A DNA stretch of 64,000 nucleotides. Origin: Pseudomonas oryzae. Its GTDB lineage: Bacteria > Pseudomonadota > Gammaproteobacteria > Pseudomonadales > Pseudomonadaceae. This document shows positions 1 through 64,000 of the stretch, piece after piece. The position numbers were made by a program, and so were the translations under genes. A model generated the notes under the pieces. It was given only the letters and a program-made list of their open reading frames with translations. It was not told the origin of the DNA and made no database searches. Every line of letters starts with the position of its first letter. Position 1 is the stretch's first letter. Where the stretch lies: the NCBI RefSeq assembly GCF_900104805.1, contig NZ_LT629751.1, positions 4,300,501 through 4,364,500 of the forward strand, in the 5' to 3' direction.

Positions 1-1023
1 GGCGTGGGTCATCAGGTGGAAGATCGCCGCGTCCCAGGCGCCGACGCCGAGGGCGAGGAACATGTAGCCGATCTGGCTCATGGTCGAGTAGGCGAGGATG
101 CGCTTGATGTCGGTCTGCACCAGCGCGGCGAAGCCGGCCAGCACCAGGGTCACGCCGCCGACGATGCCGACCAGCTCGAGGATCTCCGGAGTGAGCAGGA
201 ACAGGCCGTGGGTGCGGGCGATCAGGTAGACGCCGGCGGTGACCATGGTCGCCGCGTGGATCAGCGCCGAGACCGGGGTCGGGCCGGCCATGGCGTCGGC
301 CAGCCAGGTCTGCAGCGGCAGCTGGGCGGACTTGCCGACCGCGCCGCCGAGCAGCATCAGGGTAGCCAGCCACAGCCAGGTATCACCGGCCACGTATTTC
401 TGCGGCGCCAGCACCAGCAGCTCCTGGATGTTCAGGGTGCCCAGATTCAGCAGCAGGATGAACAGGCCGATGGCCATGAACACGTCGCCGATGCGGGTGA
501 CGATGAACGCCTTGAGTGCCGCGTTGCCGTTCTTCACTTCCTTGAAGTAGAAGCCGATCAACAGGTAGGAGCACAGGCCCACGCCTTCCCAGCCGAAGTA
601 GAGGAACAGCAGGTTGTCGCCCAGCACCAGGAACAGCATGCTGGCGATGAACAGGTTGGTGTAGGCGAAGAAGCGCGAGTAGCCCTCCTCGCCGCGCATG
701 TACCAGCTGGCGAACAGGTGGATCAGGAAACCGACGCCGGTGACCACGCCGAGCATGGTGACCGACAGGCCGTCCAGATACAGGGTGAAGCTCGGCGCGA
801 AGCCGGCGACGTCCATCCACTGCCAGAGCAGCTGGGTGTACACGCCGCTTTCCGGCGGGGCGACGTTGAACTGGAAGATGACCCAGGCGGCGCTCAGCGC
901 CGACAGGCCCACCGAGCCGACGCCGATCAGCGCCGCCAGGTTCTCGGAGAAACGCCCGCGGGAGAAGGCCAGCAGCAGCCAGCCGAGCAGCGGAAACAGG
1001 AAGGTGAGGAATAGAAGGTTCAT
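1..1023 (-). CDS. nuoL: NADH-quinone oxidoreductase subunit L (N-terminal part, cut by window edge)
   Basis: Membrane-arm proton-pumping subunit of complex I, homologous to Mrp-type antiporters. The minus frame is open from an ATG at 1023 to the edge, about 341 codons, starting [14 protein letters not shown] and continuing through hydrophobic helices. The conserved [16 protein letters not shown] stretch and the lysine-bearing TM region ([16 protein letters not shown]) identify it as NuoL rather than NuoM or NuoN. Its ATG overlaps the nuoK stop codon (ATGA), so the two are translationally coupled. The C-terminus with the lateral helix, and presumably nuoM and nuoN, lie outside the window. Confidence 0.95.
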
Positions 1024-1328
1024 CCGCGCATCTCGCTGGCAGCGTCGATATCGAGGGTATTGAAGCGGCGATACAGCTGCAGCAGGATCGCCAGGCCGAT
1101 GCTGGCCTCGGCGGCGGCCAGGGTGATCACCAGAATGAACAGGATCTGCCCGTCGGGCTGGATCCAGCGGCTGCCGGCGACCACGAAGGCCAGCGCGCAG
1201 GCGTTCATCATCACTTCCAGGCTCATCAGCACGAACAGGATGTTGCGCCGCACCATCAGGCCGACCAGGCCCAGGCTGAACAGCACGGCGGCCAGGGCCA
1301 GACCGTGCTCCATGGGAATCGCATTCAT
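1020..1328 (-). CDS. nuoK: NADH-quinone oxidoreductase subunit K
   Basis: Small membrane subunit of complex I, 102 aa, the normal family length. It starts [20 protein letters not shown], has three hydrophobic helices and carries the two conserved membrane glutamates (in SLEVMMNA and AAAEASIG) used in proton transfer. The start at 1328 overlaps the nuoJ stop by 4 bases (ATGA), and its own stop overlaps the nuoL start in the same way. This marks a tightly coupled nuoJ-K-L block. Confidence 0.97.
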
Positions 1329-1837
1329 GCGGTGGGCTCCTTGGCGTCGTGGCGGCCGAGGTGGTAGGCGGCGACCAGTGCGGCGAGCAGCAGCATGGAG
1401 GCCAGCTCTACCGCCAGTAGGTAGGGACCGTACAGGTGGGCGCCGACGGCCTTGGCGTCGACCGTGGTCAGGCCGATGCCGGCGGCGCTGTGGGTGCTGC
1501 CCAGCAGCACCCACAGCAGCAGGGCGAGCAGGGCGCCGGAGAGCAGGCCGGGGCCGACCCACAGGCCGGGCTTCAGCCAGGCGCGTTCCTGTTCGGCGGT
1601 GGCCGGACCGAGGTTGAGCATCATCACCACGAAGACGAACAGCACCATGATGGCGCCGGCGTAGACGATGATCTCCAGCACGCCGGCGAAGGGCGCGCCG
1701 AGGGCGAAGAAGGTCATCGACACGGCGAGCAGCGAGACCACCAGGTAGAGCAGTGCGTGCACCGGGTTGGTGTGGGTGATCACCCGCAGGGTGGACGCCA
1801 CGGCCACCCCGGCGGCGAAGTAGAAGGCGAATTCCAT
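1325..1837 (-). CDS. nuoJ: NADH-quinone oxidoreductase subunit J
   Basis: Membrane subunit J of complex I, 170 aa from the ATG at 1837 ([15 protein letters not shown]). It has five hydrophobic segments and the typical [20 protein letters not shown] helix containing the pi-bulge region of the family. The reading frame is open further upstream, but that extension only overlaps nuoI in another frame. The chosen start follows nuoI by 14 bases and gives the expected length. Confidence 0.96.
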
Positions 1838-1851
1838 CTTTCTTCCGTCCT

Positions 1852-2400
<549 letters not shown>

Positions 2401-2412
2401 GCGTGTTTCTCC

Positions 2413-3402
2413 TTACTGGGCAGCCAGCACCAGGGCGCCGGTCACCAGCAGGTTGAGCAGGGTCAGCGGCAGGCAGAACTTCCAGCCGAAGGCCATCATC
2501 TGGTCATAGCGCGGGCGCGGGATGGACGCGCGCAGCAGGATGAACAGCATGATGAAGAAGCAGGTCTTCAGGGCGAACCAGAGGAACGACAGCTGCGGCA
2601 GGATGCCGAACGGGCCGTGCCAGCCGCCGAAGAACAGGGTCACCAAGAGCGCCGAGACCAGCACGATGCCGATGTACTCGCCGACGAAGAACATGCCCCA
2701 CTTCATCCCCGCGTACTCGATGTGGTAGCCGTCGGCCAGCTCCTGCTCGGCCTCCGGCTGGTCGAACGGGTGGCGGTGGGTCACCGCCACGCCGGCGATG
2801 AAGAAGGTGCAGAAGCCGAGGAACTGCGGAATCACGAACCACAGGTTCTGCGCCTGGTAGTCGACGATGTCGCGCATGTTGAACGAGCCGACCTGCGCCA
2901 CGATGCCCATCAGCGACAGGCCGAGGAACACCTCGTAGGACAGCGTCTGCGCCGAGGCGCGCAGGGCGCCGAGCAGGGCGAACTTGTTGTTGCTCGACCA
3001 GCCGGCGAACAGCACCGCGTAGACGGTCAGGCCGGCCATGGCGAAGAAGAACAGCAGGCCGATGTTGAGGTCGGCGACGCCCCAAGTCGCGGTCACCGGG
3101 ATCACCGCGAAGGCGATCAGCAGCGCGCTCATGGCGACGATCGGCGCCAGGGTGAAGATCAGCTTGTCGGCGAACGGCGGTGTCCAGTCCTCCTTGAAGA
3201 ACATCTTCAGCATGTCGGCGGCCAGCTGGAACAGGCCGAACGGACCGACCCGGTTGGGGCCGTGGCGGTCCTGCCAGAGGCCGAGCAGGCGCCGCTCGAC
3301 GAAGCTGAGGAAGGCGCCGCAGACCACCACGGCGAGCAGGATGACGATGGCCTTGAGCACGCCGACGATGACGGCGATCACTTCCGGTGTGAGCCAGCTC
3401 AT
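2413..3402 (-). CDS. nuoH: NADH-quinone oxidoreductase subunit H
   Basis: Complex I membrane subunit forming much of the quinone chamber, 329 aa, starting [20 protein letters not shown] at 3402. About eight helices are visible. The conserved loops [19 protein letters not shown] and the acidic [18 protein letters not shown]-like segment are present. The ATG overlaps the nuoG stop by 4 bases. The frame is open further upstream, but that part is only the nuoG region read out of frame. Confidence 0.97.
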
Positions 3403-6137
3403 TGCGCCACCTCCTGCAGGGCTTCGGCGAACAGGTTGCCGGCCAGCGGCGGGATGCCGTCGAAGCCGGCGGGCAGGCCGAGCAGGCCGTCGGCCAGCTC
3501 GTCGATCACCCGCAGCGGCAGACGCAGCTCGCGCCCGGAGACCTTCAGGCTGAGCAGGGCGCCGTCCTTGAGGCCGAGACGCGCGGCGGCGTCGCCGCCG
3601 AGAGCGGCGTAGACGGCCGGGATGCGCTGCTGCACCGGCGCGGCGCGCGAGGAGGTCTCGTCGCTGCCGAACAGGTGGTGCAGGGCGACCACCTGCCAGC
3701 GGCCGGCGGCGCTGAGCGGGGCGGCCGGCGCGGCGAACCACTCGACACGGTTGGCCGGGGCGTCGAACAGGCGCACGCCCGGATCGCCGGCGCGCAGGTG
3801 GCCGCCGACCTCGTCCTGGAACTTGTTCCAGGCCTGCGGAGAGTTCCAGCCCGGCGACCAGGCGAAGGGGATCTGCTGGCGGGCCTCGGCGCTGCCGGCG
3901 TAGCCTTCCATGGAGAAGGCGAACGGGCTGTCCGGGTCCTGCGGCTGGCGCGGTTCGTGCACGTCGAGGTTGGCGCGCATCGAGGTGCGGCCGCTGTAGC
4001 GGTGCGGCTCGCGGGCCAGCTTGAGGCCCTTGATGCGAAACGCGGCCTTGGGCGCGGCGTTCTCGATGGCGGCCAGCTGCGGGCTGCTGGCGGCGCAGGC
4101 GGCGGTGACCTGATCGAGCTGGGTCCAGTCGACGGCGCGGCCCTGTACGGTGCTGTGCAGGGCGTGCAGCCAGCGCCAGCCCTCGCGCACCAGGATCTCG
4201 GCGTCGTAGTAGCTCGGCTCGTACACCTGGAAGAAGCGCTGGGCGCGGCCTTCCTGGCTGACCAGGGTGCCGTCGCCTTCGGCGAAGCTGGCCACCGGCA
4301 GCAGCAGGTCGGCGCGGGCGGCGGTGGCGGTGTGCTGGTGGTCGGCGACGATCAGCACCTTGGCCGCATTGAGTGCGGCGTCCACCCTGGCCTGATCGGC
4401 GCGGCGGTACAGGTCGTTCTCCAGCACCACCACGGCGTCGGCCTGGCCGCAGGTCAGGGCGTCCAGCGCGGCGTCGAGAGACGCGCCGCGCTGCTCTTCA
4501 CCCAGAAGCAGGGTCAGACCGAGGCTGTTGGCCTCGGCGGCGACCAGGCTGATGCCGGCGTGCTTCTCGCGGTTCTTCAGGGCCTTGGCGATGTTGCCGG
4601 CGGCCTCGAGCAGCGCCTGCGAGCCCAGCGAGGCGCCGGCGACGATCAGCGGGCGCTGTCCTTTGATCAGGGCGGCAGCGATGCGCTCGGCCAGCGCAGC
4701 GGCCTCGGCATCCAGGCCGGCCACGGCCGGGGCGCTCGGGTCGATGGCGTGGGCCACGGCGAAGCCGAGGCGGGCCAGGTCGTCCGGCGCAGCGTGCACG
4801 CACTCCTCGGCGACGTCGTCGAGGCGGGTGCTGGTGACGCTGGCGATGAACAGCGGATTCAGCGCGCTCTGGGCGACGTTCTGCACCGCCAGCTGGTGCC
4901 ACTCGGGGATCTTCGCCGCGGCGGCGATCTCGCTGGCCTTGCCGCGGGCGGCCTGGCGCAGGGCCAGGGCGATGCGCGGCGCGGTCTGGGTGAGGTCCTC
5001 GCCGAGCACGAACACGGCGTCGAACTCTTCCATCTCGCGCAGCGACGGCGTCGGCAGCGGACCGTTGTCGAGCAGCTCGCGGATCAGGCGCAGGTTGGCC
5101 AGCTCGCCTTCGGCGATGCCGCTGTAGAAGTTGCCGGCGCCGACCAGCTGGCGCAGGGCGAAGTTGCTTTCCAGGCTGGCACGCGGCGAGCCGATGCCGA
5201 TCACCTTGCGGCCCTTGAGCAGTTCGGCGGCCTGGTCCAGCGCGGCGTCGATGCCCAGTTTCTGGGTACCTTGCCCTTTATTCAGCAGCAGCGGCTGGCG
5301 CGGACGGTCTTCGCGGTTGACGTAGCCGTAGCCGAAGCGGCCGCGGTCGCACAGGAAGTAGTGGTTCACCGCACCGTTGAAGCGGTTCTCGATGCGGCGC
5401 AGCTCGCCGTAGCGCTCGCCGGGGCTGGTGTTGCAGCCGACGCTGCACTGCTGGCAGATGCTCGGGGCGAACTGCATGTCCCACTTGCGGTTGTAGCGCT
5501 CGGAGTGGGTCTTGTCGGTGAACACCCCGGTCGGGCACACCTCGACCAGGTTGCCGGAGAACTCGCTCTCCAGCACGCCGTCCTCGACGCGGCCGAAGTA
5601 GACGTTGTCGTGGGCGCCGTAGACGCCCAGGTCCTCGCCGCCGGCGTAGTCCTTGTAGTAGCGCACGCACCGGTAGCAGGCGATGCAGCGGTTCATCTCG
5701 TGGGCGATGAACGGGCCGAGGTCCTGGTTCTGGTGGGTGCGCTTGGTGAAGCGATAACGGCGCTTGTTGTGGCCGGTCATCACCGTCATGTCCTGCAGGT
5801 GGCAGTGCCCGCCCTCCTCGCACACCGGACAGTCGTGCGGGTGGTTGGTCATCAGCCATTCGACGACGCTGGCGCGGAACTGCGTGGCTTCCTCGTCGTC
5901 GATGGAGATCCAGGTCTTGTCGCTGGCGGGGGTCATGCAGGACATGACGATGCGCCCGCGCGTGTCGTTCTCGTCGTTGTACTGCTTCACCGCGCACTGG
6001 CGGCAGGCGCCGACGCTACCCAGCGCCGGGTGCCAGCAGAAGTAGGGGATGTCGAGGCCGAGGGACAGACAGGCCTGCAACAGGTTGTCTGCGCCGTCGA
6101 CGTCGTACGACTTGCCGTCTACGTGGATGGTGGCCAT
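3399..6137 (-). CDS. nuoG: NADH-quinone oxidoreductase subunit G
   Basis: Largest peripheral subunit of complex I, 912 aa. The N-terminal 2Fe-2S ferredoxin domain ([18 protein letters not shown]) is followed by the His-Cys N5 region ([15 protein letters not shown]), a 4Fe-4S pair ([16 protein letters not shown]) and the N7-type [13 protein letters not shown] motif. A long molybdopterin-oxidoreductase-like domain follows. The N7 cysteines are retained, as in enterobacterial enzymes. Electrons from NuoF/NuoE pass through it. Its start is separated from nuoF by 158 bases, the largest gap in the operon. Confidence 0.97.
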
Positions 6138-6193
6138 GGTTCAGGTTTCTTCGTTTGCCCGCGTGAGCGGACTGGCTAATGGAATTCCGTGGT

Positions 6194-6216
6194 GCCGCGC
6201 GCCCGGGGCGCGCGGC
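6194..6216. repeat. GC-rich perfect inverted repeat in the nuoF-nuoG gap
   Basis: Arms gccgcgcgcc and ggcgcgcggc flank a 3-base loop, giving a 10-bp pure GC stem in the 158-base gap between nuoF and nuoG. No T-run follows on the minus strand, so it is not a canonical intrinsic terminator. It could be an mRNA-stabilising or processing element that tunes subunit ratios; the function is inference. Confidence 0.6.
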
Positions 6217-6295
6217 GCCGGGACGGGGAAATGCGCTGGCGTACATGCACGCCGCGCAACATCCCGTCCCGCGCTGTAATCGCTACGCCGGCGCC

Positions 6296-7654
6296 TCAGG
6301 CGCCGGCCGTCTGTACCGCTTCGCCGCGCGAGGCGACGCCCGACGCCACGCCGGCCTCGAACTCCTCGCGGAAGTACTTGATCGCGCTGCCCAGCGGCTC
6401 CACCGCGCCCGGTGCGTGGGCGCAGAAGGTGCGGCCCGGGCCGAGGAAGTTGACCAGGCCCAGCAGGGTCTCGATGTCCTCGGCGCTGCCCTGGCCGCGC
6501 TCCAGCGCGCGCAGCATCTTCACGCTCCACGGCAGGCCGTCGCGGCACGGGGTGCACCAGCCGCACGACTCGCGGGCGAAGAACTCCTCCATGTTGCGCA
6601 GCAGCGAGACCATGTTGACGGTGTGGTCGACCGCCAGCGCCAGGCCGGTGCCCATGCGGGTGCCGACCTGGCCGATGCCGGCGCTGTGCATCGGCGCGCA
6701 GAGGTGCTCGGGCAGCAGGAAGCCGGTGCCGGCGCCGCCGGGCTGCCAGCACTTCAGCCGGTAGCCGTCGCGCATGCCGCCGGCGTAGTCCTCGAACAGC
6801 TCCTGGGCGGTGATGCCGAACGGCAGCTCCCAGATGCCGGGGTTGTTCACCTTGCCGGAGAAGCCCATCAGCTTGGTGCCGTGATCGTTGCTGCCCGCTC
6901 TGGCCAGCGAGTGGTACCACGGCACGCCGTTGCCGATGATCGCCGGCACGTTGCACAGCGACTCGACGTTGTTGACGCAGGTCGGCTTGCCCCACACGCC
7001 GACCGCGGCGGGGAACGGCGGCTTGGCGCGCGGGTTGGCGCGGCGGCCTTCCAGCGAGTTGATCAGCGCGGTTTCCTCGCCGCAGATGTAGCGGCCGGCG
7101 CCGGTATGCACGAACAGCTCGAAGTCGAAGCCTGAGCCGAGGATGTTCTTGCCGAGCAGGCCGGCGGCCTTGGCTTCCTCGATGGCGCGGTTGAGGTTGG
7201 TGGCGGCGTCGACGTATTCGCCGCGCAGGAAGATGTAGCCGCGGTAGGCCTTGAGCGCGCGCGCGCTGATCAGCATGCCCTCGATCAGCAGATGGGGCAG
7301 CTGCTCCATCAGCATGCGGTCCTTCCAGGTGTTGGGCTCCATCTCGTCCGCGTTGCACAGCAGGTAGCGGGTCTTGATCGACTCGTCGGCCGGCATCAGG
7401 CTCCACTTCACCCCGGTGGGGAAGCCGGCGCCGCCGCGGCCCTTGAGCCCGGATTCCTTGACCTGGTTGACGATGTCAGCCTCGGCCATGTCCTTGAGCG
7501 CCTTGCGCGCGGCGCTGTAGCCGTCCTTGCGCTGGTACTCGTCGAGCCACACCGGCTGGGCGTCGTCGCGCAGGCGCCAGGTCAGCGGGTGGGTTTCCGG
7601 AGTGCGGGCGACCTTGTTGACCGGGCCGATGGAGGTGAGGGTCTTGGCGGTCAT
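6296..7654 (-). CDS. nuoF: NADH-quinone oxidoreductase subunit F (NADH/FMN site)
   Basis: NADH-dehydrogenase subunit of complex I, 452 aa from the ATG at 7654 ([16 protein letters not shown]). The glycine-rich NADH/FMN motif [13 protein letters not shown], the flavin-site [14 protein letters not shown] region and the [12 protein letters not shown] cluster N3 motif are all visible. The ATG overlaps the nuoE stop (ATGA). The longer open frame upstream lies inside nuoE out of frame and is not used. Confidence 0.97.
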
Positions 7655-8166
7655 GCGTACGCCTCCAGCAGTTGGCCGACACTGTCGGCACTGACGTTGC
7701 CGAAGGTGTCGTCGTCGATCATCAGTGCCGGGGCCTTGTCGCAGTTGCCCAGGCAGCACACCGGCAGCAGGGTGAAGCGGCCATCGCTGCTGGTCTGGCC
7801 GGGGGCGATGCCCAGCTGCTGCTGGATGGCGCCCAGTACCGACTCGTGACCGCCGATGAAGCAGGTCATGCTGTCGCACACGCGGATGATGTGGCGGCCG
7901 ACCGGCTGGCGGAAGATCTGGCTGTAGAAGGTGGCCACGCCCTCGACGTCGCTGGCGGGGATGCCCAGCACCGCGGCGATGGCGTAGATGGCGCCGTCCG
8001 GCACCCAGCCGCGCTGCTTCTGGACGATCTTCAGCGCCTCGATGGACGCCGCGCGCGGGTCCTCGTAGTGGTGCATCTCGTGCTCGATGGCCGCGCGCTC
8101 GGTCTCGCTGAGGGCGAAACGGTCGGTGTGGATCAGTTCTTGCGAAGAAACAGGGGTCTGGCTCAT
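7651..8166 (-). CDS. nuoE: NADH-quinone oxidoreductase subunit E (2Fe-2S)
   Basis: 24-kDa type thioredoxin-like 2Fe-2S subunit of complex I (cluster N1a), 171 aa. The four cluster cysteines are in CDSMTC and, about 40 residues later, CLGNC. It pairs with NuoF to form the NADH module. The start lies one base before the nuoCD stop codon, so translation is probably coupled. Confidence 0.96.
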
Positions 8167-8167
8167 A

Positions 8168-9949
8168 TCAGCGGTCCACGTCAGCCATCACGAAGTCGAT
8201 ACTGCCCAGATAGGCGATCAGGTCCGGCACCATGCTGCCGCGGATCACCGCAGGGATCTGCTGCAGGTGGGCGAAGCTGGGGGTGCGGATCCGCGTGCGG
8301 TAGCTCATGGTGCTGCCGTCGCTGGTCAGGTAGTAGCTGTTCGCGCCCTTGGTCGCCTCGATCATCTGGAAGCTTTCGTTGGCCGGCATCACCGGGCCCC
8401 AGGACACCTGCAGGAAGTGGGTGATCAGGGTCTCGATGTGCTGCAGGGTGCGCTCCTTGGGCGGCGGCGTGGTCAGCGGGTGGTCGGCCTTGTACGGGCC
8501 TTCCGGCATGTTGCGCAGGCACTGGTCGATGATGCGGATGCTCTGGCGCATCTCCTCGACGCGTACCAGGCAGCGGTCGTAGGCGTCGCCGCTATGGGCC
8601 AGCGGCACCTCAAACTCGAAGTTCTCGTAGCCGGAGTACGGCCGTGCCTTGCGCAGGTCGAAGTCCAGACCGGTGGCGCGCAGGCCGGCGCCGGTGACGC
8701 CCCACTCCAGCGCTTCCTTGGTGTTGTACTGGGCGACGCCCTTGGTGCGGCCGATCAGGATGCTGTTCTTCAGCGCCGCCTTCTCGTATTCGTCGAGGCG
8801 CTTGGGCAGCCAGTCGACGAACTCCTTGACCAGGCGGTCCCAGCCGCGCGGCAGGTCGTGGGCGACGCCGCCGATGCGGTACCAGGCCGGGTGCAGGCGG
8901 AAGCCGGTGATCGCCTCGATCACCTTGTAGGCGCGCTGGCGGTCGGTGAAGGTGAAGAACACCGGCGTCATGGCGCCGACGTCCTGGATGTAGGTGCCGA
9001 GGAACAGCAGGTGACTGGTGATGCGGAAGAACTCGGCCATCATCACGCGGATGAAGTCGACGCGCTGCGGCACCTTGATGCCGGCCAGCTTCTCCACCGC
9101 CAGCACGTAGGGCAGGTTGTTCATCACCCCGCCGAGGTAGTCGATGCGGTCGGTGTAGGGGATGAAGCTGTGCCAGCTCTGCCGCTCGGCCATCTTCTCG
9201 GCGCCGCGGTGGTGGTAGCCGATCTCCGGCACGCAGTCGACGATCTCCTCGCCGTCCAGCTGCAGGATGATGCGGAAGGCGCCGTGGGCGGACGGGTGGT
9301 TGGGACCGAGGTTGAGGAACATGTAGTCCTCGTGCTCGCTGCCGCGCTTCATGCCCCAGTCTTCCGGCTTGAAGCGCAGGGCTTCCTGCTCGAGATCCTG
9401 CTTGGCGGCGGACAGACTGAACGGGTCGAACTCGGTGGCGCGCGCCGGGTAGTCCTTGCGCAGCGGGTGGCCCTGCCAGGTCGGCGGCATCAGGAGGCGG
9501 GTCAGATGCGGGTGGCCGCTGAAGGTGATGCCGTAGAGGTCCCAGACCTCGCGCTCGTACCAGTTGGCGTTGGGCCAGATGGCGGTGGCGCTGGGGACGT
9601 TGAGATCGCCTTCACGCAGGGCGACCTTGATCATCACGTCGCTGTTCCGCTCGATCGACAGCAGATGGTAGAACACGCTGAAGTCGGCGGCGGGCAGGCC
9701 GCGGCGCTGGGTGCGCAGGCGTTCGTCGACGCCGTGCAGGTCGTAGAGCATGACGTAGGGCTTGCTGACGTCACGCAGGAAGCGCAGCACCTCGGTCAGG
9801 CGCTCGCGCGGCACCCAGAGCACCGGCATGCCGGTACGGGTGGGCTGGAGGGTGAAGGTGTCGGCGCCAAAGCGCGCCTGCAATTCGATGACGATGTCCT
9901 GGTCATCGGCCTTGTACGGCGGAACGGACAGAGCGTTGTCTGCAGTCAT
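8168..9949 (-). CDS. nuoC: NADH-quinone oxidoreductase fused subunit C/D
   Basis: Fusion of the 30-kDa (NuoC) and 49-kDa (NuoD) subunits, 593 aa from the ATG at 9949 ([18 protein letters not shown]). The first ~190 residues are NuoC-like ([20 protein letters not shown]). The rest is NuoD-like ([19 protein letters not shown], with the quinone-site His). The fusion is the normal state in Pseudomonas and enterobacteria. An in-frame extension to 9991 exists but overruns the intergenic space and lacks family support. Confidence 0.96.
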
Positions 9950-10006
9950 GATTCTCGGTCGCTGTCGGTCAACGGATGGGCGCGCCCGCACCTGGCGGGC
10001 GGGGGC

Positions 10007-10690
10007 TCATACTTCGTCGGGGCTGCGCAGGTTGGTTACCTGAATGCGCTGTTCACGGCGGACGTCACGCTGCGCCGGCATTTCGGCGCGGTAGATGCCC
10101 TGGTCGCCAACCACCCAGGACAGCGGACGACGCTCCTCGCCGATGGAGTCCTGCAGCAGCATCAGCGCCTGCAGGAACGCCTCGGGACGGGGCGGACAGC
10201 CGGGAACGTAGACATCCACGGGGAGGAACTTGTCCACCCCCTGGACGACCGAGTAGATGTCGTACATGCCGCCGGAATTGGCGCATGCACCCATGGAAAT
10301 GACCCACTTGGGCTCCAGCATCTGCTCGTACAGGCGCTGGATGACCGGCGCCATCTTCACGAAGCAGGTGCCGGCGACGACCATGAAGTCGGCCTGGCGC
10401 GGTGAGGCGCGGATCACCTCGGCGCCGAAGCGGGCGATGTCGTGCGGCGCGGTGAACGCCGTGGTCATCTCCACGTAGCAGCAGGACAGGCCGAAGTTGT
10501 ACGGCCACAGGGAATTCTTGCGTCCCCAGTTGACCGCCTTGTGCAGGACGTCTTCCAGCTTGCCCATGAAGACGCTCTTGTGCACCTGGTCCTCTAGCTG
10601 GGAGTCGGACACGGTCTCCCGCTGGCCGATCGGATACTGGTCATTGACCGCATCCGGATCGATCCGGGTAAGTTCATATCGCATTGCCAA
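10007..10690 (-). CDS. nuoB: NADH-quinone oxidoreductase subunit B (cluster N2)
   Basis: PSST-type subunit of complex I, 227 aa. It ligates cluster N2, the last cluster before quinone, through the tandem cysteines in [10 protein letters not shown] plus GTCFVKMAP and [10 protein letters not shown]. Two starts are possible: 10690 ([11 protein letters not shown]) and 10684 (MRYELTRID). They differ by two residues and the sequence does not decide between them. It lies 4 bases after nuoA. Confidence 0.96.
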
Positions 10691-10694
10691 AGCC

Positions 10695-11108
10695 TCATTG
10701 TTTCAGCTTCGCCTGCCGCTTGCGACGTGCTTCGGGTGCCCAGTCGAGCGCGCCGATACGCCAAAGGTAGACAAGACCCGCCAACAGAATTGCTATGAAA
10801 ACGGTAGCTTCGATGAGGCCCGCCCAGCCGCTTTCGCGCACCGAGACGGCCCAGGCAAAGAGGAAGAGGGCTTCGACGTCGAAGATCACGAACAGCATCG
10901 CGACCAGATAGAATTTGGCGGAGAGGCGCAGGCGCGCACTGCCGGTGGGCACCACGCCGGCTTCGAACGGCTCGTTCTTGCTGCGCCCCCAGGCGCGGCT
11001 GCCGAGCAGGCTGGAGACGCCGAGCATGAAGGCGATCAGGCCGAACACGCCGAGCAGGAAGACGGCGAAACTCCAGTTGTGGGCGAGCAGGGCGGTCGAT
11101 TCGGTCAT
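10695..11108 (-). CDS. nuoA: NADH-quinone oxidoreductase subunit A
   Basis: First gene of the operon: small membrane subunit, 137 aa from the ATG at 11108 ([17 protein letters not shown]). It has three hydrophobic helices and the loop between helices 1 and 2 ([23 protein letters not shown]), matching the family hallmark ExGxxP...R. The frame extends upstream to 11201, but the extra 31 residues look non-coding and lie within the leader. Confidence 0.95.
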
Positions 11109-11213
11109 GCCGGAGACTCTTCGAGGGCTTTGGGCGGGCTGCGGGACGCTCTGGCGCGCCAGAAGTGCGCGAAGAATGCGGCACTGTGTCGCAGCTTGCA
11201 ATAAATTTTTGCA

Positions 11214-11242
11214 ATTCTATGCCGGCTGCCCGAGCAAGTAAA
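11214..11242 (-). promoter_or_regulatory. candidate sigma-70 promoter for the nuo operon
   Basis: Read on minus: -35 TTTACT (11242-11237), 17-base spacer, -10 TAGAAT (11219-11214). It falls in the only AT-rich patch between nuoA and the lactate operon and gives a leader of about 100 bases before the nuoA ATG. Assigned by motif only; no start-site data. Confidence 0.45.
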
Positions 11243-11306
11243 TTCATCCCTTGGAAGGGTCTCTTGCGGGGCGGTAAATAATGCGGCCTGGTGTCGCAGG
11301 CGGACC

Positions 11307-11333
11307 AAAAAAGACCCCGCCAGAGGCGGGGTC
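11307..11333 (-). terminator. intrinsic terminator of the lactate operon
   Basis: Inverted repeat gaccccgc-cagag-gcggggtc. Read on the minus strand it is followed by TTTTTT (11312-11307). It lies about 45 bases after the dld-II stop and upstream of the nuo promoter region, so it isolates nuo from lactate-operon transcription. Confidence 0.9.
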
Positions 11334-11379
11334 GAATGTGCCGTAGCACGACCTTGAAAGGTGGGCGCCTGCGCCCGGG

Positions 11380-14198
<2,819 letters not shown>

Positions 14199-14202
<4 letters not shown>

Positions 14203-14870
14203 GCGTCCTCCAGGATCAGCACGATCAGGTCCTTGGGGCCGTGGGCGCCGTAGGCCAGCACCTGCTCGATGTCGGCGGTCTTCGACGGGCCGGAGATCAG
14301 CAGGGCGTTGGTCGGCATGCCGGCGGCCCACTGCTGTTCCTGCAGCACCTCGTAGAGGTTGTCGCGGATCGTGCTGGCCCTGAGCAGGGCGAAGTGCACC
14401 GGCGGCACCAGGCTCATCAGCCGCGGCTCGTGGCGGTCCGGCCAGAGGATCAGGCTGCCGGTGGCGGCGATGGCGCCGAGGGTGGCGGTCAGGCTGGCCG
14501 GGGTGTCGTCGAACAGCTCGGCCTTCCATTCCTCGACCGGGCGGTCGTAGGCCTTGAGCGCCGGCAGGCCGTCGCGCCCGGCGAAGTGCGCGGCGAGCTG
14601 GGCGCCGTGGGCGGTGCCCGGGGCGATCAGCAGGCTGGGCAGCTGGCGCTCGGCGAGCAGCCGCTCGAGCAGCGCCGGCCACTCGGCGGCGCGGCTCAGG
14701 TGGGTTTCGGTGTGCACCGCTTCCATCAGCTGGCGCAGGCGGGCGACGCGCTCGCCGGCCGGATAGCGCCACGGCTCGGTCACCAGGTTCACGTCGTAGT
14801 CGTCGGCGATGGGCTGGGTGCCCTGCAGGCTGCTGCGCAGCTTGGCGAGGATATTGGCTCTGGCGCTCAT
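14199..14870 (-). CDS. lldG: L-lactate dehydrogenase complex subunit LldG/LutC (LUD domain)
   Basis: 223-aa LUD-domain (DUF162) protein, third component of the NAD-independent L-lactate dehydrogenase complex LldEFG (LutABC). It starts MSARANILAKLRSSLQG, a typical LutC N-terminus, and the C-terminal AYGAHGPKDLIVLILEDA also fits. It is cytoplasmic or membrane-associated through LldF. It is separated from lldF by 97 bases that hold a REP doublet and is overlapped by dld-II. Confidence 0.9.
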
Positions 14871-14888
14871 GCGATCGCTCCGAAGCGG

Positions 14889-14949
14889 TGTAGGGGCGAA
14901 TTCATTCGCCGGGCGGGGCGGTGTCGGGCGAATGAGTTCGCCCCTGCAG
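14889..14949. repeat. REP doublet (REPIN-like) between lldF and lldG
   Basis: Two inverted copies of a REP-like unit: gtaggggcgaattcattcgcc (left, read from 14890 without its first base) and the reverse of aggggcgaactcattcgcc (right, ending near 14947), separated by about 16 bases. The arms are nearly identical (one T/C difference inside). Such doublets are mobilised by RAYT transposases in Pseudomonas; no RAYT gene is in the window. Transcribed, it would fold into one long stem inside the operon mRNA. Confidence 0.85.
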
Positions 14950-14967
14950 AACAGGTTGCAGCGCGCA

Positions 14968-16410
14968 TCACTTGCCCTCCAGGTGCTCGCGGGCCAGCTC
15001 GTGCAGCGAGCGGGCGGCGGGTTTCGGTGCGCTGTGGTGCTGCGTCCACGGGCCGAGCTGGTTCGGCGTCAGGCCGCGCAGGCGGGTGGCCAGCAGGCCG
15101 AAGGCGCGGTAGGCCAGCGGCGTGGTGTTGAGCAGGCGCCAGCCCTTCCACAGCAGGCGCTCGCTGGCCGAGTACTTGCTGCCCTGGCCGCGCATCACCC
15201 GGTGCGGGTCGTCCGGGCTCTTGACGTTCTCCTCGCGCAGGCGGCGCAGAAGCGCGGGGATCGGGATCTTCACCGGGCAGACCTCGCCGCAGGCGCCGCA
15301 CAGCGAAGAGGCGGACGGGTGGTCCGGGGTGTTCTCCAGGCCCATCAGGTGCGGCGAGATGATCTTGCCGATCGGCCCCGGATACACGGTGCCGTAGGCC
15401 TGGCCGCCGATGCGGGTGTACACCGGGCAGTGGTTCATGCAGGCACCGCAGCGGATGCAGTTGAGGGTCTGGCGCAGCTCACCGTCGGCGAAGGCCTGGC
15501 TGCGGCCGTTGTCGAGCAGCACCAGGTGGACTTCCTGCGGGCCGTCCAGCTCGTCGGCCTTGCGCGGTCCGGAGATCATGTTGACGTAGGTGGTGATGCC
15601 CTGGCCGAGCGCCGAGCGGGTCAGCAGGGACAGCAGCGGCACCACGTCGCGCAGGTTCTCGACGACCTTTTCTATCCCGGTGACGGCGATATGCACCGGC
15701 GGCACGCTGGTCGACATGCGGCCGTTGCCCTCGTTCTCCACCAGCAGCAGGGTGCCCGTCTCGGCCACCGCGAAGTTGACCCCGGAGACGCCGATGTCGG
15801 CCTCGAAGAACTTCTTGCGCAGCACGCGCCGACCGGTCTGGATCAGCTGGTCGACGTCTTCGGTATAGGGTTCGCCGAGCCTGTCGTGGAACAGGTCGGC
15901 GACCTGCCGGGCGTTCTTGTGGATCGCCGGCATGATGATGTGGGTGGGCTTCTCGTGGTCGAGCTGGATGATGTACTCGCCCATGTCGGACTCCAGGGCC
16001 TCGATGCCCTCGGCTTCCAGCACATGGTTCATGTCCATCTCTTCGCTGACCATCGACTTGCCTTTGATCACTTGCCGCGCCTCGTGGGCGCGGATGATCG
16101 ACAGGACGATGGCGTTGGCCTCGTCCACCGTCTCCGCCCAGTGCACCTTCACACCGTTGCGGGTCAGGTTGGTTTCCAGCCGCTCGAGCAGGTCGGGCAG
16201 CTGCGACAGCGCGCGGGCGCGCACGTGGTTGCCCATCTCGCGCAGGTGTTCGCGCTCAAAGTCGTCGGGCATCGACGCGAGGCGCTTGGCCATCAGCGAG
16301 TCCATGGCCTTGCGCATGTTGCCGCGCAGCTGGGCGTCGCCGAGGGCGGTGCGGGCGTTGTGCTTGAGTGCGCGGCTGGGGATTTCCAGCGCCGGAATAC
16401 GTTCGCTCAT
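14968..16410 (-). CDS. lldF: L-lactate dehydrogenase complex iron-sulfur subunit LldF/LutB
   Basis: 480-aa protein from the ATG at 16410 (MSERIPALEIPSRALKHNAR). An LUD domain in the N-terminal two thirds is followed by two 4Fe-4S motifs, CIRCGACMNHCPVY and CGACGEVCPVKIP, and a C-terminal LutB tail. It transfers electrons from L-lactate oxidation to the quinone pool together with LldE and LldG. The start overlaps the lldE stop by 4 bases. Confidence 0.92.
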   Translation of the reverse strand: MSERIPALEIPSRALKHNARTALGDAQLRGNMRKAMDSLMAKRLASMPDDFEREHLREMGNHVRARALSQLPDLLERLETNLTRNGVKVHWAETVDEANAIVLSIIRAHEARQVIKGKSMVSEEMDMNHVLEAEGIEALESDMGEYIIQLDHEKPTHIIMPAIHKNARQVADLFHDRLGEPYTEDVDQLIQTGRRVLRKKFFEADIGVSGVNFAVAETGTLLLVENEGNGRMSTSVPPVHIAVTGIEKVVENLRDVVPLLSLLTRSALGQGITTYVNMISGPRKADELDGPQEVHLVLLDNGRSQAFADGELRQTLNCIRCGACMNHCPVYTRIGGQAYGTVYPGPIGKIISPHLMGLENTPDHPSASSLCGACGEVCPVKIPIPALLRRLREENVKSPDDPHRVMRGQGSKYSASERLLWKGWRLLNTTPLAYRAFGLLATRLRGLTPNQLGPWTQHHSAPKPAARSLHELAREHLEGK

Positions 16411-17231
16411 CGGGCACCTCCGGTGCGTTGCCAGAGGAAGCTGGCCAGGTGCTGGCCGCGCAGCGCCGCGTTCTGCTTCTCGAAGGCGCCGTTGATGTTG
16501 AGCAGGCAGCCGCAGTCGGCGCTGACCACCTGGGCGGCGCCGGACTCCTGCAGGGCGCGGGTCTTGTCGGCGACCATGGCGCCGGAGATGTCCGGCATGC
16601 GCACGCTGAAGGTGCCGCCGAAGCCGCAGCACTCGCTCTCGTGGTCGTGGTCGACGCGCTCGACCTGGCCAAGCTGGGCGAGCAGGGCGCGGCCGTGCAG
16701 GTGGGTGTTCATCTCGCGGCGCGCCGAGCAGGAGGTGTGCAGGGCGATCTTGGTCGGCGCGCCCTGGTCCTGGAACTCGACCTTGCAGATATAAAGGAGG
16801 AACTCGGCCAGCTCGAAGGTGCGCTCGGCCAGCGCTTGGGCGCGGGCGAGGGTGGCCGGCTCGTCCTTGAACAGCTCGACGTAGTGGTGGCGGATCATCC
16901 CGGCGCAGGAGCCGGACGGCACCACCAGCGGCCAGTCCTGCTCGAACAGCGCCAGCTGGGCGCGCGCCACCTTACGGGCCTCGTCGGTGTAGCCAGAGGT
17001 GTAGGCCGGCTGGCCGCAGCAGCTCTGCGCCTGCGGGAAGTGCACGCGGATGCCCTCGCGCTCGAGCAGGCGGATGGCGTCCATCCCGGCCTCGGGGAAG
17101 AACAGGTCGAGCACGCAGGTGCCGAACAGGTAGACGTTGGCCGGCTTGTGCGCCGGGTACTGGCGCGGCGTCGGCAGCGGCGGCGCCACGCGGGTGGCGT
17201 TGGGCGCGGCGTTGTAGAACAGTTCGCTCAT
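16407..17231 (-). CDS. lldE: L-lactate dehydrogenase complex subunit LldE/LutA
   Basis: 274-aa protein with two CCG domains: GTCVLDLFFPEAG...QSCCGQPAY in the first half and CSARREMNTH...ECCGFGGTFSVRMPDIS in the second. These cysteine sets bind non-canonical 4Fe-4S clusters. First of three consecutive genes for the NAD-independent L-lactate dehydrogenase. It follows lldP after 106 bases that contain a strong hairpin. Confidence 0.92.
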   Translation of the reverse strand: MSELFYNAAPNATRVAPPLPTPRQYPAHKPANVYLFGTCVLDLFFPEAGMDAIRLLEREGIRVHFPQAQSCCGQPAYTSGYTDEARKVARAQLALFEQDWPLVVPSGSCAGMIRHHYVELFKDEPATLARAQALAERTFELAEFLLYICKVEFQDQGAPTKIALHTSCSARREMNTHLHGRALLAQLGQVERVDHDHESECCGFGGTFSVRMPDISGAMVADKTRALQESGAAQVVSADCGCLLNINGAFEKQNAALRGQHLASFLWQRTGGAR

Positions 17232-17295
17232 GAGAGTCTCCGGTGGTGCCGGTCATCCATTCAGCTTAGGTGTGCGGCGAGGGAGTGCGGCAACG

Positions 17296-17321
17296 GCGAA
17301 ATCCGCCGGAGCGGATTTCGC
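17296..17321. repeat. perfect 11-bp hairpin between lldP and lldE
   Basis: Arms gcgaaatccgc and gcggatttcgc with loop cgga (tccg on the transcribed minus strand). There is no T-tract, so probably not a full terminator. It may partially end transcription or stabilise the lldP message, giving different amounts of permease and dehydrogenase (inference). Confidence 0.7.
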
Positions 17322-17337
17322 GTGCAACGGTTGCCGG

Positions 17338-19035
17338 TCAGCGCGCGACCACCAGCGGGTCGCTGACCCCGAGCACGTAGATCGCGAACAGGGCGATCAG
17401 GCCGGTGAACAGCACGTAGTAGAAGGTCGGCCACACGGTCTTGCGCAGGGTGCTGCCCTCGCGGCCGAGCAGACCGACGGTGGCCGAGGCGGCCACCACG
17501 TTGTGGATCGCCACCATGTTGCCGGCGGCGGCACCGATGGCCTGCACGGCGACGATCAGCGCGCCGGAGATGCCCAGGGTCTCGGCGACGCCGAACTGGA
17601 ACTGGCTGAGCATCATGTTGCTCACCGTGTTGGAGCCGGCAATGAAGGCGCCCAGGGCGCCGACGCTCGGCGCCAGCAGCGGGTAGATGCTGCCGACGCT
17701 GTCGGCCACCCACTGCGCCATGGCGATCGGCATGCTCGGCAGCTCGGCGGCGTTGACTCCCGAGTTGATCAGGATGCGCACCATCGGCACGGTGAACAGC
17801 AGCACGAAACCGGCACCGAGCAGCACCTTGCTCGACTCGCCGACCGCGGCGGTCAGCTCGCGCAGCTTCATGCCGTGCAGGAAGAAGGTAGCGATGACCA
17901 CGGCGACCAGGATGCCGCCCGGCAGGTACAGCGGCATGAAGTCGGCCTTGATGCCCTTCTCGCCGAGCAGGTCGGGGAACACCAGCACCACCGACTTCAG
18001 TGCGGCACCGACTTCCGGGAACACCCGGCTGATCACCAGCAGGGCGCCGACCAGCACGTAGGGCAGCCAGGCGCGCAGGGTGCTCATCGGCCGCTGGGTG
18101 AGCGAATCGAGCTTCATCTCCACGCTGCCCAGCCACTCGCTCGGCCAATCCTTGGCGTCGGCGAAGTCCCAGGTGTTCTTCGGCACCAGGAAGCCGAAGC
18201 GGGCGGCGCTGGTGACAATGGCCAGACCAATCAACCCGCCGGCCAGCGAGGGGAACTCGGGGCCGAGGAACACGCCGGTGGCGACGTAGGGCAGGGTGAA
18301 GGCCAGGCCGCCGAAGATGGCGAACGGCAGCACCTCGAAGCCGGCCTTCCAGCTCTTCTCCTTGCCGAAGAAGCGGGTCAGCATCAGCACCATGATCAGC
18401 GGCATCAGGGTGCCGACGGTAGCGTGGATGATCGCCACGTTGCTGGTGATCTGCTGCAGGAAGATCTCCCAGCTGGAGCCCTGCTCGACCAGGCGTGCGC
18501 CGAGGCTGGCGGTGTCCAGGCCGCTGTTGACGCCGATGATGATCGGTGTGCCGACCGCGCCGAAGGATACCGGGGTGCTCTGCACCAGCATGCCGAGCAG
18601 CACCGCGGCCAGTGCCGGGAAGCCGATGGCCACCAGCAGCGGCGCGGCGATGGCCGCCGGAGTGCCGAAGCCGGAGGCGCCCTCGATGAAGCAGCCGAAC
18701 AGCCAGGCGATGATGATCGCCTGGATGCGGCGGTCGGGGCTGATGGTGGCGAAGCCGGCGCGGATCGCGGTGATGCCGCCGGAGTGCTTGAGGGTGTTGA
18801 GCAGCAGGATGGCGCCGAAGATGATCCACAGCACGCCGATGGTGATGATCAGGCCCTGTACGGTGGAGGCGAGCACGCGGTTGAAGCTCATGTCCCACAC
18901 GTAAAGGCCGATGCCGGCGGTGAGCAGGTAGACCAGCGGCATGGCGCGCTTGGCGGGCCAGCGCAGACCGACCAGCAGGATGGCGGCGAGCAGGATCGGG
19001 GAGAAAGCGAGCAGCGCAAGGGTTCCGGGTTGCAT
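17338..19035 (-). CDS. lldP: L-lactate permease (LctP family)
   Basis: 565-aa polytopic inner-membrane protein of the LctP family, probably a lactate:H+ symporter that may also take D-lactate and glycolate. It starts [18 protein letters not shown]. Family stretches include [37 protein letters not shown] and the late [21 protein letters not shown]. It is first in the lactate operon, transcribed away from lldR, with the LldR-type palindrome about 110 bases upstream. Confidence 0.95.
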
Positions 19036-19144
19036 GGCGATACCTCGGATCAGCGCGCGGCGCGCAGGCAGAAGGACGGGGTGTAACGGGCGAGCGGAGC
19101 AGACATGGCTGTACCTCGTGGCCGGTTCTTGGATTTGTTGGCTG

Positions 19145-19163
19145 AAATTGGTAATACCAATTT
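19145..19163. promoter_or_regulatory. LldR-type operator palindrome
   Basis: aaattggtaataccaattt is a perfect inverted repeat with 9-base arms around one central base. Its core TTGGTnnnACCAA matches the operator class of FadR-subfamily GntR regulators such as LldR and PdhR. It lies between divergent lldP and lldR, so one site can control both. Lactate would relieve repression in the known LldR systems. Confidence 0.85.
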
Positions 19164-19331
19164 ACAAGCGGCGAGGCTCAGGTTAAAAGTACGCTTGCAG
19201 GCTGTCAATTTGCCGCGCTACGACTTTCGTCGGCGGCGCACGGCTTGTACGGTCTTTCACCGGAGCGCTAGGCTTGCCGTGCGCGCGCTCTGGCGCGGGG
19301 TTCGGTGGTCAAACCAGTGGAGAAGCGAACA

Positions 19332-20105
19332 ATGGGTTTTGGTCCGCTTCGGCAGCGCCGTCTGTCGGATGACATCGTCGAGCGCCTCGAGGCGATGATC
19401 CTCGAGGGCTCGTTGCAGGCCGGCGAACGCCTGCCGCCGGAGCGCGCCCTGGCCGAGCAGTTCGGCGTGTCGCGGCCCTCGCTGCGCGAGGCGATCCAGA
19501 AGCTGGCGGCGCGCGGCCTGCTGGTCAGTCGCCAGGGCGGTGGTACCTACGTCGCCGAGGGGCTCGGTTCGACCTTCAGCGATCCTCTGCTGCGTCTGCT
19601 GGAGACCAGCAGCGAGGCGCAGCGCGACCTGCTGGAATTCCGCCATACCCTGGAGGGGGCCTGCGCCTTCTACGCGGCGCAGCGCGCCACGCCGGTGGAT
19701 CACGCGCGCCTGCGCGAGGCGTTCGAGCGTCTGCAGGCCTGCTACGCGGCGCCGGTACCGGGCGGCGGCGCCGAGGAGGGGCTGGCCGATGCCGGCTTCC
19801 ACCTGGCGATCGCCGAGGCCAGCCACAATGCCGTGCTGCTGCACACCATCAAGGGGCTGTTCGACCTGCTCAAGCGCAACGTGGTGACCAATATCGGCGG
19901 CATGTACGCGCAGCGCAGCGAGACCCGCGACATGCTGATGCAGCAGCATCGCGAGCTGTACGAGGCGATCGTCGAGGGGCGCGCCGAGGAGGCGCGGGCG
20001 ATTTCCAGCCGGCACATCCACTACGTGCAGGAGGTGCTGGCCGAAGTGCAGCAGGAGGCGCGGCGCGAAGCGCGGGCGCGGCGTCGCCAGGGGCTGGAGG
20101 GGTAG
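19332..20105 (+). CDS. lldR: FadR-subfamily GntR regulator of lactate utilisation
   Basis: 257-aa transcription factor. The N-terminal winged helix-turn-helix (LSDDIVERLEAMILEG, then LPPERALAEQFGVSRPSLREAI) is followed by a C-terminal FCD effector domain with metal-binding His/Asp positions (HLAIAEASHNAVL and QQHRELYEAI). Start chosen at the ATG 19332 (MGFGPLRQRRL), preceded by GGAG at about -8; a GTG in frame at 19305 is possible but lacks support. It is divergent from lldP and next to the palindrome, so a lactate-responsive repressor is the likely role. Confidence 0.9.
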   Translation: MGFGPLRQRRLSDDIVERLEAMILEGSLQAGERLPPERALAEQFGVSRPSLREAIQKLAARGLLVSRQGGGTYVAEGLGSTFSDPLLRLLETSSEAQRDLLEFRHTLEGACAFYAAQRATPVDHARLREAFERLQACYAAPVPGGGAEEGLADAGFHLAIAEASHNAVLLHTIKGLFDLLKRNVVTNIGGMYAQRSETRDMLMQQHRELYEAIVEGRAEEARAISSRHIHYVQEVLAEVQQEARREARARRRQGLEG

Positions 20106-20114
20106 GGCTGGTAT

Positions 20115-20139
20115 GGCGCCGGCAGACGAGGCCGGCGCC
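20115..20139. terminator. hairpin between convergent lldR and smpB
   Basis: Arms ggcgccggc and gccggcgcc around a 7-base loop lie between the lldR stop and the smpB stop. There is no strong T-run on either side, so it is a possible weak bidirectional terminator or RNA 3'-end protector. Confidence 0.45.
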
Positions 20140-20147
20140 GGGCGGGA

Positions 20148-20630
20148 TCAGTCGTCCTTGCCCTTGCTGCGCACCGCGCGCTGGATCTCGCGGTTGGAGT
20201 CGCGTTCCTTCTCCACGGCGCGCTTGTCGAATTCCTTCTTGCCCTTGGCCAGGGCGATCTCGCACTTGACCAGGTGCTTCTTCCAGTACAGCGACAGCGC
20301 CACGCAGGCGTAGCCCTTCTGCTGCACGGCGCCGAACAGCTTGCCGAGCTCCTGCTTGTGCAGCAGCAGCTTGCGGGTGCGCGTCGGGTCGGCGATGACG
20401 TGGGTGCTGGCGGCGCTCAGCGGGGTGATGTGGCTGCCGAGCAACCAGGCTTCGCCGTCCTTGAGCAGCACGTAGCTGTCGGTGAGCTGGCCCTTGCCGG
20501 CGCGCAGACTCTTGATCTCCCAGCCGACCAGGGCGACGCCCGCCTCGAAGCGCTGCTCGATGTGGTAATCGTGCAGGGCCTTCTTGTTGAGGGCGATGGT
20601 GCCGGCGGGGTGTTTTTTCTGTTTAGCCAT
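20148..20630 (-). CDS. smpB: SsrA-binding protein SmpB
   Basis: tmRNA partner in trans-translation, 160 aa from the ATG at 20630 ([17 protein letters not shown]). It has the OB-fold [19 protein letters not shown], the [14 protein letters not shown] loop and a basic C-terminal tail that enters the decoding site (KREFDKR-type [14 protein letters not shown]). The ssrA gene itself is not nearby. It is divergent from ratA and convergent with lldR. A longer upstream frame would overlap the ratA promoter region and is rejected. Confidence 0.97.
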
Positions 20631-20748
20631 AGGCCGCGCATTATAGGGACTTGCCGCGCGCGGCGCCACGCGTATCGCCGGTGGCGGGCCGCTTGAGCGG
20701 TTGCGGCGAAAACCGGACAATGCGCGGATATTTTCCGGCGAGTCCCGC

Positions 20749-21183
20749 ATGAGCACGCACATCCAACGCTCGGCCCTGCTGCCGTATCCGGCGCAGGCCC
20801 TGTACGACCTGGTCAACGATGTGGCCAGCTACCCGCAGTTCCTGCCCTGGTGCAGCGCCAGCGAGGTGCTGGAAAGCACGCCCACGCGCATGCGCGCGAC
20901 CCTCAAGGTGGGGCGGGCCGGGATCAACCAGCAGTTCACCACCTGCAACAGCCTGACGCCGGGCGAGTCGATCGAGATGAAGCTCGAGCAGGGGCCGTTC
21001 AGCGCCCTGTACGGGGTGTGGACCTTCCAGGCGCTGAGTGACAGCGCGTGCAAGATCAGCCTCGATCTGTCCTTCGATTATTCCGGGGCGCTGGTCAAGG
21101 CGACCCTCGGGCCGCTGTTCAACCAGGCCGCCACCACCATGGTCGACGCCTTCTGCCAAAGGGCCAAGCAACTCTATGGGTAA
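20749..21183 (+). CDS. ratA: START/SRPBCC-family protein RatA
   Basis: 144-aa polyketide-cyclase/START-fold protein from the ATG at 20749 ([22 protein letters not shown]). The family in E. coli is described both as RatA, which inhibits 70S assembly, and as a COQ10-like ubiquinone-binding protein. [17 protein letters not shown] is the conserved segment. Its last codons overlap the start of rnfH by 8 bases, the usual ratAB arrangement beside smpB. Confidence 0.9.
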
Positions 21184-21496
21184 GTCGGACACCATCGCCG
21201 TCGAGGTGGTCTACGCCCTCGCCGACAAGCAGAAACTCCTGCGTCTGAGCGTGCCCTACGGCACCACCATACGCGAGGCCGCCGAGCGCTCGGGGATCGC
21301 CGGGCTGTTTCCGGGGCTGGATCTGGCCAGCGCGCCCATGGGGATCTTCGGCAAGGCGGTGGCCCGCCCCGAGGAGCGGGTGCTGGAGGACGGCGAGCGG
21401 GTGGAGATCTATCGGCCGCTGATCGCCGATCCCAAGGAAGCGCGCAAGCAGCGCGCCGCCAAGGTGGCCAAGGCCAAGTCGGACGGCGGCGAGTGA
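21176..21496 (+). CDS. RnfH/RatB family ubiquitin-like protein
   Basis: 106-aa protein of the RnfH family (UPF0125), with a beta-grasp fold suggested by VEVVYALADKQKLLRLSVPYG and the C-terminal ERVEIYRPLIADPKEARKQRA motif. It overlaps the ratA 3' end and so is translationally coupled. The molecular role is not established. The lysine/arginine-rich tail is usual. Confidence 0.88.
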   Translation: MGKSDTIAVEVVYALADKQKLLRLSVPYGTTIREAAERSGIAGLFPGLDLASAPMGIFGKAVARPEERVLEDGERVEIYRPLIADPKEARKQRAAKVAKAKSDGGE

Positions 21497-21517
21497 GGTT
21501 GGTCGCGGCCTGAAACG

Positions 21518-21544
21518 AAAAAGCCCGAGCGTTGCTCGGGCTTT
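21518..21544. terminator. bidirectional terminator between rnfH and bamE
   Basis: aaagcccgagc-gttg... forms a stem with gctcgggcttt, flanked by an A-run on the left and T-run on the right. It can stop both the plus-strand ratA-rnfH and the minus-strand bamE transcripts, whose stops flank it. Confidence 0.9.
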
Positions 21545-21568
21545 GCATTTGCGGGCGGGAGGCGGCGG

Positions 21569-22129
21569 TTATTCCGCTTCTTCGGCCTCGGGCTCGACGT
21601 CCAGCGGTTCCGGGCTCGGTACCGCTGCCGGCTCGGCCTCGTCGACCTCGCGCTGGATCTGCTCGAGCAGCGAGCCGGGAGCCGGGGCCGCTTCGCTGGG
21701 GGCGGCGACCGGCGCCGCGGGCTGCTCGCCGGTGCTCGGCGTGGCTTGCAGCTGGGTATCGCCGGCGCTGCCGCTGATCGCTTCGTCGCGGCTCTGCCCG
21801 GGCATGAAGTCGCCGGCCAGGCCGATCAGCTGGTCGTTGCCGTCGAACATCAGGCTGATGCGTTCCTGCTGGCGTTCGCCGCCGCCCGGCTGGAGGCTGT
21901 ACAGGTAATCCCAGCGGCGGGCGTGGAAGGTGTCGGTGATCAGCGGGTTGCCCATGATAAACCGCACTTGCCGCTGGGTCATTCCAGGGCGCAACTGGTC
22001 TATCATGTCCTGAGTAACCACGTTGCCCTGCTGGATATCGATCTTGTACACCCCCGGAAACGAACAGCCGGCGAGTGCTGCAAGTCCCAGGAAGGTGAGG
22101 CCGGTCAGCATGAGCTTGGCTTTTTGCAT
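21569..22129 (-). CDS. bamE: outer-membrane assembly lipoprotein BamE (OmlA/SmpA)
   Basis: 186-aa lipoprotein from the ATG at 22129. The signal peptide ends in the lipobox LAGC (Cys about residue 22), and the BamE domain follows ([50 protein letters not shown]). It works in the BAM complex that inserts beta-barrels. The last ~70 residues are an Ala/Pro/Glu-rich low-complexity tail not present in short enterobacterial BamE. It is divergent from fur, as in other pseudomonads. Confidence 0.95.
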
Positions 22130-22225
22130 CGGTGGGTCTCTTCCACTATCTTGGCGGGCAACAGAAACGGGATCATACCCGCATTGAGGGAGGCTGCGAA
22201 GCGCTCCCCCGCGAGAAAGCTGAAC

Positions 22226-22630
22226 ATGGTTGAAAACAACGAACTGCGTAAGGCCGGGCTCAAGGTCACCCTTCCCCGGATCAAGATCCTGCAGATGCTC
22301 GACTCCTCCCAGCGGCGTCACATGAGTGCCGAGGACGTGTACAAGGCGCTGATCGATGCCGGCGAGGACGTCGGTCTGGCCACCGTGTACCGGGTGCTGA
22401 CCCAGTTCGAGGCGGCCGGTCTGGTCGAGCGCCACAACTTCGATGGCGGTCATGCGGTATTCGAGCTGTCCGACGGCGCCCACCACGATCACATGATCAA
22501 CGTCGACAGCGGCGAGGTGATCGAGTTCATCGATCCGCAGATCGAGAAGCGCCAGCGCGAGATCGCCGAGGAGCACGGCTACGAGCTGGTCGATCACAAC
22601 CTGGTGCTCTACGTGCGCAAGAAGTCCTGA
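22226..22630 (+). CDS. fur: ferric uptake regulator Fur
   Basis: 134-aa Fe(II)-responsive repressor. It starts [20 protein letters not shown]. It has the DNA-binding helix ([20 protein letters not shown]) and metal ligands in [16 protein letters not shown], with H and E residues conserved. It lacks the C-terminal CxxC pair found in E. coli Fur, as is usual for Pseudomonas. It is divergently transcribed from bamE. Confidence 0.97.
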
Positions 22631-22647
22631 TCGGACGTCGAACGCCA

Positions 22648-22671
22648 AAGGGCGACCCGCGGGTCGCCCTT
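22648..22671. terminator. bidirectional terminator between fur and recN
   Basis: aagggcgacccg and cgggtcgccctt form a perfect 12-bp palindrome between the convergent fur and recN 3' ends. Short T and A runs flank it. Confidence 0.8.
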
Positions 22672-22690
22672 CGCATGTCTGGCGGGTGCG

Positions 22691-24364
22691 TCAGGCCGCC
22701 ACGTTGCCGATCAGCTGGCGGGCGTGGGCCAGGGACTCCTTGGTCAGGTCGAGACCGCCGAGCATGCGTGCGACTTCCTCGATGCGCTGGCTGGGGCCGA
22801 GTTCGGCGACCGCCGTGCGCGTCTCGCTGCTGCCGCGCTGCTTGTGCACGAACAGGTGCTGGTGACCATGTGCGGCTACCTGCGGCAGGTGGGTGACGGT
22901 GAGTACCTGGCCGCGCTCGCCGAGGCGACGCAGTAGTTGGCCGACCACCTCGGCGGTGGGGCCGCCGATGCCGACGTCGACCTCGTCGAACACCAGGGTG
23001 GGGATGCGCGAGGTCTGCGCGGTGATCACCTGGATGGCCAGGCTGATGCGCGACAGTTCGCCGCCGGAGGCGACCTTGGCCAGGCCCTTGAGCGGCTGGC
23101 CGGGGTTGGCGCTGACCTGGAACTCCACCTGCTCCTGGCCGTGGGCCTGCGGCTCCTCGCTGCCGCCCGGCTGCAGGGCGATGGCGAAGCGCCCGCCGGG
23201 CATGCCCAGGCGCTGCATCTCCGCTTCCACCGCGGCAGCCAGCTGGCCGGCCGCCGCGCGTCGGCGCGCGCTCAGTTCGCCGGCCCTGGCCTGGTAGTGG
23301 CGGGCGTAGGCGTCCAGTTCCTCGCCGAGCCGCTCGATGGCTTCGTCGCCGGCATGCAGGCCATCCAGTTCGGCCCGCAGGCGCTGCTGCAGTTCGCCCA
23401 GTTCGCCCGGCTGCACGCGGTGCTTGCGCGCCAGACTGTAGATGCTGTCCAGGCGCTCCTCGATCTGCTGCAGGCGTTGCGGGTCGGCCTCGAAGTGGTC
23501 GACGAAGCGGTTGAGGCTGCTGACCGCCTCCTCGACCTGGATCTGCGCGCTGGCCAGCAGGTTGATCGCTTCTTCCAGCGCGGCCGGCTGGCCGTGCCCG
23601 CCGCTCAGGCGTTGCAGGCTGCTGCCCAGGGCGCTGAGCACGTTGCCGTCGTCGCTCTCGCTGCACAGGTCGAGCACCTGGCGGCAGGCGCCGAGCAGGG
23701 CGCCGGCGTTGCTCAGGGTCTTGTGCTCGAGCTCCAGCTCTTCCAGTTCGCCATTGCCGAGGGCGAGGTTGTCCAGCTCCTCGAGCTGGTAGCTGAGCAG
23801 TTGCTGGCGCGCGCGCTGCTCCTCGCCGCTGCCGGCCAGGCGCTGCAGTTCGCTGCGCGTCTGCCGCCAGCGCTGCGCCGCCAGTTGCACCTGGCGCGCC
23901 AGCTCGTCGGCGCCGGCATAGGCGTCGAGCAGGCGGCGGTGGGTGTCGGGCTTGAGCAGCGACTGGTGCTCGTGCTGGCTGTGGATGTCGATCAGCCGCT
24001 CGCCGAGCAGCTTGAGGTCGCCCAGCGGGCAGGGCGTGCCGTTGATGTAGGCGCGCGAGCGGCCCTCGCGGGTGATCACCCGGCGCAGGATGCACGGTCC
24101 GTCGCCGTCGAGGTCGCGCTCGGCCAGCCAGGCGTGTGCCTCGGGGATGTCGGCGAGGTCGAAGCTGGCGAGGATGTCCGCCTTGTCGGCGCCGGGGCGC
24201 ACCACCTCGCTGTCGGCGCGATCGCCGAGGGCGAGGCCCAGGGCGTCGAGCATGATCGACTTGCCGGCGCCGGTTTCGCCGGTGATGACGCTCATGCCGG
24301 CGCGCAGCTCCAGATCGAGCTGTTCGACGATGGCGTAGTTGCGGATCGACAGATGCACGAGCAT
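22691..24364 (-). CDS. recN: DNA repair protein RecN
   Basis: SMC-like ATPase acting in double-strand break repair, 557 aa. Walker A GETGAGKS at residues 29-36, a long central coiled-coil region rich in Glu/Gln/Leu/Arg, the ABC signature (VASGGELSRISLAIQ) and Walker B (TLVFDEVDVGIGG) near residue 450. It lies divergent from grpE. Two LexA-type boxes sit just upstream of its ATG, so SOS induction is expected. Confidence 0.96.
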   Translation of the reverse strand: MLVHLSIRNYAIVEQLDLELRAGMSVITGETGAGKSIMLDALGLALGDRADSEVVRPGADKADILASFDLADIPEAHAWLAERDLDGDGPCILRRVITREGRSRAYINGTPCPLGDLKLLGERLIDIHSQHEHQSLLKPDTHRRLLDAYAGADELARQVQLAAQRWRQTRSELQRLAGSGEEQRARQQLLSYQLEELDNLALGNGELEELELEHKTLSNAGALLGACRQVLDLCSESDDGNVLSALGSSLQRLSGGHGQPAALEEAINLLASAQIQVEEAVSSLNRFVDHFEADPQRLQQIEERLDSIYSLARKHRVQPGELGELQQRLRAELDGLHAGDEAIERLGEELDAYARHYQARAGELSARRRAAAGQLAAAVEAEMQRLGMPGGRFAIALQPGGSEEPQAHGQEQVEFQVSANPGQPLKGLAKVASGGELSRISLAIQVITAQTSRIPTLVFDEVDVGIGGPTAEVVGQLLRRLGERGQVLTVTHLPQVAAHGHQHLFVHKQRGSSETRTAVAELGPSQRIEEVARMLGGLDLTKESLAHARQLIGNVAA

Positions 24365-24386
24365 GGCCGGGCCCTCGCGATGGGTT

Positions 24387-24421
24387 CTGTGTATTTGTAC
24401 AGTGCTTGGTTATTTATACAG
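24387..24421 (-). promoter_or_regulatory. LexA (SOS) boxes upstream of recN
   Basis: CTGTGTATTTGTACAG at 24387-24402 fits the LexA consensus CTG-N10-CAG with the expected AT-rich core. A weaker second site, TTGGTTATTTATACAG, follows at 24406-24421 with one arm imperfect. The first lies 22 bases before the recN ATG. Tandem LexA boxes upstream of recN are also known in E. coli. Confidence 0.82.
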
Positions 24422-24447
24422 TAGCCAACTTTGTCGCGGCAATCCCC

Positions 24448-24474
24448 CTTGAAGCGGACGCGCGCGCCCCCATA
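24448..24474 (+). promoter_or_regulatory. sigma-32 heat-shock promoter of grpE-dnaK-dnaJ
   Basis: CTTGAA at 24448-24453, preceded by CCC, then a 13-base spacer and CCCCATAT at 24467-24474. This matches the RpoH consensus CCCTTGAA-N13/17-CCCCATNT almost exactly. The grpE ATG is about 55 bases downstream. Confidence 0.92.
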
Positions 24475-24529
24475 TAGGCGGACTGAATCGCGGGCCATGC
24501 GCCCGAGCGTTGTTTTCAAGGAGACATCC

Positions 24530-25069
24530 ATGGCTGACGAACACAAGCTTGATCCGCAGGGCCCCGAGGCCGAGGTGCAGGACGCGGCGGCAACCGCCGG
24601 CGACGATCTGGCGCAGCGCGTGCAGGCGCTCGAGGAGCAGCTGGCCGAGGCCCGCGACCAGTCCCTGCGTGCCGTGGCCGAACTGCAGAACGTGCGTCGC
24701 CGTGCCGAACAGGATGTGGAGAAGGCGCACAAGTTCGCCCTGGAGAAGTTCGCCAGCGACCTGCTGCTGGTGGTCGACAGTCTGGAACGCGGCCTGGAGC
24801 TGTCCGATCCGGCCAACGAGGCCATCCGTCCGATGCGCGAAGGCATGGAACTGACCCTCAAGGCCTTCCACGACACCCTCAAGCGCTACCAGGTCGAAGC
24901 CATCGATCCGCACGGCGAGCCGTTCAACCCGGAGCATCACCAGGCCATGGCCATGGAGGCCAACGGCAGCGTCGAGCCGGGCAGCGTGCTCAAGGTGTTC
25001 CAGAAGGGCTACCTGCTCAATGGTCGTCTGCTGCGCCCCGCCATGGTGGTGGTCAGCAAGGCCGAGTGA
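24530..25069 (+). CDS. grpE: nucleotide exchange factor GrpE
   Basis: DnaK nucleotide-exchange factor, 179 aa from the ATG at 24530 ([17 protein letters not shown]), with AAGGAGA just upstream. Acidic N-terminus, long dimerising coiled coil ([20 protein letters not shown]), then the C-terminal beta domain ([14 protein letters not shown] and [19 protein letters not shown]). First gene of the heat-shock operon. Confidence 0.97.
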
Positions 25070-25187
25070 ATCAATCGCCGGGAATGCCCTTGAAAGCCGT
25101 CGGGGCATCCCCATCTGTAGTGCCAAGCATCGAGTCATCCGGGCGGCCGCGCGAGGCCGCCGGAATCCAAGTTTCGGGAGAGTGAAT

Positions 25188-27113
<1,926 letters not shown>

Positions 27114-27171
27114 GCGTCACGCTTGCTTCCGCCCCCGGCCTGGCGCGCGTCTGCGTCAGGCCTGAACCGCC

Positions 27172-27193
27172 ACGCGGGAGCTTGCTCCCGCGT
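27172..27193. repeat. REP-like hairpin between dnaK and dnaJ
   Basis: acgcgggagcttgctcccgcgt is a palindrome with 9-10 bp arms and a tight loop. The gcgggagc/gctcccgc core resembles the commonest Pseudomonas REP units. It may shield the dnaK 3' end and reduce dnaJ read-through (inference). Confidence 0.6.
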
Positions 27194-27234
27194 CGGCGTG
27201 TCTGGGGAAGATGAAATCGGAGTGCACGAGATCC

Positions 27235-28362
27235 ATGGCAAAACGTGACTATTACGAGGTGCTCGGTGTCGAGCGCGGCGCCAGCGAGGCGGAGCTGAAG
27301 AAGGCCTACCGTCGCCTGGCCATGAAGTACCACCCGGACCGCAACCCCGACGACAAGGCGGCCGAGGAGAAATTCAAGGAGGCCAACGAGGCCTACGAGG
27401 TGCTCTCCGACGCCAGCAAGCGCGCCGCCTACGACCAGTACGGGCATGCCGGCGTCGATCCGAGCATGGGCGGCGGTGCCGGTTTCGGCGCCGGTGGCGC
27501 CAACTTCTCCGATATCTTCGGCGATGTGTTCAGCGACTTCTTCGGCGGCGGGCGCGGCGGCTCGCGCGGCGGCCCGCAGCGCGGCGCCGACCTGCGCTAC
27601 ACCCTCGAGCTGGACCTCGAGGAAGCGGTGCGCGGCACCACGGTGACCATCCGTGTGCCGACCCTGGTGGCGTGCAAGACCTGCGACGGCAGCGGCGCCA
27701 AGAAGGGCAGCTCGCCGGTGACCTGTACCACCTGCGGCGGCATCGGTCAGGTGCGCATGCAGCAGGGCTTCTTCTCGGTGCAGCAGACCTGCCCGCGCTG
27801 TCATGGCAGCGGCAAGATGATTTCCGACCCGTGCGGCAGCTGTCATGGCCAGGGGCGCGTCGAGGAGCACAAGACCCTTTCGGTCAAGGTGCCGGCCGGC
27901 GTCGATACCGGCGATCGCATCCGTCTGGCCGGCGAGGGCGAGGCCGGTACACTGGGCGGCCCGGCCGGCGACCTGTACGTGGTGGTCAACGTGCGCGAGC
28001 ATGCGATCTTCCAGCGCGACGGTAAGCACCTGTACTGCGAGGTGCCGATCAGCTTCGCCGACGCGGCGCTGGGGGGCGAGCTGGAGGTGCCGACCCTGGA
28101 CGGTCGGGTCAAGCTGAAGATTCCCGAGGCGACCCAGACCGGCAAGCTGTTCCGCCTGCGCGGCAAGGGTGTCGTCCCGGTGCGCGGCGGTGGTGCCGGT
28201 GACCTGATGTGTCGGGTGGTGGTGGAGACGCCGGTCAACCTCGACAAGCGTCAGCGCGAGCTGCTCGAGGAGTTCCGCGGCACCCTGCAGGGCGACAGCT
28301 CGCACTCGCCCAAGGCCAGCGGCTGGTTCGAAGGCGTGAAGCGTTTCTTCGACGATCTTTAA
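27235..28362 (+). CDS. dnaJ: co-chaperone DnaJ (Hsp40, type I)
   Basis: 375 aa from the ATG at 27235 ([18 protein letters not shown]). J domain with HPD (KYHPDRNP), a Gly/Phe-rich linker (residues ~75-115), four CxxCxGxG zinc repeats ([32 protein letters not shown]) and the C-terminal client-binding domains. It stimulates the DnaK ATPase and delivers clients. An upstream in-frame ATG at 27211 adds eight non-family residues and is rejected. Confidence 0.98.
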
Positions 28363-29217
<855 letters not shown>

Positions 29218-29223
29218 CTGTCG

Positions 29224-29245
29224 CCGGCCGCGGTTTTGCGGCCGG
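29224..29245 (+). terminator. hairpin after dapB
   Basis: ccggccgc-ggtttt-gcggccgg: an 8-bp GC-only perfect stem starting 7 bases after the dapB stop. There is no T-run directly after, so termination efficiency is uncertain. Confidence 0.5.
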
Positions 29246-29292
29246 ACGTGCCCCGCGAGGGTGCAGTGGCCGGCGCAGACGCCGCAGGCCCC

Positions 29293-29321
29293 TTTCCGCT
29301 GGATGATTTTTGTACTAAAAT
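29293..29321 (+). promoter_or_regulatory. candidate carAB promoter
   Basis: A -10-like TAAAAT at 29316-29321 stands in an AT-rich patch, with a weak -35 (TTTCCG-like) 17 bases upstream. Directly downstream are two direct TGTCCA repeats, 29334-29339 and 29356-29361, spaced 22 bases. The spacing resembles the two half-sites of Pseudomonas ArgR operators (TGTCGC type), and carA is a known ArgR target in that genus. The match is imperfect, so ArgR control here is a hypothesis. Confidence 0.35.
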
Positions 29322-29377
29322 CTCAATCCAGTGTGTCCATTAAGAGCATGCAAAGTGTCCAAATCAAAGCGGGGTGA
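29303..29377 (+). CDS. possible carA leader peptide
   Basis: A 24-codon frame, ATG at 29303 to TGA at 29377, ends inside the ascending arm of the terminator hairpin. A shorter version from the ATG at 29348 encodes nine residues (MQSVQIKAG). The longer start would lie upstream of the predicted transcription start. Neither has a clear ribosome-binding site. Position relative to the hairpin is what one expects for attenuation by coupled translation, but coding is not proven. Confidence 0.3.
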   Translation: MIFVLKSQSSVSIKSMQSVQIKAG

Positions 29378-29405
29378 TGTGGTTCTCACGTCATTCCGCT
29401 TTTTT
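29368..29405 (+). terminator. Rho-independent terminator/attenuator in the carA leader
   Basis: agcggggtgatgtg (29368-29381) pairs over all 14 positions, with three G-T wobbles, with cacgtcattccgct (29387-29400). The loop is 5 bases and a run of six T follows. It sits 46 bases before the carA start and 150 bases after dapB. Placement in the carA leader suggests pyrimidine- or arginine-linked attenuation; it could also be a simple boundary terminator if the car promoter lies after it, but little space remains. Confidence 0.8.
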
Positions 29406-29450
29406 GCAGCCTGAATTTGCATGAAACGGCTCTATTTACGGGAGGTCTTC

Positions 29451-30587
<1,137 letters not shown>

Positions 30588-30623
30588 GACTGCCGACAGA
30601 TCAACGGATTCGTGTGAGTAAAC

Positions 30624-33841
<3,218 letters not shown>

Positions 33842-33845
<4 letters not shown>

Positions 33846-34315
33846 GCAAGTTCCCGATGACTGTCCAGGGCGTGCGCGCCCTGGAAGAGGAGCTGAAGCT
33901 CCTCAAGACCGAGCGGCCGAAGATCAGCCAGGCGATCGCCGAGGCGCGCGAACTGGGCGATCTCAAGGAAAACGCCGAGTACCACGCCGCCCGCGAGCAG
34001 CAGGGACTGATGGAGGCGCGCATCCGCGACATCGAGGCCAAGCTGTCCAATGCGCAGGTCATCGACGTCAGCGCGATTCCGCGCACCGGCAAGGTGATCT
34101 TCGGTACCACCGTGGACATCGCCAACTGCGAGACCGACGAGACGGTGACCTACCAGATCGTCGGTGACGACGAGGCCGACATCAAGGCCGGCAAGATCTC
34201 CGTCAGTTCGCCCATCGCCCGTGCCCTGGTGGGCAAGGAGGAGGGGGACGTGGTGATCGTGCAGACCCCCGGCGGCAAGGTCGAGTACGAGATCGTCGAG
34301 GTGCGTCATATCTGA
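33842..34315 (+). CDS. greA: transcription elongation factor GreA
   Basis: 157-aa factor that stimulates RNA cleavage in backtracked RNA polymerase. N-terminal coiled coil with the acidic tip ([20 protein letters not shown]) and C-terminal FKBP-like domain ([18 protein letters not shown]). The ATG overlaps the carB stop by 4 bases, coupling it to carAB. Confidence 0.97.
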
Positions 34316-34322
34316 GCGGGCG

Positions 34323-34733
34323 CTGCCGCGCCCGCCGGCACGCGCCGGCGCCATCAGCTGGCGCCTGGCGCAGACCTTCTGGGTCGGTGGGCTGTGGCTG
34401 CTCTACTTCGTGCTGCTGCCGGCGCTGGAGCACTACGGTCTGGCGCCGGTGCTGCTGGCGGATATCTCCGCCAGTCTGGTGCCCCTGCTGCTCGGCTTCG
34501 CCGGCTTCTGCGCCCTGCTGCAGAAGCTGGTGCTGGCCCAGGCGGAGGGGTTGCGCGGGTTGTGGGGGGATTTTCGCGGGCAGCTGCTGAGCGCGGTGCT
34601 GCTGCTGGTGCTGGCGTTCTTCGCTGGATCCTGGCTGGAGCTGGCTGACGAGCGCTGGCAGCTGTTCTGTTACCTGGCCGTGGCGACCTGCGGTCTGGTG
34701 CTGGTGCTGCAGCCGGTCCCCGGCGAGCAGTGA
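34323..34733 (+). CDS. DUF4149 membrane protein with no canonical start codon
   Basis: Small inner-membrane protein with about four helices, in the usual place between greA and yhbY. The first helix (RLAQTFWVGGLWLLYFVLL) is encoded in frame. From the upstream stop at 34254 to residue 30, however, there is no ATG, GTG or TTG: the first is GTG at 34410, inside helix 1. The most plausible start is CTG at 34323 (136 aa) or ATA at 34308, which overlaps the greA stop. Function unknown; the frame is intact, so a non-AUG start is more likely than decay. Confidence 0.65.
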   Translation: MPRPPARAGAISWRLAQTFWVGGLWLLYFVLLPALEHYGLAPVLLADISASLVPLLLGFAGFCALLQKLVLAQAEGLRGLWGDFRGQLLSAVLLLVLAFFAGSWLELADERWQLFCYLAVATCGLVLVLQPVPGEQ

Positions 34734-34738
34734 GAGAC

Positions 34739-34764
34739 CGGGCGATGCCGCGCGGCATCGCCCG
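34739..34764. terminator. hairpin between DUF4149 and yhbY genes
   Basis: Perfect 12-bp arms (cgggcgatgccg / cggcatcgcccg) with a 2-base spacer between two convergent genes. There is no T-run, but position and stem strength suggest a 3'-end element for both. Confidence 0.55.
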
Positions 34765-34772
34765 GGCGCCAC

Positions 34773-35084
34773 TCAGATCGAGTGGCGGACGATGTTCGAC
34801 AGCTGGCGGTTCTGCTTGGCCGCCTTGCGATAGACCAGCGCCATCTTGCCGATCACCTGCACCAGTTCGCAGCGCGCCTGCTGGCACAGCTCGTCGATCA
34901 GGGTGCGGCGGTCGTCGCGTTCGGTCAGGGCGAACTTGACCTTGATCAGCTCGTGATCGTTCAGTGCCCGCTCCAGTTCGGCCAGTACGCCTTCGGTCAG
35001 GCCGTGTTCCGCGACTATCAATACCGGATTCAGGTGGTGGCCGATAGATTTGTATTGTTTCTTCTGCTCGTTGGTGAGCGGCAT
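34773..35084 (-). CDS. yhbY: CRM-domain RNA-binding protein YhbY
   Basis: 103-aa ribosome-assembly factor of the YhbY/CRS1 family that binds 50S precursors. It starts MPLTNEQKKQYKSIGHHLNP at 35084, then VLIVAEHGLTEGVLAELERAL and the GxxG-like loop. A longer frame to 35189 would run into the divergent rlmE start region and is rejected. Normally divergent from rlmE; here rlmE is decayed. Confidence 0.95.
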   Translation of the reverse strand: MPLTNEQKKQYKSIGHHLNPVLIVAEHGLTEGVLAELERALNDHELIKVKFALTERDDRRTLIDELCQQARCELVQVIGKMALVYRKAAKQNRQLSNIVRHSI

Positions 35085-35166
35085 AATCTGACCCTTGCGT
35101 CCGATCCAGTGAAAAGCGGCAGCTAGTGTACCCGAGAGTCGGTATGCCGCCCAGATGAGGTGCCCC

Positions 35167-35553
35167 GTGGCCCGTTCCAAGGCCAGCACGCGCTGGCTGA
35201 AAGAGCATTACGACAACCGCGTTAAGATGACGCAGAGTGGCGGCTATCGCTCGCGCGGCCCCTCGAGGCAATCGGAGAGCAGCCGGTAGACCTTGTGATT
35301 TCCGACATGGCCCCCAATTATGGGTAGGGGGATGGCTGCTTCCCAGTTGCGCGTTCTGTGGCTGTACGCATGGGGGCGGATGTGGGGGCGCTCGGCGGCA
35401 TTTTCCGATCAGGTTTTTTCCGGGCGAAAGCCTCGGCGCCAGCCACGGGAAGGTGTGCGAGTCGTTCGACAAGATGCAGATGTGCAGATGAGTTCGTCGC
35501 GTGAACGCTCGCGCGAGCAATCCCTGCTCGCTCGCGGCTTCCGCGGGGCCTAG
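35167..35553 (+). pseudogene. rlmE: decayed rlmE (ftsJ/rrmJ), 23S rRNA U2552 2'-O-methyltransferase
   Basis: Three collinear fragments of RlmE in different frames. (1) GTG at 35167: VARSKASTRWLKEHYDN... to GGYRSR, then a TAG at 35287 after 40 codons. (2) Another frame, 35262-35327: LEAIGEQPVDLVISDMAPN, the catalytic-Asp strand, then TAG. (3) A frame near 35400-35491, IRFFPGE...SFDKMQM, corresponding to the VKVFQGE...FDKVQM region, with a stop at 35489; after one more frameshift SSSRERSREQSLLARGFRGA reaches TAG at 35553. The SAM-binding DLGAAPGGW region is gone (roughly 75 codons missing between fragments 1 and 2). The whole spans 387 bases against the usual ~620. It lies exactly where rlmE belongs, between yhbY and ftsH. 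Multiple lesions exclude a single sequencing error. Confidence 0.88.
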
Positions 35554-35699
35554 ACTGCAGCATGACCCGTGGTGACGGGTCAAACCAGGTTACAACCCGC
35601 TCTGCCAGCAATCGGGCGGCTGTAGTAAGTTAGGGCGGCGCAGATCCGGCCGTCATGTGAAGCGGTTTCCAGGCGGGGCCGGTCAGAGAGGGTAGGCAA
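35554..35699 (+). promoter_or_regulatory. ftsH leader region
   Basis: 146 bases between the rlmE remnant and ftsH with no coding signal. gacccgtggtgacgggtc (35570-35580 area) can form a short hairpin. gagagggtagg at 35686-35696 is the ribosome-binding site for the TTG start of ftsH. With rlmE decayed, ftsH must rely on the old rlmE promoter upstream of 35167 or on one here. Confidence 0.4.
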
Positions 35700-37622
<1,923 letters not shown>

Positions 37623-37630
37623 TTTTTCCG

Positions 37631-38482
37631 ATGAGCAAGCATTCCACTCTAGACCGGCTGCCCTGTGGCAGCCGGTTTCTTGATTTGTCCCGTCCGCAGG
37701 TGATGGGCATCCTCAATGTCACCCCCGATTCCTTCTCCGACGGCGGGCGTTTCAACCACCGGGATGCCGCGTTGCGTCATGCCGAGGCGATGGTGCGCGC
37801 GGGAGCCACGCTGATCGACATCGGTGGCGAGTCGACCCGGCCCGGAGCGCCGCCGGTTTCCGTGCAGGAGGAGCTGGAACGCGTCTGTCCGGCGGTCGAG
37901 GTGATCGCTCGCGAGCTGGACGTGATCATCTCGGTCGACACCTCCACGGCGGTGGTGATGCGCGAGGCGGCGCGTCTCGGTGCCGGCCTGCTCAACGACG
38001 TGCGTTCGCTGCAGCGTCCCGGGGCGCTCGAGGCGGCGGCCGCCAGCGGTCTGCCGGTGTGCCTGATGCACATGCGTGGCGAGCCCGGTAACATGCAGGA
38101 CGACCCGCAGTACCCGGACATTTACACCGAAGTGCACGACTTCCTGGTCGAGCGGATGGTCGTCTGCGAGGCTGCAGGCATTCCCCGCGAGCGCATCGTG
38201 CTCGATCCGGGCTTCGGCTTCGCCAAGACCCTGGAGCACAATCTGGGATTGTTCCGTCAGCTCGAGCGCCTGCACGAGTTCAGTCTGCCGCTGCTGGTCG
38301 GGGTGTCGCGCAAGAGCATGATCGGCAAGGTACTGGACAGGCCGGTGGGGGAGCGCCTCTACGGCAGCCTCGCGCTGGCGGCCCTGGCCGTGGCCAAGGG
38401 CGCGCAGATCGTGCGCGTGCACGACGTGGCCGAGACGGTGGATGTGGTACGCATGATTGCCGCCGTGGAATGGGCGGACTGA
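37631..38482 (+). CDS. folP: dihydropteroate synthase
   Basis: Folate-pathway enzyme joining pABA to the pterin diphosphate, target of sulfonamides; 283 aa from the ATG at 37631 (MSKHSTLDRLPCGSRF). Conserved MGILNVTPDSFSDGGRF, IDIGGESTRPGAPPV, and the C-terminal RVHDVAETVDVVRM. It lies 8 bases after ftsH and 15 before glmM, the classic ftsH-folP-glmM operon. Confidence 0.97.
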   Translation: MSKHSTLDRLPCGSRFLDLSRPQVMGILNVTPDSFSDGGRFNHRDAALRHAEAMVRAGATLIDIGGESTRPGAPPVSVQEELERVCPAVEVIARELDVIISVDTSTAVVMREAARLGAGLLNDVRSLQRPGALEAAAASGLPVCLMHMRGEPGNMQDDPQYPDIYTEVHDFLVERMVVCEAAGIPRERIVLDPGFGFAKTLEHNLGLFRQLERLHEFSLPLLVGVSRKSMIGKVLDRPVGERLYGSLALAALAVAKGAQIVRVHDVAETVDVVRMIAAVEWAD

Positions 38483-38497
38483 CAGCAGGATGAAAGC

Positions 38498-39841
38498 ATG
38501 AGCAGAAAGTATTTCGGCACCGACGGTATCCGTGGCCGCGTCGGCGAGTTCCCCATCACCCCCGAGTTCATGCTCAAGCTGGGCTGGGCTGCGGGGATGG
38601 CTTTCCGCCGCCAGGGGCACTGCAAGGTGCTGATCGGCAAGGACACCCGGATCTCCGGCTACATGTTCGAGTCGGCCCTGCAGGCCGGCCTGATCGCCTC
38701 CGGAGCCGACGTCATGCTGCTTGGTCCGATGCCGACGCCGGCGGTGGCCTACCTGACGCGCACTTTCCACGCCGATGCGGGGATCGTGATCAGCGCCTCG
38801 CACAACCCGCACCACGACAACGGCATCAAGTTCTTCTCCGGCAAGGGTACCAAGCTTCCCGATGACGTCGAGCTGATGATCGAGCAGCTGTTGGACGAGC
38901 CCATGGTCGTGGCTGAGTCCGATCAGCTGGGCAAGGCCTCGCGGGTCAACGATGCCGCCGGCCGCTACATCGAGTTCTGCAAGAGCAGCGTGCCGACCAG
39001 TACCGACTTCTCCGGCCTCAAGCTGGTGCTCGATTGCGCCCATGGCGCGACCTACAAGGTGGCGCCCAGCGTATTTCGCGAACTGGGCGCCGAGGTCTCG
39101 GTGATTGCCGCGCAGCCCGACGGCCTCAACATCAATGCCGGGGTCGGCTCCACCCACATGGAGGCGCTGCAGCAAGTAGTGGTCGAGCGCGGGGCCGACC
39201 TGGGTATCGCCTTCGATGGCGACGGCGACCGCGTGCTGATGGTCGACCGTGCGGGTAACGTGGTGGACGGCGACGAGTTGCTCTACATCATCGCCACCGA
39301 TCTGCAGGAGCGTGACCGTTTGCCGGCGGGCAGCGGCGTGGTCGGCACCCTGATGAGCAACCTGGGGCTCGAGCTTGCCCTGCAGGCGCGCGGTATCCCG
39401 CTGGTGCGTGCCAAGGTCGGCGACCGCTACGTGATGGCGGAGATGCTCGAACGTGGCTGGGTTCTGGGCGGCGAAAACTCGGGGCATATCGTCTGCATGC
39501 AGCACACCACCACCGGCGACGCCATCATCGCAGCGCTGCAGGTTCTGCTGGCTCTGCGTCGGCGCGGGCAGACCCTGGCCGAGGCACTGGCAGGACTCAG
39601 CAAGTGCCCGCAGGTGCTGATCAATGTGCGTCTGGGCGGGGCTGTCGACCCGGTGGCCCATCCGCAGGTGCAGGACGCCTGTGCGCGGGTCACCGAGGCG
39701 ATGGCCGGGCGTGGTCGGGTGCTGCTGCGCAAGTCGGGCACCGAGCCGTTGGTGCGGGTCATGGTCGAGGGGGATGAGGAAGCGCTGGTGCGTCGCCATG
39801 CGGAAGACCTGGCTGCACTGGTCAAAACGGTATGTGCTTGA
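38498..39841 (+). CDS. glmM: phosphoglucosamine mutase
   Basis: 447-aa enzyme converting glucosamine-6-P to glucosamine-1-P for peptidoglycan and LPS. The phosphoserine loop [16 protein letters not shown] puts the catalytic Ser near residue 101. The metal loop DGDGDR and the sugar loop GGENSGHI are present, as is the C-terminal phosphate-binding [15 protein letters not shown]. Confidence 0.97.
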
Positions 39842-39905
39842 TTTCGCTTGCCAGTTTGCCAATGCTTGAGTAACATCTGCGCCCACTTTGGACGACGAGG
39901 TTCGC

Positions 39906-40661
39906 ATGCGCCGCCCGCTGGTCGCTGGTAACTGGAAGATGCATGGCACGCTTGCCAGCGTCTCCGAGCTGATCAAAGGTTTGCGCAAGCTGGCGCTGCC
40001 GGTTGATGTCGATGTTGTCGTCATGCCTCCTGCGTTGTACCTGTCCCAGGTGGTTGCTGGGTTGGAAGGCAAGGGCGTCGAGGTAGGCGCGCAGAATTGT
40101 GCTGCCGAGCCTCTGCAGGGCGCGCTGACCGGTGAGGTCGCCGCTGTGCAGTTGGTGGATGTCGGCTGCCGCTATGTGCTGGTCGGTCATTCCGAACGGC
40201 GCATGCTGCTCGGTGAAGGCGATGCGCTGATCGCGCGCAAGTTTGCTGCGGCGCAGTCCTGTGGTCTGGTTCCGGTGCTGTGCGTCGGCGAGACCCGGGA
40301 AGAGCGCGAGGCAGGGCGGACGATCGAGGTCGTGTCCCGGCAGATCGATGCGGTGCTCGAAGCGGTTGGTGTCGGCGCGTTTGTGCGCGCGGTTGTGGCT
40401 TATGAGCCGGTCTGGGCAATCGGTACCGGATTGACGGCCACTCCGGAGCAGGCGCAGGAAGTGCACGCAGCCATTCGTGCCCAGTTGGCGGCCGAAGATG
40501 CTGTCGTGGCTGCCGGGGTCAGGATCCTGTACGGTGGCAGCGTCAAGGCTGCCAGTGCTGCCGAGTTGTTCGGTATGCCGGATATCGATGGGGGGTTGGT
40601 TGGTGGTGCCTCCCTCAATGCGGATGAGTTCGGTGCGATCTGTCGCGCCGCGGGAAGCTGA
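39906..40661 (+). CDS. tpiA: triosephosphate isomerase
   Basis: 251-aa TIM-barrel enzyme of glycolysis/gluconeogenesis. Start at the ATG 39906 ([15 protein letters not shown]) with GAGG just before; a TTG in frame at 39888 is possible but unsupported. Active-site Lys in GNWKMH, His in GHSERR, and the [10 protein letters not shown] catalytic-Glu signature. Codon use shifts here to more T-ending codons than in glmM. Confidence 0.97.
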
Positions 40662-40664
40662 AAG

Positions 40665-41045
40665 ATGCTCGAGACAGTAGTGATTGTGGTTCATCTGCTG
40701 GTTGCTCTGGGCCTGGTTGGTCTGGTGCTGGTGCAGCAGGGGAAGGGCGCCGATGCTGGTGCGTCTTTCGGTGCGGGTGCTTCGGCAACCGTGTTCGGTA
40801 GTCAGGGTTCTGCTACCTTCCTGAGTCGTTTTACTGCTATACTTGCTGCTGTTTTTTTTGCAACTAGTTTGGGTTTGGCCTTTTTTGCCAAAGACAAAGC
40901 TGATATGCTTAACCAAGCTGGTTTGCCGGATCCGGCAGTACTGGAAGTTACAAGCAAGCCCGCAGCAGATGATGTGCCGGTGCTTGAAGATAAAAAGCCG
41001 GCATCTTCGGATGTGCCGGCAGGCGAAGAGCAAAAGCAGCAGTAA
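40665..41045 (+). CDS. secG: preprotein translocase subunit SecG
   Basis: 126-aa integral membrane subunit of SecYEG. It starts [20 protein letters not shown], followed by the cytosolic loop [21 protein letters not shown] and a second helix. The C-terminal ~40 residues are a Pro/Ala/Asp/Lys-rich soluble tail. It is 3 bases after tpiA. The coding sequence is conspicuously T-rich, with an eight-T run near 40852-40859, unlike the GC-rich genes on either side. Confidence 0.95.
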
Positions 41046-41068
41046 CAAGCGCTTCGCATAAAGAGTTT

Positions 41069-41154
41069 GCCGAGGTGGTGGAATTGGTAGACACGCTACC
41101 TTGAGGTGGTAGTGGCCATAGGCTGTAGGGGTTCGAGTCCCCTCCTCGGTACCA
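41069..41154 (+). tRNA. tRNA-Leu (anticodon GAG)
   Basis: 86-base class II tRNA with encoded CCA. Acceptor gccgagg pairs with cctcggt with one wobble, the anticodon stem is ctacc/ggtag with loop ttGAGgt, there is a long variable arm, and the T arm is ggggttcgagtcccc. It reads CUC/CUU. Located directly after secG, as in other pseudomonads. Confidence 0.97.
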
Positions 41155-41156
41155 AA

Positions 41157-41193
41157 CACAACAAGCCCGCTGAATGCGGGCTTTGTTGTTTCT
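41157..41193 (+). terminator. terminator after tRNA-Leu
   Basis: gcccgc-tgaat-gcgggc core, extended by complementary aacaa / ttgtt flanks and a T-rich end. It closes the secG-tRNA-Leu transcript. Confidence 0.88.
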
Positions 41194-41203
41194 AGGGCTT
41201 CAG

Positions 41204-41232
41204 TTGACCGGCGTGGCCGGGCACTGTATAGT
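41204..41232 (+). promoter_or_regulatory. promoter of initiator tRNA (metY)
   Basis: -35 TTGACC (41204-41209), a 17-base spacer, -10 TATAGT (41227-41232). The mature tRNA starts 14 bases after the -10. Strong sigma-70 match, and GC-rich DNA just upstream of the tRNA is absent. Confidence 0.88.
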
Positions 41233-41245
41233 TCATCTTCTTTGA

Positions 41246-41322
<77 letters not shown>

Positions 41323-41330
41323 GTTATGAC

Positions 41331-41356
41331 AAAAGGCCCCTTTTCAGGGGCTTTTT
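41331..41356 (+). terminator. terminator after initiator tRNA
   Basis: aaaaggcccc / ggggcttttt with a 6-base loop and T-run. Some read-through into rimP is expected by analogy with the metY operon of E. coli. Confidence 0.85.
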
Positions 41357-41403
41357 GCTAGTTGGACAGTTTGTACCACTCTTGAAGGGTGGTTACCTAC
41401 GGG

Positions 41404-41426
41404 ATGGGCGCTTCGCCCATTTTTTG
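41404..41426 (+). terminator. second terminator/attenuator before rimP
   Basis: atgggcg-ctt-cgcccat followed by TTTTTG, 27 bases before the rimP start. Two intrinsic terminators in series between metY and rimP suggest that rimP-nusA-infB expression is set by antitermination or NusA-dependent feedback (inference). Confidence 0.82.
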
Positions 41427-41452
41427 TTTGCACAGCATGCGGAGGCGATCAG

Positions 41453-41911
41453 GTGTCGAGCAAGCTAGAACAGTTGCAGGCCTTGCTGGCCCCGGTAGTC
41501 GAGGCACTCGGCTACCAGTGCTGGGGCGTCGAATTCATTTCCCAGGGGCGGCACTCGCTGCTGCGGGTCTATATCGATCATGCGGATGGCATCCTGATCG
41601 ACGATTGCGAAAAGGTCAGTCGCCAGGTCAGTGGCGTTCTGGATGTGGAAGACCCGATTTCCGGCGAATACACCCTGGAAGTATCTTCACCGGGAATGGA
41701 CCGCCCCTTGTTCACCCTCGAACAGTTCGCCGCCCATGTCGGTGCGCAGGTGAAGATCCGGCTGCGCTCGCCCTACGAGGGGCGACGCAATTTCCAGGGC
41801 GTGTTGCGTGGCGTGGAAGAGCAGGACGTGGTGGTCCAGGTGGATAACCATGAATACCTGCTGCCGATCGAGTCGATCGACAAGGCCAACATCATTCCCA
41901 GTTTTGATTGA
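41453..41911 (+). CDS. rimP: ribosome maturation factor RimP
   Basis: 152-aa 30S assembly factor; start GTG at 41453 with GGAGG at 41441-41445. Conserved [20 protein letters not shown] and [15 protein letters not shown]. Its frame also stays open past an overlapping out-of-frame ORF that is not coding. First protein gene of the operon. Confidence 0.96.
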
Positions 41912-41958
41912 GGCGCGGATCCGCGGATCCCAATGGATTGCGAAAGGCGAGGCGTACG

Positions 41959-43440
41959 ATGAGCAAAGAAGTACTGCTGGTAGTAGAGTCGGTCTCCAAT
42001 GAAAAAGGAGTGCCGCCCGGCGTGATTTTCGAAGCGCTGGAGCTGGCCCTGGCCACTGCCACCAAGAAGCGTTACGAGGACGAGGTCGACGTGCGAGTGT
42101 CGATCAATCGTCACAATGGCAATTACGAGAGCTTCCGCTGCTGGACGGTGGTCGACGAGGAGGCCCTGGAAAATCCGGCGGCCGAGTTGACCCTGGCCGA
42201 AGCCCGCGAGAAGAAGGAAGACGCCAAGGTCGGCGACGTGATCGAAGAGAAGATCGAGTCGATCGAGTTCGGACGCATCGCCGCGCAGACCGCCAAGCAG
42301 GTCATCGTGCAGAAGGTGCGCGAGGCCGAGCGTGCCCAGGTGGTCGACGCCTATCGCGAGCGGGTCGGCGAGATCATCTCCGGCACCGTGAAGAAGGCCT
42401 CCCGCGACAACGTCATCGTCGATCTGGGCAACAACGCCGAGGCGCTGCTGTCCCGCGAGCACATCATTCCGCGCGAATCCTTCCGGGTCGGCGCCCGTGT
42501 GCGTGCCCTGCTCAAGGAAATCCGCAGCGAGAACCGCGGCCCGCAGCTGATCCTCTCGCGCACCGCGCCGGAGATGATCATCGAGCTGTTCCGCATCGAG
42601 GTGCCGGAGATCGCCGAGGGCCTGATCGAAATCATGGCGGCCGCCCGCGATCCGGGTTCGCGCGCCAAGATCGCCGTGCGTTCGAAGGACAAGCGCATCG
42701 ACCCGCAGGGCGCCTGCATCGGCATGCGCGGTTCGCGCGTGCAGGCGGTGTCCGGCGAGCTCGGCGGCGAGCGCGTCGACATCGTGCTGTGGGACGACAA
42801 CCCGGCGCAGTTCGTGATCAACGCCATGGCTCCGGCCGAGGTGGCGGCGATCATCGTCGACGAAGACACCCACACCATGGACATCGCGGTCGCCGAGGAC
42901 AACCTGGCCCAGGCCATCGGTCGCAGCGGCCAGAACGTGCGACTGGCCAGTCAGCTGACCGGTTGGACCCTGAACGTGATGACCGAGGCCGACATCCAGG
43001 CCAAGCAGCAGGCCGAGACCGGCGACATCGTGCGCCTGTTCGTCGACGAGCTGGGCGTGGACGAGGAGCTGGCCGAGGTGCTGGTGGAAGAAGGCTTCAC
43101 CACTCTGGAAGAGATCGCCTACGTGCCCATGGAAGAGATGCTGAGCATCGAGGGCTTCGATGAGGAGATCGTCAGCGAGCTGCGTTCCCGTGCCAAGGAT
43201 CGTCTGCTGACCAAGGCGATCGCTACCGAAGAAAAGCTCGCGGATATCCACCCGGCAGATGACCTGCTGGAGCTGGAGGGCATGACCAAGGAGCTGGCTG
43301 TCGAGCTGGCCCTGCGTGGCGTGCCGACCCGCGAAGACCTGGCCGAGCAGTCGATTGACGACCTGCTCGAGATCGACGGCATGACTGAAGAACGTGCCGG
43401 CAAGCTGATCATGGCCGCCCGAGCCCATTGGTTCGAGTAA
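41959..43440 (+). CDS. nusA: transcription termination/antitermination protein NusA
   Basis: 493 aa from the ATG at 41959 ([20 protein letters not shown]). RNA polymerase-binding N-terminal domain, S1 domain ([20 protein letters not shown]), two KH domains ([27 protein letters not shown]), and two C-terminal acidic repeats ([11 protein letters not shown] / [11 protein letters not shown]). A likely autoregulator of this operon. Confidence 0.97.
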
Positions 43441-43467
43441 GTGGTCGCGGCCTGAGGAGAGAAGTGC

Positions 43468-46020
43468 ATGACGCAAGTCACGGTGAAAGAACTGGCCCTG
43501 GTGGTCGACACACCGGTAGAGCGCCTGCTGCAGCAAATGCGTGAGGCAGGTCTGCCGCACAGCCGCGCCGAGCAAGTAGTGACCGACGAAGAGAAGCAGA
43601 AGCTATTGGCGCACCTGAAGAGCAGCCACGGTGAGAAGCTGGAAGAACCCAGCAAGATCACCCTGAAGCGCAAGACCACCAGCACCCTGAAGGTGGCTGG
43701 GAGCAAGACCATCAGCGTCGAAGTGCGCAAGAAGAAGACCTTCGTCAAGCCGGAAGCGGTCACGACGGTGGTCGTCTCCAAGCGCGAGCCGGAAGAGCCG
43801 CGCGTGGCCGAGCCGCGCGCCGTCGCCGAGCAGCCCGCTGCTGAAGCGGCGCGTCCGAAGGCCGAGGCGTCCGCAGCAGCTCCGGCTGCGGCCGCGCAAC
43901 CCGCCGCGCGCCGCATCGATGATGCCGAGGAAGCCCGCCTGCGCGCCGTCGCCGCCCGTCAGGCCGCCGCCGAAGCGGCTGCCGCCGCACAGGTCGAGGC
44001 GGCCAAGCCGGCTGCCGCCGAACGCGCCAAGGAAGAGGCGCGCCGCGCCGCCGCGCCCAAGCGCAACGAGGATGACGAGCGTCGCGATCGCAAGCATGCC
44101 CAGCATCGTCCGTCGCTGAAGGAGAAGGAAAAGGCTCCGGCGCCGCGTAGCGTGGTGCGCAGCGGTGGCGAGGACGAGGACGGTTTCGGCCGTCGCGGTG
44201 GCCGCGGTGGCAAGGGTAAACTGAAGAAGCGCAACCAGCACGGCTTCCAGAGCCCGACCGGTCCGATCGTGCGCGAGGTCACCATCGGCGAGACCATCAC
44301 CGTGGCCGAACTGGCCGCGCAGATGGCGGTCAAGGGCGCCGAAGTGGTCAAGTTCATGTTCAAGATGGGCTCCCCGGTGACCATCAACCAGGTGCTCGAC
44401 CAGGAAACCGCGCAGCTGGTGGCCGAAGAGATGGGGCACAAGGTCAAGCTGGTCAGCGAGAATGCCCTGGAAGAGCAACTGGCCGAGTCCCTCAAGTTCG
44501 AGGGCGAGGCCGAGTCGCGCGCGCCGGTGGTTACCGTCATGGGTCACGTCGACCACGGCAAGACCTCGCTGCTCGACTATATCCGCCGCACCAAGGTGGC
44601 GACCGGCGAAGCGGGTGGCATCACCCAGCACATCGGCGCCTACCACGTGGAAACCGATCGCGGCATGATCACCTTCCTCGATACCCCCGGCCACGCAGCG
44701 TTCACCCAGATGCGTGCCCGTGGTGCCAAGGCCACCGACGTGGTCATCCTGGTGGTGGCGGCCGACGACGGCGTGATGCCGCAGACCCAGGAAGCCGTGC
44801 AGCACGCGAAGGCGGCTGGCGTGCCGATCGTGGTCGCGGTGAACAAGATCGACAAGCCGGACGCCAATCCGGACAACATCAAGAACGGCCTGGCCGCGCT
44901 GGATGTGATCCCGGAAGAGTGGGGCGGCGACGCACCGTTCGTGCACGTATCGGCCAAGGTCGGCACCGGCATCGACGAACTGCTCGAAGCGGTACTGCTG
45001 CAGGCCGAAGTCCTCGAGCTGAAGGCCACTCCGTCGGCGCCTGGCCGTGGTGTGGTGGTCGAATCGCGTCTGGACAAGGGCCGCGGTCCGGTGGCCACCG
45101 TGCTGGTGCAGGACGGTACTCTGCGTCAGGGCGACATGGTGCTGGTCGGCGTCAACTATGGCCGCGTACGCGCCATGCTCGACGAGAACGGCAAGCAGAT
45201 CAAGGACGCCGGCCCGTCGATTCCGGTGGAGATCCTCGGCCTCGACGGCACCCCGGATGCCGGCGACGAGCTGACCGTGGTCGCCGACGAGAAGAAGGCC
45301 CGCGAAGTCGCACTGTTCCGTCAGGGCAAGTTCCGCGAGGTCAAGCTGGCCCGTGCGCATGCCGGCAAGCTGGAAAACATCTTCGAGACCATGGGTCAGG
45401 AAGAGAAGAAGACCCTCAACGTGGTCCTCAAGACCGACGTGCGTGGCTCCCTGGAGGCCCTGCAAGGCTCGCTGGAAGGCCTCGGCAACGAGGAAGTCCA
45501 GGTGCGCGTGGTCGGCGGCGGCGTCGGTGGCATCACCGAGAGCGACGCCAACCTGGCGCTGGCTTCCAATGCGGTGATCTTCGGCTTCAACGTCCGTGCC
45601 GACGCCGGCGCACGCAAGATCGTCGAGCAGGAAGGCCTGGACCTGCGCTACTACAACGTCATCTACGACATCATCGAGGACGTCAAGAAGGCGCTCACCG
45701 GTATGCTCGGCAGCGACGTGCGCGAGAACATCCTCGGCATCGCCGAAGTGCGTGACGTGTTCCGTTCGCCGAAGTTCGGCGCCATCGCCGGCTGCATGGT
45801 GCTGGAAGGTACCGTCCATCGCAACCGTCCGATCCGCGTGCTGCGCGACGACGTGGTGGTCTTCGAGGGCGAGCTGGAGTCGCTGCGCCGCTTCAAGGAC
45901 GACGTCGCCGAAGTGCGTAACGGCATGGAGTGCGGTATCGGCGTGAAGAGCTACAACGACGTCCGCGTCGGCGACAAGATCGAAGTCTTCGAGAAGGTCC
46001 AGGTAGCGCGCAGCCTCTAA
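43468..46020 (+). CDS. infB: translation initiation factor IF-2
   Basis: 850-aa GTPase that places fMet-tRNA on the ribosome. It has the N-terminal IF2N domain ([21 protein letters not shown]), a long Ala/Glu/Arg/Lys low-complexity linker (~residues 110-250), a second IF2N, the G domain (GHVDHGKTS near residue 359, DTPGH, NKID) and C-terminal domains. Internal start sites for shorter isoforms, as in E. coli, cannot be judged. Confidence 0.97.
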
Positions 46021-46044
46021 GCGCCAGCGAGTGCTGCAAGCGCC

Positions 46045-46077
46045 AAGCCGGAAGCTCCTGTAGGATGCTTCCGGCTT
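46045..46077 (+). repeat. 11-bp perfect hairpin between infB and rbfA
   Basis: aagccggaagc and gcttccggctt flank an 11-base loop (tcctgtaggat) that could itself pair (tcct/agga). It resembles a REP-type element. No T-tract; 38 bases remain before the rbfA start. It could be a stabiliser or RNase site within the operon. Confidence 0.65.
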
Positions 46078-46115
46078 GTGCGTTTCGGCTTCAGCGTTTT
46101 TTACGGATTACAGTC

Positions 46116-46505
46116 ATGGCCAAAGAATACAGCCGCACCCAGCGGATCGGTGACCAGATGCAGCGCGAGCTCGCGCAGCTGATCCAGCGCGAGATCAAGG
46201 ATCCGCGCCTGGGCCTGGTGACCCTGACCGGCATCGATGTCAGCCGCGACCTGGCCCATGCCAAGGTGTTTTTCACCGTGATGGGGCAGGACGACAACGC
46301 CGAGAAGATCGCCCTCAACCAGGAGATCCTCAAGGATGCCGCCGGTTACCTGCGCATGCTGCTCGGTCGCGCGATCAAGCTGCGTACCATTCCGCAGCTG
46401 CATTTCCTCTACGACGAGAGCGTGCGCCGTGGCGCCCAGCTGTCGGCGCTGATCGAGCGTGCGGTGGCCGAGGACCGTCGTCACCACGACGCGGACGAGG
46501 AGTAA
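46116..46505 (+). CDS. rbfA: 30S ribosome-binding factor RbfA
   Basis: 129-aa KH-fold factor for 16S rRNA 5' maturation and cold adaptation, starting [20 protein letters not shown]. Conserved [20 protein letters not shown] and [13 protein letters not shown] 95-base gap with a hairpin precedes it; truB starts 3 bases after. Confidence 0.96.
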
Positions 46506-46508
46506 GGC

Positions 46509-47423
46509 GTGGCTCAGGTGAAACGCATTCGCCGCGCGGTCAGCGGCATCCTGATTCTCGACAAGCCGCGCGGCTTCAGTTCCAACGCCGCGCTGCAGAA
46601 GGTGCGCTGGCTGCTCAACGCCGAGAAGGCCGGGCACACCGGCAGTCTCGATCCGCTGGCCACCGGCGTGCTGCCGCTGTGCTTCGGCGAGGCGACCAAG
46701 TTCTCCCAGTACCTGCTCGACGCCGAGAAGGGCTACGCCACGGTCATGCACCTGGGCGTCACCACCACCACCGGCGACGCCGAGGGCGAGGTGCTCGAGC
46801 GCCGCGAGGTGAACTTCGATCGCGAGCAACTGGAGGCCCTGCTGCCGCGCTTCCGCGGGCAGATCCAGCAGGTGCCGCCGATGTACTCGGCGCTGAAGAA
46901 GGACGGCCAGCCGCTGTACAAGCTGGCGCGCGCCGGCGAGGTGGTGGAGCGCGAGGCGCGTTCTGTTACTATTGACCGGCTCGAGCTGACCCGCTTCGAA
47001 CCGCCGTTCGCGGATCTGGCAGTGAGCTGCAGCAAGGGCACCTACATCCGTACCCTGGTCGAGGATCTCGGTCAGGCGCTGGGCTGCGGGGCGCACGTCG
47101 CCGAACTGCGGCGCACCCAGGCCGGGCCGTTCACCCTGGAGCAGGCGATCAGCCTCGACGAGCTGATCGCCGCCCACGAGCAGGGTGGCGCCGAGGCCCT
47201 GGATCGATTCCTGCTGCCGGTGGACTGCGGTCTGGAGCACTGGCCGGCGGTGCAGCTGTCGGAGCACAGCGCCTACTACTGGTTGCACGGGCAGCCGGTG
47301 CGGGCCCCCGAAGCGCCGAAGTTCGGCATGCTGCGGGTACGCGATCACGAGGGGCGCTTCATCGGTATCGGTGAGGCGACCGACGACGGGCGCATTGCGC
47401 CGCGTCGACTGATTCGGTCCTGA
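46509..47423 (+). CDS. truB: tRNA pseudouridine(55) synthase TruB
   Basis: 304 aa from a GTG at 46509 ([20 protein letters not shown]). The catalytic Asp is in [16 protein letters not shown]. The [13 protein letters not shown] segment and a C-terminal PUA-like domain are visible. It makes psi-55 in the T loop of tRNAs. Confidence 0.96.
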
Positions 47424-47519
47424 GGACCGGACGAGGGTGGCTGTCAGCAGGCACGGTCACTCCTCCATTCATGAAAACGGGGTACTTCCCCGGCCTGTTA
47501 CCTCAGAGGAAAGTCCATC

Positions 47520-47789
47520 ATGGCACTGAGCGTTCAAGAGAAAGCCCAGATCGTTAACGAGTACAAGCAAGCTGAAGGCGATACCGGTTCTCCGGAAGTG
47601 CAGGTTGCCCTGCTGACCGCCAACATCAACAAGCTGCAGGATCACTTCAAGGCCAACGCCAAGGACCACCACAGCCGTCGTGGTCTGATCCGCATGGTCA
47701 ACCAGCGCCGCAAGCTGCTGGACTACCTGAAGGGTAAGGACACCACTCGTTACAGCGCCCTGATCGCGCGCCTGGGCCTGCGTCGCTAA
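47520..47789 (+). CDS. rpsO: 30S ribosomal protein S15
   Basis: 89 aa, full length. It starts [43 protein letters not shown] is the rRNA-binding part (split here for length: [15 protein letters not shown]). Ribosome-binding site GAGGAAA. A 96-base gap from truB may hold its own promoter. Confidence 0.98.
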
Positions 47790-47806
47790 GACGTGGCTCG
47801 CCGAAG

Positions 47807-47879
47807 CCGGGAGCTGGCGGATCGGTGCGGCAGGCGGGCCTTGGCCCGTCTCCGCACCGGGGCGCCGGCTCCCGGTTTT
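47807..47879 (+). terminator. three-tier hairpin after rpsO (terminator / processing stem)
   Basis: Outer arms ccgggagc (47807-47814) and gctcccgg (47868-47875), then TTTT. Middle arms ggtgcgg (47824-47830) and ccgcacc (47852-47858). Inner stem cgggcc-tt-ggcccg (47835-47848). The outer stem ends in T4, fitting an rpsO terminator, and the long duplex resembles the rpsO-pnp region that RNase III cleaves in E. coli. Confidence 0.8.
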
Positions 47880-47892
47880 CCCAGGGCATCCA

Positions 47893-47918
47893 CGAAAGGC
47901 CGCGGCAGTCGCCTTTCG
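47893..47918 (+). promoter_or_regulatory. hairpin in the pnp leader
   Basis: cgaaaggc ... gcctttcg: 8-bp arms around a 10-base loop, about 80 bases before the pnp GTG. In E. coli an RNase III-cut leader duplex mediates PNPase autoregulation; this stem is a candidate for the equivalent. Confidence 0.5.
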
Positions 47919-47999
47919 TAGATGACTTGCGGAGCGCCGCAGCACGCGACTCCCAGCTCCACCGATTTCCCCCAAGGCAACATAGAGAAGGAAAACACC

Positions 48000-50105
48000 G
48001 TGAATCCGGTTACCAAGCAGTTCCAGTTCGGTCAGTCGACCGTCACCCTCGAGACCGGGCGCATCGCCCGCCAGGCCTCCGGCGCCGTGCTGGTGAAGAT
48101 GGACGGCGTCAGCGTCCTGGTCACCGTGGTCGCCGCCAAGCAGGCCGACCCGGGCAAGGGCTTCTTCCCGCTGTCCGTGCACTACCAGGAGAAGACCTAC
48201 GCCGCCGGCCGCATCCCGGGTGGCTTCTTCAAGCGTGAAGGCCGTCCGAGCGAGAAGGAAACCCTGACCTCGCGCCTGATCGACCGCCCGATCCGTCCGC
48301 TGTTCCCCGAGGGCTTCCTCAACGAAGTGCAGGTCGTCTGCACCGTCGTTTCCACCGACAAGAAGAGCGATCCGGACATCGCCGCGATGATCGGCACCTC
48401 GGCTGCCCTGGCCATCTCCGGCATTCCGTTCCAGGGCCCGATCGGTGCCGCCCGCGTCGGCTACCACGACGAGCTGGGCTACATCCTCAATCCGACCTAC
48501 GAGCAGCTGCAGAGCTCGCGTCTGGACATGGTGGTCGCCGGTACCGAAGACGCCGTGCTGATGGTCGAGTCGGAAGCCGAGGAGCTGACCGAAGACCAGA
48601 TGCTGGGCGCCGTGCTGTTCGCCCACGAAGAGTTCCAGAGCGCCATCCGTGCCATCAAGGAATTCGCCGCCGAAGCCGGCAAGCCGGCTTGGGACTGGCA
48701 ACCACCGGTCGAAAACACCGTCCTGCTGGATGCCATCCGCGCCGAGTTCGGCGAGGCCATCTCGCAGGCCTACACCATCACCGTCAAGCAGGAGCGCTAC
48801 GGCCGCCTCGACGAGCTGCGCGACCAGGTGATCGCCCGCTTCGCCGGTGAAGGCGAAGGCCAGTTCCCGGCTGGTGAGGTCAAGGACGCCTTCGGCCTGC
48901 TCGAATACCGCACCGTGCGCGAGAACATCGTCCACGGCAAGCCGCGTATCGACGGTCGCGACACCCGCACCGTGCGCCCGCTGAAGATCGAAGTCGGCGT
49001 GCTGGACAAGACCCACGGTTCGGCGCTGTTCACCCGCGGCGAAACCCAGGCCCTGGTGGTCGCCACCCTCGGCACCGCCCGCGATGCCCAGCTGCTCGAC
49101 ACCCTGGAAGGCGAGCGCAAGGACGCCTTCATGCTGCACTACAACTTCCCGCCCTTCTCGGTCGGCGAGTGCGGCCGCATGGGCAGCCCGGGCCGTCGCG
49201 AGATCGGCCACGGCCGTCTGGCCCGTCGTGGCGTCGCCGCCATGCTGCCGAAGCAGGACGAGTTCCCCTACACCATCCGCGTGGTGTCGGAAATCACCGA
49301 ATCCAACGGCTCCAGCTCGATGGCCTCGGTGTGCGGTGCTTCCCTGGCACTGATGGACGCCGGCGTGCCGGTCAAGGCTCCGGTGGCCGGTATCGCCATG
49401 GGTCTGGTCAAGGAAGGCGACAAGTTCGCCGTGCTGACCGATATCCTCGGTGACGAAGACCACCTCGGCGACATGGACTTCAAGGTGGCCGGCACCGACA
49501 AGGGCGTCACCGCCCTGCAGATGGACATCAAGATCAACGGCATCACCGAAGAGATCATGGAGATCGCGCTGAACCAGGCTCTGGAAGCGCGTCTGAACAT
49601 CCTCGGCCAGATGAACCAGATCATCGCCAAGCCGCGTGCCGAGCTGTCGGAAAACGCCCCGACCATGCTGCAGATGAAGATCGACTCGGACAAGATCCGC
49701 GACGTCATCGGCAAGGGTGGCGCCACCATCCGCGGCATCTGCGAAGAGACCAAGGCCTCGATCGACATCGAGGATGACGGCAGCGTGAAGATCTACGGTG
49801 AGACCCGCGAAGCGGCCGAAGCGGCCAAGCAGCGCGTGCTGGCGATCACCGCCGAGGCCGAGATCGGCAAGATCTACGTCGGCAAGGTCGAGCGCATCGT
49901 CGACTTCGGTGCCTTCGTCAACATCCTGCCGGGCAAGGACGGTCTGGTGCACATCTCGCAGATCAGCGACAAGCGCATCGAGAAGGTCACCGACGTGCTC
50001 AAGGAAGGCGAGGAAGTGAAGGTGCTGGTGCTGGACGTGGACAACCGCGGTCGCATCAAGCTGTCGATCAAGGACGTGGCGGCGGCGGAAGCCTCCGGCG
50101 TCTGA
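48000..50105 (+). CDS. pnp: polyribonucleotide nucleotidyltransferase (PNPase)
   Basis: 3'-5' phosphorolytic exoribonuclease, 701 aa from a GTG at 48000 ([18 protein letters not shown]). Two RNase PH domains (second with [19 protein letters not shown]), a KH domain ([19 protein letters not shown]) and an S1 domain ([18 protein letters not shown]). The open frame upstream of 48000 lies in the leader. Partner of RNase E in decay. Confidence 0.97.
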
Positions 50106-50125
50106 TTTCGACAGCCATGCTGCAA

Positions 50126-50153
50126 CAGAAAAGGCCCCGCGGGGCCTTTTCTG
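50126..50153. terminator. terminator after pnp (bidirectional)
   Basis: cagaaaaggccccg / cggggccttttctg: a perfect 14-bp palindrome with TTTT on one side and AAAA on the other. It ends the rimP-pnp operon and also faces the convergent DUF2845 gene. Confidence 0.93.
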
Positions 50154-50177
50154 CTTTCTGCGGCAGCGCGCCCCGGA

Positions 50178-50474
50178 TCAGCGCCGGCGCTGGCTGTCGA
50201 CCTCGACCAGGCGGTTGCCCTCGAAGCGCAGGAAGTAGTACATGCCGTTGCGCGGTCCGTAGCTCCACTCCTCGACTGGCACCAGCTCGAAGCGGCCGTA
50301 GGCGTCGGTGCGCTCGCGCAGGCCGATCTGGTCGCGGGTGGCCGGTTCGCCGCATTTGCGCAGCACCTCGTCGGCCCGATCTCCGGTGGTGACCAGCTGG
50401 CTCTGGCAGCGCAGGCTGCCGGCATACAGCGGCGGGGCGATCAGCAGCAGGATCAGGCAAAGATATCTGGGCAC
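50178..50474 (-). CDS. DUF2845 secreted protein
   Basis: 98 aa with a clear signal peptide (MPRYLCLILLLIAPPLYAGS) and a periplasmic domain having two cysteines (SLRCQSQLV and LRKCGEPA) that may form a disulfide. The C-terminal MYYFLRFEGNRLVEV is typical of the DUF2845 family, whose function is unknown. It follows the DUF748 gene by 56 bases in the same direction. Confidence 0.85.
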   Translation of the reverse strand: MPRYLCLILLLIAPPLYAGSLRCQSQLVTTGDRADEVLRKCGEPATRDQIGLRERTDAYGRFELVPVEEWSYGPRNGMYYFLRFEGNRLVEVDSQRRR

Positions 50475-50530
50475 GTGCGAACCTCGTGGATGGTCAGGGC
50501 AGGCGGGGCCGCCGACGGTGTCGTTTCAGC

Positions 50531-53500
50531 TTACTCGCTGTCCAGGTGCAGGGGAACGTTGACCAGGCCGTCCGCCGCGGTAGCTTCGCTGCTGCCGACC
50601 TCGAGCAGGTAGATGCGCTCGTCGGCCAGTCCGCCTTGCTCCACCAGCCAGGCCTTGATCGCCCGGGCGCGGTCCTGGGCCAACTGGCGTTGCAGCAGCG
50701 GGCTCTGCGCCCAGGAGGCGAGCACCGCCTGCTGCAGGCGCGCGGCGCGCTCGGGCTTCTTCAGCTCGCGCCACTCGGCCGGCGGCTGCTGCTTCAGGCG
50801 GGCGCGGTAGATGCCCTCCAGCAGCACCGCTTTCATGTCCTCCGGCACCTCGATCTGACTGGCCTCGGCCGGCACCTTGTCGCCGCGGCGCTGCAGCATG
50901 CGGTACCAGGTGTCCTGGTACTCGCGGGCCAGGCGCCGCTCGGCCAGCGGTGCGCCATCGACCGCAGCCACGCTCATGCCCTCCACCTCCAGGCGCAGCT
51001 CGGGCTTCTGTTGCAGGGCCTGGCCCAGCTTGGCGAGGTTGTCGCGCGCGGCTTCGCTCAGTTCGCTGGAGCCGGCGGCGAAGGGCACCTTGTCCAGCTC
51101 GGCCTCGCTGCCGTTGGCCAGGCCGGCGATCAGCTTGAAGGGCGCCTGCACCGCGCGCAGTACCAGGTTGCGCAGGGTCTGCCAGACGATCGGTACCACG
51201 CTGAACTGGGGATCGTTCAGATCGCCCTGCACCGGCATGGCGATGTCGATGTTGCCTTCGGTGTCCCGCAGCAGGGCGACCGCCAGGCGTACCGGCAGGT
51301 CGGTGGCGCTGGGACTGTCGACCCGCTCGCCGAGCTGCAGATCCTCCAGCAGCACGCGGTTCTCGGCGTCCAGCTGGCCCTTGCTGATGCGGTAGTGCAG
51401 GTCCAGGTTGAGCCGGCCCTTGCGGATCTTGTAGCCGGCGAACTTGCCGGCGTAGGGCGTCAGGGTGGTCAGCTCGACGCGCTGGAAGCGGGTGGCGATG
51501 TCCATCTGTTCCAGCGGCGAGAAGGGCGTCAGGCGGCCCTTGATGCTCACCGGCGCATAGCGGTCGACCTTGCCGCGGATGTCCACGCTGGCCGGCTTGT
51601 TCGACTGGTTGTCGAGGGTGCCGATGCTGCCGTTGAGCTGCTGGATGGCGGTGGCGAAGTCGGGGGTCAGCGAGAAGTCGGCGAAGTTGGCGGAGCCGTC
51701 CCTGATCTCGATGCCGCCGATCAGCAGGTGCAGCGGCTTGCCGGGCTGCGCCGCTGCGGGGGCGGGCGGCTGTGGGATCAGCAGCTCCTTGACGTTGGTA
51801 CTGAGATCCTCGTTGATGATGAAGCGGGCGTAGGGTTGCTGCAGGCGCACCCGGTCGATGCGCAGCTGCTCGCCGTGGCGGTAGTCGAGACCGTCGAGGT
51901 CGAGGGTCTGCCACCTGACGAAGTCGCGCTCCTTGATGGTGTCCAGCGTGTGCAGGCGGTTCACCGCCGCCGTGCCGGATGCATGCAGCGCCAGCGGCGT
52001 GACGCCCTGCAGGTCGACGGCAAGGTCGGCATCCAGCTCGCCGCTGCGCAGCTCGAGGCGCACGAACGGGCTGAGATAGGACTGCGCCAGGCGCAGGTCG
52101 AGCGCGCGGGCCTGCACCTGCAGCTGGCCGGACAACGGCTGCAGGCGCAGCGTGCCGGCGGCCTGCAGGCGTCCGCCGGCGCCGATGCCGCCGGCCAGCC
52201 GGAGCCGCCAGGGCTGCTCGCCGCTGCTGGTCACGTCCTGCAGGTCGAGATCCAGCGGGCCGACCTGCAGCGGTACCGCCGGCGAGACGGCGCGGTCCTC
52301 CAGGTGGGCGCGCCAGTCGCGCAGCTGGGTGTCCTTGAGCAGCACCTGCCAGGGGCCGGTGGGTGCCGCACCGGGCGCCTCACTGGCGTTGGCGTCTGGC
52401 GGCGTGGCTGCGGCGAGCGGTTGTGGCGCGCTGTCGGTGGCCGCCGGTCGAAGCTGCGCCAGTTGCTGCTCCAGCAGCACCTGCCAGTCGAGCCGGCCAT
52501 CCGCTTCGCGTGCGCCCCAGGCCTCCAGCCCCTGGCTGCGCAACTGGCCGATCACCGCCTGGCGTGTGGCCAGGTCCGCCGAGATGTCGCTGGCCTCCAG
52601 GCTGGCCAGGGTGAGCAGCGGTTGCGTCGAAGGGCGGTGCAAGCGGAGGGCGGCCAGAGCGAACCGGCCATTACCCAGGCCCAGTTGGCCAGGAGCCAGC
52701 TCCAGGCGCTCGGCGGCCATCTCCAGGCGGTCGAGATCGAGAAGCGGCTGACCGTCCGCCTGGCGCAGGCGCAGCGTCGAGAGTTGCACCTGACCGTTGG
52801 CCAGCTGCAGATGCAGTCCGTCCTTCAGATCCAGGCGGAACTCGCTGGCCACGTCGGCCATGCCTTCCGCCAGCTCCAGCGCCACCAGGCGGCGGACATA
52901 GGGCCACCAGGTGGGCAGGCCGATGTCGGTCACGTCCAGCCGGCCTTCGACGTGCAGCGGCTGCAGCGCCAGCTGTCCCTGCAGCGCCAGGTTGGCGCCG
53001 CTCGAGCCGCTGGCCGTGAGGCTGAACTCGCCGTTGTCTTCGGCGCGGGTACCGAAACGCTGCAGCTCGAGATCGAGGGAGTCGTAGCGGAGTTCGACCG
53101 GCGGCTGCGGGCGTTCGTCGAGCAGGTGCAGGCTGCCGCCGCTGAGCAGCAGGCGGTCGACGTACAGCGGGAACGGCTCGTCGGCGGGCGGCTCGGGAGT
53201 GCCGTCGGCTGCCGGCAGCTGGAACAGGCGCAGCAGGTTGAACGGCCGGTCGGCGGCGAACAGCAGCTCGACATGCGGGCGCTCCAGCTGCAGTTCGCGC
53301 AGATGCAGCGCGCCCTGCCAGAGGCTGTCGACCTGCAGGTTGGCGTAGAGGCGGGCGAAGGCCAGCTCCTCGCTCCCCGGCGCGCCGATGCGCAGCTGGT
53401 GCAGCGTCAGCTCCAGGCTGAACGGGTTGAACTCGATGCGCTCGAGCCGGGCTGGCAGCGTGGCGTATTCGGCCAGTTTCTGGTTGACGATCTTCAGTCC

Positions 53501-53590
53501 TGCCCAGGGCAGCAGGAAAAAGCCGAGCAGGGCATAGAGCAGGGGGGCGAGTACCACGGCGGCGAGGCCGCGTTGCAATCCTTTGGACAT
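50531..53590 (-). CDS. DUF748 (AsmA-like) envelope protein
   Basis: 1019 aa with one N-terminal anchor helix (AAVVLAPLLYALLGFFLLPW) and a long periplasmic repeat-rich region (repeated L-x-L-x-G strand patterns), characteristic of DUF748/AsmA-related proteins thought to bridge the envelope for lipid transport. Around residue 800 a helical C-terminal region begins (FAAGSSELSEAARDNLAKLG) that looks like an OmpA-type segment. It lies downstream of the methyltransferase gene. The exact function is not known. Confidence 0.8.
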   Translation of the reverse strand: MSKGLQRGLAAVVLAPLLYALLGFFLLPWAGLKIVNQKLAEYATLPARLERIEFNPFSLELTLHQLRIGAPGSEELAFARLYANLQVDSLWQGALHLRELQLERPHVELLFAADRPFNLLRLFQLPAADGTPEPPADEPFPLYVDRLLLSGGSLHLLDERPQPPVELRYDSLDLELQRFGTRAEDNGEFSLTASGSSGANLALQGQLALQPLHVEGRLDVTDIGLPTWWPYVRRLVALELAEGMADVASEFRLDLKDGLHLQLANGQVQLSTLRLRQADGQPLLDLDRLEMAAERLELAPGQLGLGNGRFALAALRLHRPSTQPLLTLASLEASDISADLATRQAVIGQLRSQGLEAWGAREADGRLDWQVLLEQQLAQLRPAATDSAPQPLAAATPPDANASEAPGAAPTGPWQVLLKDTQLRDWRAHLEDRAVSPAVPLQVGPLDLDLQDVTSSGEQPWRLRLAGGIGAGGRLQAAGTLRLQPLSGQLQVQARALDLRLAQSYLSPFVRLELRSGELDADLAVDLQGVTPLALHASGTAAVNRLHTLDTIKERDFVRWQTLDLDGLDYRHGEQLRIDRVRLQQPYARFIINEDLSTNVKELLIPQPPAPAAAQPGKPLHLLIGGIEIRDGSANFADFSLTPDFATAIQQLNGSIGTLDNQSNKPASVDIRGKVDRYAPVSIKGRLTPFSPLEQMDIATRFQRVELTTLTPYAGKFAGYKIRKGRLNLDLHYRISKGQLDAENRVLLEDLQLGERVDSPSATDLPVRLAVALLRDTEGNIDIAMPVQGDLNDPQFSVVPIVWQTLRNLVLRAVQAPFKLIAGLANGSEAELDKVPFAAGSSELSEAARDNLAKLGQALQQKPELRLEVEGMSVAAVDGAPLAERRLAREYQDTWYRMLQRRGDKVPAEASQIEVPEDMKAVLLEGIYRARLKQQPPAEWRELKKPERAARLQQAVLASWAQSPLLQRQLAQDRARAIKAWLVEQGGLADERIYLLEVGSSEATAADGLVNVPLHLDSE

Positions 53591-53663
53591 GGCCGGGCGC
53601 TTCTGTCAGGGCGGTGAACTGCCCTGGAGTATGGCATGTCCGGCCGCTCGCGAACCTTGCGGA

Positions 53664-53689
53664 GGCCGGCAGTTTGGCTGTTGCCGGCC
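53664..53689 (-). terminator. hairpin downstream of the methyltransferase gene
   Basis: ggccggca / tgccggcc with a 10-base loop, between the methyltransferase stop and the DUF748 start. Weak T content; a possible terminator or transcript-end element. Confidence 0.45.
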
Positions 53690-53702
53690 CCGGAGAAGGA
53701 GG

Positions 53703-54719
53703 TCAGAAGCGCAGGATCAGGGTCTTCAACGGCGGCCGCTGGTCGAAGGAGGGGAAGTCGGCGGCCGGCGGCAGCACCTCGACCTCGCGCACCGCGCGGC
53801 CGCTCTTGCTGGCGCAGCGCAGCACCTGTTCCTGCCAGTCGGCCAGCTCGACCTTGGCCAGGTTGTTGCAGCACACCAGGGTGCCGCCCTCTGCGGTGGC
53901 CAGCAGCGCCGGCTTGAGCAGGCTCTGGTAGTCGCGCAGCAGGTCGACGGTACCGAAGGCGCTGCGCGCCCAGGCCGGCGGGTCGAGGAACACCAGGTCG
54001 AACTGCTCGGCGGACAGGCGCGGATAGCTCGGCAGACGCTGCCCGCGGCGGTGCGCCACCGGCAGGCCGGCCAGCTGGCGGATGGCCGGGAAGTAGTCGG
54101 ACTGGATGTAGCGCATGGGCGGCAGGTGGGGATTCAGCGCGGCATTCTCGCGGCCGACCGCCAGGTTGCCCTCGGCGAAGTCGAGGTTGGTCACGCTGCG
54201 CGCGCCGCCGGCCGCGGCGCACAGGCCGACGCCACAGGTGTAGGCGAACAGGTTGAGCACCGACTTGCCGGCGCTGTGGCGCCTGACCCAGCCGCGGGCG
54301 TTGCGCAGGTCGAGGAACAGCAGCGGGTCCTGGCCAGGATGGCGCGCGCGCACCCGGTAGCTGAGGTCCCACTCGTGGCCGACCAGATCGGCCAGCGCCT
54401 CGGGGGCGGCCTGGTACACGGGGTCGCTGCGGTCGATGCGCGAGTTGTTCTGCGAGCGGTCGTTGTAGACCGGCAGCAGCGCAGTGGCGAGGGCCTCGGC
54501 GCAGGTGGCGAACAGCTCGAGCAACGCCTCGCGCTCCAGCGGCTGGTGGAAGCTCTGCACCAGCAGCTGCGGACCGTAGCGGTCGACGGTCAGTCCCGGC
54601 GCGCCTTCCTGGCTGCCGTGGAACAGGCGGTAGCAGTCGGTGCCCTGCTCGTGCAGCTCGGCGAGCAGGGGCTGACGGCGGGCGAGGGCGGCGCGCAGCG
54701 CCTGGTGCAAGGCGGACAT
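53703..54719 (-). CDS. class I SAM-dependent methyltransferase (RlmI/RlmK-like, COG1092)
   Basis: 338 aa from the ATG at 54719 (MSALHQALRAALARRQP). RNase H-like N-terminus of the rRNA large-subunit cytosine methyltransferase family (GLTVDRYGPQLLVQSFHQPL), SAM motif (VLNLFAYTCGVGLCAAAGG), then DLVFLDPPAWAR. It probably methylates rRNA. The family includes RlmI (m5C1962) and relatives; exact target not assignable. An N-terminal extension to 54812 is not family-like. Confidence 0.8.
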   Translation of the reverse strand: MSALHQALRAALARRQPLLAELHEQGTDCYRLFHGSQEGAPGLTVDRYGPQLLVQSFHQPLEREALLELFATCAEALATALLPVYNDRSQNNSRIDRSDPVYQAAPEALADLVGHEWDLSYRVRARHPGQDPLLFLDLRNARGWVRRHSAGKSVLNLFAYTCGVGLCAAAGGARSVTNLDFAEGNLAVGRENAALNPHLPPMRYIQSDYFPAIRQLAGLPVAHRRGQRLPSYPRLSAEQFDLVFLDPPAWARSAFGTVDLLRDYQSLLKPALLATAEGGTLVCCNNLAKVELADWQEQVLRCASKSGRAVREVEVLPPAADFPSFDQRPPLKTLILRF

Positions 54720-54789
54720 GGCGCGTCTCCTCGGTTCAAGGGGCGGGCAGTTTAGCAGCCCGGCGTGCCGCGCGCCCCTCGCGTGCGGC

Positions 54790-56727
54790 TCAGCGCAGCA
54801 GCCGGGTCGCAATCAGCTGCTCGACCACCGACGGATCGGCGAGGGTCGAGATGTCACCGAGGTTGTCCAGCTCGTTGCAGGCGATCTTGCGCAGGATGCG
54901 CCGCATGATCTTGCCCGAACGGGTCTTCGGCAGGCCGGGCGCCCACTGGATCAGATCGGGGCGGGCGAAGCCGCCGATCTCGCGGGCCACCAGTTCGGCC
55001 AGCTCCTGGCGCAGCGGCTCGCTGGGCTGGGCGTCGCTCATCAGGGTGACGAAGGCGTACACGCCCTGGCCCTTGATGTCGTGCGGATAGCCGACCACCG
55101 CCGCCTCGGCCACCGCATCGTGCAGCACCAGCGCGCTTTCTACCTCGGCGCTGCCCAGACGATGGCCGGAGACGTTGAGCACGTCGTCGACCCGCCCGGT
55201 GATCCACCAGTCGCCGTCCTCGTCGCGGCGCGCGCCGTCGCCGGTGAAGTAGTAGCCGGGATAGGGCTTGAAGTAGGTGTCGAGCAGCCGCTGGTGGTCG
55301 CCGTAGACGCTGCGGATCTGGCTCGGCCAGCTGCCCTTGAGCGCCAGCATGCCGCTGCCGGGACCCTGGATCTCGCGGCCCTGTTCGTCGAGCAGCACCG
55401 GCTGCACACCGAAGAACGGCCGGGTCGCCGAGCCGGGCTTGAGGGTGGTGGCGCCGGGCAGCGGGCTGATCATGATCGCGCCGGTTTCGGTCTGCCACCA
55501 GGTGTCGACGATCGGGCAGCGGCTGTCGCCGACCACGTGGTAGTACCACTCCCAGGCCTCGGGGTTGATCGGCTCGCCCACCGAACCGAGTAGGCGCAGG
55601 CTCGCGCGCGAGGTACGGCGCACCGGCACCTCGCCCTCGCGCATCAGCGCGCGCAGGGCGGTCGGCGCGGTGTAGAAGATGTTGACCTTGTGCTTGTCGA
55701 CCACCTGCCAGGGGCGCGAGGCGTCCGGATAGGCGGGCACGCCCTCGTACATCAGGGTGATGGCGCCGTTGGCCAGCGGGCCGTAGACGCCGTAGCTGTG
55801 CCCGGTGACCCAGCCGACGTCGGCGGTGCACCAGAACACCTCGCCGTCCTGGTAGTCGAACACGTACCTGTGGGTCATCGCCGCGGCCAGCAGGTAGCCG
55901 CCGGTGCAGTGCAACACCCCCTTGGGTTTGCCGGTCGAGCCCGAGGTGTAGAGGATGAACAGCGGATCTTCGGCGTCCATCGGCTCGGCCGGGCAGTCGG
56001 CATCGACCTGGCCAAGCAGCTCGTGGTACCAGTGGTCGCGCCCGGCCAGCCAGTCGATGCCGGCATGGCTGTGGGCGACCACGATCACCCCGGTCACGCC
56101 CGGACACTCCTGCAGGGCGCGGTCGACGTTGGCCTTCAGCGGGATGTGCTTGCCGCCGCGCACGCCCTCGTCGGCGGTGATCACCAGCCGGCAGTCGGCG
56201 TCCTGGATGCGGTCGCGCAGGGCGTCGGGGGAGAAGCCGCCGAACACCACCGAGTGCACGGCGCCGATGCGCGCGCAGGCGAGCATGGCGCAGGCCGCCG
56301 CGGGAATCATCGGCAGATAGATGCACACCCGGTCGCCCTTGCGGATGCCGAGCAGCTTGAGCGCATTGGCCAGCCGGCACACCTGTTCGTGCAGTTCGCG
56401 GTAGCTGAGGTAGCGCGACTGCGCGGGATCGTCGCCTTCCCAGATGATCGCCGTCTGCTCGCCGCGCGTGGCCAGGTGGCGGTCCAGGCAGTTGTAGGCG
56501 GCGTTCAGTTGGCCGCCGCGGAACCAGCTGGCCTGGCCGCGGCGGAAGTCGCCATGGTGCACGCTGCGCCAGGGCTTGAACCAGTCGAGGAACTGGCGGG
56601 CCTGCTCGGCCCAGAACTGCTCGGGATGGTCGATCGATTGGCGGTACAGGCGCTGGTAGTCTTCGGCGTGCAGCCAGGCATGCCGGTAGGCGGCTGCGGC
56701 GATCGGATGGATCTGGATGTCGAACAT
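54790..56727 (-). CDS. acs: acetyl-CoA synthetase
   Basis: 645-aa AMP-forming acetate:CoA ligase. Adenylation motif [24 protein letters not shown], the hinge region [16 protein letters not shown], and the regulatory acetylatable lysine in [15 protein letters not shown] near the C-terminus. It activates acetate for growth. Next to pgi, as in P. aeruginosa (acsB position from memory). A propionate-preferring relative is less likely given its closeness to Acs. Confidence 0.93.
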
Positions 56728-56792
56728 GGCGGATCTCCTGCGAGGCTGTCCGCGACGTTCTTCAGCGTGGACCCGGTTCGGGTGTGCTGCAA

Positions 56793-56820
56793 GGGCGACC
56801 CGCCGTACGGACGGGTCGCC
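56793..56820 (-). terminator. hairpin between pgi and acs
   Basis: gggcgacccgcc / ggacgggtcgcc flank a 4-base tip. On minus it follows the pgi stop by about 10 bases and is followed by TTGC. Likely terminator of pgi. Confidence 0.65.
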
Positions 56821-56829
56821 GGGCTGCGG

Positions 56830-58494
56830 TCAGCCGCGATGGCGGGCGCGGAAGTAGTCGATCAGCCCCTGGGTCGAGCCGTCGGCGGCGGGACTGGCGT
56901 CCTGGCCGGTAAGGCGACCATAGAGGTTCTTGCCGAGCTCCTTGCCCAGCTCGACGCCCCACTGGTCGAAGGCGTTGATACCCCAGATCACGCTCTGCAC
57001 GAACACCTTGTGCTCGTAGAGGGCGACCAGCGCGCCGAGACGCTGCGGGCTGACCCGCTCGAGGACGATGGTGTTGCTCGGCCGGTTGCCGGGGATCACC
57101 TTGTGCGGCGCCAGACGCTGCACCTCGGTCTCGGCCAGGCCCTGGGCGCGCAGCTCGGCCTCGGCTTCGGCGAGGGTCTTGCCGCACATCAGCGCCTGGC
57201 TCTGCGACAGGCAGTTGGCGAACAGCCACTGGTGGTGGTCGGCGACCGGGTGGTAGCTGGTCACCGGCACGATGAAGTCGGCCGGGATCATCAGGGTGCC
57301 CTGGTGCAGCAGCTGGTGATAGGCGTGCTGGCCGTTGCAGCCGACCCCGCCCCAGATCACCGGGCCGGTGCCGCAGTCGACCGGAGTGCCGTCCTGGCGC
57401 ACGCGCTTGCCGTTGGACTCCATGTCCAGCTGCTGCAGATGCTGGTTGAAATTGCGCAGGTGGTGGTCGTAGGGCAGGATCGCGTGGCTCTGCGCGCCCC
57501 AGAAGTCGCCGTACCAGACGCCGAGCAGGGCCAGCAGCACCGGCATGTTCTGCTCGAAGGGCGCGGTGAGGAAGTGGCGGTCCATCTTGTAGGCGCCGGC
57601 CAGCAGTTCCTTGAAGTTGCCCATGCCGATGGACAGGGCGATCGGCAGGCCGATCGCCGACCACAGCGAGTAGCGCCCGCCGACCCAGTCCCACATCGGG
57701 AAGATGTTCTCCGCGGCGATGCCGAACTCGACCGCCGCCTTGCGGTTGCTGGACACCGCGATGAAGTGGCGGTGCAGCTCGCTTTCGCTGCAGCCCTGGG
57801 CGAGCACCCAGCGCCGCGCGGCCTGGGCGTTCTTCAGGGTCTCCAGGGTGCCGAAGGACTTCGAGGAGACGATGAACAGGGTGGTTTCCGCGCGCAGGTT
57901 GGCGGTCACCTCGTGGAACTCGCTGCCGTCGATGTTGGCCAGGTAGTGGCAGCGCACGCCGCGCTGGGCGAACGGCAGCAGGGCCTCGGAGACCAGCTGC
58001 GGGCCGAGGAAGGAGCCGCCGATGCCGATGTTGACCACGTCGGTGATCGATTTCTCGGTGTGGCCGCGCCACAGGCCGTTGTGGATGCGCTGCACCAGCT
58101 CGGTCATCTGCCCGAGCACGCGGTGTACCTCGGGCATCACGTCGTCGCCGTCGACCAGTACCTTGTCGCCGATCGGGCGGCGCAGCGCGGTGTGCAGCGC
58201 CGGACGGCTTTCCGAGGCGTTGACTGGCTGGCCTTCGAACAGCGCCTCGATGGCCTGGCGCAGGTTCATCTGCTCGGCCAGCGCCAGCAGCTGGGCCAGG
58301 CTGGCGTCGTCGATCAGGTTCTTCGAGTAGTCGAGGAACAGCCCGGCCTGACTCAGCGAGTAGCGCTGGAAGCGCTGCGGGTCGTTGGCGAAGGCCTCGC
58401 GCAGGCTGAACTGCTGCATGCGCTCGCGCTGCGCGCGCAGGGCCTGCCAGGCGGGTTGGTGGGTGGCATCCAGCGGCTTGAGATAGTGTTCCAT
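56830..58494 (-). CDS. pgi: glucose-6-phosphate isomerase
   Basis: 554 aa from the ATG at 58494 ([16 protein letters not shown]), the standard Pseudomonas length. Motifs: [24 protein letters not shown], the catalytic MESNGKRV region and the C-terminal [12 protein letters not shown] signature. It interconverts glucose-6-P and fructose-6-P, mainly gluconeogenic in pseudomonads. An upstream in-frame ATG at 58536 is unsupported. Confidence 0.97.
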
Positions 58495-58531
58495 CGACGA
58501 ACTCGGAGAAGCGTGATCAGGAGGCAGATGC

Positions 58532-58560
58532 GCCAAGCCCGGTACGGGACCGGGCTTGGC
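58532..58560 (-). terminator. hairpin after panD
   Basis: gccaagcccggt / accgggcttggc: a 12-bp perfect stem with a 5-base loop, 18 bases after the panD stop on minus. No T-run; a probable 3' end of the pan operon. Confidence 0.65.
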
Positions 58561-58578
58561 AACGGCGTGTCAGGAGGC

Positions 58579-58959
58579 TCAGGCGACCTGCACGGGAATC
58601 GCGTGGCTGGTATGGCTGAGCTCGTTGCCCGGCTGGAAGTACAGCATGTGCGGCTTGTGCTGGGCCAGCTCGGCCTCGCTGTACTGGGCATAGGTGCAGA
58701 TGATCAGGCGGTGGCCGACGCCGGCCTTGTGCGCGGCGGCGCCGTTCACCGAGATCATCTTCGAGCCTTCCTCGGCGCGGATCGCGTAGGTGGTGAAGCG
58801 CTCGCCGTTGTCGACGTTGTAGATCTGGATCTGCTCGTATTCGCGGATGCCGGCCAGGTCCAGCCATTCGCCGTCGATGGCACAGGAGCCTTCGTAATCC
58901 AGTACGGCGTGGGTCACTTGGGCACGGTGCAGCTTGGCTTTGAGCATGATGCTATGCAT
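58579..58959 (-). CDS. panD: aspartate 1-decarboxylase proenzyme
   Basis: 126 aa. It makes beta-alanine for pantothenate; the enzyme self-cleaves at Gly24-Ser25 (in YEGSCAID), producing a pyruvoyl group. The start giving [17 protein letters not shown] puts the cleavage site at the family position, which favours 58959 over the internal ATG at 58947. Conserved [12 protein letters not shown]. Confidence 0.97.
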
Positions 58960-58972
58960 GGCGGGTTCCTCG

Positions 58973-59833
58973 TCAGGCCGTGGCGTCGAGATCCACGAGC
59001 AGGTTGTCGATCAGCCGGGTAGCGCCCAGGCGGGCGGCGGCCAGGATCACCAGCTGGCGGTCGGCACTGCTGGCCGGCTGCAGGGTGAGCGGGTTGCGGA
59101 TTTCCAGGTAGTCGGGCACGAAGCCGGCGTCCTGCAGGCGCACGCTGGCGTCGGCCAGCAGGGCGGCGTGGTCGCTGGCGCCGGCGCGCAGAGCCTCGGC
59201 CAGCTGGTTGAGGGTGCGGTACAGCTGCGGTGCGACGGCGCGCTGGCTGTCGTCCAGGTAGCCGTTGCGCGAGGACAGCGCCAGGCCGTCGGCGGCGCGC
59301 ACCGTCGGTTCGCCGAAGATCTGGATCGGCAGGTTGAGGTCGCGCACCAGCTTGCGGATCACCGCCAGCTGCTGGAAGTCCTTCTCGCCGAAGATCGCCA
59401 GGTCGGGCTGGACCATGTGGAACAGCTTGGTCACCACCGTGGCCACGCCGTCGAAGTGACCGGGGCGGCTGGCGCCGCACAGGCCGGCGGAGACGCCCGG
59501 TACGCTGACGATGGTCTGACCGCTCATGCCGTCGGGATACATTTCCTCCACGCCGGGGGCGAACAGCAGGTTGCAGCCGGCTTCGAGCAGCTTCTCCTGG
59601 TCGGCGGCGAGGGTGCGCGGGTACTTGTCGAGATCCTCGCCGGCGCCGAACTGCAGCGGGTTGACGAAGATGCTGGCAACCACGAAGTCGGCGCGCTGGG
59701 CGGCCTTGGCCACCAGGGCAGCGTGGCCGGCGTGCAGGTTGCCCATGGTCGGTACCAGGGCGATGCGCTTGCCTTCGCTGCGGGCGCGGGCCACGGCGGC
59801 GCGCAGCTCGCGAACGGTCTTGACGGTGATCAT
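58973..59833 (-). CDS. panC: pantothenate synthetase
   Basis: 286 aa from the ATG at 59833 ([18 protein letters not shown]). ATP-dependent ligation of pantoate and beta-alanine. HIGH-like [15 protein letters not shown] and the KMSKS-related SSRNGYLDD segment are visible. The ATG overlaps the panB stop (ATGA). Precedes panD by 13 bases. Confidence 0.97.
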
Positions 59834-60624
59834 GCGGAGAAACCGTGTTCGGGGGCGGGGAACTGGCCGCTCTTGACGGCCTGGGTATAGGCGGCCAGGG
59901 CATCCTGGATGCTGGTCTGGCCGGCCATGAAGTTTTTCACGAACTTGGCCGGGCGCGGGTTGAGGCCGAGCATGTCGTGGACGACCAGCACCTGGCCGTC
60001 GGTATCCACGCCGGCGCCGATGCCGATCACCGGGATGCGCACCGAGCGGGTGATCTCGGCGGCCAGCGCGCTGGGCACGCATTCGAGCAGCAGCATCGCC
60101 GCGCCGGCCTCCTCGAGGCTGCGTGCGGCTTCGCGCATGGCCTGGGCGCGGGCCTCGTCGCGGCCCTGGACCTTGTAGCCGCCGAACAGGTTGACCGACT
60201 GCGGGGTCAGGCCCAGGTGCACGCAGGCCGGAATGCCGTTGTCGGCCAGGCGCCGCACAGTCTCGGCCAGCCAGGCGCCGCCCTCGAGCTTGACCATGTG
60301 CGCGCCGGCGCGCATCAGCTCGGCGCTGCTGGCGAGCGCCTGCTCGACGGTGGCGTAGCTCATGAACGGCAGGTCGGTGAGGATCAGCGCGCCACGGTTG
60401 CCGCGCTTGACGCAGGCGGTGTGGTAGGCCATGTCGGCGACGCTGACCGGCAGGGTGCTGTCATGCCCCTGCAGGACGTTGCCGAGCGAGTCGCCGACCA
60501 GCAGCACCTCGACGCCGGCGGCGCAGGACGCGCTGGCGAAGGTGGCGTCGTAACTGGTCAGCATGACGATCTTCTCGCCATTCTGCTTGAGACCCTGCAG
60601 CGTGGTGAGGGTGACATCAGGCAT
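59830..60624 (-). CDS. panB: 3-methyl-2-oxobutanoate hydroxymethyltransferase
   Basis: 264 aa from the ATG at 60624 ([18 protein letters not shown]), with GAGGAA just upstream on minus. The first pantoate-pathway step. Metal-binding [16 protein letters not shown] and MVKLEGG segments, catalytic ECVPSALA. The nine-codon in-frame extension upstream is rejected since the ribosome-binding site favours 60624. Confidence 0.97.
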
Positions 60625-60732
60625 CAAGAGTTCCTCGTTGGCGCACCACAAGCGTGCGCGGGCAAACGGCTACCTATAGTCCCGATGGGGGCAGGTGAAG
60701 TCAATTGCGCGGCTTTCCCACTGGTCCCGTGC

Positions 60733-61233
60733 TCAGCCCGCGGACGTCGCGTCGGCGAGACGCTCGAGGCCGACGAACGGGCAGGCGGCGAGCAGCTCGT
60801 GCAGCGGGCGGCCGTCCGGCAGGCGCAGCTCGGGAGCGATCTCGGCCAGCGGATAGAGGACGAAGGCGCGCGCGTGCATATGATAGTGCGGCACGGTCAG
60901 GCGTTCCTCGTCCAGTTGCAGGTCCCCGAACAGCAGGATGTCCAGGTCCAGGGTACGCGGCCCCCAGCGCTCGGCCTTGCGCTCGCGGCCCTGCTCGCGC
61001 TCGATGGCCTGCAGGGCGTCGAGCAGCTCGAGCGGGGCGAGCTCGCAATCCAGCGCGGCGGCGGCGTTGACGTAGCGCGGCTGGTCCGGCGGGCCGAGCG
61101 GGTCGCTGGCGTACAGCGAGGACACCGCGACCAGCCGGCAGCGCGGCAGCTGTGCAAGGGCGCCGAGGGCGGCCTCGAGCTGGCGGCGCGGCTCGGCGAG
61201 ATTGCTGCCTAGACCGATATAGACGCGGGCCAT
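60733..61233 (-). CDS. folK: 2-amino-4-hydroxy-6-hydroxymethyldihydropteridine diphosphokinase
   Basis: 166-aa pyrophosphokinase of folate synthesis, starting MARVYIGLGSNLAEPRRQLE. The signature GPRTLDLDILLFGD carries the two Mg2+ aspartates. It sits 6 bases after pcnB and 108 bases before panB. Its substrate feeds folP, which lies elsewhere in this window. Confidence 0.96.
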   Translation of the reverse strand: MARVYIGLGSNLAEPRRQLEAALGALAQLPRCRLVAVSSLYASDPLGPPDQPRYVNAAAALDCELAPLELLDALQAIEREQGRERKAERWGPRTLDLDILLFGDLQLDEERLTVPHYHMHARAFVLYPLAEIAPELRLPDGRPLHELLAACPFVGLERLADATSAG

Positions 61234-61239
61234 CGACGG

Positions 61240-62634
61240 TTACTCCTGCGGCTGGCCGCTGGGGCTGTCATTGCGCCGCTTGCGCGGGCTGCGCCGGCGC
61301 TTGCGCGGTGCCTTGTCGCGGCCTTCGCCCTCGCTGAGGGCGCGGATCATGCTGCGCCGTTCGCTGTCGCTGGCGTCCTGGTAGTGCGTCCACCACTCGC
61401 CCAGGTCGCCGGTTTCCTCGCCGGCGCTCTCGCGCAGCAGCAGGAAGTCGTAGCCGGCGCGGAAGCGCGGATTCTCCAGCAGCAGGTCGGCGCGCTTGCC
61501 CTGGCGGCGCGGCAGGCGCTCCTGCATGTCCCAGATCTCGCGCAGCGGCAGGGTGAAGCGCTTGGGGATGGCGGTGCGCCGGCACTGCTCGCTGATCACC
61601 TCGTGGGCGGCCTCCTGCAGCGCCGGGAGCGCCGGCATGCCGCGCGCCTGCAGCGCGGCGGCGCGAGCCGGCAGGGCCGGCCAGAGCAGGGCGGCGAACA
61701 GGAAGGCCGGGGTCACCGGCTTGCCGAGGCGGATGCGTTCGTCGGTGTTGGCCAGCGCCTGGCGCATCAGCGCGCCGGCGTACTCCGGATCGGCCTTCAG
61801 CGCGGCGGCGCTGGCCGGGAACAGCGGAGCGAACAGGTCGTAGTCGCAGAGCAGCTCGAAGGTGCGCACGCCTTGGCCGGCGAGGAACAGCTTGAGCACC
61901 TCGTCGAACAGGCGCGCGGCGGGAATGTCGTTGAGCAGCGGGGCCAGGCGGCGGATCGGCTCGGCGCTGTGCTTGTCGATGTCGAAGCCGAGCTTGGCGG
62001 CGAAGCGCACCGCGCGCAGCATGCGCACCGGATCCTCGAGGTAGCGCTGCTCGGGCACGCCGATCAGGCGTACCAGGCGGTTGCGGATGTCGTGCACACC
62101 GTGGGCGTAGTCGAGGATGTGCTCGCTGTTGGGATCGTAGTACAGCGCGTTGATGGTGAAGTCGCGGCGCTGGGCGTCGTCTTCCTGGCTGCCATACACG
62201 TTGTCGCGCAGGATGCGGCCGCTTTCGTGGCGCGAGGCCTGGGCGCTGTCCTCGTCGTCCTCGCCCTGCGAGTGGTGGGCGCGGAAGGTCGCCACCTCGA
62301 TGATCTCACGGCCGAAGTGCACGTGGACCAGCTTGAAGCGGCGGCCGATCACCCGCGCGTTGCGGAACTCGGCGCGCACCTGCTCGGGGGTGGCGCTGGT
62401 GGCCACGTCGAAGTCCTTGGGCTCGATGCCCAGCAGCAGGTCGCGCACGCAGCCGCCGACCAGATAGGCCTTGTAGCCGGCCTTCTGCAGGCGCTCGACC
62501 ACGGAGACGGCGTTGCGGCTGATCTGCTCGCGGCGCAGCGGGTGCTGGCGGTTGCCGAGCACCTCCGGCGTGGTGCGGACGGCCCGGGTGCGGCGCAGGG
62601 GAGAGCGCAGGGTCTGGAACAGCTTCTTCAGCAT
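61240..62634 (-). CDS. pcnB: poly(A) polymerase I
   Basis: 464 aa. It adds 3' poly(A) tails that mark RNAs for decay. Nucleotidyltransferase motif (LVGGCVRDLLLGIEPKDFDVATS), RNA-binding helical region, and a highly basic C-terminus (KAPRKRRRSPRKRRNDS) typical of PcnB. A tRNA CCA-adding enzyme is the alternative, but the basic tail and neighbours (folK, crcZ-cbrB) fit PcnB. Confidence 0.94.
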   Translation of the reverse strand: MLKKLFQTLRSPLRRTRAVRTTPEVLGNRQHPLRREQISRNAVSVVERLQKAGYKAYLVGGCVRDLLLGIEPKDFDVATSATPEQVRAEFRNARVIGRRFKLVHVHFGREIIEVATFRAHHSQGEDDEDSAQASRHESGRILRDNVYGSQEDDAQRRDFTINALYYDPNSEHILDYAHGVHDIRNRLVRLIGVPEQRYLEDPVRMLRAVRFAAKLGFDIDKHSAEPIRRLAPLLNDIPAARLFDEVLKLFLAGQGVRTFELLCDYDLFAPLFPASAAALKADPEYAGALMRQALANTDERIRLGKPVTPAFLFAALLWPALPARAAALQARGMPALPALQEAAHEVISEQCRRTAIPKRFTLPLREIWDMQERLPRRQGKRADLLLENPRFRAGYDFLLLRESAGEETGDLGEWWTHYQDASDSERRSMIRALSEGEGRDKAPRKRRRSPRKRRNDSPSGQPQE

Positions 62635-62689
62635 GGGTGACTGGTTACCGGATGGGCAGGAACAGGCGGCGCCTGGACAATGGAGGCGG

Positions 62690-62719
62690 ATTCTAGCACT
62701 GGCCGGCGGGGATGGTGAA
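62690..62719 (-). promoter_or_regulatory. candidate pcnB promoter (extended -10)
   Basis: Read on minus: TGCTAGAAT, an extended -10 (62698-62690), with a -35-like TTCACC 18 bases upstream (62719-62714). The spacing to the pcnB ATG is about 55 bases. Motif-based only. Confidence 0.4.
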
Positions 62720-62751
62720 CGCGGGGAGGGGGACGGGCTGGCAGGCCGGGA

Positions 62752-63107
62752 AGCACAAGGGGGAGCCGAGGCTCCCCCTTCAAGTGTCTGGTCGTGCTTT
62801 GTTCTTGTTGGTCTTGCGGGCTTGTTGTTCTTGTCGTTGACCCGCCCGGATGCGTGGATCCGGTGCCGATCCCAGGTCGGGATCTAGGAACAAACGGATT
62901 GCTTTGGACGCTGATCAGTCGCCTACCGGTTCGGGCCGCTGCCTGCTGGCAGTTTTATTGTTCTCGGCCGGTCGAGGCATGCCCTCGTCGCGCTGGTCCT
63001 CTCCAAAACGATCAGTTTGCTGCGCCTCCACCCTGTTGTTCTTGTTCTGTTGGAGTCGATGCGTCTTGTTCTTGTTGTGTTGGTTCGGCGTTCTTGTTTT
63101 TGTTGTG
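62752..63107 (-). ncRNA. crcZ: CrcZ small RNA (Hfq/Crc sequestering)
   Basis: Predicted ~355-nt RNA between pcnB and cbrB, bounded by a sigma-54 promoter and a terminator. Read on minus it contains repeated A-rich CA motifs of the AANAANAA type: clusters opposite 63091-63104, 63066-63076, 63036-63046, 62955-62962, 62822-62832 and 62799-62809, where the plus strand reads TTNTTNTT. Such motifs bind Hfq with Crc, so CrcZ titrates them and relieves catabolite repression. Position next to cbrB and the CA motifs identify it; the exact 5' and 3' ends are estimated. About 50 nt shorter than the ~400 nt I recall for P. aeruginosa. Confidence 0.9.
62758..62780 (-). terminator. terminator of crcZ
   Basis: aagggggagcc / ggctccccctt, an 11-bp perfect stem with a 1-3 base loop. 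On minus it is followed by TTGTGCTT. It ends crcZ before the pcnB promoter. Confidence 0.82.
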
Positions 63108-63114
63108 AGAATAA

Positions 63115-63134
63115 CCAAGCACCTATCGTGCCAA
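63115..63134 (-). promoter_or_regulatory. sigma-54 promoter of crcZ
   Basis: On minus TTGGCACGATAGGTGCTTGG: GG of the -24 element and GC of the -12 element are exactly 10 bases apart, and TTGGCAC is consensus. Transcription would start near 63107. Activated by CbrB bound about 100 bases upstream. Confidence 0.9.
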
Positions 63135-63193
63135 TTTATTGAATTACTTTTAAATCAGTAACTTGGCGTGTTGTGGTGGCGGCGGGCAGGCAC

Positions 63194-63229
63194 AAAAAAG
63201 CCGGATTCCCGTTACCGGGGAACCCGGCT
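63194..63229 (-). terminator. terminator of cbrB
   Basis: agccggattccc / gggaacccggct (one mismatch) around a short loop, followed on minus by TTTTTT. It lies about 30 bases after the cbrB stop and separates cbrB read-through from crcZ. Confidence 0.88.
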
Positions 63230-63231
63230 GC

Positions 63232-63257
63232 TGTTACGTGCCGGCGGTGGGGTAACA
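63232..63257. promoter_or_regulatory. CbrB upstream activating site
   Basis: TGTTAC (63232-63237), 14 bases, GTAACA (63252-63257): a palindrome of the type described for CbrB at crcZ (TGTTAC-N14/15-GTAACA). It abuts the cbrB stop codon and is about 100 bases from the sigma-54 promoter. An extra gttac half-like sequence at 63211 may be a second half site. Confidence 0.85.
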
Positions 63258-63259
63258 CC

Positions 63260-64000
<741 letters not shown>

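Follow-up and report, generated by a model that had tools for sequence, protein, structure and literature searches.

The targets of enzymes that modify ribosomal RNA are highly conserved, and these enzymes are commonly viewed as products of vertically inherited housekeeping genes. In E. coli, the Um2552 methyltransferase is RlmE (FtsJ, RrmJ; solved structure 1EIZ), for which K38 and D124 are named as catalytic residues (PMC8854578), and single loss of rlmE slows growth 2-4-fold (PMC11194073). The human mitochondrial A-loop is served by a pair of enzymes, and the action of MRM2, the orthologue of RlmE, depends on MRM3 having methylated the next base beforehand (PMC8854578). Two further bacterial enzymes belong to this background: RlmP of B. 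subtilis (7QIU), which forms Gm2553 next to U2552, and RlmR of T. thermophilus (9MUK/4X3L), which targets Um2552 (PMC12123411). Xenologous gene displacement, the displacement of a gene by a horizontally transferred orthologue of another lineage, is already known as a process (PMC3082293); a recurrent, cassette-linked case involving rlmE was not found described in the open-access papers searched. No description of a second rlmE lineage or of rlmE displacement in Pseudomonas was found there either, and excerpts of PMC4119055 contain nothing on these subjects.

Here, two types of RlmE are distinguished, the native type (type N) and a second, different RlmE lineage (type X). It is very probable that the native rlmE decayed in the source species after a horizontally acquired type X RlmE took over. 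Judged by sequence comparison across the family, the case is one of recurrent xenologous gene displacement. It is like the described process in that the resident orthologue is lost after a divergent homologue arrives at another site, and in the incongruence of the gene trees; it is unlike it in its many recurrences with the same replacement lineage, in the graded decay of the resident gene, and in the linkage of the newcomer to a second methyltransferase gene.

The rlmE Remnant Between yhbY and ftsH

The window, that is, the whole stretch of 64,000 nucleotides analysed here, covers positions 4300501-4364500 of contig C1 in the source genome (G000), a single-contig genome of 4.64 Mb that groups with Pseudomonadaceae. 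It holds part of the conserved order carB-greA-yhbY-(rlmE)-ftsH-folP-glmM, with greA at 33842..34315 (+ strand), yhbY at 34773..35084 (- strand; identified from the open reading frames and by tblastn against relatives) and ftsH at 35700..37622 (+ strand), so that yhbY and ftsH mark the canonical slot of rlmE on its upstream and downstream sides. The native rlmE remnant lies in this slot at 35167..35553 (+ strand), with 387 nt left of the original ~624 nt. Aligned with intact rlmE genes from four genomes of the genus, the remnant retains both the GTG start at 35167 and the conserved TAG stop at 35553, in exact agreement with the bounds given in the preliminary description.

Compared with the intact gene of the same-genus genome G007, the remnant has lost 3 nt in codons 17-18 (at 35216/35217) and 220 nt at a junction at 35257..35258 (+ strand), gained 1 nt at 35318, and lost 14 nt at 35399/35400 and 1 nt at 35488/35489. 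The 220-nt deletion removed codons 32-105, including the SAM-binding motif, and together with three smaller indels it makes four frame-shifting lesions in total. The preliminary description had foretold a deletion junction near 35255-35262, a missing SAM-binding region and at least three frame changes, all of which were found. Its "40-codon N-terminus" has to be shortened, because 31 codons precede the big deletion, and the several stops that it noted are present through the frame changes; in the intact gene's register there is none.

Decay in place of an rlmE gene, as the preliminary description proposed, is upheld by two further observations. The local alignment score of the remnant against intact G007 rlmE was 206, and 300 shuffles of dinucleotide blocks gave a mean of 21.1 and a maximum of 31, which places the match of the fragments far above chance. 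Substitutions against G007 at the three codon positions numbered 27/35/34 in the remnant vs 8/9/35 in the intact copy of G004, and the pattern in the remnant is neutral and unconstrained. The locus thus combines rlmE similarity above chance at the canonical position with a broken frame and relaxed constraint, the two marks of a pseudogene. A search of window positions 34300-36000 gave no known structured RNA in the remnant at E 0.1.

When the same locus was compared in the genus (n = 8), type N was found broken in four genomes, with differing lesions, and intact in the other four (G001, G002, G004, G007). G003 retains a copy of nearly full size that lacks the start, is short of 1 nt, and has 4 extra nt and two stops; a 492-nt deletion is common to G005 and G006; and the lesion set of the source genome differs from both. 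A first point mutation common to the broken copies of the genus is possible. The ~100 nt before ftsH (window 35590-35700) are largely conserved in 8/8 same-genus genomes, with rlmE broken in 4/8. This stretch is probably an ftsH leader or promoter and may limit the extent of the deletions.

An Intact RlmE of a Second Lineage

A search of the source genome with Pfam FtsJ detected an intact RlmE of 206 aa (type X) at G000:C1:990223-990840 (L007:10224-10841), on the same contig as the remnant and 3.3 Mb away. The Pfam match (PF01728, C1:990304-990834) is full-length at 187.8 bits (cut-off 24.1), and the NCBIfam RlmE model NF008390 is passed with 304.6 (cut-off 269); the second NCBIfam model, TIGR00438 (cut-off 300.15), is failed by X (260.7) and by intact N (265.1) alike. 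Similarity to E. coli FtsJ (1EIZ) extends across the whole solved chain (E 6.5e-63), and K35, D121, K161 and E196 of X are invariant across seven aligned RlmE. We take K161 and E196 to be catalytic as members of a K-D-K-E set, and assume that the first two residues correspond in number to K38 and D124 of E. coli. X therefore resembles the E. coli enzyme over the whole chain with the catalytic residues kept; it is unlike the E. coli entry in being unlinked to yhbY/ftsH and in sharing 63-64% identity with the native RlmE of its genus.

Substitutions between X of the source genome and X of G003 number 2/2/20 by codon position, a distribution which indicates that X is under purifying selection. 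Its base composition is host-like (GC3 0.889 vs 0.891 for ftsH) and thus does not point to a recent foreign origin. A plasmid origin of X was rejected, since the best of 45 matching plasmid records reached only 64% (Amphritea). X is predicted to make Um2552 in 23S rRNA, and RlmE function in the source genome is probably not lost. The preliminary description had presented a near-universal gene as a pseudogene. This applies to the native copy, which is broken; a loss of function does not follow, given the intact type X RlmE elsewhere in the genome. Among the compensations it listed was a second rlmE, and this one was found.

The Cassette of X and Its SpoU Partner

In the source genome, X is divergent from a gene for an FAD-dependent protein and a gene for a SpoU/SPOUT RNA methyltransferase. 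The same arrangement was found in 30 of 35 Pseudomonadaceae records (L051-L085); in four others, of the P. mendocina/oleovorans type, the SpoU gene adjoins X without the FAD gene, and the remaining record is a cut contig. Downstream of X, 21 kinds of neighbourhood occur in 37 Pseudomonadaceae loci, although missing similarity may also reflect gene turnover. The SpoU gene (>=80% identity) is present in 36 of 119 Pseudomonadaceae genomes, namely in 33/33 X carriers and in 3/86 others, the next best match being 34%, and its association with X is strong (Fisher p 2.7e-26, kinship ignored). The three others (G156, G107 and G142; L292, L293 and L294, respectively) are N-only genomes that hold SpoU and FAD genes at 83-94% identity and no X, and their similarity to the X carriers ends shortly upstream of the X start. 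The cassette genes can thus separate, and the resident gene is not always the loser. In a sample of 59 genomes searched for the FAD gene, 14/14 X carriers have it at >=89% and nine N-only genomes at 62-84%; the stretches fetched around it from eight of these nine gave no match to SpoU or X.

Within the genus, X (93-100% identical), the SpoU gene and the FAD gene accompany the broken N in all four genomes concerned (G000, G003, G005, G006). The four genomes with intact N are without X and without the SpoU gene, to which they gave only partial matches of 26-28%; the FAD gene is absent in G007, the sole N-only genome of the genus in that search. Because the cassette site is identical in all four carriers, the genus probably acquired the cassette once, followed by separate decay. 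A clean empty cassette site was not found in the genus in a search that left out flanking genes in N-only genomes.

The SpoU protein matches PF00588 (95.1 bits, cut-off 29.7) and the MRM3-like substrate-binding domain PF22435 (52.9 bits, cut-off 27). Its best solved chain is 7QIU, that is, RlmP, with 86.2 bits for the single sequence and 104.6 bits with a 15-sequence profile, and the six chains that follow include those of MRM3 and RlmR, RlmR standing sixth and seventh among solved chains in the profile search. By domain make-up, the partner is assigned to the RlmP/MRM3/RlmR group as a putative member; it differs from RlmP and RlmR in that the similarity is remote even for RlmP and the target is not readable from sequence. 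An identification as RlmB was rejected, since TIGR00186 gave 58.3 bits of the 160.15 needed, and so was a role as rlmB replacement, a separate RlmB over cut-off being present in 8/8 genus genomes.

The cassette recalls the mitochondrial MRM3 and MRM2 pair in joining an RlmE, the MRM2 orthologue, with a SpoU enzyme that bears the MRM3-like domain; unlike that pair, it consists of two bacterial genes in one locus, and the SpoU target is putative. By this analogy, the cassette might be a mobile A-loop module in which SpoU would make Gm2553 first and the cognate RlmE would then make Um2552; the native RlmE would be poor on the pre-modified loop, so that the resident would decay repeatedly and mostly in one direction. 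We regard this as a speculative and rather unlikely extension, and a strict form of it is opposed by the three genomes with SpoU and intact N but no X and by the two in which N and X are both intact. For the decay of N, neutral redundancy is a sufficient explanation.

Several features of the cassette sites were also recorded. Insertion linked to tRNA genes was rejected, as 13 of 14 loci scanned are without tRNA or tmRNA, the exception being L053, where two tmRNA predictions overlap. The slot of the oleovorans-type group, flanked by what we take to be a typA-like gene and a Rieske-type gene, holds SpoU-X, SpoU-FAD-X, or ~2.1 kb of unrelated DNA (three genomes). In G089 (L281:6960-9073), a close relative of this group, the slot is filled by unrelated DNA of ~2.1 kb, which presumably includes a nucleotidyltransferase-like gene, with a typA-like gene alongside. 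Beside the cassette of the source genome lies a Schlafen/AlbA_2-type gene (L007:5733-7277; GC 43% vs 67% for the window), in a stretch without any match >150 bp at the same site in G003, G005 and G006. Steroid-degradation-like genes (L007:11069-13996) adjoin the genus cassette in all four X carriers; they include an HsaA-like monooxygenase (396 bits, below the NCBIfam cut-off of 450) and an FAD enzyme which we presume to be KstD-like.

Distribution and Decay in Pseudomonadaceae

The 119 Pseudomonadaceae genomes comprise 84 with N only, 32 with X and without intact N, one with both intact (G135, 1/33 X carriers), one with a fragment (G138) and one with no match (G131), the last two being incomplete assemblies. 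X of the 33 carriers has 77-100% identity, and N of the 84 N-only genomes has 60-66% identity to X. In an 89-genome search drawn from the same 119, 23 genomes had X, 66 had intact N, and none had both intact.

The yhbY-ftsH interval was surveyed in 34 X carriers, namely the four of the genus and 30 of the 33 Pseudomonadaceae records L053-L085 (all except L062, L079 and L083), a sample which overlaps the 119-genome set. One carrier (G045) has N intact, 15 have it in a broken but recognisable state, and in 18 it was undetectable (tblastn E 1e-3), the interval there measuring 293-726 bp. N-only genomes, of which 30 were surveyed (31 rows, as one genome appears twice), have an interval of 847-921 bp, and N matched full length. 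The resident intact copy is thus missing in 33/34 carriers of the locus survey and in 32/33 of the overlapping family sample. A range of decay stages is seen, from both copies intact through one internal stop (G025), one frame-shift in a well-kept gene (G023, G028) and fragments to nothing detectable. On a species-tree proxy (ftsH and yhbY, two genes, 67 rows with one genome twice, short search), the X/N state changes 10-11 times, and at least six changes are forced by well-supported branches. If losses of N are irreversible, no fewer than 12 are needed on the tree as drawn, or seven when only branches with support >=95 are kept; the two both-copy genomes were scored as having N and, for the lower figure, forks were resolved towards fewer losses.

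Two points on naming arose from the surveys. G045 (L078/L201, recorded as Pseudomonas taiwanensis xwS3) joins G135 near P. resinovorans by ftsH, presumably not where its name would suggest, and may be misnamed. L060 and L065, both named Pseudomonas fluvialis, stand apart in the X tree and in the ftsH tree, so one of them may be misnamed.

Origin of Type X and Alternative Explanations

X forms one clade within Pseudomonadaceae together with Kushneria, with relatives in other gammaproteobacteria, and no single donor stands out. Its closest relatives by identity are copies of Cellvibrio, Gilvimarinus and Kushneria (75-77%). Kushneria phyllosphaerae (Halomonadaceae) holds the same cassette as the Pseudomonadaceae carriers, elsewhere in the genome than the ftsH-linked rlmE, and that rlmE (L299:2240-2851) has an internal TGA stop and altered motifs. 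We propose that the cassette with X would arrive by horizontal transfer and recombination; X would then make Um2552 and render N redundant, and N would decay neutrally.

The best surviving alternative is vertical descent with differential loss, in which N and X were both present in the family ancestor and one or the other was lost in each lineage. Such a history fits the two genomes that keep both intact (G135, G045), the three N-only genomes with SpoU and FAD, which look as if X had been lost there, and the composition of X, which is not foreign. It conflicts with the trees of the cassette and of X, which disagree strongly with the ftsH backbone. In tests on the 32 carriers that hold X, FAD and SpoU, the combined alignment of the three genes rejected the well-supported ftsH splits (dlnL 346.7, AU p 5e-67), as did X alone (dlnL 143.3), and ftsH rejected the cassette splits (dlnL 431.9). 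A narrower test, in which cassettes of the luteola type were kept apart from the resinovorans group, gave a borderline result for the cassette (AU p 0.043) and a non-significant one for X alone (p 0.25). The 119-genome search gave no X remnant in N-only genomes among the matches listed, the four same-genus N-only genomes are also without the SpoU gene, and the downstream X neighbourhoods vary widely. Part of the distribution could be due to differential loss; as the account of the whole, we hold it improbable.

A genuine absence of RlmE function, made good by other factors, which was the emphasis of the preliminary description, would have a precedent in E. coli, where overexpression of Obg or EngA can rescue RlmE loss (PMC11194073, PMC8854578). 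With an intact, conserved RlmE of a different lineage in the same genome, neither ObgE/EngA nor another U2552 methylase need be invoked as compensation, and this explanation is most unlikely.

Relocation or duplication within the genome, by which the native gene would have been copied elsewhere and the original decayed, accords with the presence of a second copy beside a decaying original. Under it, X should be a copy of N; yet X is 63-64% identical to the N of its genus vs 92-93% between N of G007 and the other three intact N, and it is nearer to the Cellvibrio, Gilvimarinus and Kushneria copies, outside the N clade. The RlmE tree (105 proteins, short search, SH-aLRT support only) places X (40 rows) and N (32 rows) in separate clades with SH-aLRT of 99 and 100, respectively, which contradicts an origin of X from the native gene and leaves this explanation next to no credence. 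A sequencing or assembly artefact in the window has a negligible chance and is ruled out, for although frame-shifts can be sequencing errors, the large deletions, the even substitution load over codon positions, the different lesions at the same locus in G003 and in G005/G006, and the intact replacement elsewhere do not fit it.

Significance

Under displacement of the native gene by type X, the native locus has lost its rlmE no fewer than seven times in one family (on well-supported branches; 12 times on the tree as drawn), in lineages with another RlmE. The range of decay stages provides natural replicates for studying the displacement of a housekeeping gene, and the RlmP/MRM3-like gene linked to X points to a possible bacterial two-enzyme A-loop system that is directly testable. 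For the genomes of this family, an rlmE missing at its usual locus does not mean that the enzyme is missing.
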